Shown here piece by piece: positions 1 through 41,679 of a stretch of 41,679 bases of DNA. The stretch's first letter is position 1, and the number at the start of each line of letters is the position of its first letter. A program made the position numbers and the translations under genes. The notes under the pieces were generated by a model, which saw nothing but the letters and a program-made list of their open reading frames with translations, made no database searches and was not told the origin of the DNA. Source of the DNA: a virus; the IMG/VR virus record IMGVR_UViG_3300020157_000006, positions 1 to 41,679 of that record; one strand, 5' to 3'.

Positions 1-1137
1 GTTGCCGGATCTGCCCTGTTAATGGTTGCCGGTGCTGGAATCGTTGCGGCTGCCCCATTCCTGCTATTGGGCGCTGCTATTGCCTTGGTGATTGATGATT
101 TTCAAGCCTACAGAAATGGTCAGGATTCGCTGATAGGCGAGGCTATGACTAAATGGCCTATTTTGGGTCAGGTGGTGAGGTCATCAGCAGAAATTATTGA
201 TATGGCAATCAATAAAGATGGAATTATAAAAAGCTATGATGCCATGCGAGATAGCTTAAGCGATATGGTCGATCAAGCTAAAATTGATTTTCCAACATTA
301 GCCAAAGTCGCTAATGGTGCAATGGATGGCATGACATGGGGAATTAAAGAGTATCTAAAATGGGCGCAGATGGTTATGGACTTTTTAGAATCCATACCTA
401 TTTCAATTATTGATGGTATCGGCCATTATATGGCGAGAATAACAGGTGGAAACTATGACGACACCCACAACCCAGTCAAAGCCGCTAAAGCCTCAGATAG
501 TTTCAAAGAAAAATCTCCCGCCTTAATAAAAGAAATTATGGCGCGTTATGGGGTAACAGAATACCAAGCCGCTGGCATAGTTGGAAATTTAGGCGCTGAA
601 TCTGGATTAGTACCAGGATTACAGGAAAAAAACCCTAAAAGCGGACGTGGGGGCCTTGGTTGGGCGCAATGGACAGGATCACGCCGTGATGATTTTGAAG
701 AGTACGCGCTTAAACATGGACTAAGAACTGACAGCGATGAAGCCAACAAAGCATTTTTGTTTCATGAGCTAGATAATAAATACCGATCATCTATCGATAA
801 AGTAAAAAGTACGACAAACGCCCATGATGCCATGAGAGCTTTTGAAGCTGATTATGAAAAGGCGGGGGTTAAAAACTTTGAAGGGCGTCAAGCGTTTTCT
901 GATGTTGCTTTAGCTTCTTATGCTTTATCAAATGCCAATAATTCACCTATCAATTCATTAAGCTCAAATGCCTTTGGAAGCGCAGGATCATCTAAATCAA
1001 TATCAGTACAAACTGGAGAAATTCATATTAACACCCAAGCAACGGACGCAGACGGGATAAGCAAGTCAATATTCGACAAATTACAAGAGCAGATTAGTCA
1101 TGCTCTCAACCATTGGGACGACGGAGCAGACGGATGA
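1..1137 (+). CDS. Tail tape measure protein, C-terminal part (gene continues from 40700)
   Basis: This is the 3' end of the gene that starts at 40700. Joined across the circle it encodes about 662 residues, which is short for a tape measure and fits a short contractile tail. The part here begins with an Ala/Leu/Val-rich hydrophobic stretch (bases 22-90). Bases about 520-930 resemble the phage tail lysozyme domain (Phage_lysozyme2): the segments VTEYQAAGIVGNLGAESG and GLGWAQWTGSRRDDFEEYA contain the typical catalytic Glu region (GAESG) and the GWAQWTGSR motif. The protein would set tail length and cut peptidoglycan during DNA injection. The stop TGA overlaps the next start as ATGA. Base 1 is not a start; any in-window start such as ATG 22 is internal. 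Confidence 0.9.
   Translation, partial: VAGSALLMVAGAGIVAAAPFLLLGAAIALVIDDFQAYRNGQDSLIGEAMTKWPILGQVVRSSAEIIDMAINKDGIIKSYDAMRDSLSDMVDQAKIDFPTLAKVANGAMDGMTWGIKEYLKWAQMVMDFLESIPISIIDGIGHYMARITGGNYDDTHNPVKAAKASDSFKEKSPALIKEIMARYGVTEYQAAGIVGNLGAESGLVPGLQEKNPKSGRGGLGWAQWTGSRRDDFEEYALKHGLRTDSDEANKAFLFHELDNKYRSSIDKVKSTTNAHDAMRAFEADYEKAGVKNFEGRQAFSDVALASYALSNANNSPINSLSSNAFGSAGSSKSISVQTGEIHINTQATDADGISKSIFDKLQEQISHALNHWDDGADG
3..128. repeat. Terminal redundancy, left copy
   Basis: These 126 bases are identical to 41554-41679. Extending outward by two bases gives a single difference (t at base 2 against c at 41553). The repeat lies inside one reading frame that is continuous across the junction. This indicates a circular or circularly permuted molecule whose assembly ends overlap, not a functional terminal repeat. 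The length is close to common assembler k-mer sizes (inference). Confidence 0.95.
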
Positions 1138-1745
1138 GCGCAATCAGTCAGTTTATTCCTAATCAACAAATAAGCGCTGCGACCATTATTGCGGATGTTG
1201 CCAGTGTTGCTGAATTGTCAATGTACGCATTAGCGAGTAACTTTGACGAAGTGCAAATGTTTGATCAGTATTACAACCAGTTATTCACAGACGCTAGAAT
1301 TATGAAAGCGAATGTCAATATCCAGTCAAAGCTTATGGATCATCCGGTTGAAGATGGCTCGTTAATTTCTGACTTTAGAATCGTATTGCCGGTAGAAATA
1401 GAACTCAGCGTGATATGCACAGGCATAGCCTATCGTGACGTTTATAAGCGGATATGTGACTGGTTTTTAGCAGGCTGGACGCTTAATGTGTCTACCAAAG
1501 TACAGACCTATAAAAACATGATGATTCAAGCCATGCCGCGTGATGAAACGCCCGACATGTTTGATGTGTGCGTGATAGCGTTAAAGTTGCGGGAAGTGGT
1601 CATTATTACCACGCAGTATCAAACCTTAACGGCAGGTGATGTTGCCAGTGCCAACGATCAATCAACTATTTCATCGGGCGTGGTGGCCCCCAAAACACCA
1701 CCGCCCTCTCTACTGGTACAGTTTAAGAACTGGGTAGGATTATGA
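1134..1745 (+). CDS. Dit-like distal tail / baseplate protein
   Basis: The gene encodes 203 residues starting at ATG 1134, which overlaps the tape measure stop as ATGA; an ORF extended upstream to 1113 would run further into the tape measure. The N-terminal segment with a hydrophobic helix, the IELSVICTGIAYRDVYKRI region and the C-terminal Pro-rich tail resemble the Dit-like tail proteins that follow the tape measure in myophages with DUF3383 sheaths. Expected role: a hub ring joining the tail tube to the baseplate. Gene order (tape measure, Dit-like, plug, hub, spike) supports this. The family call rests on resemblance and position. Confidence 0.7.
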   Translation: MSAISQFIPNQQISAATIIADVASVAELSMYALASNFDEVQMFDQYYNQLFTDARIMKANVNIQSKLMDHPVEDGSLISDFRIVLPVEIELSVICTGIAYRDVYKRICDWFLAGWTLNVSTKVQTYKNMMIQAMPRDETPDMFDVCVIALKLREVVIITTQYQTLTAGDVASANDQSTISSGVVAPKTPPPSLLVQFKNWVGL

Positions 1746-2056
1746 TATTAATCCCTATTCAGGCTATTCCAAGACAAGAATTTAAAGTCACACTGGATAG
1801 TTCAGTATTTGATATTACATTAGTAGCAGTACAAGACATGATGTACGCAACCATCGTAAATAATGGCGTCACTATCGTAAGTGGAGCACGTTGTGTTGCC
1901 GGTTATCCCATTTTGACCAGTAAATCGATGCTTGGCCAAGCAGGTAATTTTGGCTTCTCAACGCCCAATAATGAAAATCCATGGTGGCCAAATTTTGGCA
2001 TTACTCATCAGTTGTTATATGCGACCGCCTTGGAGTTAGCCAATGGCGCAATTTGA
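1742..2056 (+). CDS. Baseplate plug protein
   Basis: This 104-residue protein starts at ATG 1742, overlapping the previous stop by 4 bases, and itself overlaps the next gene by 14 bases. It is a small beta-rich protein with a C-terminal Trp/Pro patch (NPWWPNFG) typical of the baseplate plug family first described structurally in cyanophage Pam3. That family closes the tube between the Dit-like ring and the hub. The assignment comes from length, the NPWWPNF-type motif and position; it has no enzymatic signature. Confidence 0.65.
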   Translation: MILIPIQAIPRQEFKVTLDSSVFDITLVAVQDMMYATIVNNGVTIVSGARCVAGYPILTSKSMLGQAGNFGFSTPNNENPWWPNFGITHQLLYATALELANGAI

Positions 2057-2924
2057 TGACCGACTATTCAAGATTGTTTTTAGCTATACCAAAAATGGAC
2101 AGCCCACACAATTAACGCTGGATGGTGGGTTGGATATTAAGGCGCATGGCATGCAATATGTTAATGCGATTCAGGATGAATGCAGTCTAGTAATTAGTAA
2201 TTTAAAGCGCGAAACGAGAGATACGTTAGCGACACAATTAACCCAATGGACCTACGACCAGGAACGTAAAAGTGTTCAGGTCTATGCGGGGCGCGTATCA
2301 ACCGGCGTCTCTTTACTTTACACCGGCGATATTATCCGGTGTGTAGCCTCTCAGCCTCCCAATATTGACCTACACATTAAGAGCAAAACCGCACAATTCT
2401 GGAAATACAGTCTATTAAAACAAGCCATGGCGATTGATTCTAATCTGTCACAAATTGCCCAGCAAAGTGCTGATAGCATGGGTCTAACCCTGCAATTTGA
2501 AGCAACCGACGCCACTATTATGAATTATTGCTATACCGGATCAGCCATTAAACAAATCGACAAATTAAACGCCATTGGCGGCATCGATGCGTTTGTGGAT
2601 GGCAACACGCTGGTTGTTAAAAACAAGAATGTTGCTCGATCAGGGACAGTCCCCATTATCAGCGCACAAACTGGCATGATCGGAATCCCTGAAATGACGG
2701 AATATGGTGTGAGAATTAGGACGTTGCTTTCAAACGCTTGCAAAATTGGCGGTAAATTCCAACTCATCAGCACGTCTAACCCGCTCTTAAATGACAATTA
2801 TCTGATTTATCAAATGGGGTTTGAGATAGCCAGTCGAGATACGCCTTTTTATACGATTCTTGAAGCGGCGCGAAGTATCCATGGCTATATGGGACCGTCC
2901 AGCTTGGGATTACCTAACGCATAA
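2043..2924 (+). CDS. Baseplate hub protein, gp44/gpD-like
   Basis: The product is 293 residues. The opening (FKIVFSYTKNGQPTQLTLDG), the internal hub-fold region (YTGDIIRCVASQPPNIDLHIKS) and the C-terminal YLIYQMGFEIASRDTPFYT resemble the Mu gp44 / T4 gp27 / P2 gpD hub family, which forms the trimeric torus at the tail tip. It follows the plug gene by overlap and precedes the spike gene, the normal order. A 76-bp spacer with a perfect palindrome follows it, the only non-overlapping junction in this baseplate run. Confidence 0.75.
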   Translation: MAQFDDRLFKIVFSYTKNGQPTQLTLDGGLDIKAHGMQYVNAIQDECSLVISNLKRETRDTLATQLTQWTYDQERKSVQVYAGRVSTGVSLLYTGDIIRCVASQPPNIDLHIKSKTAQFWKYSLLKQAMAIDSNLSQIAQQSADSMGLTLQFEATDATIMNYCYTGSAIKQIDKLNAIGGIDAFVDGNTLVVKNKNVARSGTVPIISAQTGMIGIPEMTEYGVRIRTLLSNACKIGGKFQLISTSNPLLNDNYLIYQMGFEIASRDTPFYTILEAARSIHGYMGPSSLGLPNA

Positions 2925-2940
2925 AAAGACTTAATTACCC

Positions 2941-2960
2941 TGATTTATTGCAATAAATCA
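2941..2960. repeat. 20-bp perfect palindrome in the hub-spike spacer
   Basis: TGATTTATTGCAATAAATCA is a perfect, loopless 20-bp palindrome centred in the only gap between baseplate genes. Its core ATTGCAAT recurs 8 bases further on, at 2967-2974. A loopless symmetric site is more like a protein-binding operator than an RNA terminator, and no T-run follows it. Function is unknown. Confidence 0.85.
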
Positions 2961-3000
2961 TGACGCATTGCAATAGGACATGCTTAATATTCCCTAACCC

Positions 3001-3654
3001 ATGACAAATTCAAACATACCCAGCAAGAACCCGGCAGATGAAAGTACGCTTACGGGCATGCTTAATACAGTTTTGCGTAAAAATGCCATGTCAACAGATG
3101 GGCAGTTACCAGCAATCGTTATCAGTTATGACCGTGTTAAGAATGTTGCTTGCGTAAGGCCTTTGATTGACATAGTAGGCACCGGCGGACAAACCATTCA
3201 GCGCGCACAAATAGCCGCTATTCCGGTTTTAGCCTTGGGTGGAGGCGGCTTCTGTGTAACGTTTCCATTGGTGGCCGGTGACACGGGATGGATACAAGCC
3301 AGTGATAGGGATATTTCTCTATTCATGCAATCGCTTAAAGAATCCAAGCCCAACACACTCAGGATTAAAGATTTTGCAGATGCACGTTTTATACCGGACT
3401 CATTCAGAAAATACACGTATGACAATAGCCATGATTCAGCAGCAATGGTCATTCAGTCATGGGATGGCTCAGTAAAAATAACCCTGCAACCGGGCTCAGT
3501 GAATATTAAAGCCGCAGCGATAAATATAACGGGGGCTGTGAATATCAACGGAAATATAACAACGACGGGCACAATCACCAACAACGGTCATGCTGTTGAC
3601 TCTACGCACAAACATAACGATCCACAAGGCGGCACAACAGGAACACCACTATGA
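3001..3654 (+). CDS. Baseplate spike / puncturing protein (Gp138-like, gpV-like)
   Basis: The product is 217 residues. The N-terminal part, with IVISYDRVKNVACVRPLIDIV and DTGWIQASDRDIS, matches the OB-fold of Gp138-N/gpV-type spikes. The second half (SVKITLQPGSVNIKAAAINI and onward) is a repetitive beta-helix. The end carries an H-K-H sequence in THKHNDPQGG, the kind of His motif that binds iron at spike tips. There is no good Shine-Dalgarno before ATG 3001. A 14-codon ORF (ATG 2960 to TGA 3002-3004) ends over this start as ATGA, so translation may be coupled. Confidence 0.8.
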   Translation: MTNSNIPSKNPADESTLTGMLNTVLRKNAMSTDGQLPAIVISYDRVKNVACVRPLIDIVGTGGQTIQRAQIAAIPVLALGGGGFCVTFPLVAGDTGWIQASDRDISLFMQSLKESKPNTLRIKDFADARFIPDSFRKYTYDNSHDSAAMVIQSWDGSVKITLQPGSVNIKAAAINITGAVNINGNITTTGTITNNGHAVDSTHKHNDPQGGTTGTPL

Positions 3655-3992
3655 CGCAATCCATAGCATTGATTAATAATGATATTGGCCTGGATCAATT
3701 CGGAAATCTTGGATTTGTAGCGGGTATTAATGCAGTGATGCAGAATTGCCAGACGGCTATGCTCGCGCAAATGGGAGAAATGATGTATGCCATGAGCAGC
3801 GGAATGCCAACCCTGCAAACTGCTTGGAATAATTATAATCCCAGGCAATTTGAATCGGCAGCGAGAGCCGTATTAATGGCTGTATATGGTGTTACGTCAG
3901 TACAGTCATTTAGTGCTCAACTATCCAACAATGTGCTGACTTATGGCGCAACCATCCAAACCATTTACGGAGTAACTCAAATCAATGGCTAA
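3651..3992 (+). CDS. Baseplate wedge protein, gpW/gp25-like
   Basis: This 113-residue protein overlaps the spike gene stop by 4 bases (ATGA) and the J gene start by 8. Size and position between spike and J match the gpW/T4 gp25 family, which anchors the sheath to the baseplate. The opening contains IGLDQFGNLGFVAG, a form of the D-x-x-x-D/N-G-N-L segment seen in these proteins. The C-terminal half is poorly conserved by eye, so the call leans on synteny. Confidence 0.65.
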   Translation: MTQSIALINNDIGLDQFGNLGFVAGINAVMQNCQTAMLAQMGEMMYAMSSGMPTLQTAWNNYNPRQFESAARAVLMAVYGVTSVQSFSAQLSNNVLTYGATIQTIYGVTQING

Positions 3993-5175
3993 TACTTACG
4001 TAAATTCAACAGGCGTTATTTTAACTGATACCTCTGATATTCTAGCTGCAGTCCAAGCCGAATGGACAGTAGCATTAGGCACTAATTTAATTACTACACC
4101 TAGCACCCCGCAAGGCGTCTTAATCGCCCAAGAAACACAAGCCCGCACAAATGTGATGAACAATAACGCGGCATTAGCTAATCAAATTAATCCAAATGTT
4201 GCGGGAGGTGTATTTCTAAAGGCTATTTGCGCCTTGTTTAACATTCCAATTCCTGCGGCTACTTATACAACTGTTACGGCTACATTGTCAGGCGTAGCGG
4301 GAACGATTATCGCTGCAGGAACCCAAGCAACCACGGGCGCGGGTGATATTTTTCAACTTATATCACCTGTTAAAATTGGAGTTGGTGGTACGGTTTCAGG
4401 TAATTTTCAAGCGCTTGTTTCAGGTGCGATTCCTTGTAGTGCGGGATCTCTTTCAAATATCGCAATACAAACAGCCGTCATAGGCTGGGAATCAATTACC
4501 AATCCATTGGCGGGGGTTATTGGTATTTCCGCATTATCGGACGCTCAAATCCGCACGTTACGCAATAATACGTTAGGCGCTAACGGGGTTAGTTCGGTGG
4601 CTGCACAAATATCAGCGCTGTACTTAGTGCCCGGAGTAACCTCCTTGGCCTATCTTGAAAACAACACAAATGTACCTCAAACCATTAATGGCATTTATCT
4701 TGTTGCCAATAGTGTTTGGGCATGCGTTTCAGGCGGGACACCCGCTGCTATTGGTGCGGCATTATTAGCAGGTAAAACAGCGGGGGCAGCGTGGAATGGC
4801 GCTCAAGGGGTCACAGTGATAGAGGCGGCCAGTGGGCAATCTTATCAGGTGCTTTATGATGTCCCCACCCCTGTCCCGATTTTGGTAAGAATTACCCTCA
4901 GCCAAGGTACAAGCACCGCTAATTTATCGGTATCAGGTCCACAGGCTGTTTTAGATTTCGCAAACGGGCTATTAGCCGGAGAGCCGGGCTTTGTTATTGG
5001 CGCTAATGCATCACCTTACGATTTGGCCTCCGCTATAGCTATTGAAAATCCAGGGGTAAAAGTACGGAAAGTTGAGGTCGCACTCGTCTCGACTGGCATC
5101 TATCAAACCACTGAAATAGCTATCGCACTTAATCAAATAGCTACTGTTAGCAGCGTCACAGTGGTCATGGTATGA
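3985..5175 (+). CDS. Baseplate J-like protein
   Basis: The product is 396 residues. The N-terminus (YVNSTGVILTDTSDILAAV, then a long helix with NPNVAGGVFLKAICALFNI) and the central SDAQIRTLRNNTLGANGVSS are characteristic of baseplate J/gp47 proteins (DUF2163/Baseplate_J fold). J proteins form the wedge dimer that triggers sheath contraction. The gene overlaps both neighbours (8 bp upstream, 4 bp ATGA downstream), so it is part of one translationally coupled baseplate operon. Confidence 0.85.
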   Translation: MANTYVNSTGVILTDTSDILAAVQAEWTVALGTNLITTPSTPQGVLIAQETQARTNVMNNNAALANQINPNVAGGVFLKAICALFNIPIPAATYTTVTATLSGVAGTIIAAGTQATTGAGDIFQLISPVKIGVGGTVSGNFQALVSGAIPCSAGSLSNIAIQTAVIGWESITNPLAGVIGISALSDAQIRTLRNNTLGANGVSSVAAQISALYLVPGVTSLAYLENNTNVPQTINGIYLVANSVWACVSGGTPAAIGAALLAGKTAGAAWNGAQGVTVIEAASGQSYQVLYDVPTPVPILVRITLSQGTSTANLSVSGPQAVLDFANGLLAGEPGFVIGANASPYDLASAIAIENPGVKVRKVEVALVSTGIYQTTEIAIALNQIATVSSVTVVMV

Positions 5176-5861
5176 GTCGGAATCAATCAATTAATCTGAG
5201 TGTTGATCTTACTAAGGCCTTGTTGTGGCAATATAACAATTCAACTGCATTACAGGCTCTTATTAATCAAAAAAACACCTGGTATCAAACCAACCAGGTG
5301 AGCTTTTGGAATAACTGGATCGCTAATGTATTTAATATATCAACAGCCACAACATTTGGTTTGAATGTTTGGGGGATTATTGTTGGGCAAAGCCGTAATA
5401 TTGCCGTAGGAACATCATCTGGTAAATTTGGCGTAGTGGGTGGCTATAATGCGGGGAGCTTTAATTCAGCTCCATTTAATTTCGGCGGCTGGAATAGTAG
5501 TGCTTATACACCTGCAATTCCCTATCAGTTACCCGATGCAATTTATCGAACTTTGATAATCGCGAAGGCGCTGATAAACGTCTCTAAAAATACAATCCCA
5601 GCGTTAAATGCAATTATAAAGCTCGTCTTTGCTGGGCGTGGTGGGATTTATTATGTTGATAATCACAACATGACAATCACACTTCAATACAACTTCAATC
5701 CGACTCTCATAGAATTTGCAATCATCACACAAATCTTATCAGCTTCTCGACCCGCTGCGGTTTTATTAAATTTTTCTGGCTATACGCGAAGTATGACAGG
5801 TGGATTTAATGCGGGGAGTTTTAATTCAATAACTTATAACTACGGCGGGTTTTCATCTTAA
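5172..5861 (+). CDS. DUF2612 tail/baseplate protein, gpI-like
   Basis: The product is 229 residues, directly after J, the position of P2 gpI and DUF2612 proteins. The segment WNNWIANVFNISTATTFGLN and a run of small aromatic residues fit DUF2612. Two near-copies of a GG(Y/F)NAGSFNS...(F/Y)N(F/Y)GG motif occur at residues about 90-110 and at the C-terminus (210-229). The second half of the protein may be a surface-exposed attachment point for the tail fiber encoded next. Confidence 0.75.
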   Translation: MSRNQSINLSVDLTKALLWQYNNSTALQALINQKNTWYQTNQVSFWNNWIANVFNISTATTFGLNVWGIIVGQSRNIAVGTSSGKFGVVGGYNAGSFNSAPFNFGGWNSSAYTPAIPYQLPDAIYRTLIIAKALINVSKNTIPALNAIIKLVFAGRGGIYYVDNHNMTITLQYNFNPTLIEFAIITQILSASRPAAVLLNFSGYTRSMTGGFNAGSFNSITYNYGGFSS

Positions 5862-5870
5862 TGGATATTT

Positions 5871-7166
5871 ATGGCTACTGAAATTTTTAAAAATAACGCT
5901 AAAACTGTATTAGGGGCGCCATTATCAAATAGCGCCACATCATTAACGCTTTTTTCAGGGTCTGGCGCACTGTTTCCAGTGCCAGCCGCAGGGCAGTTTT
6001 TTAGAATATCTTTACTCGATGCTCTCACCCAATCAGTCGTTGAGATTGTGACATGCACAGCAAGAACAGGCGACGTGTGTACGATTACTCGAGCACAGGA
6101 AGGTACTACAGCAGTGTCTTGGTTGACGGGAGATTATGCGGCCAACAATCCGACGGCAGGCGCTATAGCTAATCTGGCTCAACCGATACAGATACAATCT
6201 AATCAATTCGTATCGTCCTCAGCCGGAGGCACAGCGGATGCACTAACAGGCACTTTTACACCCGCCATTACCAGTTTAACAAACGGAATGGCGTTAAATG
6301 TTCGTGCTGGATCTGCAAACGCCACAACAACCCCCACATTTAGTCCAAACGGATTAACACCGCTAGTCATAGTTAAAGGCGCGGGGGTTCCATTGGCTGT
6401 AGGCGATATCGCAGGGGCTGGGCACTGGATAGAATTACAATACGATCAGACGCTCAATGTCTGGGTGCTATTGAATCCAGCAACTGGAGTTTCAACGAGA
6501 GCAGCAAACTTTACTAAGAGCGTAATCCCTGCGGGTTCGGCTTATTCAACCGTAGTTTTAACAGCGGCACAAAGCGGATCATTTGTTAAATTAACAAATA
6601 CGTATGCAACATTGCCCGCCTTAGCGCAGGGCTTAACTTACACTTTCATAGGGCCCGGTATTATTAACGCAGGGTATTCTGCGCAAGTTAATTATCCTGA
6701 TAATACAATATCAACTGGTATACCTAGTATATCCGTGGGGTATGGATGCTCACTTGAGATTGGGTGCGACGGTGCTAGCTGGTTTGTATACAACATGGCC
6801 GGTGATGTGATGTTAACAGCGGGATCTGGTTTAACTCATAGAGCGGTTAGGTCCGATCAGGTGTTAGGTGGAACTGGAACTTCTTATCAAAACATGACAG
6901 GTCTAGGCGGTAGGGCATTAGCCACCAATATTTACAACGGCAATACCTATCCTATCGAAGTAACAGTAACGAGTACTGGACCGTTAGGCCCTATAGATAC
7001 GTACAATACAATCTCCCTTACTGTAGGGTCAGAAACTTTTAATGGTACTACATCAACTAGCAGGGGAGCAGTTCCCTTTGCAACAGTAAGTGCTATAGTA
7101 CCTGCAGGCGTTTGGTACTCGGTAAACTCAAATTACAATTTATCTCGTTGGTCGGAGTTAAGATAA
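5871..7166 (+). CDS. Tail fiber protein
   Basis: The product is 431 residues. The N-terminus (ATEIFKNNAKTVLGAPLSNS and the TRAQEGTTAVSW segment) is the anchor domain found on many myophage fibers that attach to the DUF2612/gpI protein. The middle has GGTADALTGTF and Ala/Thr-rich beta repeats. The C-terminal ~110 residues end in a small receptor-binding-like domain with a YNLSRWSELR tail. It would bind the host surface. The stop TAA overlaps the chaperone start as TAATG. Fiber tips are usually the most exchanged part of such genomes. Confidence 0.8.
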   Translation: MATEIFKNNAKTVLGAPLSNSATSLTLFSGSGALFPVPAAGQFFRISLLDALTQSVVEIVTCTARTGDVCTITRAQEGTTAVSWLTGDYAANNPTAGAIANLAQPIQIQSNQFVSSSAGGTADALTGTFTPAITSLTNGMALNVRAGSANATTTPTFSPNGLTPLVIVKGAGVPLAVGDIAGAGHWIELQYDQTLNVWVLLNPATGVSTRAANFTKSVIPAGSAYSTVVLTAAQSGSFVKLTNTYATLPALAQGLTYTFIGPGIINAGYSAQVNYPDNTISTGIPSISVGYGCSLEIGCDGASWFVYNMAGDVMLTAGSGLTHRAVRSDQVLGGTGTSYQNMTGLGGRALATNIYNGNTYPIEVTVTSTGPLGPIDTYNTISLTVGSETFNGTTSTSRGAVPFATVSAIVPAGVWYSVNSNYNLSRWSELR

Positions 7167-7555
7167 TGCCATACTACTTAAATAACACAACTAATCAATT
7201 ATATTGGCTGGATTTAGAAGATCATGAGCATGCTCTACCTGATGGTTGTACAGCAATAACTAATGAGCAGGCGCAAGCAATTCATGATGCTAATGATGCT
7301 GCTAGAGCTGATGTAGTAGCCACTTACCCACAGCCCACAGCGTTTGCGGAAAGCGTAAAGGACGCTTTGGGAGGTATAGTAGGCATTAGTAACCTGCCGT
7401 CTGCAGCGCTCTTTTTTGCAGCGGTACAGACCCAGACCTGGGTGGATACGATGGCGCTTATACAGGATGCTAAAAATAAATCGGTCATTAGCGCTGATCA
7501 ATATGCTGCAATTAAAGCGGCTGCCACTACGTTTAATATCCCGATAACCTTATAA
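7166..7555 (+). CDS. Tail fiber assembly chaperone-like protein
   Basis: The product is 129 residues. ATG 7166 is preferred because it has a GGAG site at 7154-7157 and overlaps the fiber stop as TAATG; a longer reading back to 7112 would start inside the fiber. The N-terminus (YYLNNTTNQLYWLDLEDH, then TAITNEQAQAIHDAND) is the usual opening of small tail-fiber assembly proteins that bind the fiber tip. The C-terminal half is helical. An intrinsic terminator follows at 7581. Confidence 0.7.
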   Translation: MPYYLNNTTNQLYWLDLEDHEHALPDGCTAITNEQAQAIHDANDAARADVVATYPQPTAFAESVKDALGGIVGISNLPSAALFFAAVQTQTWVDTMALIQDAKNKSVISADQYAAIKAAATTFNIPITL

Positions 7556-7580
7556 CTATTTTGTTATATAACCCAACCAG

Positions 7581-7602
7581 ACCGCTTAACTGCGGTTTTT
7601 TT
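7581..7602 (+). terminator. Intrinsic terminator after the fiber genes
   Basis: The hairpin ACCGC-ttaact-GCGGT is followed by seven T residues and then ATG. It belongs to a family of similar terminator-plus-ATG units in this genome (12203 on - strand, 27124, 32390, 34664, 38107). Confidence 0.85.
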
Positions 7603-7625
7603 ATGTCTGAAATAAAGGAAAAAAA

Positions 7626-7766
7626 ATGAAAAAGAGTCCGGTTAAATTAATGATGTTTTCAATAATGGTGCTGTTAAGCATCACTTTATTTGCTTGCTCA
7701 AGCACTCAACCTATTACATCCGCAATGGGCGTAGAGCTTGAGGCGAGTTGTGATATTTGGGAATAA
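7626..7766 (+). CDS. Small lipoprotein, possible outer spanin
   Basis: This 46-residue ORF has ATG 7626 after an AAGGAA site. It encodes a basic start (MKKSPVK), a hydrophobic core and a lipobox LFAC with Cys24, giving a mature lipoprotein of about 23 residues. Position at the head of the lysis cassette and the small size recall Rz1-type outer spanins, but the mature part is neither Pro-rich nor long. No inner-membrane spanin partner is visible beside it. The upstream mini-ORF ATG 7603 ends over this start as AATGA. Confidence 0.6.
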   Translation: MKKSPVKLMMFSIMVLLSITLFACSSTQPITSAMGVELEASCDIWE

Positions 7767-7770
7767 TCCG

Positions 7771-8403
7771 ATGATTACTTCAAAACAGGCCGTCGATTTA
7801 GCGGCGGCAATATATGACCCGATTGATGAAAGTAAGTTTGATACAGTAATTAAAATAGCTGGCGTGACAGTCGGGGTTAAAAATCTCGGTGATGTAACGG
7901 TCTTTAGTTTCGCTGGGAGTGAAAAGACGTTAGATTTTTTAAGGGACTCGTTCATCATTCCTGAATATCACCCGGGCGTTGGAGTCGTGGCCACTGGTTT
8001 TATGGTGGGCATGGATTCGATTTTTGAAAGCCTTTTGTCTTATCTACATGAGGCAAAAAGCATAGCGATTACTGGCCATAGCCTGGGTTGTTCGCATGGG
8101 CTAATCTTGGCTGGTCTATGTTTTTATAATGATTTTGCAGTTGCATCATTGGATTTATTCGCACCGCCAAAAACATCCTATTCGTATTTAAAAGGACTCG
8201 TTAAAAAGTGCGTTCCAACGATTAGGGCTTATCACAATGGACTTGACCCTGTACCCACAATCCCGCTTGGGCATGATTGGGCGCAGTATGACTTAATCCA
8301 TCTCCATGAAGAACCGCAACCCCCTTGGCATTTAGATCCAGTTCGGTGGCACATGATTGACCTTTATAAGCGTGGAATCGAGAAATTAAATGACGAAAAA
8401 TAG
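7771..8403 (+). CDS. Class 3 lipase-like alpha/beta hydrolase
   Basis: The product is 210 residues from ATG 7771; reading back to 7738 would run into the lipoprotein gene. The nucleophile elbow GHSLG places Ser104. The sequence LDPVPTIP around Asp159 matches the D-x-V-P motif of class 3 lipases, and His194 (RWHMIDL) can complete the triad in the usual S-D-H order. It likely cleaves lipids or another ester bond. It overlaps the endolysin gene by 14 bases, so it is expressed with lysis functions. It has no signal peptide, so it would need the holin to reach the envelope. Confidence 0.75.
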   Translation: MITSKQAVDLAAAIYDPIDESKFDTVIKIAGVTVGVKNLGDVTVFSFAGSEKTLDFLRDSFIIPEYHPGVGVVATGFMVGMDSIFESLLSYLHEAKSIAITGHSLGCSHGLILAGLCFYNDFAVASLDLFAPPKTSYSYLKGLVKKCVPTIRAYHNGLDPVPTIPLGHDWAQYDLIHLHEEPQPPWHLDPVRWHMIDLYKRGIEKLNDEK

Positions 8404-8851
8404 AGTCGCATTTTTGCACATGCTTGCAATCAGCGAGGGGACTCAGATAATCGGTAATAATCAGGGATATGATGTCATTGTGGGCAGCACTCCGCAAAAA
8501 TCACATTTATTTTTGAATTTTGATGATCACCCGCGCGTTTTAGTCAAGTTGTCACCTAAGCTTTCATCAACAGCGGCTGGCAGATATCAGGTACTAGCAA
8601 AGTATTATGATGCTTATAAAAAGCAACTTGGATTACCGGATTTTTCCCCCGATTCTCAAGATAAGATTGCTTTGCAGATGATTAGTGAGTGTAACGCACT
8701 GCATTTGGTGGATGCTGGGAATTTTCAGGAAGCGGTGAGGGCTTGCTCTAGTCATTGGGCCAGTTTGCCTAATAGCCCTTATGGCCAACATACCAATAAG
8801 CTTTCTGTGCTGCAAACTGCTTATGTTGATGCCGGTGGGATAGTGGCTTAA
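8390..8851 (+). CDS. Endolysin, lambda R-like lytic transglycosylase (GH104)
   Basis: The product is 153 residues, the size of lambda R. FLHMLAISEGT carries the catalytic Glu16; GYDVIVGS, HPRV, STAAGRYQ and GLPDFSPDSQDKIALQMI follow in the family order, ending with WASLPNSPYGQ. It cuts the glycan strands of peptidoglycan without a signal peptide. It is the last gene of the late operon: its TAA stop (8849-8851) overlaps the converging integrase stop by 4 bases. Confidence 0.9.
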   Translation: MTKNRVAFLHMLAISEGTQIIGNNQGYDVIVGSTPQKSHLFLNFDDHPRVLVKLSPKLSSTAAGRYQVLAKYYDAYKKQLGLPDFSPDSQDKIALQMISECNALHLVDAGNFQEAVRACSSHWASLPNSPYGQHTNKLSVLQTAYVDAGGIVA

Positions 8852-9858
8852 ATATCCAAATCGCCTGCATTCATATTGCTATATCGCTGTAATGTGCTCC
8901 ACGTCGAGTGAAGTGTAATCAACTGGACTTGCTGTATTGATAAGCCAAGCTCGAACAGCCTAGATGTTCCCTCATGCCTTAAATCATGGAAGTGTAAATC
9001 AATTATTCCAAGCACTTTGCAAGCATCTGTAAAGTATTTACCTATCGTCTTAGAATTATACGGAAAAATCCTTTTGTCGGTTTTAGGCTGTCTCATAATG
9101 ATCTTGTAAGCGGATCGAGGCAGCTTAAACCGTTTTTTTATACCTTTCTTGCGTGGGTCTTTTAGATCACGAAGCATGCACGTCCGGTCATCCGCTCTTA
9201 AATCATCCCACTCTAACCGGCATATTTCAGACTGTCTACGCGCCGAATAAATTGCAAAATAAATTATATGGAGCATAGGCGTTTGTTTTCCTGAAAAGTA
9301 CCTTGCTAACTTCCATATTTCTTCTTTCGTGGGCCTTCGTTCCCTCTGGTTAGAGCTGGCAATCAACCCCTCGGCATGTAAAACCGAACGGGCAGTATCA
9401 AAAATAGTCATATCAAGTTTTAAATCAATGATACCCGCCACGCCTCGAATACAAATCCCAATCCAAACTAGATCATTGCCCGCTGTTTGCGGCTGGCACT
9501 CCTCGTTTCTTAGGCGCACGTGCTTGATTAAATCCTTTGCATCCAGTTTATGCACATCAATAGATGCTATCTCTCGATTCATGAGTGCGCGTAAATCGCT
9601 GTTTTTTGTTCGGCCTTCGGGTCGGTACTCCTTTATATAGCGTGCGATTACATCTTTTAATGGTAGATATGTAGTTTTAGAGTAGACAGATGTTTCTTGT
9701 AGCTCAACTTCTCGTCTCATCCCCCAATCTTTAGCCAGCTTTGATTTTAGAAAGGCTTTTGATTCTCGGTGTACTACAATACCGTCTTTTTTGATTACAA
9801 TTTCGCATTGATACTTAACCGTACCGTCTGCTAAAGTGTACTTTCTTATTGATGCCAT
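8848..9858 (-). CDS. int: Tyrosine-recombinase integrase
   Basis: The product is 336 residues. The N-terminal beta strands (IRKYTLADGTVKYQCEIVIKK) are an AP2-like arm-binding domain, followed by a helical core-binding domain and the catalytic domain. Visible catalytic residues are Arg208 in RRQSEICRLEW, His291 and Arg294 in HDLRHEG, His317 (LHSTW) and the nucleophile Tyr326 (QRYSN). It inserts and excises the phage by site-specific recombination. Orientation is opposite to the late genes; the stop overlaps the endolysin stop. The 353-bp region upstream carries repeats of ATACGGACT that could be arm-type or regulatory sites. Confidence 0.93.
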   Translation of the reverse strand: MASIRKYTLADGTVKYQCEIVIKKDGIVVHRESKAFLKSKLAKDWGMRREVELQETSVYSKTTYLPLKDVIARYIKEYRPEGRTKNSDLRALMNREIASIDVHKLDAKDLIKHVRLRNEECQPQTAGNDLVWIGICIRGVAGIIDLKLDMTIFDTARSVLHAEGLIASSNQRERRPTKEEIWKLARYFSGKQTPMLHIIYFAIYSARRQSEICRLEWDDLRADDRTCMLRDLKDPRKKGIKKRFKLPRSAYKIIMRQPKTDKRIFPYNSKTIGKYFTDACKVLGIIDLHFHDLRHEGTSRLFELGLSIQQVQLITLHSTWSTLQRYSNMNAGDLDI

Positions 9859-10211
9859 TAAATCAGTCCGTATGAAAATATGATACGTACCATATACGGA
9901 CTAATATTAAATTACAATTACTTTTTTTTACTTAGAATTACGTGAACAAGCTAGCTTTTACAAAACATAGGTTATGTGTTGCCCCGATGTTGGATTGGGT
10001 CGATTAAAAAAATTATCCTTTTATTAACAGTTAATTGCGTTAATTAAGTCAATTCCATACGGACTATAACCGGAATGGGTTTGTTTTTTAGGTCACTTTT
10101 ACTCAAAATTTCTTAATTCTTACCTATTGTTTAATTATCTAAACTGGTAAACTAAATTAAAATAAGAGGCAAAAAGCCCTGTAAATAGAACTATAATTTA
10201 GGAGTAAGATA
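9859..10211. other. AT-rich intergenic region upstream of int, probable attP region
   Basis: These 353 bases contain no convincing gene. They hold an inverted pair of AGTCCGTAT / ATACGGACT (9865-9873 and 9894-9902), a third copy at 10057-10065, a GTTAATT direct repeat (10030-10045) and a TATAAT box at 10192-10197 just before the Shine-Dalgarno of the next gene. Tyrosine-integrase phages usually carry attP next to int, so the core site is probably here or at the int 3' end. It cannot be fixed without a host junction. Confidence 0.5.
9865..9902. repeat. Inverted 9-bp repeat AGTCCGTAT...ATACGGACT beside int
   Basis: Perfect 9-bp arms at 9865-9873 and 9894-9902 flank an AT-rich spacer that includes ATACGTAC, starting 7 bp upstream of the int start. 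A third copy of the right arm lies at 10057-10065 in the same orientation as 9894-9902. The set could be integrase or excisionase arm sites, or an operator controlling int. Confidence 0.75.
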
Positions 10212-10406
10212 ATGAGTCTTTCACATGCTTTTAATGCAAAATCATTTACTGAAATATTATTATCGCCGTCAGAATTTTTAAAACTATCTGAAGCGGATCG
10301 TGAAAATATTAAGTCAGTGAAGATAATGCCTGTAAAATTAGGTGGCAAAGGGTTTGGCAAGATCAAAGTAACAAGAAAAACTCCTGTGTATGCAATAAAT
10401 GAGTGA
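10212..10406 (+). CDS. Small hypothetical protein, first gene of cargo module
   Basis: This 64-residue, basic, cytosolic protein has ATG 10212 after a TAGGAG Shine-Dalgarno and a TATAAT box at 10192-10197. I do not recognise a family. The N-terminal half is helical (SHAFNAKSFTEILLSPSEF) and the C-terminal half is Lys/Gly rich (LGGKGFGKIKVTRK). It overlaps the next gene by 8 bases. The module lies between int and a strong terminator and is AT-rich, the usual place for lysogenic-conversion genes. Confidence 0.65.
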   Translation: MSLSHAFNAKSFTEILLSPSEFLKLSEADRENIKSVKIMPVKLGGKGFGKIKVTRKTPVYAINE

Positions 10407-10818
10407 TGACAATGTTTTTGATGGTACCAATGGACTACCTTCTCAGCCTGTAAATATATCGGTAATTAATAAGTTTTTAGATAACCAGAATAAAGAGCTT
10501 GAGATTAAGGTAAGAGAAATAGAGCAGCAAAAAGTATCTGATCAACACGCATTTGAATATTCTAAAATAGCATTAGAAAAGGAATCGATAGATAGAAATT
10601 CTCAAAGAGAGTTTGTTAGAAAATGCAGAAAAGATAATTTTTATTTTATTACAGGTATTGTTTTATTAATTGTTGGCTTGGTCTCTTATTCGCTATATGT
10701 TGGCAAAGATCAAATAGCAATGGAAATAATCAAGTCGATAATATTTTTATTGTCAGGCGGGGCTGGTGGTTATGCCATTGGTAGAAAGGATAAGGAAAAA
10801 GAAAAGAATGATGAATAA
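10399..10818 (+). CDS. Coiled-coil membrane protein, cargo module
   Basis: The product is 139 residues. About residues 20-85 form a charged, probably coiled-coil cytosolic segment. Two membrane helices follow (FYFITGIVLLIVGLVSYSLY and a second around IIKSIIFLLSGGAGGYAIG), then a Lys/Glu tail. No catalytic motif is seen. It overlaps the previous gene by 8 bases and the next by 11, so the three are cotranscribed. Superinfection exclusion or another membrane function in the lysogen is a guess from context only. Confidence 0.7.
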   Translation: MSDDNVFDGTNGLPSQPVNISVINKFLDNQNKELEIKVREIEQQKVSDQHAFEYSKIALEKESIDRNSQREFVRKCRKDNFYFITGIVLLIVGLVSYSLYVGKDQIAMEIIKSIIFLLSGGAGGYAIGRKDKEKEKNDE

Positions 10819-10969
10819 ACTTAGGCTGTCATTATCTGGGTCATTAATTTGCATATCAATTGTTGGCATTGTTTTTGGTCATTCAATGCTTTATGATTCA
10901 ATTTCAGCTCTATTAGGATTTATACTTTCTTACTATACAATAAGACTAAGCCCCATCCTTGGGGCTTAG
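10808..10969 (+). CDS. Small membrane protein, cargo module
   Basis: This is a 53-residue protein from ATG 10808 (or 52 from ATG 10811); a longer frame back to 10766 would read deep into the upstream gene. Two hydrophobic helices (LSGSLICISIVGIVFG and LGFILSYYTIRL) make up nearly the whole chain. The gene overlaps the upstream coiled-coil membrane protein. Its stop codon lies in the right arm of the terminator hairpin at 10944-10971. Function unknown. Confidence 0.55.
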   Translation: MMNKLRLSLSGSLICISIVGIVFGHSMLYDSISALLGFILSYYTIRLSPILGA

Positions 10970-10971
10970 TC
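10944..10971. terminator. Strong bidirectional hairpin between converging operons
   Basis: Perfect 11-bp arms GACTAAGCCCC and GGGGCTTAGTC are separated by a 6-base loop. The hairpin sits exactly between the + strand cargo module and the - strand Rha operon (ends 10982), so it probably stops both. A short T-run (10984-10989) follows on the + side. The TAG stop of the last cargo gene is inside the stem. Confidence 0.85.
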
Positions 10972-10981
10972 GGACTGATAC

Positions 10982-11179
10982 CTATTTTTTATCCAAAAAA
11001 TCCTCAAAAAGAGGATCATTGGATAAAAAATCAAAGGTAAATTGATTCATAAAGAACGTTCTAGCGAAGTTAATTTTACTCTCGCTAAGCTTAGGATCTA
11101 CATCCATAACCTGCATATCTCCCAATAAATTTGTAATTTTTACAGGCACGTCTTTATATAACAAATTTTCAACAGTCAT
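10982..11179 (-). CDS. Small hypothetical protein downstream of Rha
   Basis: The product is 65 residues with an AGGAG site upstream of its ATG. It begins MTVENLLYKDVPVKITNLLG and ends with an acidic aromatic tail (NDPLFEDFLDKK). It lies 10 bases after the Rha-type gene in the same operon and before the bidirectional terminator. I do not recognise a family. It may act with the antirepressor. Confidence 0.65.
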   Translation of the reverse strand: MTVENLLYKDVPVKITNLLGDMQVMDVDPKLSESKINFARTFFMNQFTFDFLSNDPLFEDFLDKK

Positions 11180-11189
11180 GATCTAACTC

Positions 11190-12050
11190 CTATTTTTTAG
11201 TCAATCTCTCAGTTATTTCGTTCGGTTTCATCACCACATAACCCCGCTCTTGGGTAGCGTATTGAATCCATTTATCGAATGTCATACTAAGTTCATTTTC
11301 TGGCATTGGCTTAATCTGAAAGGTTCCATCAGTTAAAGATATGAACCACCGATTAAACGAATAACCCTCAGTTAAAAATTTTAGTGTGATGGATTGCAAG
11401 CCATTGGGTAAGTTTAAATCGACGGTAAGACAATTTTCAGGTTTGGGCAGTAATTCGCCTTCAATGGGTAAGCGTGTAATCAGGCTAATCATATTAACAA
11501 AGTTATCCGGTGATACTTCTTTGTAACTCATGCCGAATTTCTTTTTGATGGCTGACCATTGTTTTATTATGCAACCCGCTTGCTTATCTTTGGGTAACTC
11601 TTCAGCCCTGGCTTTGACCAATGCCTTGATAGTGTCTTGTTGATCGAGGGATAAGCCATGGGGTAGAGCTTGTTTTGTTTTTGGTTCGGGTAACTGACAA
11701 GTATTGCTTAATAGTTGCTCAGCCATTGCATTAAAAGCATTGATATAAGCCTCTTTCCACTTGGCCGCTTCCTTGCCTGTGAAACCCATAGCTAAGAAGG
11801 TGAAACCGTCTTTTGTCATTTCATACATTGTGTAATTGGCTTTGCCACCGTTGACTTGATCGACCTCATAAGATGCTTCCTCAAAATTGAGGAGGCGAAA
11901 ATCATTTGAGCACTCAAGGTTTTTAATTGCCTTTATTATATTGTCGTGACGCTTGCCAAAATGCTCGGCAACTTTTAGTGATGTAGTTTTGATAGTGCCG
12001 TTAATAACAGCCAAGGAAGGGTTAAATTCTGTTTGAGCGATTGCGTTCAT
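11190..12050 (-). CDS. Rha-family phage regulatory protein / antirepressor
   Basis: The product is 286 residues. The N-terminal ~100 residues (TTSLKVAEHFGKRHDNIIKA, YTMYEMTKDGFTFLAMGFTG and AAKWKEAYINAFNAME-like) are the pRha DNA-binding domain. The middle (QQDTIKALVKARAEELP, IKQWSAIKKKFGMSYKEV and ARLPIEGELLP-like) resembles the C-terminal domain shared by phage antirepressors. A further ~80 residues are unassigned. It likely binds DNA or repressor to influence the lysis-lysogeny choice. The leader carries a C4-type antisense RNA and an overlapping Icd-like frame, the arrangement that controls ant in phage P1. Confidence 0.85.
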   Translation of the reverse strand: MNAIAQTEFNPSLAVINGTIKTTSLKVAEHFGKRHDNIIKAIKNLECSNDFRLLNFEEASYEVDQVNGGKANYTMYEMTKDGFTFLAMGFTGKEAAKWKEAYINAFNAMAEQLLSNTCQLPEPKTKQALPHGLSLDQQDTIKALVKARAEELPKDKQAGCIIKQWSAIKKKFGMSYKEVSPDNFVNMISLITRLPIEGELLPKPENCLTVDLNLPNGLQSITLKFLTEGYSFNRWFISLTDGTFQIKPMPENELSMTFDKWIQYATQERGYVVMKPNEITERLTKK

Positions 12051-12102
12051 TTTTTAGTCCTAAGTAACAAGTTTTAAACCTGCCACCAAAGACGCCAATC
12101 AA
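12022..12102 (-). CDS. Icd-like leader ORF overlapping the Rha start
   Basis: An open frame runs through the C4 region and ends at 12022, 29 bases inside the rha gene. A plausible start is TTG 12102 (26 residues); the frame is also open upstream to ATG 12225 through the C4 RNA itself. In phage P1 the icd frame overlaps ant in this way and its translation is needed for ant expression, while C4 RNA blocks it. Here the two C4 target sites lie just inside the frame. Coding status is inferred from this analogy only. Confidence 0.35.
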   Translation of the reverse strand: MIGVFGGRFKTCYLGLKNERNRSNRI

Positions 12103-12180
12103 GGGTGGCAAGATGAACGAGGTTGGCGTACAGGACTTAGGGCCTGCCAGTCTTGCGACTGCCTCGCGCACCCTGCCATA
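12103..12180 (-). ncRNA. c4: C4-type antisense RNA
   Basis: On the - strand the RNA has the C4 hallmarks: a GNRA hairpin CAGTC-GCAA-GACTG (12148-12161) between GC-rich segments (GGGTGCGCGAGG before, GGCAGGCCC after), then two single-stranded segments a' (ACGCCAACC, 12121-12129) and b' (TTGCCACCC, 12103-12111). Just downstream in the same transcript lie complementary sites a (TTGGCGT, 12092-12098) and b (GGTGGCA, 12081-12087), followed by the antirepressor-type gene. In P1 and P7, C4 is cut from the ant transcript and represses it by pairing at a and b. The same logic is inferred here. Confidence 0.85.
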
Positions 12181-12202
12181 ACGAGGGTAAAGCGATGAGC
12201 AT

Positions 12203-12222
12203 AAAAAAACCGCATTAAGCGG
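12203..12222 (-). terminator. Intrinsic terminator between promoter and C4 RNA
   Basis: On the - strand CCGC-ttaat-GCGG is followed by seven T residues and ATG. It lies about 55-75 bases downstream of the promoter at 12285-12313 and just upstream of C4. It would end transcription of the left operon and attenuate or cap transcripts from that promoter. Confidence 0.75.
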
Positions 12223-12284
12223 CATTTATGATGCCTAAGTTCCGATACGCCAATATCGACCGCCCAATGTGGGGCAGTGGGGAT

Positions 12285-12313
12285 AATATAGACTCACGGA
12301 ACGGGGATGTCAA
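12285..12313 (-). promoter_or_regulatory. Consensus sigma70 promoter for the C4/Rha unit
   Basis: Reading the - strand: TTGACA (12313-12308), a 17-base spacer, TATATT (12290-12285). The -35 box overlaps the last codons of the zinc-binding gene that ends at 12310. It is one of the closest matches to consensus in the window, so the C4/Rha unit is probably expressed independently of the left early operon, including in the lysogen. Confidence 0.75.
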
Positions 12314-12498
12314 ATTCTTGACCTCCTCTGCATCTCCCGACTACAGGCCTCTTTCCTGCTTCTATGCGCTGGGCTTTGCCTTATCATCCCGCAAATAGGG
12401 CAGGCAGACGTATAATTAATATTGATACCAGGCTTTTTAGAGCGTGATTTTTCTTTTTGCAATGCCAGGACGGAATCTCCGTAATAGGGGTTAACCAT
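12310..12498 (-). CDS. Small putative zinc-binding protein
   Basis: The product is 62 residues from ATG 12498, chosen because GAGGGG lies 5-10 bases upstream and the previous gene stops 2 bases before. The C-terminal half holds CPICG, His and a further Cys (C-x2-C...H...C), a likely zinc site, in a strongly basic tail. The N-terminus (NPYYGDSVLALQKEK) is not recognised. It is the last gene of the left early operon; its 3' end overlaps the promoter for the C4/Rha unit. Confidence 0.6.
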   Translation of the reverse strand: MVNPYYGDSVLALQKEKSRSKKPGININYTSACPICGMIRQSPAHRSRKEACSREMQRRSRI

Positions 12499-12499
12499 C

Positions 12500-12724
12500 T
12501 TAACCCCTCGCCTTACTGTCCAACACCTCGGCCAACTGGTCAATATCAACCATGTACTTACGCCCAACTCGAAACGGCTTAAGTCCATCAAGCTTGTTTT
12601 TTTCGGATAGCTTAGTAATATCAGCTAATTCATCACAGCGATAACCCCAGTATTCAGTGATTATCACAGCGGCATCAATAAACTTTTTACCGTGTTGCTT
12701 AAAAAGGGCCTCACTGGTTTTCAT
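12500..12724 (-). CDS. Small DNA-binding regulator, PrtN/excisionase-like
   Basis: The product is 74 residues. The pattern (a start with HGKKFIDAAVIITEYWG, a helix-turn-helix region, then LKPFRVGRKYMVDIDQLAEVLDSK) matches small winged-helix proteins such as the pyocin activator PrtN family and MerR-like excisionases: a beta-hairpin ending in a V/D-x-D-Q-L-A helix. It could act as a transcription factor or excisionase. It overlaps the upstream gene by 14 bases. No separate xis gene was found, which makes excisionase worth considering. Confidence 0.5.
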   Translation of the reverse strand: MKTSEALFKQHGKKFIDAAVIITEYWGYRCDELADITKLSEKNKLDGLKPFRVGRKYMVDIDQLAEVLDSKARG

Positions 12725-13115
12725 TGCTTAACTCCTGAAAGCGTTTCTTTTCGTATAGCATAGCTTTTTCTTGATTATAAGAAGCCTTGGCCGTCATTAC
12801 TATTGTTGACGCATTACCATCATAATCATCACTAACTCCTATTTTGTGCATTTTTTCAGCAAACTTAACGCCCACTTCAAAGCCTCTGTCCCAAGCAAAA
12901 GGCATTTTAAATTTATAATGCTCATTTTCTATCTCAGCATCACTCAATGGGTTCCGCTTTTTCTTCAACTCGTTAATCTTCGTATTGAGTGATTCAATTT
13001 TTTCAGCGGCTTCTTTCATTAATTTTTTAGTGCCAACAAAATTAATGAACGGTGTTTTGTAATAAAACATTACCCCTTCGTTAAGTTTTTCAATCAGCTT
13101 TTCAATATCACTCAT
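12711..13115 (-). CDS. Hypothetical early protein
   Basis: The product is 134 residues from ATG 13115, preferred over TTG 13121 because AGAGG lies 6 bases before it. The N-terminal 60 residues are helical and Lys/Glu rich with a coiled-coil segment (KKLMKEAAEKIESLNTKINE); the middle has FKMPFAWDRGFEVGVKFAEK. It overlaps the upstream gene by 8 bases and the downstream one by 14. Its opening (SDIEKLIEKLNEGVMFY) resembles that of the gene at 13378-13557 (DDLIERLNKGIIYID), so the two may be related by duplication. Confidence 0.65.
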   Translation of the reverse strand: MSDIEKLIEKLNEGVMFYYKTPFINFVGTKKLMKEAAEKIESLNTKINELKKKRNPLSDAEIENEHYKFKMPFAWDRGFEVGVKFAEKMHKIGVSDDYDGNASTIVMTAKASYNQEKAMLYEKKRFQELSNENQ

Positions 13116-13377
13116 CGTCAACCTCTATTATTCCTAATTTTATAAGCACTTTTTCAAGATTGCGCTCTGCCATAAATTCTTTCCCGTATAGCTCATTACA
13201 TAAAAACATAATTGCTTCAACCTCATCAAACTGACGAAAAGAATCTTTCATGGGCGAACCGTCCAGCGCCTTGTAAACGCCGTAAAAAATCTCTTTTTCT
13301 ATGTCAGAGAAATTATTGGTGACAATTCTTGATTCAATACTTCGCTTAACTATTGTTTCAATCGCTTTGCTTGACAC
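13108..13377 (-). CDS. Hypothetical early protein
   Basis: The product is 89 residues, starting at GTG 13377 immediately after the upstream TAG stop (13378-13380), with no obvious Shine-Dalgarno, so translation is probably coupled. It is a largely helical acidic protein (SDIEKEIFYGVYKALDGSPM, FDEVEAIMFLCNELYG). No family recognised. It belongs to a run of small overlapping genes downstream of the replication cluster. Confidence 0.6.
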   Translation of the reverse strand: MSSKAIETIVKRSIESRIVTNNFSDIEKEIFYGVYKALDGSPMKDSFRQFDEVEAIMFLCNELYGKEFMAERNLEKVLIKLGIIEVDDE

Positions 13378-13557
13378 CTAGAATTTATCAGCAAGTCTTT
13401 TTTCAAGCGATTCGATAGCAACTACAGCTTCACCGATGAGTAATTTTGTAGCAGATTGATTGACCTCATACATATCATGCGTGTCAATGTAGATTATGCC
13501 TTTGTTTAAACGCTCAATTAAATCATCAATCGCTTTTTTACCATGTTGGATTGTCAT
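13378..13557 (-). CDS. Hypothetical early protein
   Basis: The product is 59 residues from ATG 13557 (GAGG 8 bases upstream, ATGA overlap with the previous stop); a GTG at 13581 would extend it by 8 residues without a ribosome site. The segment KKAIDDLIERLNKGIIYIDTHDM parallels the start of the 12711-13115 protein. Helical, no catalytic motif. Function unknown. Confidence 0.6.
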   Translation of the reverse strand: MTIQHGKKAIDDLIERLNKGIIYIDTHDMYEVNQSATKLLIGEAVVAIESLEKRLADKF

Positions 13558-13901
13558 TTTACTAACCTCGATGGTGCCCACAAAGCATTATAATGTGCTT
13601 GGGCGGCATCTTTTGTTGAATGTATAGCGCCGTTTTCAAATTCTCGACTGTAATTATCAGAGCTAAAAAAACATCTAAAAAAACCTGTGTTGCATACTAC
13701 AAATACAGCGCTACCCTCGTCGGGTTCCACCATCAACGGCTCAGGTACTTCAATACCGTTGACGGTGATTGTGCGGGGTTTAATTTTCCAGCTTGAATAA
13801 TCAATGCTGCCTAAAAACCAATGAATATCCCTTTCAAGCCCATCTACGGTTAGCATTTTTACATTGTTTTTTAATGCTTCAATAACCTCTTCTCTAGTCA
13901 T
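13554..13901 (-). CDS. Hypothetical phage protein
   Basis: The product is 115 residues from ATG 13901. It carries two parts often seen in uncharacterised phage early proteins: TREEVIEALKNNVKMLTVDG at the start and HSTKDAAQAHYNALWAP at the end, with VNGIEVPEP in the middle. No enzymatic motif. The start overlaps the stop of the 42-residue gene upstream as TGATG; the stop overlaps the next start as ATGA. Tight coupling argues that it is expressed. Confidence 0.65.
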   Translation of the reverse strand: MTREEVIEALKNNVKMLTVDGLERDIHWFLGSIDYSSWKIKPRTITVNGIEVPEPLMVEPDEGSAVFVVCNTGFFRCFFSSDNYSREFENGAIHSTKDAAQAHYNALWAPSRLVK

Positions 13902-14029
13902 CACTTAGCCATCACTGGATGATATTTTTTACTTGGTTTCCAACCGTCTTTGCATCGGACGGCTGTGTAATAGTGCCTGAATTCTTTAGTTAGCTTATTT
14001 GCTAACAGAGTTGCTTTTTGTAGTGTCAT
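13901..14029 (-). CDS. Small basic protein downstream of helicase
   Basis: This 42-residue ORF fills the gap after the helicase gene: ATG 14029, stop TGA 13901-13903. Its product (MTLQKATLLANKLTKEFRHY...GWKPSKKYHPVMAK) is basic with one Cys and ends over the next start as TGATG. An AGAAGG site lies within the last codons of the helicase gene. Short proteins of this type recur in phage replication operons; function unknown. Confidence 0.6.
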   Translation of the reverse strand: MTLQKATLLANKLTKEFRHYYTAVRCKDGWKPSKKYHPVMAK

Positions 14030-14031
14030 AT

Positions 14032-15687
14032 CTAAATACCTTCTTCTTCCAATACTTCATTATTAAAAACACACCGAATTAACTCTGGCCATTCACCACC
14101 TTCTCTAATAACGATGCTTTCAGGACTTTTTAGCCATTGCGTTTGAGATAAAGCCTCTTCAACCGTTAGCGGATAAGGTAGCTCTAAAGGCGAGTTAATT
14201 CTTTCTCCCCACCATCGGGTAGATTTTGCCCGTGCATAGCCTTCATGTTCAATGCACACAAATTCAGTACATATTATTTTCATACCCGACCAGTACGACA
14301 CTTTTAAAGTCGGTGGGCTATCGGGTTTTTTACGGTTCTTATAGTAGCTATAGGTCACGCTTGCCACGGGATAATTGTTAAATCCGGTTTTAGATAAGAT
14401 GTTGGCAGCACTGACAGTCTCATTAATCGCAGGCTCAGGCGGTGGAAACTCAAAGCCACATTTACAAAGTAGCGTTGCTGTTCCCACGGATGTTCCGCAC
14501 TCAGGGCATACTTTGAAGGGTGATAATGCTTTACCTTCACCGCGATTGATCACTTTGGGCGCCGACCGTCCCTTAACTAGATCAACTGGACCCATGACGA
14601 TACTGGTATCGGTAAAATCCAACCAAAGGCAATCACTCTTGGTTGCGTGTATCCGAAAGCCTCGGCCTGCAATCTGGATGTATAAAACAGGCGAGCGGGT
14701 ATTACGGACTAAAGCGATAAGATCCAGATCAGGAATATCAACCCCCGTTGTCATACAGGCTACATTACAAATGCCGCGTATGCGTCCGGCTTTTAAATCT
14801 CGAAGCGCTCTATCGCGTTCGTCTGATGGCGTTTTTGCACTCACTACCGCTATTTTTAAACCATGACTTCTCAACTCTTCAGCCATGTGTTCAGCATGTT
14901 CAACGGTCACACAAAAGACTAGCCACTTTTTACGATCTGCACCCAGTTCTACAATCTGTTTGGCTACTTTTTCGGTTAATTCCGCTTTATCTATCTTCTT
15001 GGCCAGGTCAGAAATAACAAAATCACCCCCGTTCATTTTTACGTCGTCACCGGTAATCTCGATACCTGTTGAAGCGGTGACTAAAGGTGATGCGTAATTT
15101 GGTTCATGATCAAGTAACTCTCTAATCGTTACGCGGGTAGCTATGTCAGTAAAAAGACGTTCATCACCTTCAGTCAACCATACGCCATCACCTCTGAACG
15201 GCGTACCCGTCCAGCCAATCACTCTTAGTTGTGGGTTATAGCGAGTACAGGCATTAATCAGCTCTCGATATTGCCCCGTGTCTTTACGATTAACTAAGTG
15301 GCACTCATCGATTAAAATTAAATCGATTCGACCTAATGCCCCTGGATTTTTTGCAACACTCCCCACGGTGGCGATAATGACATCTTTATCAAACGCGGTA
15401 TCTTTACGCCCTAAGCTGGCGCTGATAACACCGATATAGATATCACGGGCTAAAGGCGCTATTTTTTCAAGATTTTGCACCGCGAGTTCTTTAGTCGGTA
15501 CTAGCATCAATATACGAGCACGATAACCCGGATAATCCAGGACTGCACGTCTGCAAAATTCGGCAATCATGACCGACTTTCCAGAGCACACACACGCGCT
15601 AACAATGGGGTTTCCCGATTCGTTTTCTGAAAACCAGTGGTCAAGTTCTTCAAGGGTGCGAGACTGGTAGTCTCTAAGATTGATCAT
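14032..15687 (-). CDS. SF2 DEAD/DEAH-type helicase with zinc ribbon
   Basis: The product is 551 residues. LRDYQSRTLEEL (Q-motif-like), CVCSGKSVMIAEF (Walker A, residues about 32-38, with Cys where Gly is usual), DECH (motif II), GWTGTPFR (motif III) and a C-terminal helicase domain ending with QIAGRGFRIH (motif VI) are in order. Near residue 390 a CPECG...CKCGFEF zinc ribbon follows, then about 120 unassigned residues. It probably unwinds DNA during replication or recombination. The start overlaps the nuclease stop by 4 bases. Confidence 0.88.
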   Translation of the reverse strand: MINLRDYQSRTLEELDHWFSENESGNPIVSACVCSGKSVMIAEFCRRAVLDYPGYRARILMLVPTKELAVQNLEKIAPLARDIYIGVISASLGRKDTAFDKDVIIATVGSVAKNPGALGRIDLILIDECHLVNRKDTGQYRELINACTRYNPQLRVIGWTGTPFRGDGVWLTEGDERLFTDIATRVTIRELLDHEPNYASPLVTASTGIEITGDDVKMNGGDFVISDLAKKIDKAELTEKVAKQIVELGADRKKWLVFCVTVEHAEHMAEELRSHGLKIAVVSAKTPSDERDRALRDLKAGRIRGICNVACMTTGVDIPDLDLIALVRNTRSPVLYIQIAGRGFRIHATKSDCLWLDFTDTSIVMGPVDLVKGRSAPKVINRGEGKALSPFKVCPECGTSVGTATLLCKCGFEFPPPEPAINETVSAANILSKTGFNNYPVASVTYSYYKNRKKPDSPPTLKVSYWSGMKIICTEFVCIEHEGYARAKSTRWWGERINSPLELPYPLTVEEALSQTQWLKSPESIVIREGGEWPELIRCVFNNEVLEEEGI

Positions 15688-16859
15688 AACGGTATCTCCC
15701 CTTCAAAACTATCAACGATCACGCCTTCTGTATCATCAACGATCACGCCGCCCATGCGGGCTCTTAACGCATTAATGTTATAGTCGCCAATGAATATAGG
15801 GTGCAGGGCTTTTAATTCTTGGCTAGAATAGAAAGGAACCTGTTCATTGGGTGATGATTTCCCGTTAACAAAAGGCTGATGTGACTCGCCTTTTATCTCG
15901 TAAAGTACATCTAAAATAACGCCATCGGCTTCAGAAGCATCCACCACAGCTGCCCAGGGGATTAAAGCAGGAATATAGCGGTGTTCCTCACAGCCTTGGT
16001 ACTGGCCTTCTACTGGAATATCAGCGTTCCATTTTGCACAGGTCCAACGCGCATGACCTTCTGAATCGGGCGTTAACTCAGCCGTTGAATGTAAGCAGGT
16101 TCTGCAATTAATATCCGGTAAAGCTTGAGGGCCTAATAATCCCGTTGTTTCTTCAGTGCGGCCATGACAAAGCGCATGATATTCACAAAATTTGCACTTA
16201 TACCAGTCTGGACTATCTGAAATACCGGATAACGGTTCTTTGGCCGTCACAACTCGCTTTGCTCTGGCCAATAGAACAGTGACGGTTTCTTTATCGTAAG
16301 CAATGCGTTCAGCATAAAGCGAGTCGTCGTTTTTATTAACGGCCATATATAAAGCTCTATCCATCTGCGACCAATGCATATAAACCTGCATTTGTGCGTA
16401 ATGCTCAGGATGTGCCTCCAGGACGCCTTTAGTGCTTAACTCTATAAAGCTTTTTTCTGTATGGGTTTTAAACTCTAAAACATGCCAGTTCTTAGGCGCT
16501 TCGGGTAGTCCAATACAGGCACCGTCCATTGATCCACCAAAATGACCACCCGTTTCTGGATCACTGTGCGTATATTGCTTTCCGGTTCTTGGGTCGATGG
16601 CACTGACGGTAATGTTAGCCATTTCTAACCAGCGTATAAAACGCGCTTCTTCTTCCTGCCCTCGATCGAATAGCCTCAACATTCGACCGCTAAATTTATT
16701 GCTTGTTATTGCCCAATGAAATGAGTACCAAAGCGCACGCTCACAGTCTTTGCCTATCATTGACGCGCCCAGATGAGGCCGTGGCCGCCCTCCTAGAGCG
16801 GCTACAACTGCATGATCAATGGCGGTCAAGATGCTGACCTGTTCAGGTAAGGCGGACAT
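15684..16859 (-). CDS. PD-(D/E)XK nuclease, Cas4/RecB-like
   Basis: The product is 391 residues. GSMDGA followed by HVLEFKTH gives the Asp and Glu-x-Lys of a PD-(D/E)XK active site; a later Gln in HYAQMQVYMHW fits the RecB/Cas4 QxxxY motif. CKFCEYHALCHG plus an upstream Cys (CERALWYS) could bind an iron-sulfur cluster as in Cas4/AddB. A second Cys group (CRTCLHS...WTCAKW) follows. It likely processes DNA ends with the neighbouring recombinase and ssDNA-binding protein. The C-terminus has the near repeat GVIVDDTE/GVIVDSFE. Confidence 0.8.
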   Translation of the reverse strand: MSALPEQVSILTAIDHAVVAALGGRPRPHLGASMIGKDCERALWYSFHWAITSNKFSGRMLRLFDRGQEEEARFIRWLEMANITVSAIDPRTGKQYTHSDPETGGHFGGSMDGACIGLPEAPKNWHVLEFKTHTEKSFIELSTKGVLEAHPEHYAQMQVYMHWSQMDRALYMAVNKNDDSLYAERIAYDKETVTVLLARAKRVVTAKEPLSGISDSPDWYKCKFCEYHALCHGRTEETTGLLGPQALPDINCRTCLHSTAELTPDSEGHARWTCAKWNADIPVEGQYQGCEEHRYIPALIPWAAVVDASEADGVILDVLYEIKGESHQPFVNGKSSPNEQVPFYSSQELKALHPIFIGDYNINALRARMGGVIVDDTEGVIVDSFEGEIPL

Positions 16860-17425
16860 TACTTAGTCATCCAGGCAGGCTTACCTTTATCGGCTGCTGG
16901 TTTATTATTAACGTAAGTGTCGGGTCCGCTTTTTGATGAATAATCACCGGCATTATAGGGTTTGACTGGGACTTGTACGAAGGGTCTATCGTCTGTCGTG
17001 ACTGCCGGTCTTGAAGCAACGGCAGGTTTTGCGCCGGTGGCAGATTTATAGCCTTTAACCTCGTTTGAATCGCCATACTGTTTGTCTTGTCTAACAACAA
17101 TACGCACAATATAGGGGACGTTGTGAAGTTCTGAGCTTTCCTTGGCTGAAGGCTTGCCTACTGCGTGACAGATGGATGAAATTTGACGACGGCCAATTTC
17201 TTGAGCGACAGGGTTTTCAGCCGTTAGGTTAGCACGATCAAAGATAATGCGGCCTTTATATGCCCCTTCTAACACTTGGTTGGAAAAGCTCATATAAGTT
17301 CCGCTTCCAGTCTTTGTAGCTTTTAATTCGCTACCTGTCATCATGACCAGGTATTCACCTGCTGGTAGTGGTGCAAAGTCTGCTTGGGGTTCTACTTCTT
17401 CGGTATTAAAGCCAAATTGTGCCAT
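16859..17425 (-). CDS. DUF669-type single-stranded DNA-binding protein
   Basis: The product is 188 residues. The N-terminal ~110 residues (PLPAGEYLVMMTGSELKATKTG, YMSFSNQVLEGAYKGRIIFD, ICHAVGKPS) match DUF669, a phage OB-fold-type family next to Sak-type recombinases. The remainder is a low-complexity Pro/Ala/Lys linker ending in KGKPAWMTK, like the flexible tail of SSBs. Its stop touches the nuclease start (16859) and the recombinase gene is 11 bases upstream. Confidence 0.8.
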   Translation of the reverse strand: MAQFGFNTEEVEPQADFAPLPAGEYLVMMTGSELKATKTGSGTYMSFSNQVLEGAYKGRIIFDRANLTAENPVAQEIGRRQISSICHAVGKPSAKESSELHNVPYIVRIVVRQDKQYGDSNEVKGYKSATGAKPAVASRPAVTTDDRPFVQVPVKPYNAGDYSSKSGPDTYVNNKPAADKGKPAWMTK

Positions 17426-17436
17426 GGTCGTATTCC

Positions 17437-18270
17437 TTATTTAGTTTGATTGGTTTGGATTGATTTATTTAATGAGTCTTGCATAGCGGCTGCAAAGTGC
17501 GACCAGTCCAACGGCAATTCAGCTGGAAGATGGTAGCGATTCTTTGCAGTGGCTCCAGGTCTGGGTTGAGTTGTGATAATCCGTTGACCCGTGGTGACAG
17601 CAAGTTGTCTGGCTTCGCCTTTTTTGACATCGGCTTTTTTTGCTGAAGCATCATTAGCTAAAATAGTTTTTATCTGAGCCTTTAAAATGACATCGGTGTA
17701 CTCTTTCGCAATGGCTGCAGCACGCTTATGAAGCTTAATTTCTGAGCTTTGATAAGCCGGTAACTCAGGATCTTCTATAGTGATAATTTGTTGATGAGCC
17801 GTCATGATAATAGTCATGTTTTTTTCATCACGCAGCGCATTAATACCGGTAAAGAATTGACGCCAGACATAATCTGCAGCAATGTAGCCTTTGCCGTACC
17901 CAGCCGTTTCAATGTCTGCCCAGTTATTTAAACGACAGGCGTAATCCCATACTAAAGGCTCTAGCCAATCGAGTGAGTCAATCACTAGCGTGTTAAATTC
18001 GTGATCTTCTGAGTAGAGGGAGCCAATGGCTTCCATAATTTCTTCAAAACTGGTGGCGATCGGAAAGGCAGGAACTTGAATGTCACCTAAACCGTCCTCT
18101 GTTTGAATAACTACGACACCCGGTCTAACAGCACCCGGTGGCGAATCAACGGCTAAAGGCGCATGTTCACAGATTGCAAAGGTGTTTTTTCCAATGCCTT
18201 CAGCGCCATAAATCAAGATTCTGGGTGGTTTTCGTGAACTGGTTTTTAAGCTTGCGAGTGAAATAGCCAT
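17437..18270 (-). CDS. RecA-fold ATPase, AAA_24 / Sak4-like recombinase
   Basis: The product is 277 residues. Walker A is GAEGIGKNT (residues about 22-30), with Asn in the position after Lys as in many phage AAA_24 proteins. Walker B is NTLVIDSLDWLE and a motif resembling the RecA L1/sensor region is IIMTAHQQI. The family promotes single-strand annealing in phage recombination and normally sits beside an SSB and a nuclease, as here. The start codon overlaps the stop of a 22-codon ORF as TAATG; GGAG lies 8 bases upstream. Confidence 0.82.
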   Translation of the reverse strand: MAISLASLKTSSRKPPRILIYGAEGIGKNTFAICEHAPLAVDSPPGAVRPGVVVIQTEDGLGDIQVPAFPIATSFEEIMEAIGSLYSEDHEFNTLVIDSLDWLEPLVWDYACRLNNWADIETAGYGKGYIAADYVWRQFFTGINALRDEKNMTIIMTAHQQIITIEDPELPAYQSSEIKLHKRAAAIAKEYTDVILKAQIKTILANDASAKKADVKKGEARQLAVTTGQRIITTQPRPGATAKNRYHLPAELPLDWSHFAAAMQDSLNKSIQTNQTK

Positions 18271-18338
18271 TACTCTGCTCCAAATGTTTCTTCGGTTAAT
18301 AGGTGGGTTGAGGGTACTGATTTTAGGTTAGGTTTCAT
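18270..18338 (-). CDS. 22-residue mini-ORF coupled to the recombinase gene
   Basis: ATG 18338 to TAA 18270-18272 encodes MKPNLKSVPSTHLL followed by TEETFGAE. The stop overlaps the recombinase start as TAATG. No Shine-Dalgarno is visible before ATG 18338, so it may be a leader peptide for coupling or simply chance; the tight junction is the only support. Confidence 0.35.
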   Translation of the reverse strand: MKPNLKSVPSTHLLTEETFGAE

Positions 18339-18370
18339 GGTCGTTTTATGAGTAAATGGTTTGGTTTGGG

Positions 18371-18592
18371 TTATTCGTTTCCGTCTTGATCGACCAGGCT
18401 AAAGCATGAAACAGGTGCGTTATGAGCTTCTACGCGGTTGTAGACGACGGCCCCGAATATCACGACGGCTAGTAATACAATCGCGGCTATCTTGCCGTTT
18501 TTTAAATCAATATCTTGATTGTCTTTAGCCCAGTTTGGATTTTGTTCATCCAGGGATTGTAGTTTTTGGCGGTAGTCCTTTATTGTTGTCAT
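18371..18592 (-). CDS. Small single-pass membrane protein
   Basis: The product is 73 residues with ATG 18592 after a TTGGAG site. A charged, probably cytosolic N-terminus (about residues 1-33) precedes one membrane helix (KIAAIVLLAVVIFGAVVYN) and a short periplasmic tail with one Cys. It is the first gene of the left early operon after the long leader. Function unknown. Confidence 0.7.
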   Translation of the reverse strand: MTTIKDYRQKLQSLDEQNPNWAKDNQDIDLKNGKIAAIVLLAVVIFGAVVYNRVEAHNAPVSCFSLVDQDGNE

Positions 18593-18634
18593 TAGGTTTC
18601 TCCAATTAGTTAAATGGGTTTAATAAGCGGCCAC

Positions 18635-18704
18635 TTATACGGCTAGTCACTGGCATTAATAGTTGAGTGCTAATAAAGGTTCGGCCCAGTGACTATGCGT
18701 ATAA
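18635..18704. repeat. 19-bp imperfect inverted repeat in the left leader
   Basis: TTATACGGCTAGTCACTGG (18635-18653) and CCAGTGACTATGCGTATAA (18686-18704) are complementary at 17 of 19 positions with a 32-base spacer. In addition, GCGGCCA occurs as a direct repeat at 18627 and 18721, just outside each arm. As RNA on the - strand this forms a long stem that ends about 43 bases before the first early start codon. Confidence 0.8.
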
Positions 18705-18928
18705 ATGCTTGTCTTCCCAAGCGGCCAAATCAGTTAACGCTACGCTGATGGATCAAGTCAGCTAATACAGCCCGTAATCTGAAATCACGAGAGAGGACGC
18801 TCGCAGGAGACACGTTTTTTTACGCCTGTATTCCGAGTTCTTATTAATCCCCAGAACATCGTTTCGGGTATCTTTCACCAACAAACTTGACCAGTTTGTT
18901 TTTAAATAACACTCCAAGAATGCTATTT

Positions 18929-18952
18929 AAAAAGCCCCCGTCGAAACGGGGG
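18929..18952 (-). terminator. Intrinsic terminator in the left operon leader
   Basis: On the - strand CCCCCGT-TTCG-ACGGGGG is followed by five T residues: a very stable stem with a UUCG tetraloop. It lies about 50 bases after the presumed leftward promoter, so early transcription would need read-through or antitermination. It overlaps the base of a second AT-rich hairpin (TATTTAAAAA / TTTTTAAATA). Confidence 0.85.
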
Positions 18953-19005
18953 GGGTAGGTTTAACCCTTTAGTGGTTATTTGTAAGCGGTGCTTTGCTGT
19001 TGAAT

Positions 19006-19048
19006 ATATTAAAGCACAACTTGTAATTAACTACAAGCAAAACTTGTA
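19006..19048 (-). promoter_or_regulatory. Leftward early promoter with repressor-type operators
   Basis: The + strand shows a palindrome CTTGTA-attaac-TACAAG (19020-19037) and a third half-site CTTGTA (19043-19048), the same motif as in the repressor/Cro intergenic region. On the - strand TTGTAG (19036-19031) with a 17-base spacer leads to TTTAAT (19013-19008), or TAATAT two bases later. The operator covers the -35 and spacer, so the S24 repressor probably silences the left operon from here. Confidence 0.65.
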
Positions 19049-19264
19049 ATTATTTTCACCAGGCACAAAAAAACCGCTATCAAGCGGCTTGGTATTTATA
19101 AATATACAACGAAGCGATCCAATATTATTTATTCCTCGCAAGTGAAATCTATTGGCATCTAAGTCAATTTCACGAATTTGCCCAGTAAAATTGCCTTTTT
19201 TAGGTGACAATAGTTCGGGTGATTTAAGCGCCTCTCTGATTACAACCCTTTCACGTTGAGACAA
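19031..19264 (-). pseudogene. Truncated remnant downstream of the repressor
   Basis: An open frame of 77 codons can only start at TTG 19264, but the same frame is open for about 16 more codons upstream without a start, while a nearby ATG (19305-19303 region, - strand) is in another frame and stops after 9 codons. The peptide LSQRERVVIREALKSP and REIDLDANRFHLRGI looks like the C-terminal part of a larger protein. An intrinsic terminator (19067-19087) lies inside the frame, so the last ~20 codons are unlikely to be coding. It is probably a broken gene. Confidence 0.45.
19067..19087 (-). terminator. Intrinsic terminator of the repressor transcript
   Basis: On the - strand CCGCT-tgat-AGCGG is followed by seven T residues. 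It is placed to end the repressor mRNA before the leftward early promoter begins about 30 bases further on. Confidence 0.8.
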
Positions 19265-19331
19265 TCCAATGGTGGTATAGGCATTAGATACGGTTATTTG
19301 TAATATTTTTCATAAGTTCATATAACTCAAT

Positions 19332-20066
19332 TTAACGTAACACCGACCACCAGAACACGCGCCCAATGATCTTTATTTTTGCCGCGTCATCGACTGAATA
19401 AAGTTCGTCTGGCCAATCGTCACTATTAAAACTTCTTAGCCTGATAACGCCACCCGGCATCCTGTAAACCATCTTTACGCGCAAGTCACCATCATGATCC
19501 AGGGCGTATATCTCGCCGTTCACAATCTCTTTTTTACTGGCATCAATTCCTATGGTTGTACCGTTGGGTATAACAGGCTCCATCGAGTTACCTGATACGG
19601 TCACGCAAGCGGCTTTGGTCGGATCAACGTTTTTACTTCTTAGGGTAGCTTTAGAGAATCTTAACTTTCGTCCGTGGTTTTCAATAACTTGATTCCTACC
19701 ACTACCGGCTGCGATCTCGACTTCACGAAAAAAGGGCAGCGCTACTTCATCATCCCTCAAGGGTGTGTCATCGTCCCACAGGTCAAATCCGCCTAGGATG
19801 TAGTTGGACTTAATCGTCCCTTGGGTGCTTGAGGATGATGGGGCAGTGCTTGTGAGTTGAGTAGGGTGTTTTTCGCCTTCGCCTGATACTAACCACCCCA
19901 CACTTACATTAAGAGCCTTTGATAAATGTTCAAGGCGCTTTCCTTTTGGCGATGTCTTTCCATTTATCCACTGTTGAACAGCTTGCGGAGTAACTTTCAT
20001 TATCTCTGACAAGGTTGTTTGGTTTAGATGCTGATTAAGCATCGCTGATTCAATTCTGTTTCCCAT
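19332..20066 (-). CDS. CI-like repressor with S24 autoprotease domain
   Basis: The product is 244 residues from ATG 20066, chosen because GGGAG lies 8 bases upstream; GTG 20081 or ATG 20072 would place the site too close or far. An HTH_3 domain (SEIMKVTPQAVQQWINGKTSP) occupies residues 1-65. A Ser/Thr linker follows. The S24 domain has an Ala-Gly cleavage site in EIAAGSG (about 120-121), Ser161 in SGNSMEP and Lys198 in DLRVKMVY. It maintains lysogeny and self-cleaves with RecA after DNA damage. It diverges from the Cro-like gene. Confidence 0.93.
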   Translation of the reverse strand: MGNRIESAMLNQHLNQTTLSEIMKVTPQAVQQWINGKTSPKGKRLEHLSKALNVSVGWLVSGEGEKHPTQLTSTAPSSSSTQGTIKSNYILGGFDLWDDDTPLRDDEVALPFFREVEIAAGSGRNQVIENHGRKLRFSKATLRSKNVDPTKAACVTVSGNSMEPVIPNGTTIGIDASKKEIVNGEIYALDHDGDLRVKMVYRMPGGVIRLRSFNSDDWPDELYSVDDAAKIKIIGRVFWWSVLR

Positions 20067-20093
20067 ATTCATAACTCCCACTCTACAAAAAAA

Positions 20094-20148
20094 ACTTGTA
20101 AAAATAAAACAAGATGCACTTGTTAATTTAAAGTAGTTCTTGTAATAT
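20094..20148 (+). promoter_or_regulatory. Rightward early promoter (PR-like) with operators
   Basis: TTGTTA (20120-20125), 17 bases, TAATAT (20143-20148), and then only 7 bases to the Cro-like ATG at 20156, so the mRNA would start at or next to the start codon (leaderless). Half-sites of the CTTGTA type lie at 20095, 20109 (inverted; CTTGT-N9-ACAAG), 20119 and 20140 and overlap the promoter elements. They match the motif at 19020-19048. Confidence 0.7.
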
Positions 20149-20155
20149 TGACGAC

Positions 20156-20359
20156 ATGAAAAATACCGGGCTACATAAAGCTATAAAAATCGCTGGCAAT
20201 CAGTCTGAACTAGCTAGGAGGTTAGGCGTGTCTCCTCAGTTAGTTCAATATTGGTCTGCTAATAAACTCCCCTCAAAATGGGTTGCGTCTATACACCAAG
20301 AAACCGGCGTCCCATTGGCTGAATTATTGCCGCCTCCAATTAATTTGAATCACCAATAA
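20156..20359 (+). CDS. Cro-like repressor (YdaS-type HTH)
   Basis: The product is 67 residues. LHKAIKIAGNQSELARRLGVSPQLVQYWSANKLPSKWVASIHQETG is a Cro/YdaS-type helix-turn-helix. It diverges from the S24 repressor and should bind the shared operators to favour the lytic cycle. The start lacks a Shine-Dalgarno and follows the -10 box by 7 bases, suggesting leaderless translation. The next gene starts 4 bases after its stop. Confidence 0.85.
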   Translation: MKNTGLHKAIKIAGNQSELARRLGVSPQLVQYWSANKLPSKWVASIHQETGVPLAELLPPPINLNHQ

Positions 20360-20362
20360 CCC

Positions 20363-20842
20363 ATGCCAAACGACACCGAGCTTAAAACCAAAGCCGAAGA
20401 ACAAGTACATGACTATTTTCTTGTTAATGCTCTGAATAAAGCCCGTCTCGCTTTCTGTGTAAGTCACGGGTGCCTTACAACAGACAGACCTGATTTGGTT
20501 TCTGTTGATCCAGAAGTGTTTTGGACGCTGGATCACAGTAAAGAAATTAAGGCTATTGATGAGGCATTGGCATTGCTTAGCAGTGGTAATTTTAGCCACT
20601 ACTTTGGCTTTTTAGGCCCTCAACTCCGAGCATTAATGTCACGGCATATAGTGAACCCCGACGCGCTTCGAAAACTCGATGAGAAACAAAAAAGGAGCCG
20701 TATGGGTGTGTTATATCGTCTATATGGACTATATCCCCTGTATTGGGTAATGCGCCTGCTAGGAATGAGATCGTTATATTTTCGTATTCATAGGCGCTTA
20801 TATATGGCCTTGCATCATGGAGAAAGCCTATTTTGGCGGTGA
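20363..20842 (+). CDS. Hypothetical early protein, doubtful 3' half
   Basis: The product is 159 residues. The first ~90 residues look like a normal cytosolic protein (LKTKAEEQVHDYFLVNALNKAR, KEIKAIDEALALLSSGNFSHYFGFLGPQL). The last ~50 are rich in Arg, Leu and Tyr (YRLYGLYPLYWVMRLLGMRSLY), the composition expected when a frame shadows a gene on the other strand. That strand carries a good candidate at 20592-20852. Either both are used or this gene once ended earlier. No family recognised. Confidence 0.5.
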   Translation: MPNDTELKTKAEEQVHDYFLVNALNKARLAFCVSHGCLTTDRPDLVSVDPEVFWTLDHSKEIKAIDEALALLSSGNFSHYFGFLGPQLRALMSRHIVNPDALRKLDEKQKRSRMGVLYRLYGLYPLYWVMRLLGMRSLYFRIHRRLYMALHHGESLFWR

Positions 20843-20852
20843 TGTTAGTCAT
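20592..20852 (-). CDS. Hypothetical protein antisense to the early operon
   Basis: The product is 86 residues on the - strand, inside the rightward early operon. ATG 20852 is preceded by AAGGG 8 bases upstream and a TAGAAT box about 45 bases upstream. The product (DARPYISAYEYENITISFLAG, NTGDIVHIDDITHPYGSFFV, FEARRGSLYAVTLMLGVEG) has the alternating pattern of a compact beta protein and reads better than the frame opposite it. It could be a lysogeny-expressed gene. Family unknown. Confidence 0.5.
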   Translation of the reverse strand: MTNITAKIGFLHDARPYISAYEYENITISFLAGALPNTGDIVHIDDITHPYGSFFVSHRVFEARRGSLYAVTLMLGVEGLKSQSSG

Positions 20853-20937
20853 GGTTTTACCCTTGTGTTAGTTGAAAGATGTGAGAGTTTCGATTCTAGC
20901 ACAGGGGTTCCTTTTTTATTTTTAACTAATTGATGAT

Positions 20938-21132
20938 ATGAGCCAACTAGATAAACGGGATTTTAGGGAGGAAACATCTTTAAACGCTTCTGAAGAGGCG
21001 CTTTTGATGATGTTGGCAGGTCGTTATGGCGTCTCTAAGTCAGGGATGCTAAGAGTCTGCCTTCACATCGTTGGTGATGATGTTATTAGAAAGGACCGGT
21101 TAAGTGATACAGGCAGACTTACGGAAGAATGA
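20938..21132 (+). CDS. Small ribbon-helix-helix-like protein
   Basis: The product is 64 residues. SLNASEEALLMMLAGRYGVSKSGMLRVCLHIVGDD looks like a ribbon-helix-helix or CopG-like fold (short strand, two helices), consistent with a small DNA-binding regulator. The start at 20938 lacks a strong ribosome site. No similar gene elsewhere in the window. The assignment is a fold guess from pattern. Confidence 0.55.
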   Translation: MSQLDKRDFREETSLNASEEALLMMLAGRYGVSKSGMLRVCLHIVGDDVIRKDRLSDTGRLTEE

Positions 21133-21198
21133 CGGAAGTTTGTTGCCGCTATTATTACTGATAGCTTTATAAGTTCTAACAATCAACCAAGGAACATT

Positions 21199-21594
21199 AT
21201 GTCTGACCCTACTTTATTTCATGCTAAAGCTAAAGAAGCGGGTAACCGTTTAAGTGCTTATGTCATGAATTACGCCTCCGCTGCGTCCGGTTTATTTTTC
21301 TGGGCGCTGGTTCAGGATTCTGCACTGAATTTTAATCTTTCAATGAAGATTACGGTACTTGCGGCTTTAGTGCTTTATGTGGCCACTGTCGCAGTTCGAT
21401 TATTAGAACTGCACATTGATGCCAAGCGCTTCTATGCTGGCGCCAAGGAGCTTGAAAAAGCCGAAGCATTGCAGTCCTGGGGAGTCTATCAAGCTTATGG
21501 CGTCTTACGTCTTCGTTTGATTTATCTCTCTTACTGTCTGCTTTCATTAGCCACGCTCTTTGCTTTACTGTTTATGCTGCTCAGACTTATTTAA
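21199..21594 (+). CDS. Early inner-membrane protein
   Basis: The product is 131 residues with ATG 21199 after AAGGAAC. Membrane helices are predicted at about residues 28-42 (weak), 50-66 (ITVLAALVLYVATVAV) and 106-130 (LIYLSYCLLSLATLFALLFMLL), with a charged helical segment between (HIDAKRFYAGAKELEKAEAL). It is the last gene before a terminator, at the end of the proximal early operon. Function unknown; early membrane proteins sometimes act in exclusion. Confidence 0.7.
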   Translation: MSDPTLFHAKAKEAGNRLSAYVMNYASAASGLFFWALVQDSALNFNLSMKITVLAALVLYVATVAVRLLELHIDAKRFYAGAKELEKAEALQSWGVYQAYGVLRLRLIYLSYCLLSLATLFALLFMLLRLI

Positions 21595-21617
21595 AAGTTT
21601 TACGTTGGACCACTCAT

Positions 21618-21647
21618 AGCTGAGGGGTAATTGCCTCAGCTTTTTTT
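21618..21647 (+). terminator. Intrinsic terminator before the primase gene
   Basis: AGCTGAGG (21618-21625), an 8-base loop and CCTCAGCT (21634-21641) are followed by a run of seven T. It separates the Cro-proximal genes from the replication genes and resembles lambda tR1 in position. A TATAAA-like box at about 21659-21664 could restart transcription. Confidence 0.85.
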
Positions 21648-21702
21648 AATAAAACTACTATAAAAATGATGACTATTTTAAAAAACCAACGAAACCTAAA
21701 TT

Positions 21703-24081
21703 ATGAATCCTAGCATTCAGGCCTATATCGACTTAAAAGTTTATATATTCCCGTGTTATTGGGTTATTGATACGGATAAAGGCCGTGCCTGTGCGTGTGG
21801 TGTGGAAGGTTGCAAGTCACCCGGAAAACATCCCATCAAGGAGCTGGTACCGAATGGACACAAAGACGCGTCCAATGATGCCGACCTGATTACAACGTGG
21901 TGGTCGACTTACCCTAAAGCCAATGTGGCGTTATCACTGGCTGAATCGGGTTTAGTCGTTATTGACATCGATCCACGCAACGGCGGCAACGGTACGTTTG
22001 ATGATCTGGAAGCCAAGCATGGAAAAATTGCTTCAGACGTTGAACAATTAACCGGCGGCGGTGGCCGTCATATTGTTTATATCGCTAATCATGATTCAAA
22101 GTTCCCGGGTAAATTAGGCCCGGGTGTCGATGTTAAACATCAGGGCTATATCATGGTCTGGCCGTCTAATCATATCTTAGGTGATTACGAATGGGAGGCG
22201 TCCAGTGATTTAACCGAGGGGATGATTCCATCACTCGCCCCCAGTTGGTTAGCTTTGCCTTCTGGCGACGAATACAACACCGATATAAAGCCCGCTTTAC
22301 CTGGCTTGGGCTTAGCCACTTTATTAGAGGCCGAAATAGACGAGATTAAATCAGCTCTTCTTTTTATCCCAAATAGCGAACGTGACGACTGGCTGCATGT
22401 GGGCATGGCGCTCCACTCCATTGATAGTGGTAGAGATGGCTTTCAGCTTTGGGAGGATTGGTCTAGCAGCTGCTCAAAGTTCGACGCGCAAGATCAGGCA
22501 CGGGTTTGGTTCAGCTTTCACGGCAAAGCGACTCAACTTAATAAGCAAAGCATTTTTCATATAGCCGCTGAAAACGGCTGGATTAATCCACTTAAAAAGG
22601 TGGTATCAGACGAGGTTAAAGCGGTTTCTGAAAAAGTATTACTAACCCTCGTTAATAATACTAATCCATCAATCGATGAATCCTCTATTGCCAAGCCTGA
22701 AATTACCCTTGATTTACCCTTTCCGGTCGGAGGACTAGAGGAGGTAGCTCAGCTCATTGGGACATCCAGTTATGTGAATTACCCGGATGCGTCCCGTTTG
22801 GCCGCTGTCCAATTAGCGTGTTTGTCCGCGTCAAGGCGCTATGTGGGCGACAATGGCGAGGGCTGCCATGTTTACTTCGGGTTATCGTCGGTATCGGTGG
22901 GCATGATTCGTTATACCGTCAATGCACTTCAGACGATCTTAACGGATGCGGGAATGCGTCAACTCTTTAGTAGCTCGCGCAAGTCAACCGCTGGCATCAT
23001 CCATGATCATCTAATCAGACGACCTGTCCATTTATATTGTGTGGAAGATTTTGGCAAGATGCTGCAGCAATCTAAGAAACAGTTTGGCAACGGCAGCATG
23101 GAACATGCTCTGGATACGCTAGGCTCCATTTACAGTAAATCCATTCTTCAGATCGATCAGGACGACATCACCACCAAGGGTAACAACTCAGAGACTAAAG
23201 TGGTTTATCAGCCCGCTTTATCGATGCTGGGACTGGTTTCTCAAGATCAACTGTCACAGCTTACGCGATCTTCTGAGATCGGGAGCGGGTTGATGGTTAA
23301 TATGCTGGTGGCCATTGTCGATGAAAACAAAGCCATTACTCATGACGACGTTAAACAAATCAATATCCCTGAGTGGTTAATACATCAACTAGCTACGATG
23401 AGGGGTTTCCATCCAGTAGATCGTAAGGCAGACAAATCCTTTGACTTTTCAAATGATCGAGGCGACTTCCAACCAACAGAACAAATTATTGTCCCCATGC
23501 CTAGCGCAAAAATGTATGACGCTAAAATTATGGTGCTCGCTGGAAAGCAGAAAAATCTTATACCCATGCTTCACGGCGCTCGCGTCACTATGCGAAGAAT
23601 ATCCATTGCATTAGCCGCGTGGAATAACCCAACCGCTCCCGTCGTCACTGATGACATTATGGCCTGGTCATCTGATTTTGTTTATACCCACGCAAAACGC
23701 TTTGTGGATGAGTTTGGTGTCTCTGAGACGGATGATGACGGCAAGCTCTCCATGTATCAGAAAGTTTTAAAAATCATCATTGATAAAGGCATCGATGGCG
23801 CAACTAAAGACGACATGCGGTATTGCAGACAATTTAAAGTGACGCCGCCCGATGCTAAAAGAGCATTGCTTGAACTAATGGAAGATAACGAAGATGTACA
23901 GTTTACAAAGATCGGCACTAAAAAAAGATATATAGCCACCCGGTTTATCACAAGTCCGGGCAAAACATCTCAACTCCGGGCAACTCCGGGCAAAAAAAAT
24001 GCACCTTTGCCCGGAGTTGATTCCAGCAAATTAGCCGCTTCGGAGTCTACTCCGGGCGGGCGGGCAGGAATTGACTACTAA
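21703..24081 (+). CDS. Primase-polymerase / helicase-like replication protein
   Basis: The product is 792 residues. Residues 1-190 form a bifunctional primase-polymerase domain: the catalytic pair in VIDIDPRNGG (Asp88, Asp90), His123 in GGRHIVY, Asp143 in GPGVDVKHQGY, and an N-terminal Cys group (CACGVEGC). Residues about 212-293 resemble PriCT-2 (RDDWLHVGMALHSI, GFQLWEDWS). The central 300 residues resemble DUF3987, a degenerate helicase-like domain; I see no clear Walker A. The last ~45 residues are encoded by the iteron array. It likely starts DNA replication as P4 alpha does. Confidence 0.85.
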   Translation: MNPSIQAYIDLKVYIFPCYWVIDTDKGRACACGVEGCKSPGKHPIKELVPNGHKDASNDADLITTWWSTYPKANVALSLAESGLVVIDIDPRNGGNGTFDDLEAKHGKIASDVEQLTGGGGRHIVYIANHDSKFPGKLGPGVDVKHQGYIMVWPSNHILGDYEWEASSDLTEGMIPSLAPSWLALPSGDEYNTDIKPALPGLGLATLLEAEIDEIKSALLFIPNSERDDWLHVGMALHSIDSGRDGFQLWEDWSSSCSKFDAQDQARVWFSFHGKATQLNKQSIFHIAAENGWINPLKKVVSDEVKAVSEKVLLTLVNNTNPSIDESSIAKPEITLDLPFPVGGLEEVAQLIGTSSYVNYPDASRLAAVQLACLSASRRYVGDNGEGCHVYFGLSSVSVGMIRYTVNALQTILTDAGMRQLFSSSRKSTAGIIHDHLIRRPVHLYCVEDFGKMLQQSKKQFGNGSMEHALDTLGSIYSKSILQIDQDDITTKGNNSETKVVYQPALSMLGLVSQDQLSQLTRSSEIGSGLMVNMLVAIVDENKAITHDDVKQINIPEWLIHQLATMRGFHPVDRKADKSFDFSNDRGDFQPTEQIIVPMPSAKMYDAKIMVLAGKQKNLIPMLHGARVTMRRISIALAAWNNPTAPVVTDDIMAWSSDFVYTHAKRFVDEFGVSETDDDGKLSMYQKVLKIIIDKGIDGATKDDMRYCRQFKVTPPDAKRALLELMEDNEDVQFTKIGTKKRYIATRFITSPGKTSQLRATPGKKNAPLPGVDSSKLAASESTPGGRAGIDY

Positions 24082-24201
24082 AATAAAAGTTCATGTATAG
24101 CGCCCGCCCGCCCGGAGTTGCTCTAGGCCACGAATTTAAATGCTTTAACTCCGGGCAAACTCCGGGCAGGCGCCCGAAATTGAGAAAAACGCCCGGAGTT
24201 G
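23951..24201. repeat. Iteron-like array, candidate replication origin
   Basis: About nine copies of an 11-bp motif CAACTCCGGGC (allowing one mismatch) lie in 251 bases. Forward: 23951, 23971, 23981, 24047, 24146, 24157. Reverse (GCCCGGAGTTG): 24009, 24110, 24191. They straddle the primase stop codon at 24079-24081. AT-rich stretches separate them. P4-type systems place initiator-binding iterons beside the alpha primase gene, so this is a good candidate origin, though an RNA-level or other role is possible. Confidence 0.85.
24049..24118. repeat. 17-bp perfect GC-rich inverted repeat inside the iteron array
   Basis: ACTCCGGGCGGGCGGGC (24049-24065) and its exact complement (24102-24118) flank a 36-base AT-rich spacer that holds the primase stop codon. 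The arms contain three tandem GGGC units and include one forward and one reverse iteron core. Such a cruciform or RNA hairpin is extreme in this moderate-GC genome. Confidence 0.9.
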
Positions 24202-24220
24202 TAAATTTTAAGCAAAAAAA

Positions 24221-24251
24221 AGCCCCACTTAGAAGCCATCTAAGCAGGGCT
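24221..24251 (-). terminator. Leftward-facing terminator-like hairpin
   Basis: AGCCC/GGGCT and CTTAG/CTAAG arms form a 10-bp interrupted stem. Seven A residues lie on the + strand just before it (24214-24220), so T residues follow only when read on the - strand. It would stop transcription entering the iteron region from the right; no - strand gene here needs it. Confidence 0.65.
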
Positions 24252-24283
24252 CAACCACCAACCAACTAAATAGGAGTTGAATC

Positions 24284-24538
24284 ATGGCAGAGCAAAATAT
24301 AACACAAGATACTTGTGAAAAATGTAAATTTTGGCTTAGGCAAGATGAGCAAAACAATAAATTTAATGAACCTTATGGAGAATGCCGACGAAACCCACCT
24401 GTACTTTTTAGATACTCTGACTCTAATAAAACAGATGATTCAATATTAGACATCATTGCTGAATATACTCATTTCCCCGTTACATTCTTTGATTGCTATT
24501 GCGGGGAATTTAAACATTTTTTGGAGTTATTAAAATGA
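24284..24538 (+). CDS. Small zinc-binding phage protein
   Basis: The product is 84 residues after an excellent AGGAG site. CEKCKFW at the start, GECRRNPP in the middle and CYCGEFK near the end form the four-Cys pattern of a widespread small phage protein family with a GxCRRxPP motif; the Cys residues likely bind one zinc. Role unknown. It overlaps the helicase gene by 4 bases (ATGA). Confidence 0.75.
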   Translation: MAEQNITQDTCEKCKFWLRQDEQNNKFNEPYGECRRNPPVLFRYSDSNKTDDSILDIIAEYTHFPVTFFDCYCGEFKHFLELLK

Positions 24539-25941
24539 GCGCCGTCTTAAAGTTAGAACCAAAAAAACCTGAGATCATTCTCAACGATCAACAAGAGGCC
24601 GCTATTAGTGCTTTGGTTGAATTTATTTCTGAAGAGTTAGGCGATACTTTTACGATTAAAGGTTACGCCGGTACCGGTAAAAGCACGTCGATTCAGGTTT
24701 TGCTTGAACGTCTTAAAGCTGAAGGTATTCAGAAGAAAATAATCTTTACGGCACCCACACACAAAGCCGTCAAAGTTTTACGGCGCATGGCTTTTGAAAA
24801 AGGCATTGATGATGTGGCGTTCTCGACGATTCATTCATTGCTTGGCTTAAAGGTTAAACAGGTTGGCGATAAACAAACGCTTGAGCCGTTAAAACAAGTT
24901 AGAAAAAACGACCCCCTGCGTGAGGTGCAAATTGTCGTTGTTGATGAGTGCTCTATGATCGGTGAGGACCTTTACAAGCACATTAAGAACTCGCTCAAGT
25001 TTTATGACATACAGTACATCTTTATGGGTGATCCGGTTCAATTACCACCCGTCGGTGAAAAAGAAAGCCCTACCTTTGAATCGACCGAATTTAGAGCCTT
25101 ATTAACCAAGGTCATGAGGCAACGGGAAGAAAACCCTGTACTGGGTGTTTGTACGGATATTAGAGAGGTATTTACCCGAGGCGATAGTCGATTGCCTCGC
25201 CTTATTCCTGGGATGGCTGACGATGGGTCTGTGGGCGTCAGTGTGATGCTGGGTAATCTGTTTACTGAGTGGATGCCTGTGGCTTTCTCACATGACAACT
25301 TTGATGGTAATCCAGATCGTTTTAGAGTTGTAGCGTGGCGAAACGATACGGTTGAGCGGATTAATAACATGATTCATAACATCCGTTATCCAAATTGTAA
25401 CGAATGGCTTGCAGCCGGCGAACCGATCACGTTTGTAAAGCCTATGCAAAACTCATCGTTATTGAATCCAGTTTCAGGCGTAAAGATGGATGAAATTATT
25501 GTGCAGACTGATTTTGAAGGGCAAGTCATTGAGTGCACTCATTCAGTACATCCATCTTTTCCAGATATTAATGCCTGGTCTGTCACGGTAAAAATAGAGA
25601 CCGGAGAACAACATACTTTTTATGCGTTGGATTCTATCGGCTCTCAAATTAGGGACGTCACAATGAAACAGATTGCTGCTCAAAATAGAGGTTATGACAA
25701 AGCCGGGCAAAAAGATCGAGTTAATTGGTGGCCTTATTACGAATTGCAGCAAGCTTTCGCAGCGATCAGACCCGCTTATTGCTTAACGGCTCATAAAAGC
25801 CAGGGCAGCACGTTTGAGAATGTTTTTGTTGATGTGATGGACATATGGGCCAATCCAAACAAATCCGAGGCTCTACAGTGTTTATATGTGGCTTGCTCAA
25901 GAGCCAGTCATCATCTAATCGTTAACGCCACGGGAGCTTAA
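24535..25941 (+). CDS. SF1 helicase, Dda/RecD2-like
   Basis: The product is 468 residues. Motifs in order: LNDQQEAAISAL (Q-like), GYAGTGKST (Walker A, about residues 43-51), APTHKAVKVLR (Ia), VVDECSMIG (II), GDPVQLPPVG (III), RQREENPV (IV region), and near the end CLTAHKSQGSTFENVFVD (V) with YVACSRA (VI). This is the 5'-3' RecD/Dda class and probably acts at the replication fork. It is coupled to both neighbours by overlaps. Confidence 0.9.
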   Translation: MSAVLKLEPKKPEIILNDQQEAAISALVEFISEELGDTFTIKGYAGTGKSTSIQVLLERLKAEGIQKKIIFTAPTHKAVKVLRRMAFEKGIDDVAFSTIHSLLGLKVKQVGDKQTLEPLKQVRKNDPLREVQIVVVDECSMIGEDLYKHIKNSLKFYDIQYIFMGDPVQLPPVGEKESPTFESTEFRALLTKVMRQREENPVLGVCTDIREVFTRGDSRLPRLIPGMADDGSVGVSVMLGNLFTEWMPVAFSHDNFDGNPDRFRVVAWRNDTVERINNMIHNIRYPNCNEWLAAGEPITFVKPMQNSSLLNPVSGVKMDEIIVQTDFEGQVIECTHSVHPSFPDINAWSVTVKIETGEQHTFYALDSIGSQIRDVTMKQIAAQNRGYDKAGQKDRVNWWPYYELQQAFAAIRPAYCLTAHKSQGSTFENVFVDVMDIWANPNKSEALQCLYVACSRASHHLIVNATGA

Positions 25942-26261
25942 TGGTGAGTGCCCTTGAAGAAAAAATGCTTATTCAGATCAAAAACGCGGGTTTAAGTGAG
26001 CCTGAATCTGAATACCCTACCGGCTGGGGTAAAACACGTTTTGATTTTGCTTGGCCAGAAATAAAACTGGCTGTTGAAGTCGAGGGTGGCACATTTTCTC
26101 AGGGGCGACATTCTCGGGGCGCTGGCTATGCTAAGGACGTTAAAAAGTACAACTTGGCTACATTAGATGGCTGGTTAATTATTCGCGTTACAACCGATAT
26201 GTTAACCAGTGGGGATGCTATCAAGTTTGTGTTGATGGCTTTTAAAAAGTTAGGGAATTAG
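25941..26261 (+). CDS. Small PD-(D/E)XK endonuclease (DUF559/VSR-like)
   Basis: The product is 106 residues; ATG 25941 overlaps the helicase stop as TAATG. RFDFAWPEIKLAVEVEGG gives the Asp and Glu-x-Glu of a VSR/DUF559-type nuclease; SQGRHSRGAGYAKDVKKYN and GWLIIRVT follow as in that family. Position in the replication operon suggests Holliday-junction or branch cleavage, replacing RusA, but this is inferred. Confidence 0.75.
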   Translation: MVSALEEKMLIQIKNAGLSEPESEYPTGWGKTRFDFAWPEIKLAVEVEGGTFSQGRHSRGAGYAKDVKKYNLATLDGWLIIRVTTDMLTSGDAIKFVLMAFKKLGN

Positions 26262-26263
26262 CC

Positions 26264-26473
26264 ATGATCGAATTTATTACTGCTTTCGTTTTAACAGTAG
26301 GTTTTTTATTTGTTTTATTTTTTGGGTGGTGGAGAATGAAGCTAGTCATTTGGTCGGTTTTTCTGTTAACGATGCCGGTTTGGTTAACTGCATTATTAAT
26401 TCATGAGTGGTTTTTTAGTCATGAAAAACTTGATAATCGTGATTTAAATAACTATTTGAAAGGCAGAAAATGA
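26264..26473 (+). CDS. Small two-helix membrane protein
   Basis: The product is 69 residues: two membrane helices (ITAFVLTVGFLFVLFFGWW and KLVIWSVFLLTMPVWLTALLI) and a short charged C-terminus. The stop overlaps the Q-like gene start as ATGA. The size and two helices would suit a holin, but the early position does not; function is open. Confidence 0.65.
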   Translation: MIEFITAFVLTVGFLFVLFFGWWRMKLVIWSVFLLTMPVWLTALLIHEWFFSHEKLDNRDLNNYLKGRK

Positions 26474-27018
26474 CCGAAGACGCCGCTTTATTTACCTCCG
26501 CGTACAATGCCTTAGTCTTTGCGTATAACTACAACGATGCAACCTATGGCCGTTCTATGATGAGCAAGATGGCGTCAAGTAGTGGCGATGGAAACGGCTT
26601 AGGTGGTTTAGATGGTGCTGCTCAAGCGGGTATCATTAAATCAAAAACAAGAGTATTGGGGCCATTTTTAGAGGCGGCATTGATCGTGAGGGTGGCTATT
26701 CGGTCAATGCCATGTCACTGCCTTAGTTCGTGCTGTAGCGGCCAAAAAATCAACAAAGAATGGCAATCGGCTATGTGGCTTTTGACCAATACGCTAGATC
26801 CTAAGATAACCTCAAAGATAACTCATTATTTACGGGTTGATTTTGTGATTAAGCATTACTTCCAGGATGTAACGTTCGTTGATCTTGAGAATGTCTATAA
26901 AATCAATCATCAAACCCTGAGTAAATACATGGCATCAATATCAAAAACGCTTAAGCAAAACGAACAAACCGCATGGGCGGCGATTACTGAGAGTCTGAAA
27001 GAGGCGGGGTTGATTTGA
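26470..27018 (+). CDS. Q-like late transcription activator
   Basis: The product is 182 residues. GNGLGGLDGAAQAGIIKSK, a Cys cluster MPCHCLSSCCSG followed by KINKEWQSAMWLL, and a C-terminal HTH-like part (VDLENVYKINHQTLSKYMASISKTL) resemble phage late antiterminators that carry a zinc site and a DNA-binding domain. It is the last early gene and is followed at once by a consensus promoter (27061-27089) and a terminator (27124-27154), the setting of lambda Q. Function is inferred from motif and position. Confidence 0.65.
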   Translation: MTEDAALFTSAYNALVFAYNYNDATYGRSMMSKMASSSGDGNGLGGLDGAAQAGIIKSKTRVLGPFLEAALIVRVAIRSMPCHCLSSCCSGQKINKEWQSAMWLLTNTLDPKITSKITHYLRVDFVIKHYFQDVTFVDLENVYKINHQTLSKYMASISKTLKQNEQTAWAAITESLKEAGLI

Positions 27019-27060
27019 AAAACACTTATGTTGTATTAATTAGGGATAAAAAATAATTTC

Positions 27061-27089
27061 TTTACAATGTGGATTTTGCCTGCTAATTT
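27061..27089 (+). promoter_or_regulatory. Late promoter candidate (pR'-like)
   Basis: TTTACA (27061-27066), a 17-base spacer and TAATTT (27084-27089) put transcription start at about 27096, followed by a terminator 28 bases later. The 159-base gap after the Q-like gene has no other content. All late genes lie downstream on the + strand without another comparable promoter. Confidence 0.7.
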
Positions 27090-27123
27090 ATGGCCTAATT
27101 AGTTAGTCTTAGAGCTACGTCCG

Positions 27124-27154
27124 AAAGCCGCACATAAAAAACGCGGCTTTTTTT
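27124..27154 (+). terminator. Terminator just after the late promoter (tR'-like)
   Basis: AAAGCCGC (27124-27131), an 11-base loop and GCGGCTTT (27143-27150), then a T-run to 27154 and ATG. It would stop late transcription unless the Q-like protein modifies RNA polymerase. Confidence 0.85.
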
Positions 27155-27176
27155 ATGCCCAAAATAAAGTGATTTT

Positions 27177-27368
27177 ATGCCAGATTTTGAAGATATTCAC
27201 GAACGCCGTTTCTCAGATATAAGCGCACTCACCGATGAAGAAATAATCGAAATGCGTCGATTAATACGGATGAGTCAATCAGCCAGATTGTTATGGAGCA
27301 TCATAGTCGGTTTGATGGGCGTTATTGGGTCCGCGTACGCAATCGCTGATTACTTTTTTAAAAAATAA
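27177..27368 (+). CDS. Small membrane protein, first late gene (possible holin)
   Basis: The product is 63 residues. A charged helix (ERRFSDISALTDEEIIEMRRL) precedes one membrane helix (LLWSIIVGLMGVIGSAYAIADYFF) and a KK end. The single C-terminal helix with an amphipathic N-terminus could fit a small holin or a tail-anchored protein. No other obvious holin lies near the endolysin, so one of the genes at 27177 or 27653 may serve. The ribosome site is weak. Confidence 0.6.
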   Translation: MPDFEDIHERRFSDISALTDEEIIEMRRLIRMSQSARLLWSIIVGLMGVIGSAYAIADYFFKK

Positions 27369-27408
27369 CTCGCCCCTTGAGCGGTTTTTTTATGCCTGGA
27401 GCAAACAA

Positions 27409-27648
27409 ATGCCAAAAGTCGTTTTAACCTCAAACATCATAACCGCTGATACGATTGCAAGTGTCAACGAACCCGTTACCATCAGTGCTCAAACAGCGGG
27501 GGGTCTTACCGTAACCGTGCCAGCGTCTACAGTCCCGGGTGATACTATTTTGCTTAATGCAGACGGCACGGCGCCCACTCATTTTGTGGAGGGCACCAAT
27601 CTTTTTTCGTCGTCCGAAGCGGCTAACGCGCTTACCGTGGTGGGCTAA
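27409..27648 (+). CDS. Small beta-rich hypothetical protein
   Basis: The product is 79 residues from ATG 27409, with GGAG 8 bases upstream; the frame open back to 27325 crosses the previous gene and a T-run and is not coding. The Thr/Val/Ala-rich sequence (SVNEPVTISAQTAGGLTVTV) suggests a small beta domain, as in head decoration or packaging-adjacent proteins. Not recognised. Followed 5 bases later by the next gene. Confidence 0.6.
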   Translation: MPKVVLTSNIITADTIASVNEPVTISAQTAGGLTVTVPASTVPGDTILLNADGTAPTHFVEGTNLFSSSEAANALTVVG

Positions 27649-27652
27649 GTTA

Positions 27653-27991
27653 ATGACTCTTATCAGCGGTATTCCAGCTGGTTATCATTCTGTTACAGAT
27701 GCTGATGGCAACATCTCAATCGTGGCAGACCCCGAAAAAACTAATCAAGTTGCTAAATTAGTAAGCATAAGCGCAAGCTGGTTGTCTGCGAGATCAAAAG
27801 AAACCAATACGCATCTGGGAGGCGCTGTTCTTGGCGCTTCTTATACATCTATTTCGGATAATGCCAGGGCCGCTTTGGCTGCGTATTTTGCCAATGATTA
27901 TACTGGATGTGTTACCCATGCCATCCCTGCATTGCTAGCTATTGCCGGATCATTGGCCGCTATCATTAAACCTGAGCCTATCAGTCAATAA
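27653..27991 (+). CDS. Hypothetical late protein with hydrophobic C-terminus
   Basis: The product is 112 residues from ATG 27653 (longer frame to 27539 would overlap the previous gene). A soluble N-terminal part (GYHSVTDADGNISIVADPEK) is followed by helices and a hydrophobic C-terminal segment (HAIPALLAIAGSLAAIIKP), which may insert in the membrane. A holin-like role is possible but unproven. It lies in the run of small genes before terminase. Confidence 0.55.
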   Translation: MTLISGIPAGYHSVTDADGNISIVADPEKTNQVAKLVSISASWLSARSKETNTHLGGAVLGASYTSISDNARAALAAYFANDYTGCVTHAIPALLAIAGSLAAIIKPEPISQ

Positions 27992-27992
27992 A

Positions 27993-28148
27993 ATGAAATT
28001 AACATGCAAAGGGTGTCGGTTCGTGAAGCTGACACAAAAGCATTGTGAGCGAAAAACAAACATAAGATGTTCTGATTTTATGCCGATTGAAAGTAAGTAT
28101 ATCAAGCCTAAGCCACCTGAGTTGTTGCCTTTACCTAAGGTTTGGTGA
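27993..28148 (+). CDS. Small zinc-ribbon protein before terminase
   Basis: The product is 51 residues from ATG 27993, one base after the upstream stop; the frame back to 27942 lies inside that gene. CKGC near the start and later CER and RCSDF give four Cys in a zinc-ribbon spacing, followed by a Pro/Lys tail. Small Cys-rich proteins of this kind often lie beside terminase genes. Role unknown. Confidence 0.55.
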   Translation: MKLTCKGCRFVKLTQKHCERKTNIRCSDFMPIESKYIKPKPPELLPLPKVW

Positions 28149-28151
28149 TGT

Positions 28152-28709
28152 GTGGCAAAGAAGTTAACCCAAAAGCAATGGGATGCTATAAAAAAAAGGC
28201 TCGACAATAAAGAAAAAGCAGCTGATTTGGCGAAAGAATTTGGTGTAACACGCCAAGCCATTTCTAACCGCTTTCGTTTACAAAACAAGGCTATTAAATC
28301 GGTTGCTAATCAAATAGTTGAAGCAGAAACATCTATAAGATCAAGTTTACAAAAGCTTCCTCCGAATTTACAAATTGAAGCGGTTAATTTGGCTAACGAA
28401 CTAATGAGTATCAGTACTCATTTAGCATCGGGTGCAAAGTATGGGGCGATGACTTTTCACCGACTAGCGGGTATTGCAAATCAACACGCTCAAACCCTGG
28501 ACGATAAAGAACCGGATATAAAAGTTTTGGCCACAATTGGTGCATTAACAAAAATAGCCAATGAAAACGCAACGACAGGTTTAAATCTGCTCAACGCTAA
28601 CAAGGACACCATCAAGGAAGCGAACGGTAACACCGATTTACAACCGCTCACTTTTGAAGAGTTCAAGAAATTACAATATGGCGAAGCTGACAAACGAGGC
28701 GCTGTATAG
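28152..28709 (+). CDS. terS: Terminase small subunit
   Basis: The product is 185 residues from GTG 28152. The N-terminal DNA-binding HTH (KQWDAIKKRLDNKEKAADLAK, EFGVTRQAISNRFR) and a helical oligomerisation core are typical; the C-terminus (PLTFEEFKKLQYGEADKRG) is the usual contact region for the large subunit. It recognises phage DNA for packaging. It overlaps the large subunit start by 32 bases. Confidence 0.8.
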   Translation: MAKKLTQKQWDAIKKRLDNKEKAADLAKEFGVTRQAISNRFRLQNKAIKSVANQIVEAETSIRSSLQKLPPNLQIEAVNLANELMSISTHLASGAKYGAMTFHRLAGIANQHAQTLDDKEPDIKVLATIGALTKIANENATTGLNLLNANKDTIKEANGNTDLQPLTFEEFKKLQYGEADKRGAV

Positions 28710-30036
28710 TTTTTGGGATGCTCCAGCACGTAACAGAATTTTATATGGAGGTCGTTCAAGTTCTAAAAGTTGGGACGCGGCTGCAAGGGCAATATTAATT
28801 GCTAGTCGTTGTAAGGTCCGTGTACTCTGCGTAAGACAGTTTCAAAATAAAATTGAAGAGTCGGTTTATACGCTGCTTAAAATCCAGATTGAACGCTTTG
28901 GATTGCAAAATAAATTCAGGGTTCTTGATAACAAAATCATTTGCAAGGCGACCGGATCTGAATTTCTGTTTTATGGACTTTGGCGACATATTGGTGAAAT
29001 AAAATCAATAGAATCGATTGATATCTTATGGAGCGAGGAAAGCCACTTACTCAGTAAAGAACAGTGGGAAATTTTAGAACCTACCATCAGAAAAGAATCA
29101 TCTGAATGCTGGTTTATCTTTAATCCACAATTAAGCACTGATTTTGTTTGGCGTCGATTTGTAATTAATCCGCCACCTGATACGATTGTCAGGCACATTA
29201 ATTACACTGAAAACCCGTTTTTATCATCAACGATGCTTCGTATTATCGAAGCGGCAAAAGCAGAAAGCGAAGAAGATTACAACCACATTTATTTAGGTCA
29301 TCCCCGTGATGATGATGACGAGTCGGTTATCAAACGTAGTCACGTCATGGCCGCGATTGATGCTCATCTCAAGCTCGGTATAGAGATTCGCGGGAGTAAA
29401 CGACTCGGGTTTGATATTGCAGACTCTGGCGAAGATGCCTGTGCAACAGTTGAAGCGCATGGTTCTCTTATGTGCGGCGCTGATCTTTGGAAAGCCAAAG
29501 AAGATGAACTGCTCAAGTCATGTACACGAGTTTGGACTGAAGCCAGTGAAAAAGGCCTTTCAATCGTTTATGACGCTATTGGTGTAGGCGCGTCAGCCGG
29601 TGCAAAATTTAATGAACTCAACGAATCATCGGGAAGAAAAGTACATCATGAGAAGTTCTTTGCGGGCGGTTCACCTTTAAAGCCGGATTTAAACTACGAA
29701 CAGACCGGCATCAAAAACAAGGACTTTTTTTGTAATATAAAAGCCCAGGCGTGGTGGATTACTGCAGACCGCTTACGCAACACTTACAACGCGGTCAAGA
29801 ATGGGCAAGTGTTTGATGATAGCGAGATGATTTTTATTGATAGTTCCTTGCCGAATATTAACCAACTGATCGACGAACTCTGCACACCTAAGCGCGATTT
29901 TGATCTAGCTGGGCGCGTGAAAGTTGAGTCTAAAAAGGACTTGGCCAAACGTGACATTCCATCCCCAAACTTAGCAGATGCCTTTATCATGGCTGCACTT
30001 TCTTTACCTGTTTCTAAAGGCTTTTTTGATGCTTAA
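28678..30036 (+). CDS. terL: Terminase large subunit, PBSX type
   Basis: The product is 452 residues from ATG 28678 (TTG 28654 in frame is less likely). Walker A is YGGRSSSKSWDAA (residues about 24-36), Walker B is IDILWSEESHLL, and the nuclease domain opens with GFDIADSGEDACA and ends at LADAFIMAAL. This is the Terminase_3/PBSX family that packages DNA. Headful packaging would fit the circularly closed map. It overlaps the portal start by 8 bases. Confidence 0.9.
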   Translation: MAKLTNEALYSFWDAPARNRILYGGRSSSKSWDAAARAILIASRCKVRVLCVRQFQNKIEESVYTLLKIQIERFGLQNKFRVLDNKIICKATGSEFLFYGLWRHIGEIKSIESIDILWSEESHLLSKEQWEILEPTIRKESSECWFIFNPQLSTDFVWRRFVINPPPDTIVRHINYTENPFLSSTMLRIIEAAKAESEEDYNHIYLGHPRDDDDESVIKRSHVMAAIDAHLKLGIEIRGSKRLGFDIADSGEDACATVEAHGSLMCGADLWKAKEDELLKSCTRVWTEASEKGLSIVYDAIGVGASAGAKFNELNESSGRKVHHEKFFAGGSPLKPDLNYEQTGIKNKDFFCNIKAQAWWITADRLRNTYNAVKNGQVFDDSEMIFIDSSLPNINQLIDELCTPKRDFDLAGRVKVESKKDLAKRDIPSPNLADAFIMAALSLPVSKGFFDA

Positions 30037-31531
30037 ATTTTTATTTGGAAAGCGAGAAAGTAAGGACGCACAAAAGCCAGAAGAACCACGACGCTCATTG
30101 TTTTCAACACATGCGAACGATGATCCCGTTGAAAGTAAAAAGATAAACGGTCAAAAAGTGCTTAACGCATTTATAGAGCGTTTAGAAAGGGATAGGCCAG
30201 TACCTGAAATTAACGGCGCAATGGATGGCGCTGAATATGGAGATAGTGCGATAAGTGTTAAGGCTTATGGCTCTATGGCATCCGCTCCAATCAACGAATA
30301 TTTGTTGATGTGGTATGTCAGTCAGTCGTTTATCGGTCATCAAATGGCCGCGATAATCGCACAGCACTGGCTCATCAACAAGGCCTGCTTAATGCCTGCT
30401 CGTGACGCAATCCGTCAGGGATACACGCTCACCGGTGGAGACGGTGAGGATTTAGACGCTGCACTACTTAAAAAAATATCGAATCTTGACAAGAAATTCG
30501 GTCTAAAAAGAAACATGCTTGAATGGCTGCACATGGGCCGTGTGTTTGGCGTTCGTATTGCCTTCTTTAAAGTCGACAGTGACGACCCAGATTATTATGA
30601 AAAACCGTTTAACATCGATGGCATAAAAAAGAACAGCTATAAAGGGATTGTTCAGGTTGATCCATACTGGACCGCACCACAAATCGACGGGGCTTCATCT
30701 TCTGACCCAAGCTCAATGTACTTTTATGAGCCCACCTGGTGGTTGATCAACGGCAAACGCTATCACCGATCACACCTGATTATTTTTAGAAATAGTCATT
30801 TAGCAGATATTCTTAAACCATCCTATTTATATGGCGGCGTTCCTGTTCCTCAGCAAATTATGGAGCGGGTTTATGCTGCAGAACGTACGGCCAACGAAGG
30901 CCCTCAACTGGCAATGTCCAAACGGACAACGGTTTTTAGTACTAATCTAGCTCAAGCCTTCGCAAACAAGGACAAGTTTGACGAAAGAATGTCCGAATGG
31001 GTAGCGTACCGTGACAACCAACAAATCAAGATAGCCGATAAAGAAGCCGATTTAGTACAGCAATTTGACACATCACTTGCAGATCTCGATAGTGTCATCA
31101 TGACGCAATACCAAATCGTTGCAGCTGCAGCGGGTGTTCCAGCGACAAAGCTACTGGGTACAACACCCAAAGGCTTTAATGCCACAGGTGAATATGAAGA
31201 ATCTAGTTATCATGAAGAGTTAGAAAGCCTTCAAGAACACGACTTAACACCTTTTGCAGAGCGCCATCATCAATTGCTGGCTAAAAGTTACTTGGGTGAT
31301 GGTGTTGTAATCCAGCTCAACTGGAACCCACTCGACAGCCCAACAGCGCTTGAATACTCAACCATCAATCTTAACAACGCTCAGGCAGGCGCAGCATTAA
31401 TCAATGTAGGCGCTATTGATGGCATGGACGAACAAGAGCGGTTAATCAACGATAAAAATAGCGGTTATGCGGGGTTAAAAAAGCACGATATTGAAATGCC
31501 TGAAGATGATGAAGAGCAGTGGCAAAATTAA
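30029..31531 (+). CDS. Portal protein, DUF1073 family
   Basis: The product is 500 residues from ATG 30029; the frame extends back to 29978 inside terminase but that part is a shadow. The segment YVSQSFIGHQMAAIIAQHW, RVFGVRIAFFKV and the C-terminal region with VPATKLLGTTPKGFNATGEYE are typical of DUF1073 portals. The portal forms the ring at the head vertex through which DNA passes. It is preceded by terminase and followed by the MuF-like gene with a 13-base overlap. Confidence 0.85.
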   Translation: MLKFLFGKRESKDAQKPEEPRRSLFSTHANDDPVESKKINGQKVLNAFIERLERDRPVPEINGAMDGAEYGDSAISVKAYGSMASAPINEYLLMWYVSQSFIGHQMAAIIAQHWLINKACLMPARDAIRQGYTLTGGDGEDLDAALLKKISNLDKKFGLKRNMLEWLHMGRVFGVRIAFFKVDSDDPDYYEKPFNIDGIKKNSYKGIVQVDPYWTAPQIDGASSSDPSSMYFYEPTWWLINGKRYHRSHLIIFRNSHLADILKPSYLYGGVPVPQQIMERVYAAERTANEGPQLAMSKRTTVFSTNLAQAFANKDKFDERMSEWVAYRDNQQIKIADKEADLVQQFDTSLADLDSVIMTQYQIVAAAAGVPATKLLGTTPKGFNATGEYEESSYHEELESLQEHDLTPFAERHHQLLAKSYLGDGVVIQLNWNPLDSPTALEYSTINLNNAQAGAALINVGAIDGMDEQERLINDKNSGYAGLKKHDIEMPEDDEEQWQN

Positions 31532-32367
31532 AAATAGCCCCGCGCAAACGCTTTAAACCGATACTAAAAGGAACACCGCTACGAGTTTCGGTATCTATCG
31601 AAAAGCGTTATGCGGCTGCAATCTGTAAAGCCATTGATGTGATGGCACAGGATACTGAGCAAGCCATTAAAGAGCTATTCGAGGCCGATAATTACGCGGG
31701 CGATTACTCAATGGATGCCAACATAGGCAGCCAGGCGCGTATTTTATTTAATGGACTATCAAAACGCTTTGATGCCATGTTTGCCAAGATCGCTAATCCA
31801 ATCAGTGAGGCGATGATTGACCAGGTAGATAACAACAGCGCAGCAACGCTTAAAAACTCGTTATGCTCTATCGCTGGCCACATGCAGTTTGACACCAAGA
31901 TTTTAACGGGTGAACTCAACGAGGTCATGACAGCGGCCACCACAGAAAGCGCACTTTTAATCAAGCGCGTGAGTGCCAAATATCTTGATCAGATAGCCGG
32001 TGAAGTGTTGCGATCTATTCAAAGCGGTAACGGCTTAGCAGATTTACAGCCTGAACTAACAAAGTACAAAGTCCAGACTAAAAACTGGGCTCGGAATGTC
32101 GCAAAAGACCAGACGAATAAAGCTTATTCTGGATTGAACGCTGGCAGGATGCAGGCCCTAGGTGTAGATAAATATAAATGGGTGCATAGCCATGGTGGCC
32201 AACATCCCAATCTATATCATTTGAATGAACTAGACGGGAAAATCTGTTCTCTCAGCAATCCACCGATCATAGACAAAAAGACCGGGACACGCGGAAAGCC
32301 TGGAGACTGGTTTTATTGCTCTTGTACTATGACGCCGGTAGTAACATTCGATGACGACGAAGATTAA
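31519..32367 (+). CDS. MuF-like head morphogenesis protein
   Basis: The product is 282 residues from GTG 31519. The C-terminal part (ARNVAKDQTNKAYSGLNAGR, then KYKWVHSHGGQHPNLYHLNE and WFYCSCTMTP) matches the phage Mu F / SPP1 gp7 domain: the H-x-x-x-x-x-x-H and CxC residues are typical. It is a minor head protein that associates with the portal. No toxin domain is appended, unlike some MuF proteins. A terminator follows at 32390. Confidence 0.85.
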   Translation: MAKLKIAPRKRFKPILKGTPLRVSVSIEKRYAAAICKAIDVMAQDTEQAIKELFEADNYAGDYSMDANIGSQARILFNGLSKRFDAMFAKIANPISEAMIDQVDNNSAATLKNSLCSIAGHMQFDTKILTGELNEVMTAATTESALLIKRVSAKYLDQIAGEVLRSIQSGNGLADLQPELTKYKVQTKNWARNVAKDQTNKAYSGLNAGRMQALGVDKYKWVHSHGGQHPNLYHLNELDGKICSLSNPPIIDKKTGTRGKPGDWFYCSCTMTPVVTFDDDED

Positions 32368-32389
32368 AACCTAACAAAACTAAAACAAG

Positions 32390-32413
32390 ACCGGACTCTG
32401 AGCCGGTTTTTTT
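32390..32413 (+). terminator. Intrinsic terminator after the MuF-like gene
   Basis: ACCGG-actctgag-CCGGT with seven T residues and an immediate ATGCC, one of the recurring terminator-ATG units. An ORF from that ATG (32414) runs 28 codons and stops over the next start as TAATG. Confidence 0.85.
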
Positions 32414-32499
32414 ATGCCTACAAAAAACAAAACCCCCGGCAGCTACCAACTGACGAGGGTTTTTAACTCAATCCTTAATATAGATAAGGAAGAATATTA

Positions 32500-32655
32500 A
32501 TGCAGTTTAAAGTAAATAATGGAGCTGTCAAGATGCTCGAACTAATCGATAAATCAAAAAGCTTGGTGTGGAAAATAACGCTATCAGCCGTAATAGTTAT
32601 ATCGGCATGGAAGTTACCTGAGATTATTATAGCTATACACCTATTGAAAGTTTAA
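32500..32655 (+). CDS. Small single-pass membrane protein
   Basis: This 51-residue gene lies in the gap between the MuF-like and DUF2213 genes. ATG 32500 follows AAGGAAG; ATG 32533 with GGAG 8 bases upstream is an alternative. The protein has a basic/polar N-terminus, one membrane helix ([16 protein letters not shown]) and a hydrophobic C-terminus (IIIAIHLL). It stops 4 bases before the next ATG. Function unknown; insertion of a membrane gene in a head operon is unusual and could be a holin-type gene. Confidence 0.55.
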
Positions 32656-32659
32656 TGTT

Positions 32660-33919
32660 ATGACCGCACGCATCACCGACAGCAACGGCTTTTGGGAAGT
32701 CAGCGACAACCCGCTTTCAAAAGTGGGCGTCTTTGATTATCTGGGCAAGTCAATCAGTAAAGACTTAGAGCCAGACACGTTTTACAAGGTTTATCGCCCT
32801 GAAAGCGAATTATCCAGTCAAGAATGTATCGACAGCTTTAAGTTGATACCTTGGACGAATGATCACCCTAACCGATTACTGGGGGATCCTGAAAATGGCG
32901 GAGTAGCCCCTGAAGATAAAGGCGTAGGCGGTGTGATCGGGGAGCGCGTCTATTACGACAAAGATTCTAAAATGCTGAAAGGCAATATCAAGGTTTTTTC
33001 ACAAGCTCACGCCGATGCAGTAGCCGACGGCAAAGAGGAATTATCGGCAGGCTACCGCTGCAAGTGGGAGCAATCCTCCGGCGAGTATAACGGCATTAAA
33101 TACGATTTCATCCAGCGCGATATACGCGGCAATCATCTAGCCTCGGTTGATGATGGCCGGTGTGGTTCTGACGTGTCTGTGATGGACTCACTCAACTTTT
33201 CAATCGACTCCAAGGAGTTTAAGCCCGTGGCTAAAATCACAAAACCGAACAAAATTACAAAATTAATGTTGCAGCTTAATAAGGTTGCAATGGATGCAGA
33301 AGAGGCAGCAAAAGAGCCTGAAGAAAAGTCTGAAATGGCAGTCCTTCAGGAATTGCTTAAAAAGGTAACCCCTTTGATGCAACAACTATCAGAACTTAAC
33401 TCGGTAATAGGCTCAAAAGAGCTGGCTGTTGCTGATGATGACGAAACCGAAGAAGTGGGCGACGAGGACGACAAAACAGAATCTGACGAAGATGACGATA
33501 GCGTCAAAAAAGACACGGCTCTCGATGACGAAGAAAAAGACACTGACGGAGATTCAAAAGCGATGGACTCTAAAGAAATAGCCAAATTAATAAAGCGCGA
33601 AGTGGCTAAAGCATTGGCCACAAAAGGTGATGCAATGGACGCGAAAAGCTTCTTAAAAGAAGTGGGACAACGTGACGCCTTGGCTTCAAAACTCTCTCAT
33701 TTTGTCGGCGTGTTCGATCATTCAGAAATGACCCATGAAGAAGTAGCCAAGTACGGCCTTAAAAAGCTGGGTATTCAAGCTCCTAAAGGTCAAGAGTTCG
33801 CCACCATCAACGGCTATTTACACAATAGAACCGTCCCAACTAAACGCGCTGTATCGAGTGTTATGGATAACTCAGATGATAAGCCAAATTTTATTCAACG
33901 CCATTTAGGAGCTAAATAA
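32660..33919 (+). CDS. DUF2213 head protease/scaffold
   Basis: The product is 419 residues. The N-terminal ~180 residues ([61 protein letters not shown]) match DUF2213, whose fold resembles S78/prohead proteases and whose proteins carry the conserved NDHP and NHLA motifs. The rest is an acidic Asp/Glu/Lys-rich coiled scaffold (around residues 255-310), as in proteins where protease and scaffold are one chain. It would shape the capsid and be removed. It overlaps the next gene by 1 base. Confidence 0.82.
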
Positions 33920-34641
33920 TGCCATTTCAATCCACAGTTCGCTATGACTTCGGTTTTGGCATCCCAGGCGAACAACATTACGACTCACAAACCTCACGGG
34001 CGCAAGCGGGTTTAATCAACTCAGCATCTGCCGCTTATAACATCGTTGGCGCTACTGCATTTACCCAGTCTAACCAGGGCGGTACAGTTGCAGCGGGGGG
34101 AACTAACCCCTTCTTCGGTATTTTATGTAACCCAAAAGTTTATCTTGGTGTGGGCACGACTTCAGGCGGTCCATTAGCGCCGACTCTGACATTACCCAAT
34201 AACGTTGAAGCTGAATTTTTAACAATGGGTTATTTGTGCATCTCTGTCCCAGCGGCGTGCAATATCGGCGACGTAGTGACTTACAACACCACTACGGGCG
34301 CGTTGGCAACAATGCCACCCATAACCTCATTCACCGGTTCAATCGCAGTAACAACCGGCGTTTTGACCGTTTCAGCAGTAACCGCAGGCTCAACCATCGG
34401 CACCGGTCAACAGTTGACTGGTACCGGTGTTCCAGCAGGTACAATCATTACCGGATTCCTATCGGGAACAAATGGCGGTGTAGGTACTTACAGCACTAAC
34501 ATCACTACCGCTGTTTCAAGTACTGCTACGCTTTCAACTCCAAACATTGCGCCTTCAGGCTATGCGGTTGTACCTAACACGTACATTGATAAATTCCCGC
34601 AAACCGGTGCTGGTGTGGCTGTTGCCAGATTGACCAACTAA
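33919..34641 (+). CDS. Capsid decoration/cement protein with inserted beta domain
   Basis: The product is 240 residues. The outer parts ([36 protein letters not shown], then [18 protein letters not shown]) look like a structural cement protein of the gp24/DUF2190 kind. Residues about 137-212 hold a Gly/Thr-rich insert ([37 protein letters not shown]), a beta module seen in many unrelated phage structural proteins. It probably projects from the capsid. A terminator follows. Confidence 0.65.
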
Positions 34642-34663
34642 ACAACCCTACTCTCGTAATTAA

Positions 34664-34686
34664 GCCCCTTAACTGGGGTTTTTTTA
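34664..34686 (+). terminator. Intrinsic terminator before the capsid gene
   Basis: CCCC-ttaact-GGGG with flanking A/T pairs, a run of seven T and ATGCC. The mini-ORF from that ATG (34686) has 8 codons and stops 5 bases before the capsid start. Confidence 0.8.
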
Positions 34687-34715
34687 TGCCTCAAATTGAC
34701 TATAAGGCTTAAAAA

Positions 34716-35861
34716 ATGGCTAAGAAAGTTTCAACAGTTCACTCGCACATTAGGGCGCGTCAGGTAGGTTCAATCACCATGACACCCACTGATGTGCGCG
34801 AATATGCGGCATTGTCCGGCATTGGTATTAATCTACCGGATCACATTATCGGCAAGATGATAGAAGGTCTTGGTATGGACGCCGGGGACGACGTATTGTT
34901 ATCGCCTGCGCCACTCGCAAACTTAACATCGGGCGGCATCGTTACGCCGGTGCAGTTTTTACAAAATTGGTTACCTGGCTTCGTCCGCATCCTCACAGCA
35001 GCCCGTAAGATCGATGACTTAATAGGTATTAGCACAATCGGAAGCTGGGAAGATGAGCAGATTGTACAAGGCGTGTTAGAGCCTGTCGGTACAGCTCAAC
35101 CCTATACCGATTATGGTACAGTGCCTTTAGCATCCTGGAACGTTAACTTTGTAACGCGTACTGTAGTCCGCTTTGAACAAGGCTTATTGGTTGGCTTATT
35201 AGAAGAAGCACGGGGCGCACGTATCCGAATCGCAACCGCTGCCGAAAAGCGCGGACAAGCTGCATTAGCATTAGAGATACAACGTAACCGGGTTGGGTTC
35301 TACGGATACAACGACGGTTCGGGCTTAACTTACGGCTTCTTGAATGATCCCAGCTTACCGGCTTATGTGACGGTTGCAACAGGTGTGGGCGGCTATTTAT
35401 GGTCACAAAAAACCTTCCTTGAAATTACCTCTGATATTCGTACCGGTTTGGCTGCTTTGCAGACACAAAGTATGGACACAATCGACGTTCAAAAAGATGC
35501 GCTTACGCTTGCCGTCCCAATGTCTGTTTATCAATATCTGACTGTTACCGCGATTGGTACGGCTGGATCTGGATATAGCGTTAGAAGCTGGGTAAAAGAT
35601 AATTATCCAAACTTGCGTATTGTTTCTGCGCCTGAATTAGTGGGCGCTAACGGCGGTGCAAATGCGGCTTATTTGCTCGCAGAATCGATTGACGACGGTG
35701 GCAGTGATGGCGGTGCAACGTTTGTTCAGGTTGTCCCAACCAAGTTTCAAGCATTAGGCGTTGAAAAACGGACTAAATCATACGTGGAGGATTATGCCAA
35801 TGCGACAGCGGGCACAATGGTTAAACGTCCTTATGCAGTTTACCGTATGTCAGGTATATAA
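34716..35861 (+). CDS. Major capsid protein, DUF2184
   Basis: The product is 381 residues. The N-terminal arm is followed by SGIGINLPDHIIGKMIEGLG, PVQFLQNWLPGFVRILTAAR and GSWEDEQIVQGVLEPVGTAQPY; later GFYGYNDGSGLTYGFLNDPSLP and the C-terminal VVPTKFQALGVEKRTKSYVEDY and RPYAVYRMSGI. These are the signatures of the DUF2184 HK97-fold major capsid family. It lies after the protease/scaffold and decoration genes as expected. Confidence 0.88.
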   Translation: MAKKVSTVHSHIRARQVGSITMTPTDVREYAALSGIGINLPDHIIGKMIEGLGMDAGDDVLLSPAPLANLTSGGIVTPVQFLQNWLPGFVRILTAARKIDDLIGISTIGSWEDEQIVQGVLEPVGTAQPYTDYGTVPLASWNVNFVTRTVVRFEQGLLVGLLEEARGARIRIATAAEKRGQAALALEIQRNRVGFYGYNDGSGLTYGFLNDPSLPAYVTVATGVGGYLWSQKTFLEITSDIRTGLAALQTQSMDTIDVQKDALTLAVPMSVYQYLTVTAIGTAGSGYSVRSWVKDNYPNLRIVSAPELVGANGGANAAYLLAESIDDGGSDGGATFVQVVPTKFQALGVEKRTKSYVEDYANATAGTMVKRPYAVYRMSGI

Positions 35862-35863
35862 TC

Positions 35864-36238
35864 ATGGCTAAAACCTATCATGTCTTTTCAAAGTTATCTG
35901 CAGGCGTTGACTACACAGATTATATTCAAGGCGGTGGCGACCTGCCCACCAAGGGTGCGGTCGTGCATATTGCAGGCGGTGCTGGTGTGGCAAATAAAAA
36001 CTTTATTACGCCAAACGGTACGCATACCGAAGTTACAGAAGCACAAATGGAAGTATTAAACCGGAACGGAATTTTTAAGCTGCACAGAGATAACGGTTAC
36101 ATTACCGTTGAAGTAAAAAAAGCTGATGTTGATAAGGTTGTCTCTAACATGACACCCGCTTCTGACAAGTCAGCACCGTTAACGCCTAACGATTTTGAAG
36201 GCGAAAACGGCGCCAAGCTACTCCAATTAAATGGCTAG
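35864..36238 (+). CDS. Hypothetical head protein
   Basis: The product is 124 residues. It starts KTYHVFSKLSAGVDYTDYI, has VVHIAGGAGVANKNFITPNG and a Lys/Asp C-terminal part. Position between capsid and head-tail adaptor, and the beta-rich N-terminus, suggest a head completion or head-surface protein. Family not firmly recognised. It overlaps the next gene by 8 bases. Confidence 0.6.
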   Translation: MAKTYHVFSKLSAGVDYTDYIQGGGDLPTKGAVVHIAGGAGVANKNFITPNGTHTEVTEAQMEVLNRNGIFKLHRDNGYITVEVKKADVDKVVSNMTPASDKSAPLTPNDFEGENGAKLLQLNG

Positions 36239-36671
36239 TCATGCGGTTTTAAATCTGAGTTCGTTCAGGTCGTCTTTTACGGCCTTCGCGAACTCGGCTA
36301 CTTACCCAGACGTGATGATTAACGCCTATTACGCTAATGCTGGCGCATATATCAGTCAAAATGATGCGTGCGGTGGGTTAAATGGCGCAACTTTAGATTT
36401 CGCCTTGCAATTGTTAACCGCTCATTTGCTGCAAAGCTTCTCAATGATTTCAGCGGGGCAAACTAACGTACTGGTATCTGCAACGTCCATCGATCAGGTT
36501 TCAGTTACATTGACCCCCCCGCCTGCAAAAACAGGCTGGGAATGGTGGCTTGCAACAACCCCCTATGGATTGCAACTTTGGGCGCTGCTTAATGTGCAAT
36601 CTACCGGCGGCTGGTCTGTCGGTGGTCGCCCAGAAGTATGCGCATTTCGAAAAGTGGGTGGCAGCTTCTAA
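36231..36671 (+). CDS. Head-tail adaptor, DUF4054
   Basis: The product is 146 residues. FRSSFTAFANSATYPDVMIN, YISQNDACGGLNGATLDFAL and QLLTAHLLQS are typical of DUF4054, the Ad1-like connector ring under the portal; the C-terminus WEWWLATTPYGLQLWALL and GGRPEVCAFRKVGGSF is also conserved. Overlaps both neighbours (8 bp upstream, 1 bp downstream). Confidence 0.82.
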   Translation: MASHAVLNLSSFRSSFTAFANSATYPDVMINAYYANAGAYISQNDACGGLNGATLDFALQLLTAHLLQSFSMISAGQTNVLVSATSIDQVSVTLTPPPAKTGWEWWLATTPYGLQLWALLNVQSTGGWSVGGRPEVCAFRKVGGSF

Positions 36672-37156
36672 TGGGAAGAGTTACACGTACCCGTAATGCA
36701 GCTTTTACCAGAGCTTTGGCCGATATCGATCAGCATCAATGTAAAGTAGGGTTCTTTGAGTCAGCACATTACCCAGATGGAACGCCAGTGGCAAATGTAG
36801 CGGCCATTCAGGAATACGGTACCGTAGCAGGTAATATTCCACCACGGCCTTTTATGCGCCCCACCATTGATCAACAAAAAGAAGCGTGGTCAGAACTGTT
36901 TAAAAAAGGCGCAAAGCTGATATTTAAAGGCCGATTAACCACGGTTCAGGTGCTCAATGGGCTTGGTATGGTCGCATCTGGAAACTGTCGGGAGACCATA
37001 GCCAGTATTACTGAGCCGGAGTTATCCGATAGAACCATTGAAGCACGTAGAGCCAAGATGACAAGAGGTGGAACATTATCTGTTAAACCCCTTGTAGACA
37101 CACGCGTCATGATCACCCACTTAACCTATACCATCGATGATGATACCCGGGATTAA
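36671..37156 (+). CDS. Neck/tail completion protein, HK97 gp10-like
   Basis: The product is 161 residues from ATG 36671 (TAATG overlap with the upstream stop); extension back to 36638 reads through the previous gene. VGFFESAHYPDGTPVANVAA followed by QEYGTVAGNIPPRPFMRPTI is the classic motif of gp10-like connector proteins. It links neck to tail. It overlaps the next gene by 20 bases. Confidence 0.82.
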   Translation: MGRVTRTRNAAFTRALADIDQHQCKVGFFESAHYPDGTPVANVAAIQEYGTVAGNIPPRPFMRPTIDQQKEAWSELFKKGAKLIFKGRLTTVQVLNGLGMVASGNCRETIASITEPELSDRTIEARRAKMTRGGTLSVKPLVDTRVMITHLTYTIDDDTRD

Positions 37157-37535
37157 CGTACTTTCGCTTGCGATGAGTGTAATAGGCTCAAAGCCAGTGA
37201 CTTATTTTCAGTACCTTAGCCGGACGACAAATTCAGGGGGTATTGATGTTACAACCTATTACCCTGGCGTGTTGATCAATACAGGCAGCGTTCAGCCCAT
37301 CAATATGAGCAAATACGAGCAATACGGCCTTGATTTCGAAAAGCAGTATATCAACTGGTTTGTACCCAACTTAAATGCCAATGACGTTGATAGGGATAAG
37401 AGTGGTGATGTCATAGAAACACTGGGTAAACGCTGGCAGTTGTGCGGGGGTAATGATTGGGGTGGCATTGATGGCTGGAAAGTCATGACAGCGGTTTATA
37501 TTGGTCCTGCCACTGGGAATATAACCAATGCTTGA
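37137..37535 (+). CDS. Head-tail connector / collar protein
   Basis: The product is 132 residues, ATG 37137 or the second ATG at 37140. It contains MIPGINVLSLAMSVIG, a beta core (YFQYLSRTTNSGG) and a C-terminal WQLCGGNDWGGIDGWKVMTA. Size and position between the gp10-like protein and the tail terminator match a small collar/neck protein common in this type of myophage. Overlaps the next gene by 8 bases. Confidence 0.65.
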   Translation: MMIPGINVLSLAMSVIGSKPVTYFQYLSRTTNSGGIDVTTYYPGVLINTGSVQPINMSKYEQYGLDFEKQYINWFVPNLNANDVDRDKSGDVIETLGKRWQLCGGNDWGGIDGWKVMTAVYIGPATGNITNA

Positions 37536-38067
37536 GTCAGCACTTTCGCAGCTTATTATTACAGCATTGTCAGCTGGGTTAACAGCCCGCTCATTAACAG
37601 CTCAAATAAAAAAGGACAATCAACCCAGACAGCAGGGCAATCCAACCAGTGCAACATTATTCTTTCGCCATATTGGCACAATCAATGTGGGTTGGCCTGA
37701 AAGAATAGATACGATCAATAAAACAACCGGCGGTTTAGATCACACTGAAACTCAGCGCAAAGAATCCAGATATCAAATAAGCGCATTAGCGCCGGCAAAT
37801 TTAACGGACCCCACAGCACCTTTAACGGCTGATTATGTTAATGCAGCGGCCGCAATTATGCAGAGTGATGCAACAAGAGCGCTGTTATTAGCGGCCAACG
37901 TTGGCATACAAAAACCCGGCAATATTAATTTAACGTACTTTCTTGATGAAAAAGGACAGCATGAGTCTAATCCGACCTTTGATTTTATTTTGAGCCATCA
38001 AGACATATTTACTACTCAAGGGATGGTCATTAACGCCATTATCCCAAGCATTACTAATCGTGTTTAG
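37528..38067 (+). CDS. Tail terminator-like protein (LIC_12616-type)
   Basis: The product is 179 residues. SATLFFRHIGTINVGWPERI, ESRYQISALAP and LLAANVGIQKPGNINLTYFLD, then DFILSHQDIF, fit the neck/tail terminator protein family annotated as LIC_12616-like in myophages, which caps the tail tube. The next gene is the sheath; a terminator lies between. Confidence 0.65.
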   Translation: MLESALSQLIITALSAGLTARSLTAQIKKDNQPRQQGNPTSATLFFRHIGTINVGWPERIDTINKTTGGLDHTETQRKESRYQISALAPANLTDPTAPLTADYVNAAAAIMQSDATRALLLAANVGIQKPGNINLTYFLDEKGQHESNPTFDFILSHQDIFTTQGMVINAIIPSITNRV

Positions 38068-38106
38068 AACAACCAAAAAACCAGATTAGTAAGCAAAAAC
38101 AACAAG

Positions 38107-38127
38107 CCCGTTAATTCGGGTTTTTTT
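38107..38127 (+). terminator. Intrinsic terminator before the sheath gene
   Basis: CCCG-ttaatt-CGGG followed by seven T residues. Same design and loop as the other late-operon terminators; here the trailing triplet is ATC instead of ATG. Confidence 0.8.
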
Positions 38128-38150
38128 ATCCCTAAAATCTAGGAAAAAAA

Positions 38151-39692
38151 ATGCCTATACCTATCCAGAAATACGTCAATATCACCTCCGGTGTAGGCGG
38201 TGCAGCCGTTGTTCCAACAAGAATGTTTATCGGGAACATATTTACACCCAATTCAATGGTTGATCCATTGGCGCCATTAGTTTTTGCCAATGCACAGGCC
38301 GTAGGCGCTTATTTTGGGACAACATCAGAAGAATATTTGCGTGCAGTTCAATATTTTAGCTATGTGTCGCCTAGCATCCGCACCCCGCAAAACATCATGT
38401 TTTCGCGGTATTGTAATGCCGCGTCACCCTGCTCAATTTTTGGGGGTACGTCTGCGTTTGTCTTGGCTACACTGCAAGCGATTACAGCCGGAACGATCAC
38501 CTTTAACTTTAACGGGACTTCGGTTACAGTAACAGGCATCAACCTGTCTACAGCAACAAGCATGACAACGGTTGCATCGGTGTTACAAACCGCTTTACGT
38601 TTAAACGCTTCCCCATTCTTAACGACCTGTACAGTGACTTACAACGCAGTCACAAGCTCTTTCAACTTTGCAGCATCCAATACAGGCGTCGTTCAAGGCA
38701 CTTTTTCACTGACGCCTGCAGGATCAGGGAATACCGATTTAGCGACAAACCTGCTATGGACACCTGCACTATATATTGCAATTACTAGCTCATCCCCTAT
38801 TGTTACGCCTCTACAAGCGTTTACAAATATGGTAGCTATCTCAAACAATTTTGGTTCGTTTGTCTTTACAACCTCATCAGCCATCACCTTGGCTCAAGTT
38901 CAAGCGCTCGCAGCTTATAACGCTACGCTTAATGTGATGTTTCAATTTAATGTTGCGGTTACCGATTCAACGTATGTGTCTTGGAGTGCTGCATTAATTG
39001 CCACGCCTGGCGTTGGTTTGACGTATCAAACAGCTGCATTGCTGGCCCTTGGCACGCAATTCCCTGAAATGATACCGATGTCAATTCAAGCCGCGATTGA
39101 TTACACGCAGCGCAATGGCATTCAAAACTTTATGTATAAGTCGATGCCGGGTATCACTCCCAGCGTCTCAACATCAGCACAACAACAGTTGCTAGATGCT
39201 GCCAGGGTTAATTATGTAGGCTCTACTCAAACAGCAGGGCAGACCATCAGCTTTTATCAAAATGGTGTTATGTGTGGTTTAGCAACATCACCTCAAGCCA
39301 TGAACATTTTTGCCAATGAGCAATGGTTTAAAGATTACGTGGGCGCTGCCTTGTTAAACCTACAACTTGCGCTGCCTCAAGTGAGTGCGAACGCGGGCGG
39401 TGTAGGTCAGATTATGGCGACCTTGCAGGGCGCTATTACCCAAGCGCTATTTAATGGCACGATCAGCGTAGGTAAAACATTAACCACACTCCAACAAATC
39501 TACATCACTCAAATTTCAGGCGACAACAATGTCTGGATTCAAGTGCAGAATATTGGCTTTTGGATAAGCTGCTCAATCACCTCGTCTGTTGATTCACTGA
39601 GCGGCTTGCCTATCTATACTGCAAATTACACGCTGATTTATAGCAAAAATGATGCAGTACGCTCAATTAACGGCTCACACGTCTTAATCTAA
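38151..39692 (+). CDS. Tail sheath protein, DUF3383
   Basis: The product is 513 residues. It starts PIPIQKYVNITSGVGGAAVV and RMFIGNIFTPNSMV, contains the FNGTSVTVTGINLSTATSM beta insert seen in DUF3383 proteins, and ends with WIQVQNIGFWISCSITSSVD and YTLIYSKNDAVRSINGSHVLI. DUF3383 proteins form the contractile sheath. It precedes the DUF3277 tube gene, the fixed order in this group, and proves a myovirus-type tail. Confidence 0.85.
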   Translation: MPIPIQKYVNITSGVGGAAVVPTRMFIGNIFTPNSMVDPLAPLVFANAQAVGAYFGTTSEEYLRAVQYFSYVSPSIRTPQNIMFSRYCNAASPCSIFGGTSAFVLATLQAITAGTITFNFNGTSVTVTGINLSTATSMTTVASVLQTALRLNASPFLTTCTVTYNAVTSSFNFAASNTGVVQGTFSLTPAGSGNTDLATNLLWTPALYIAITSSSPIVTPLQAFTNMVAISNNFGSFVFTTSSAITLAQVQALAAYNATLNVMFQFNVAVTDSTYVSWSAALIATPGVGLTYQTAALLALGTQFPEMIPMSIQAAIDYTQRNGIQNFMYKSMPGITPSVSTSAQQQLLDAARVNYVGSTQTAGQTISFYQNGVMCGLATSPQAMNIFANEQWFKDYVGAALLNLQLALPQVSANAGGVGQIMATLQGAITQALFNGTISVGKTLTTLQQIYITQISGDNNVWIQVQNIGFWISCSITSSVDSLSGLPIYTANYTLIYSKNDAVRSINGSHVLI

Positions 39693-39702
39693 GGATTTAA
39701 TC

Positions 39703-40146
39703 ATGGCTAAAAATATAGGCGGTTTTGGTTTATCAATAACCATCATCGGTAGCATTACATTCCCTGTTGGATTCCCCATTACGCAGTTTGCCGATGATGC
39801 AGACCCGTTTGATGTGCCAAGTATTCAGCTTAAAGATAAAGCCATGGGGCTAAACGGTGACTTGGTGACTTGGGCAAAGGCGCACCCCATTAACATCACT
39901 ATCAATGTTATTCCGGGTGGTGACGACGATGTTTTATTGGCGATACTTGCAGAAGCTAATAGAGTCGGTAAAGGTAAGTTATCTATTAATGACAAAATTT
40001 CAATGGTCGGAATTTATCCCGATGGCAAAACAATAATCAGCCTTTTAAACGGGGCGATAACCGATGCAATGCCTGGAACCACAGTATCTAACTCAGGCCG
40101 CTTTAAATCAAAAACGTATTCATTCACTTTTGAAAATAAGGCATAA
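39703..40146 (+). CDS. Tail tube protein, DUF3277
   Basis: The product is 147 residues. SITIIGSITFPVGFPITQFA, DPFDVPSIQLKDKAMGLNGD and NITINVIPGGDDDVLLAIL are typical of DUF3277 tail tube proteins. It forms the inner tube of the contractile tail. AAGGA precedes the start; the sheath gene ends 10 bases upstream. Confidence 0.85.
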   Translation: MAKNIGGFGLSITIIGSITFPVGFPITQFADDADPFDVPSIQLKDKAMGLNGDLVTWAKAHPINITINVIPGGDDDVLLAILAEANRVGKGKLSINDKISMVGIYPDGKTIISLLNGAITDAMPGTTVSNSGRFKSKTYSFTFENKA

Positions 40147-40148
40147 AC

Positions 40149-40592
40149 ATGGCCTTACTTGAACCCAAAGAACACCCTATCGATTTGCCCGGTGGTGGCT
40201 CAAAAACATACATTGTCTCCAAGTTTCCCGCAGTCGCGGGACGTGAGATTGTGACGCAATACCCCGTTTCATCCATGCCTAAAGTGGGCGATTATCAAGT
40301 TAACGAAGCCTTAATGCTTAAGTTAATGTGCTATGTAGCCGTGCCGATGCCCACGGGTGATCCATTACCGCTTAATTCTAGAACACTGGTCGATAACCAC
40401 GTCCCAGACTTTGAAACGCTAATGAAACTTGAATGGGCGGTACTCTCGTACAACTGCTCTTTTTTAGGGAACGGCGCGGCTGTAGGCTTCCTAGAGTCGC
40501 TGGCAGCGAAAGCCCAAGCATTGATTGTGAAAACGTTGACGGACTTCTCGCAACCATCATCAGCGAAAAGCAAGCGACGCTCCACGAACTAA
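40149..40592 (+). CDS. Tail assembly chaperone, short form
   Basis: The product is 147 residues, 2 bases after the tube gene. DLPGGGSKTYIVSKFPAVAG and EIVTQYPVSSMP at the start and a helical C-terminal half fit the gpG-like tail assembly chaperone of this phage group. It lies between tube and tape measure. The overlapping -1 frame (to 40699) continues with a helical sequence, so a longer fusion product by frameshifting is expected. Confidence 0.7.
   Translation: MALLEPKEHPIDLPGGGSKTYIVSKFPAVAGREIVTQYPVSSMPKVGDYQVNEALMLKLMCYVAVPMPTGDPLPLNSRTLVDNHVPDFETLMKLEWAVLSYNCSFLGNGAAVGFLESLAAKAQALIVKTLTDFSQPSSAKSKRRSTN
40460..40466 (+). promoter_or_regulatory. Candidate -1 ribosomal slippery site T TTT TTA
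   Basis: The heptamer T-TTT-TTA lies with TTT and TTA as in-frame codons of the chaperone gene (codons at 40461 and 40464), exactly the X-XXY-YYZ phase required. The -1 frame is then open to 40699. The site is about 130 bases upstream of the zero-frame stop, rather far for a gpG/gpGT switch, so an alternative near GTGAAAAC (about 40527-40534) remains possible. Confidence 0.5.
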
Positions 40593-40699
40593 AAACCATC
40601 TACACGCTTGAAGATGCTTTAAACATCTGGGAAGTCATAGCCGTTAAACGTGCCAATGAATATCTCGCAGCTAAACACGCCGAATCACAAAGGAAGTAA
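40467..40699 (+). CDS. -1 frame extension of the tail chaperone (gpGT-like)
   Basis: The frame is open from before the slippery site to TAA 40697-40699, and the tape measure ATG follows directly. From about base 40535 the peptide (GLLATIISEKQATLHELKTI, EDALNIWEVIAVKRANEYLAA) is helical and looks conserved, whereas the stretch just after the T-run is Arg/Pro rich and looks like a shadow. No good start codon is available for this part, so it is best explained as the T domain of a frameshift fusion that binds the tape measure. Confidence 0.6.
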
Positions 40700-41679
40700 A
40701 TGTCAGTATTAGAATCGTTCTTTTTCGTCTTTGATGCCGATGCCTCGCGCTTGCGTTCGGGTGTCGATTCGGCAACTCAATCATCAGACGGACTTGAAAG
40801 GAGCTTGCAAGCGGCTGATGGTACGGCTGAAAAACTGGGCAGTAACTTTAATGATATGGCGAAAGCAGCCTCTGGTGTGTTGGCCTCGGTGATTTCGTTG
40901 GTAGCCATCAAAAAGCTAACGCTTGACACCACCGACAACACCTATGCGGTTTATCAACAGGCTCATGCTATGGCCATGAATGTTGAAACGCTTTCGCAGT
41001 GGCAACAGGCAGTAGTGATGTCCGGTGGTACGGCGGAAGGACTGACATCAACGCTGGAAAATTTACAGCATAAATTTGTTGAAATGGCGCGTTATGGCGG
41101 TATTTCAAACGGCGATACCTTTATGTTCAAAGAGCTGGGTTTATCTGCCAAGCAAATGCATGACTCGATAAAAGACCCCACCATAGCATTGCGTCAATTA
41201 GCCGAAACAGTTGGAACATTAGGTCTAAATCGAACGCAGCTTAATTTTTTGGGAAAAATAGGCATTGATCAAGGCACGCTGAATTTAATCTCAGAGGGTA
41301 GACGTAAACTTGATGAGTTGATAGCCGAGCAAAAAGAATATGGATTTATCACGAAAGCCCAAGCAGCCGACACCATAAAGTATGAATTGGCTACAAAAAG
41401 GCTAGGAATCGCTTATGAATCATTAAGCCGTGATGTGACCAGCAAATTATTACCTACAATGACCTGGCTACAAGAAAAAGTCGAATCAATGATTTTATTC
41501 TTTCATAAAAATGAGCAGGTAGCTACGGCCTTCTTCACAGGCCTAGCAGTAGCTGCCGGATCTGCCCTGTTAATGGTTGCCGGTGCTGGAATCGTTGCGG
41601 CTGCCCCATTCCTGCTATTGGGCGCTGCTATTGCCTTGGTGATTGATGATTTTCAAGCCTACAGAAATGGTCAGGATTC
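40700..41679 (+). CDS. Tail tape measure protein, N-terminal part (continues at base 1)
   Basis: ATG 40700 follows AGGAAG. The frame is open to the window end and continues without interruption into 1-1137 after removing the duplicated bases, giving about 662 residues. The N-terminus (ESFFFVFDADASRLRSGVDS) is the usual opening of phage tape measures, followed by heptad-like helices and the hydrophobic segment LLMVAGAGIVAAAPFLLLGA near the junction. The C-terminal part holds a lysozyme domain. Confidence 0.9.
   Translation, partial: MSVLESFFFVFDADASRLRSGVDSATQSSDGLERSLQAADGTAEKLGSNFNDMAKAASGVLASVISLVAIKKLTLDTTDNTYAVYQQAHAMAMNVETLSQWQQAVVMSGGTAEGLTSTLENLQHKFVEMARYGGISNGDTFMFKELGLSAKQMHDSIKDPTIALRQLAETVGTLGLNRTQLNFLGKIGIDQGTLNLISEGRRKLDELIAEQKEYGFITKAQAADTIKYELATKRLGIAYESLSRDVTSKLLPTMTWLQEKVESMILFFHKNEQVATAFFTGLAVAAGSALLMVAGAGIVAAAPFLLLGAAIALVIDDFQAYRNGQD
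41554..41679. repeat. Terminal redundancy, right copy
   Basis: Identical to 3-128. See the left copy: the molecule is a circle or circularly permuted, with a unit of 41,551 bp. Confidence 0.95.

Follow-up and report, generated by a model that had tools for sequence, protein, structure and literature searches.

A contractile-tailed temperate phage carries a cluster of short repeats in both orientations that overlaps the 3′ end of the gene for a presumed Prim-Pol initiator and continues past it; the cluster is most probably a replication origin of the iteron type. The window that we analyzed is the whole 41,679-nucleotide stretch of one viral record (IMGVR_UViG_3300020157_000006), and repeat searches combined with shuffles place the candidate origin at positions 23951 to 24201, with sites on both strands. 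The initial annotation had counted about nine copies in both orientations over these bases, partly within coding sequence; its coordinates and count were right, and we find ten sites that match CAACTCCGGGC with at most two mismatches, comprising five exact copies, four with one mismatch, and one with two. Six are on the plus strand and four on the minus strand. The exact copies are located at 23971 to 23981 (+), 23981 to 23991 (+), 24009 to 24019 (−), 24110 to 24120 (−), and 24191 to 24201 (−). The single-mismatch copies are CAAGTCCGGGC at 23951 to 23961, CTACTCCGGGC at 24047 to 24057, TAACTCCGGGC at 24146 to 24156, and AAACTCCGGGC at 24157 to 24167, all on the plus strand, and the degenerate copy with two mismatches, CAATTTCGGGC, is at 24172 to 24182 (−).

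The clustering of these sites far exceeds the chance level. With up to two mismatches, the 41.7 kb contain 20 matches to CAACTCCGGGC, 10 of them inside the 251-bp array, compared with 6.8 ± 2.5 expected from dinucleotide shuffles of the whole window (n = 100; maximum, 12; observed number reached in 0 of 100). Looking for repeated 9-mers across all 500-bp windows, with no seed given, likewise returned 9 copies at the array and at most 6, mostly 3 to 4, elsewhere; when the region was shuffled 20 times, the seed-free count never exceeded 4. A matrix built from the ten sites places 10 of its best 12 matches in the 41.7 kb within the array, a result that, because the matrix was trained on the array's own sites, mainly shows the absence of strong copies elsewhere, with the exceptions of 20621 and 4629. 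The first of these is a lone near-perfect iteron, CAACTCCGAGC, at 20621 to 20631 (+) near the early operon, which could be a chance match or a regulatory site. Dyad pairing of 6 of the 10 sites at this array does not reach significance (p 0.3–0.5). Elsewhere in the window, a C4 antisense RNA (RF01695, E 6e-10) at 12101 to 12183 (−) adjoins an antirepressor-like gene (11190–12050).

The exact motif doublet had no match in viral contigs outside the window, and blastn of the array against phage and plasmid records gave short chance matches only. Two broader searches were set aside: a looser doublet in viral contigs returned 65 loci, mostly low-complexity coding sequence, and an inverted-pair pattern returned 36 loci, mostly terminators. 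Further repeat clusters were noted at other loci. ACTCCGG sites in both orientations occur at L030:3772–3830 inside an ORF (3185–4162, −) that resembles a phage replication protein, possibly an in-gene origin as in lambda O, and a viral contig carries two CTCCGG-type inverted-repeat clusters upstream of its terminase genes (L057:2140–2240 and 2660–2870).

The way in which the array lies across the end of the upstream gene indicates that the repeat is maintained at the level of DNA. The array begins 4 nt past the conserved C-terminal domain of the encoded protein, P0001 (KKRYIATRF, ending at 23946), runs through the stop codon of the 792-residue ORF at 24079 to 24081, and extends 120 nt beyond it, so that five sites are coding and five noncoding. 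The four coding sites on the plus strand occupy two frames (offsets 1, 0, 1, 1), another coding site is inverted, and copies of the word go on past the stop; together these features point to a constraint on DNA. The left half of the array encodes a 44-residue C-terminal tail of P0001 (23947–24078, +) that has no counterpart in relatives and contains SPG, TPG, LPG, and TPG. The proposal that this tail, with its repeated TPG residues, is a by-product of the DNA sites holds up well: sequence relatives of P0001 end at about the winged-helix-like domain, the 44 extra residues start with the array, and the sites use two frames and both strands. The tail would then have arisen as DNA sites spread over an old gene end. 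That the repeats are instead a selfish or coding element with no replication function, either REP-like or a low-complexity tail, is extremely improbable. Short inverted GC-rich repeats do resemble REP elements and the tail does repeat xPG, but the window holds no other such array, the repeats occur in two frames, on the reverse strand, and in noncoding DNA, and in relatives unrelated words hold the same place.

Two sets of iterons, five sites on each side, flank an AT-rich center at 24066 to 24101 that includes the stop codon and is a candidate melting site; its A+T content is 72%, whereas the array as a whole has 46% and the window 57%. This center forms the 36-nt loop of a perfect 17-bp inverted repeat at 24049 to 24118 (arms 24049–24065 and 24102–24118) that can form a stem-loop (z = −6.8), and folding of the whole strand at the array gives a z of −9.8. 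These values would also suit an origin of the pRN1 type, in which the Prim-Pol protein recognizes a 17-bp stem with an AT-rich loop rather than a repeat word, and pRN1 offers a precedent for a stem-loop past a Prim-Pol gene in the absence of iterons (PMC4234260). Inverted iterons fold on their own, however, so folding cannot separate this reading from the iteron reading. Because such an origin would not require ten copies of one word, several of them direct repeats, and because the word tracks protein residues in actinobacterial relatives, we consider it quite unlikely.

The same folding, together with the placement of the array between two genes that run in the same direction, could be read as gene-end hairpins that stop or dampen transcription toward the helicase operon downstream, and a further hairpin directly after the array (24220–24252) is terminator-like if read on the minus strand. 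Against a transcription element, the sites lie in several frames and reach ≈130 nt inside the gene, their number far exceeds the two arms of a terminator, and the plus strand has no T-run after the array, making this explanation very unlikely.

The presumed initiator, P0001 (792 residues; 21703–24081, +), is an archaeo-eukaryotic Prim-Pol assigned to phrog_3022. It matches PF09250 (E 2e-24) over residues 7 to 172 and PriCT_2 (PF08707) over residues 216 to 288, carries the Prim-Pol DxD motif, and continues into a helicase-like region. The initial annotation had likened it to P4-type alpha proteins, a label that has to be withdrawn: Pfam matched neither a DnaG-type primase nor a D5 helicase in P0001. 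The Walker A lysine, which most phage relatives have (e.g., SGSGKE), is absent (SSVSVGMIRYT, window 22850–22960), so P0001 may not itself unwind DNA. Its helicase module may thus be inactive, with the Dda-like SF1 helicase encoded downstream of the array (24535–25941, +) as a possible substitute. The C-terminal domain at residues 682 to 748 (LSMYQK...KKRYIATRF; 23746–23946, +) is winged-helix-like and is the presumed reader of the iterons. An AlphaFold model of this domain, at a pLDDT of 45 that is too low to use, gives a helix-helix-helix-strand-strand order, and the region is at most consistent with a winged helix. Searches for close relatives of P0001 in viral contigs found none, and a PDB sequence search gave no useful match.

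To see the array in a wider context, we turn to genes that carry repeats in the same place. When ≈85,000 bacterial and archaeal genomes were scanned for the motif doublet accompanied by an inverted copy nearby, five loci emerged, only one of which is a true array: 13 copies, in a Micromonospora prophage, that directly follow a gene of the DNA polymerase/primase type. The other four (L078, L080–L082) were discarded as coding repeats or terminators; at L082:2134–2250, for example, repeated CCGGAGTTG at an ORF start encodes an ELPELPELPE N terminus, a low-complexity coding repeat and not such an array. With the Micromonospora protein as query within the same bacterial family, we obtained 30 mutually related loci. 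In 29 of them, a single word occurs 7 to 14 times in both orientations, almost always no more than ≈330 nt past the stop codon, whereas shuffles and gene-internal stretches give at most 6 copies. The words vary among these loci and include CATCTCCGCA, CATCTCGGCA, CACCTCCGCA, CAAACCCGCA, AACCCCCGCA, and CAACTCCGGG, as well as others. A class-wide actinobacterial sample showed an array in 13 of 17 cases, one of the negatives being due to a mislocated stop. In the one locus checked for its surroundings (L131), the rep gene follows a separate Prim-Pol gene and adjoins an integrase gene. Three distant actinobacterial rep genes (L250, L252, and L255) have a smaller version of the same layout, with 3+3 mirrored copies (three minus followed by three plus, or the inverse) ≈100 nt apart.

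Variation of the word within this family made it possible to ask which parts of the protein vary with it. Among 52 distinct actinobacterial rep proteins whose arrays use the word CATCTC[C/G]GCA, with the C or G shared by all copies of an array, the residue at position −11 from the C terminus is Asp in 40 of 40 C-type proteins and Asn in 11 of 12 G-type proteins, the twelfth having a deletion there. Position −15 is Ser, Asn, or Thr in the C-type and His in 11 of the 12 G-type proteins. Normalized mutual information (MI/H) with the repeat base is 1.00 at −11 and 0.86 at −15, and the next highest of 516 columns reaches 0.31; the ceiling was 0.50 when labels were permuted and 0.27 among third codon positions in the final 110 codons. 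A tree from which the last 100 residues had been left out requires at least 10 changes of the repeat word. Linkage was considered as the cause and ruled out, since neighboring residues and third codon positions have no such association. Linkage or ancestry alone would not pick out −11 and −15, and this computed covariation leads us to conclude that the actinobacterial rep protein most likely contacts its repeats through its C-terminal wing.

The layout is also found outside the actinobacteria, with clear gaps. Of 22 proteobacterial Prim-Pol loci, relatives of P0001, four have an array above all shuffles, two of these four only marginally (L192, from Pseudoalteromonas phage H103, and L178), and 18 do not exceed the shuffles; Prim-Pol-type genes at L173 and L169 are followed by 11 and 7 copies past the stop, respectively. 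Most lytic proteobacterial Prim-Pol phages have no array at the gene end, so the rule is not universal. Among phages whose terminase is related to that of the window's phage, L329 and L332 have their arrays where a VapE-type gene ends. Also in this group, L308 carries 8 TGTTTCGCC sites at 7809 to 8113 that overlap the end of a replication gene of the AAA_25 type, and no other locus comes closer to the coding overlap seen in the window. A Shewanella plasmid with a P0001-like gene yielded no array, and on a Psychrobacter plasmid encoding a relative of the actinobacterial rep protein, the array is marginal at best.

Taken as an origin, the array suggests a simple course of events. The winged-helix-like C-terminal domain of the Prim-Pol protein would bind the CAACTCCGGGC sites, about five per side, and the bound protein would melt the AT-rich center around the stop codon. 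The Prim-Pol domain could then prime both exposed strands, sending two forks in opposite directions, with unwinding done or helped by a helicase such as the neighboring Dda-like protein. We infer binding, melting, and initiation in the window's phage by analogy: hhalign (A1 and P0001 against A2) found nothing in the C-terminal half of P0001 that resembles the actinobacterial rep family, so the covariation and the pWTY27 experiment described below transfer by architecture only. The architecture that appears to be shared comprises a Prim-Pol module, about ten sites in both orientations, a position where the rep gene ends, and a central spacer.

The array could also be an initiator-bound control element that acts by titration or pairing, operon autoregulation, or copy control, with initiation elsewhere. 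Plasmid iterons commonly have control roles too, and a promoter-like match lies at 24180 to 24207, though such matches arise by chance. We nevertheless regard a purely regulatory array as unlikely, because no second origin-like repeat cluster was found in the window and because 3′ arrays of such layout are origins where tested (pWTY27 and phage-inducible islands, PICIs). A leader at 18.6 to 18.9 kb, named earlier as a rival origin, has one 22-bp inverted repeat and no array. The expected change of sign in GC skew near the array did not clearly emerge, as the skew stays close to zero between 20 and 24 kb and is positive farther on; it is uninformative here because gene direction also flips at ≈20 kb. 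The broader suggestion that the array is an origin or control element read by the upstream initiator gains support, by analogy, from the arrays in the same place, the actinobacterial covariation, and pWTY27.

On balance we lean, modestly, toward a more general proposal. Iteron arrays at the 3′ gene end may be a common origin plan of Prim-Pol/helicase-type initiators across several phyla, in phages and plasmids as well as integrative elements, with words rewritten in concert with the protein; in one family, wing residues (Asp or Asn at −11; Ser, Asn, or Thr versus His at −15) would set one base of the word, giving each element a private origin code. Most temperate phage origins are unmapped, and under this proposal an origin would be predictable from the end of the primase-helicase gene, with a two-residue code tracking one repeat base. 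Origin finding, element compatibility, and initiator specificity would become directly testable, and a layout described as unique to PICIs would be common to ordinary phages and actinobacterial elements. In the literature searched, we found no description of either the breadth of the layout or the two-residue association.

Several known systems share parts of this arrangement. The alpha/ori/crr system of phage P4 likewise has a primase-helicase-like initiator, a C-terminal DNA-binding domain, and repeats, but the primase domain of P4 alpha is of the bacterial type (PMC4234260), whereas P0001 is an AEP Prim-Pol. pRN1 requires a 100-nt stem-loop located 54 bp past its Prim-Pol gene and has no iterons (PMC4234260). 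It resembles the window in having a Prim-Pol protein with a C-terminal winged helix, which in our case is a low-confidence model, and a large stem-loop past the gene; it differs in its SF3 helicase and in that the window has iterons in addition to the stem-loop. The actinobacterial loci are similar to the modules of actinomycete integrative elements (AICEs) such as SLP1 (SCO4617/SCO4618), in which a Prim-Pol gene and a second replication gene sit beside an integrase gene (PMC3218068), and the arrangement at L131 resembles these Prim-Pol/RepPP modules. AICEs are integrative elements, and the report on them does not mention iterons (PMC3218068).

The Streptomyces plasmid pWTY27 connects the actinobacterial arrays to experiment. 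Its RepA is a distant homologous member of the actinobacterial rep family (35.6% identity over 99%, E 1e-69), an "iteron" region lies directly 3′ of repA, RepA specifically binds that region in vitro, and the locus replicates bidirectionally (PMC3583192). We find that the array contains 10 copies of CGTGGGAAC, 51 to 276 nt past the repA stop, with 10 of 10 paired about one dyad axis (p < 0.001). pWTY27 and the window both combine a Prim-Pol gene (RepB in pWTY27) and a replication protein with 10 short sites, present in both orientations, where the rep gene ends. Unlike in the window, primase and RepA are two genes, the array lies entirely past the stop, the repeat is GTGGGAAC, and no similarity is detectable between the RepA family and P0001's C-terminal half.

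In the PICIs, the origin directly follows pri-rep and consists of two sets of iterons with an AT-rich stretch between them (PMC6092414), as is also the case in SaPIs (PMC7581432). There, the Rep C-terminal domain recognizes the iterons (PMC6092414, PMC7581432), and the window is alike in its two sets flanking an AT-rich stretch. PICIs and SaPIs are satellite islands, whereas in the window the phage is full-size, it encodes a Prim-Pol protein, and its array reaches into the end of the coding sequence. Origins laid out 3′ of rep are already known from PICIs and pWTY27; the window's candidate origin adds these three features to that layout, with the Prim-Pol protein as the presumed initiator.
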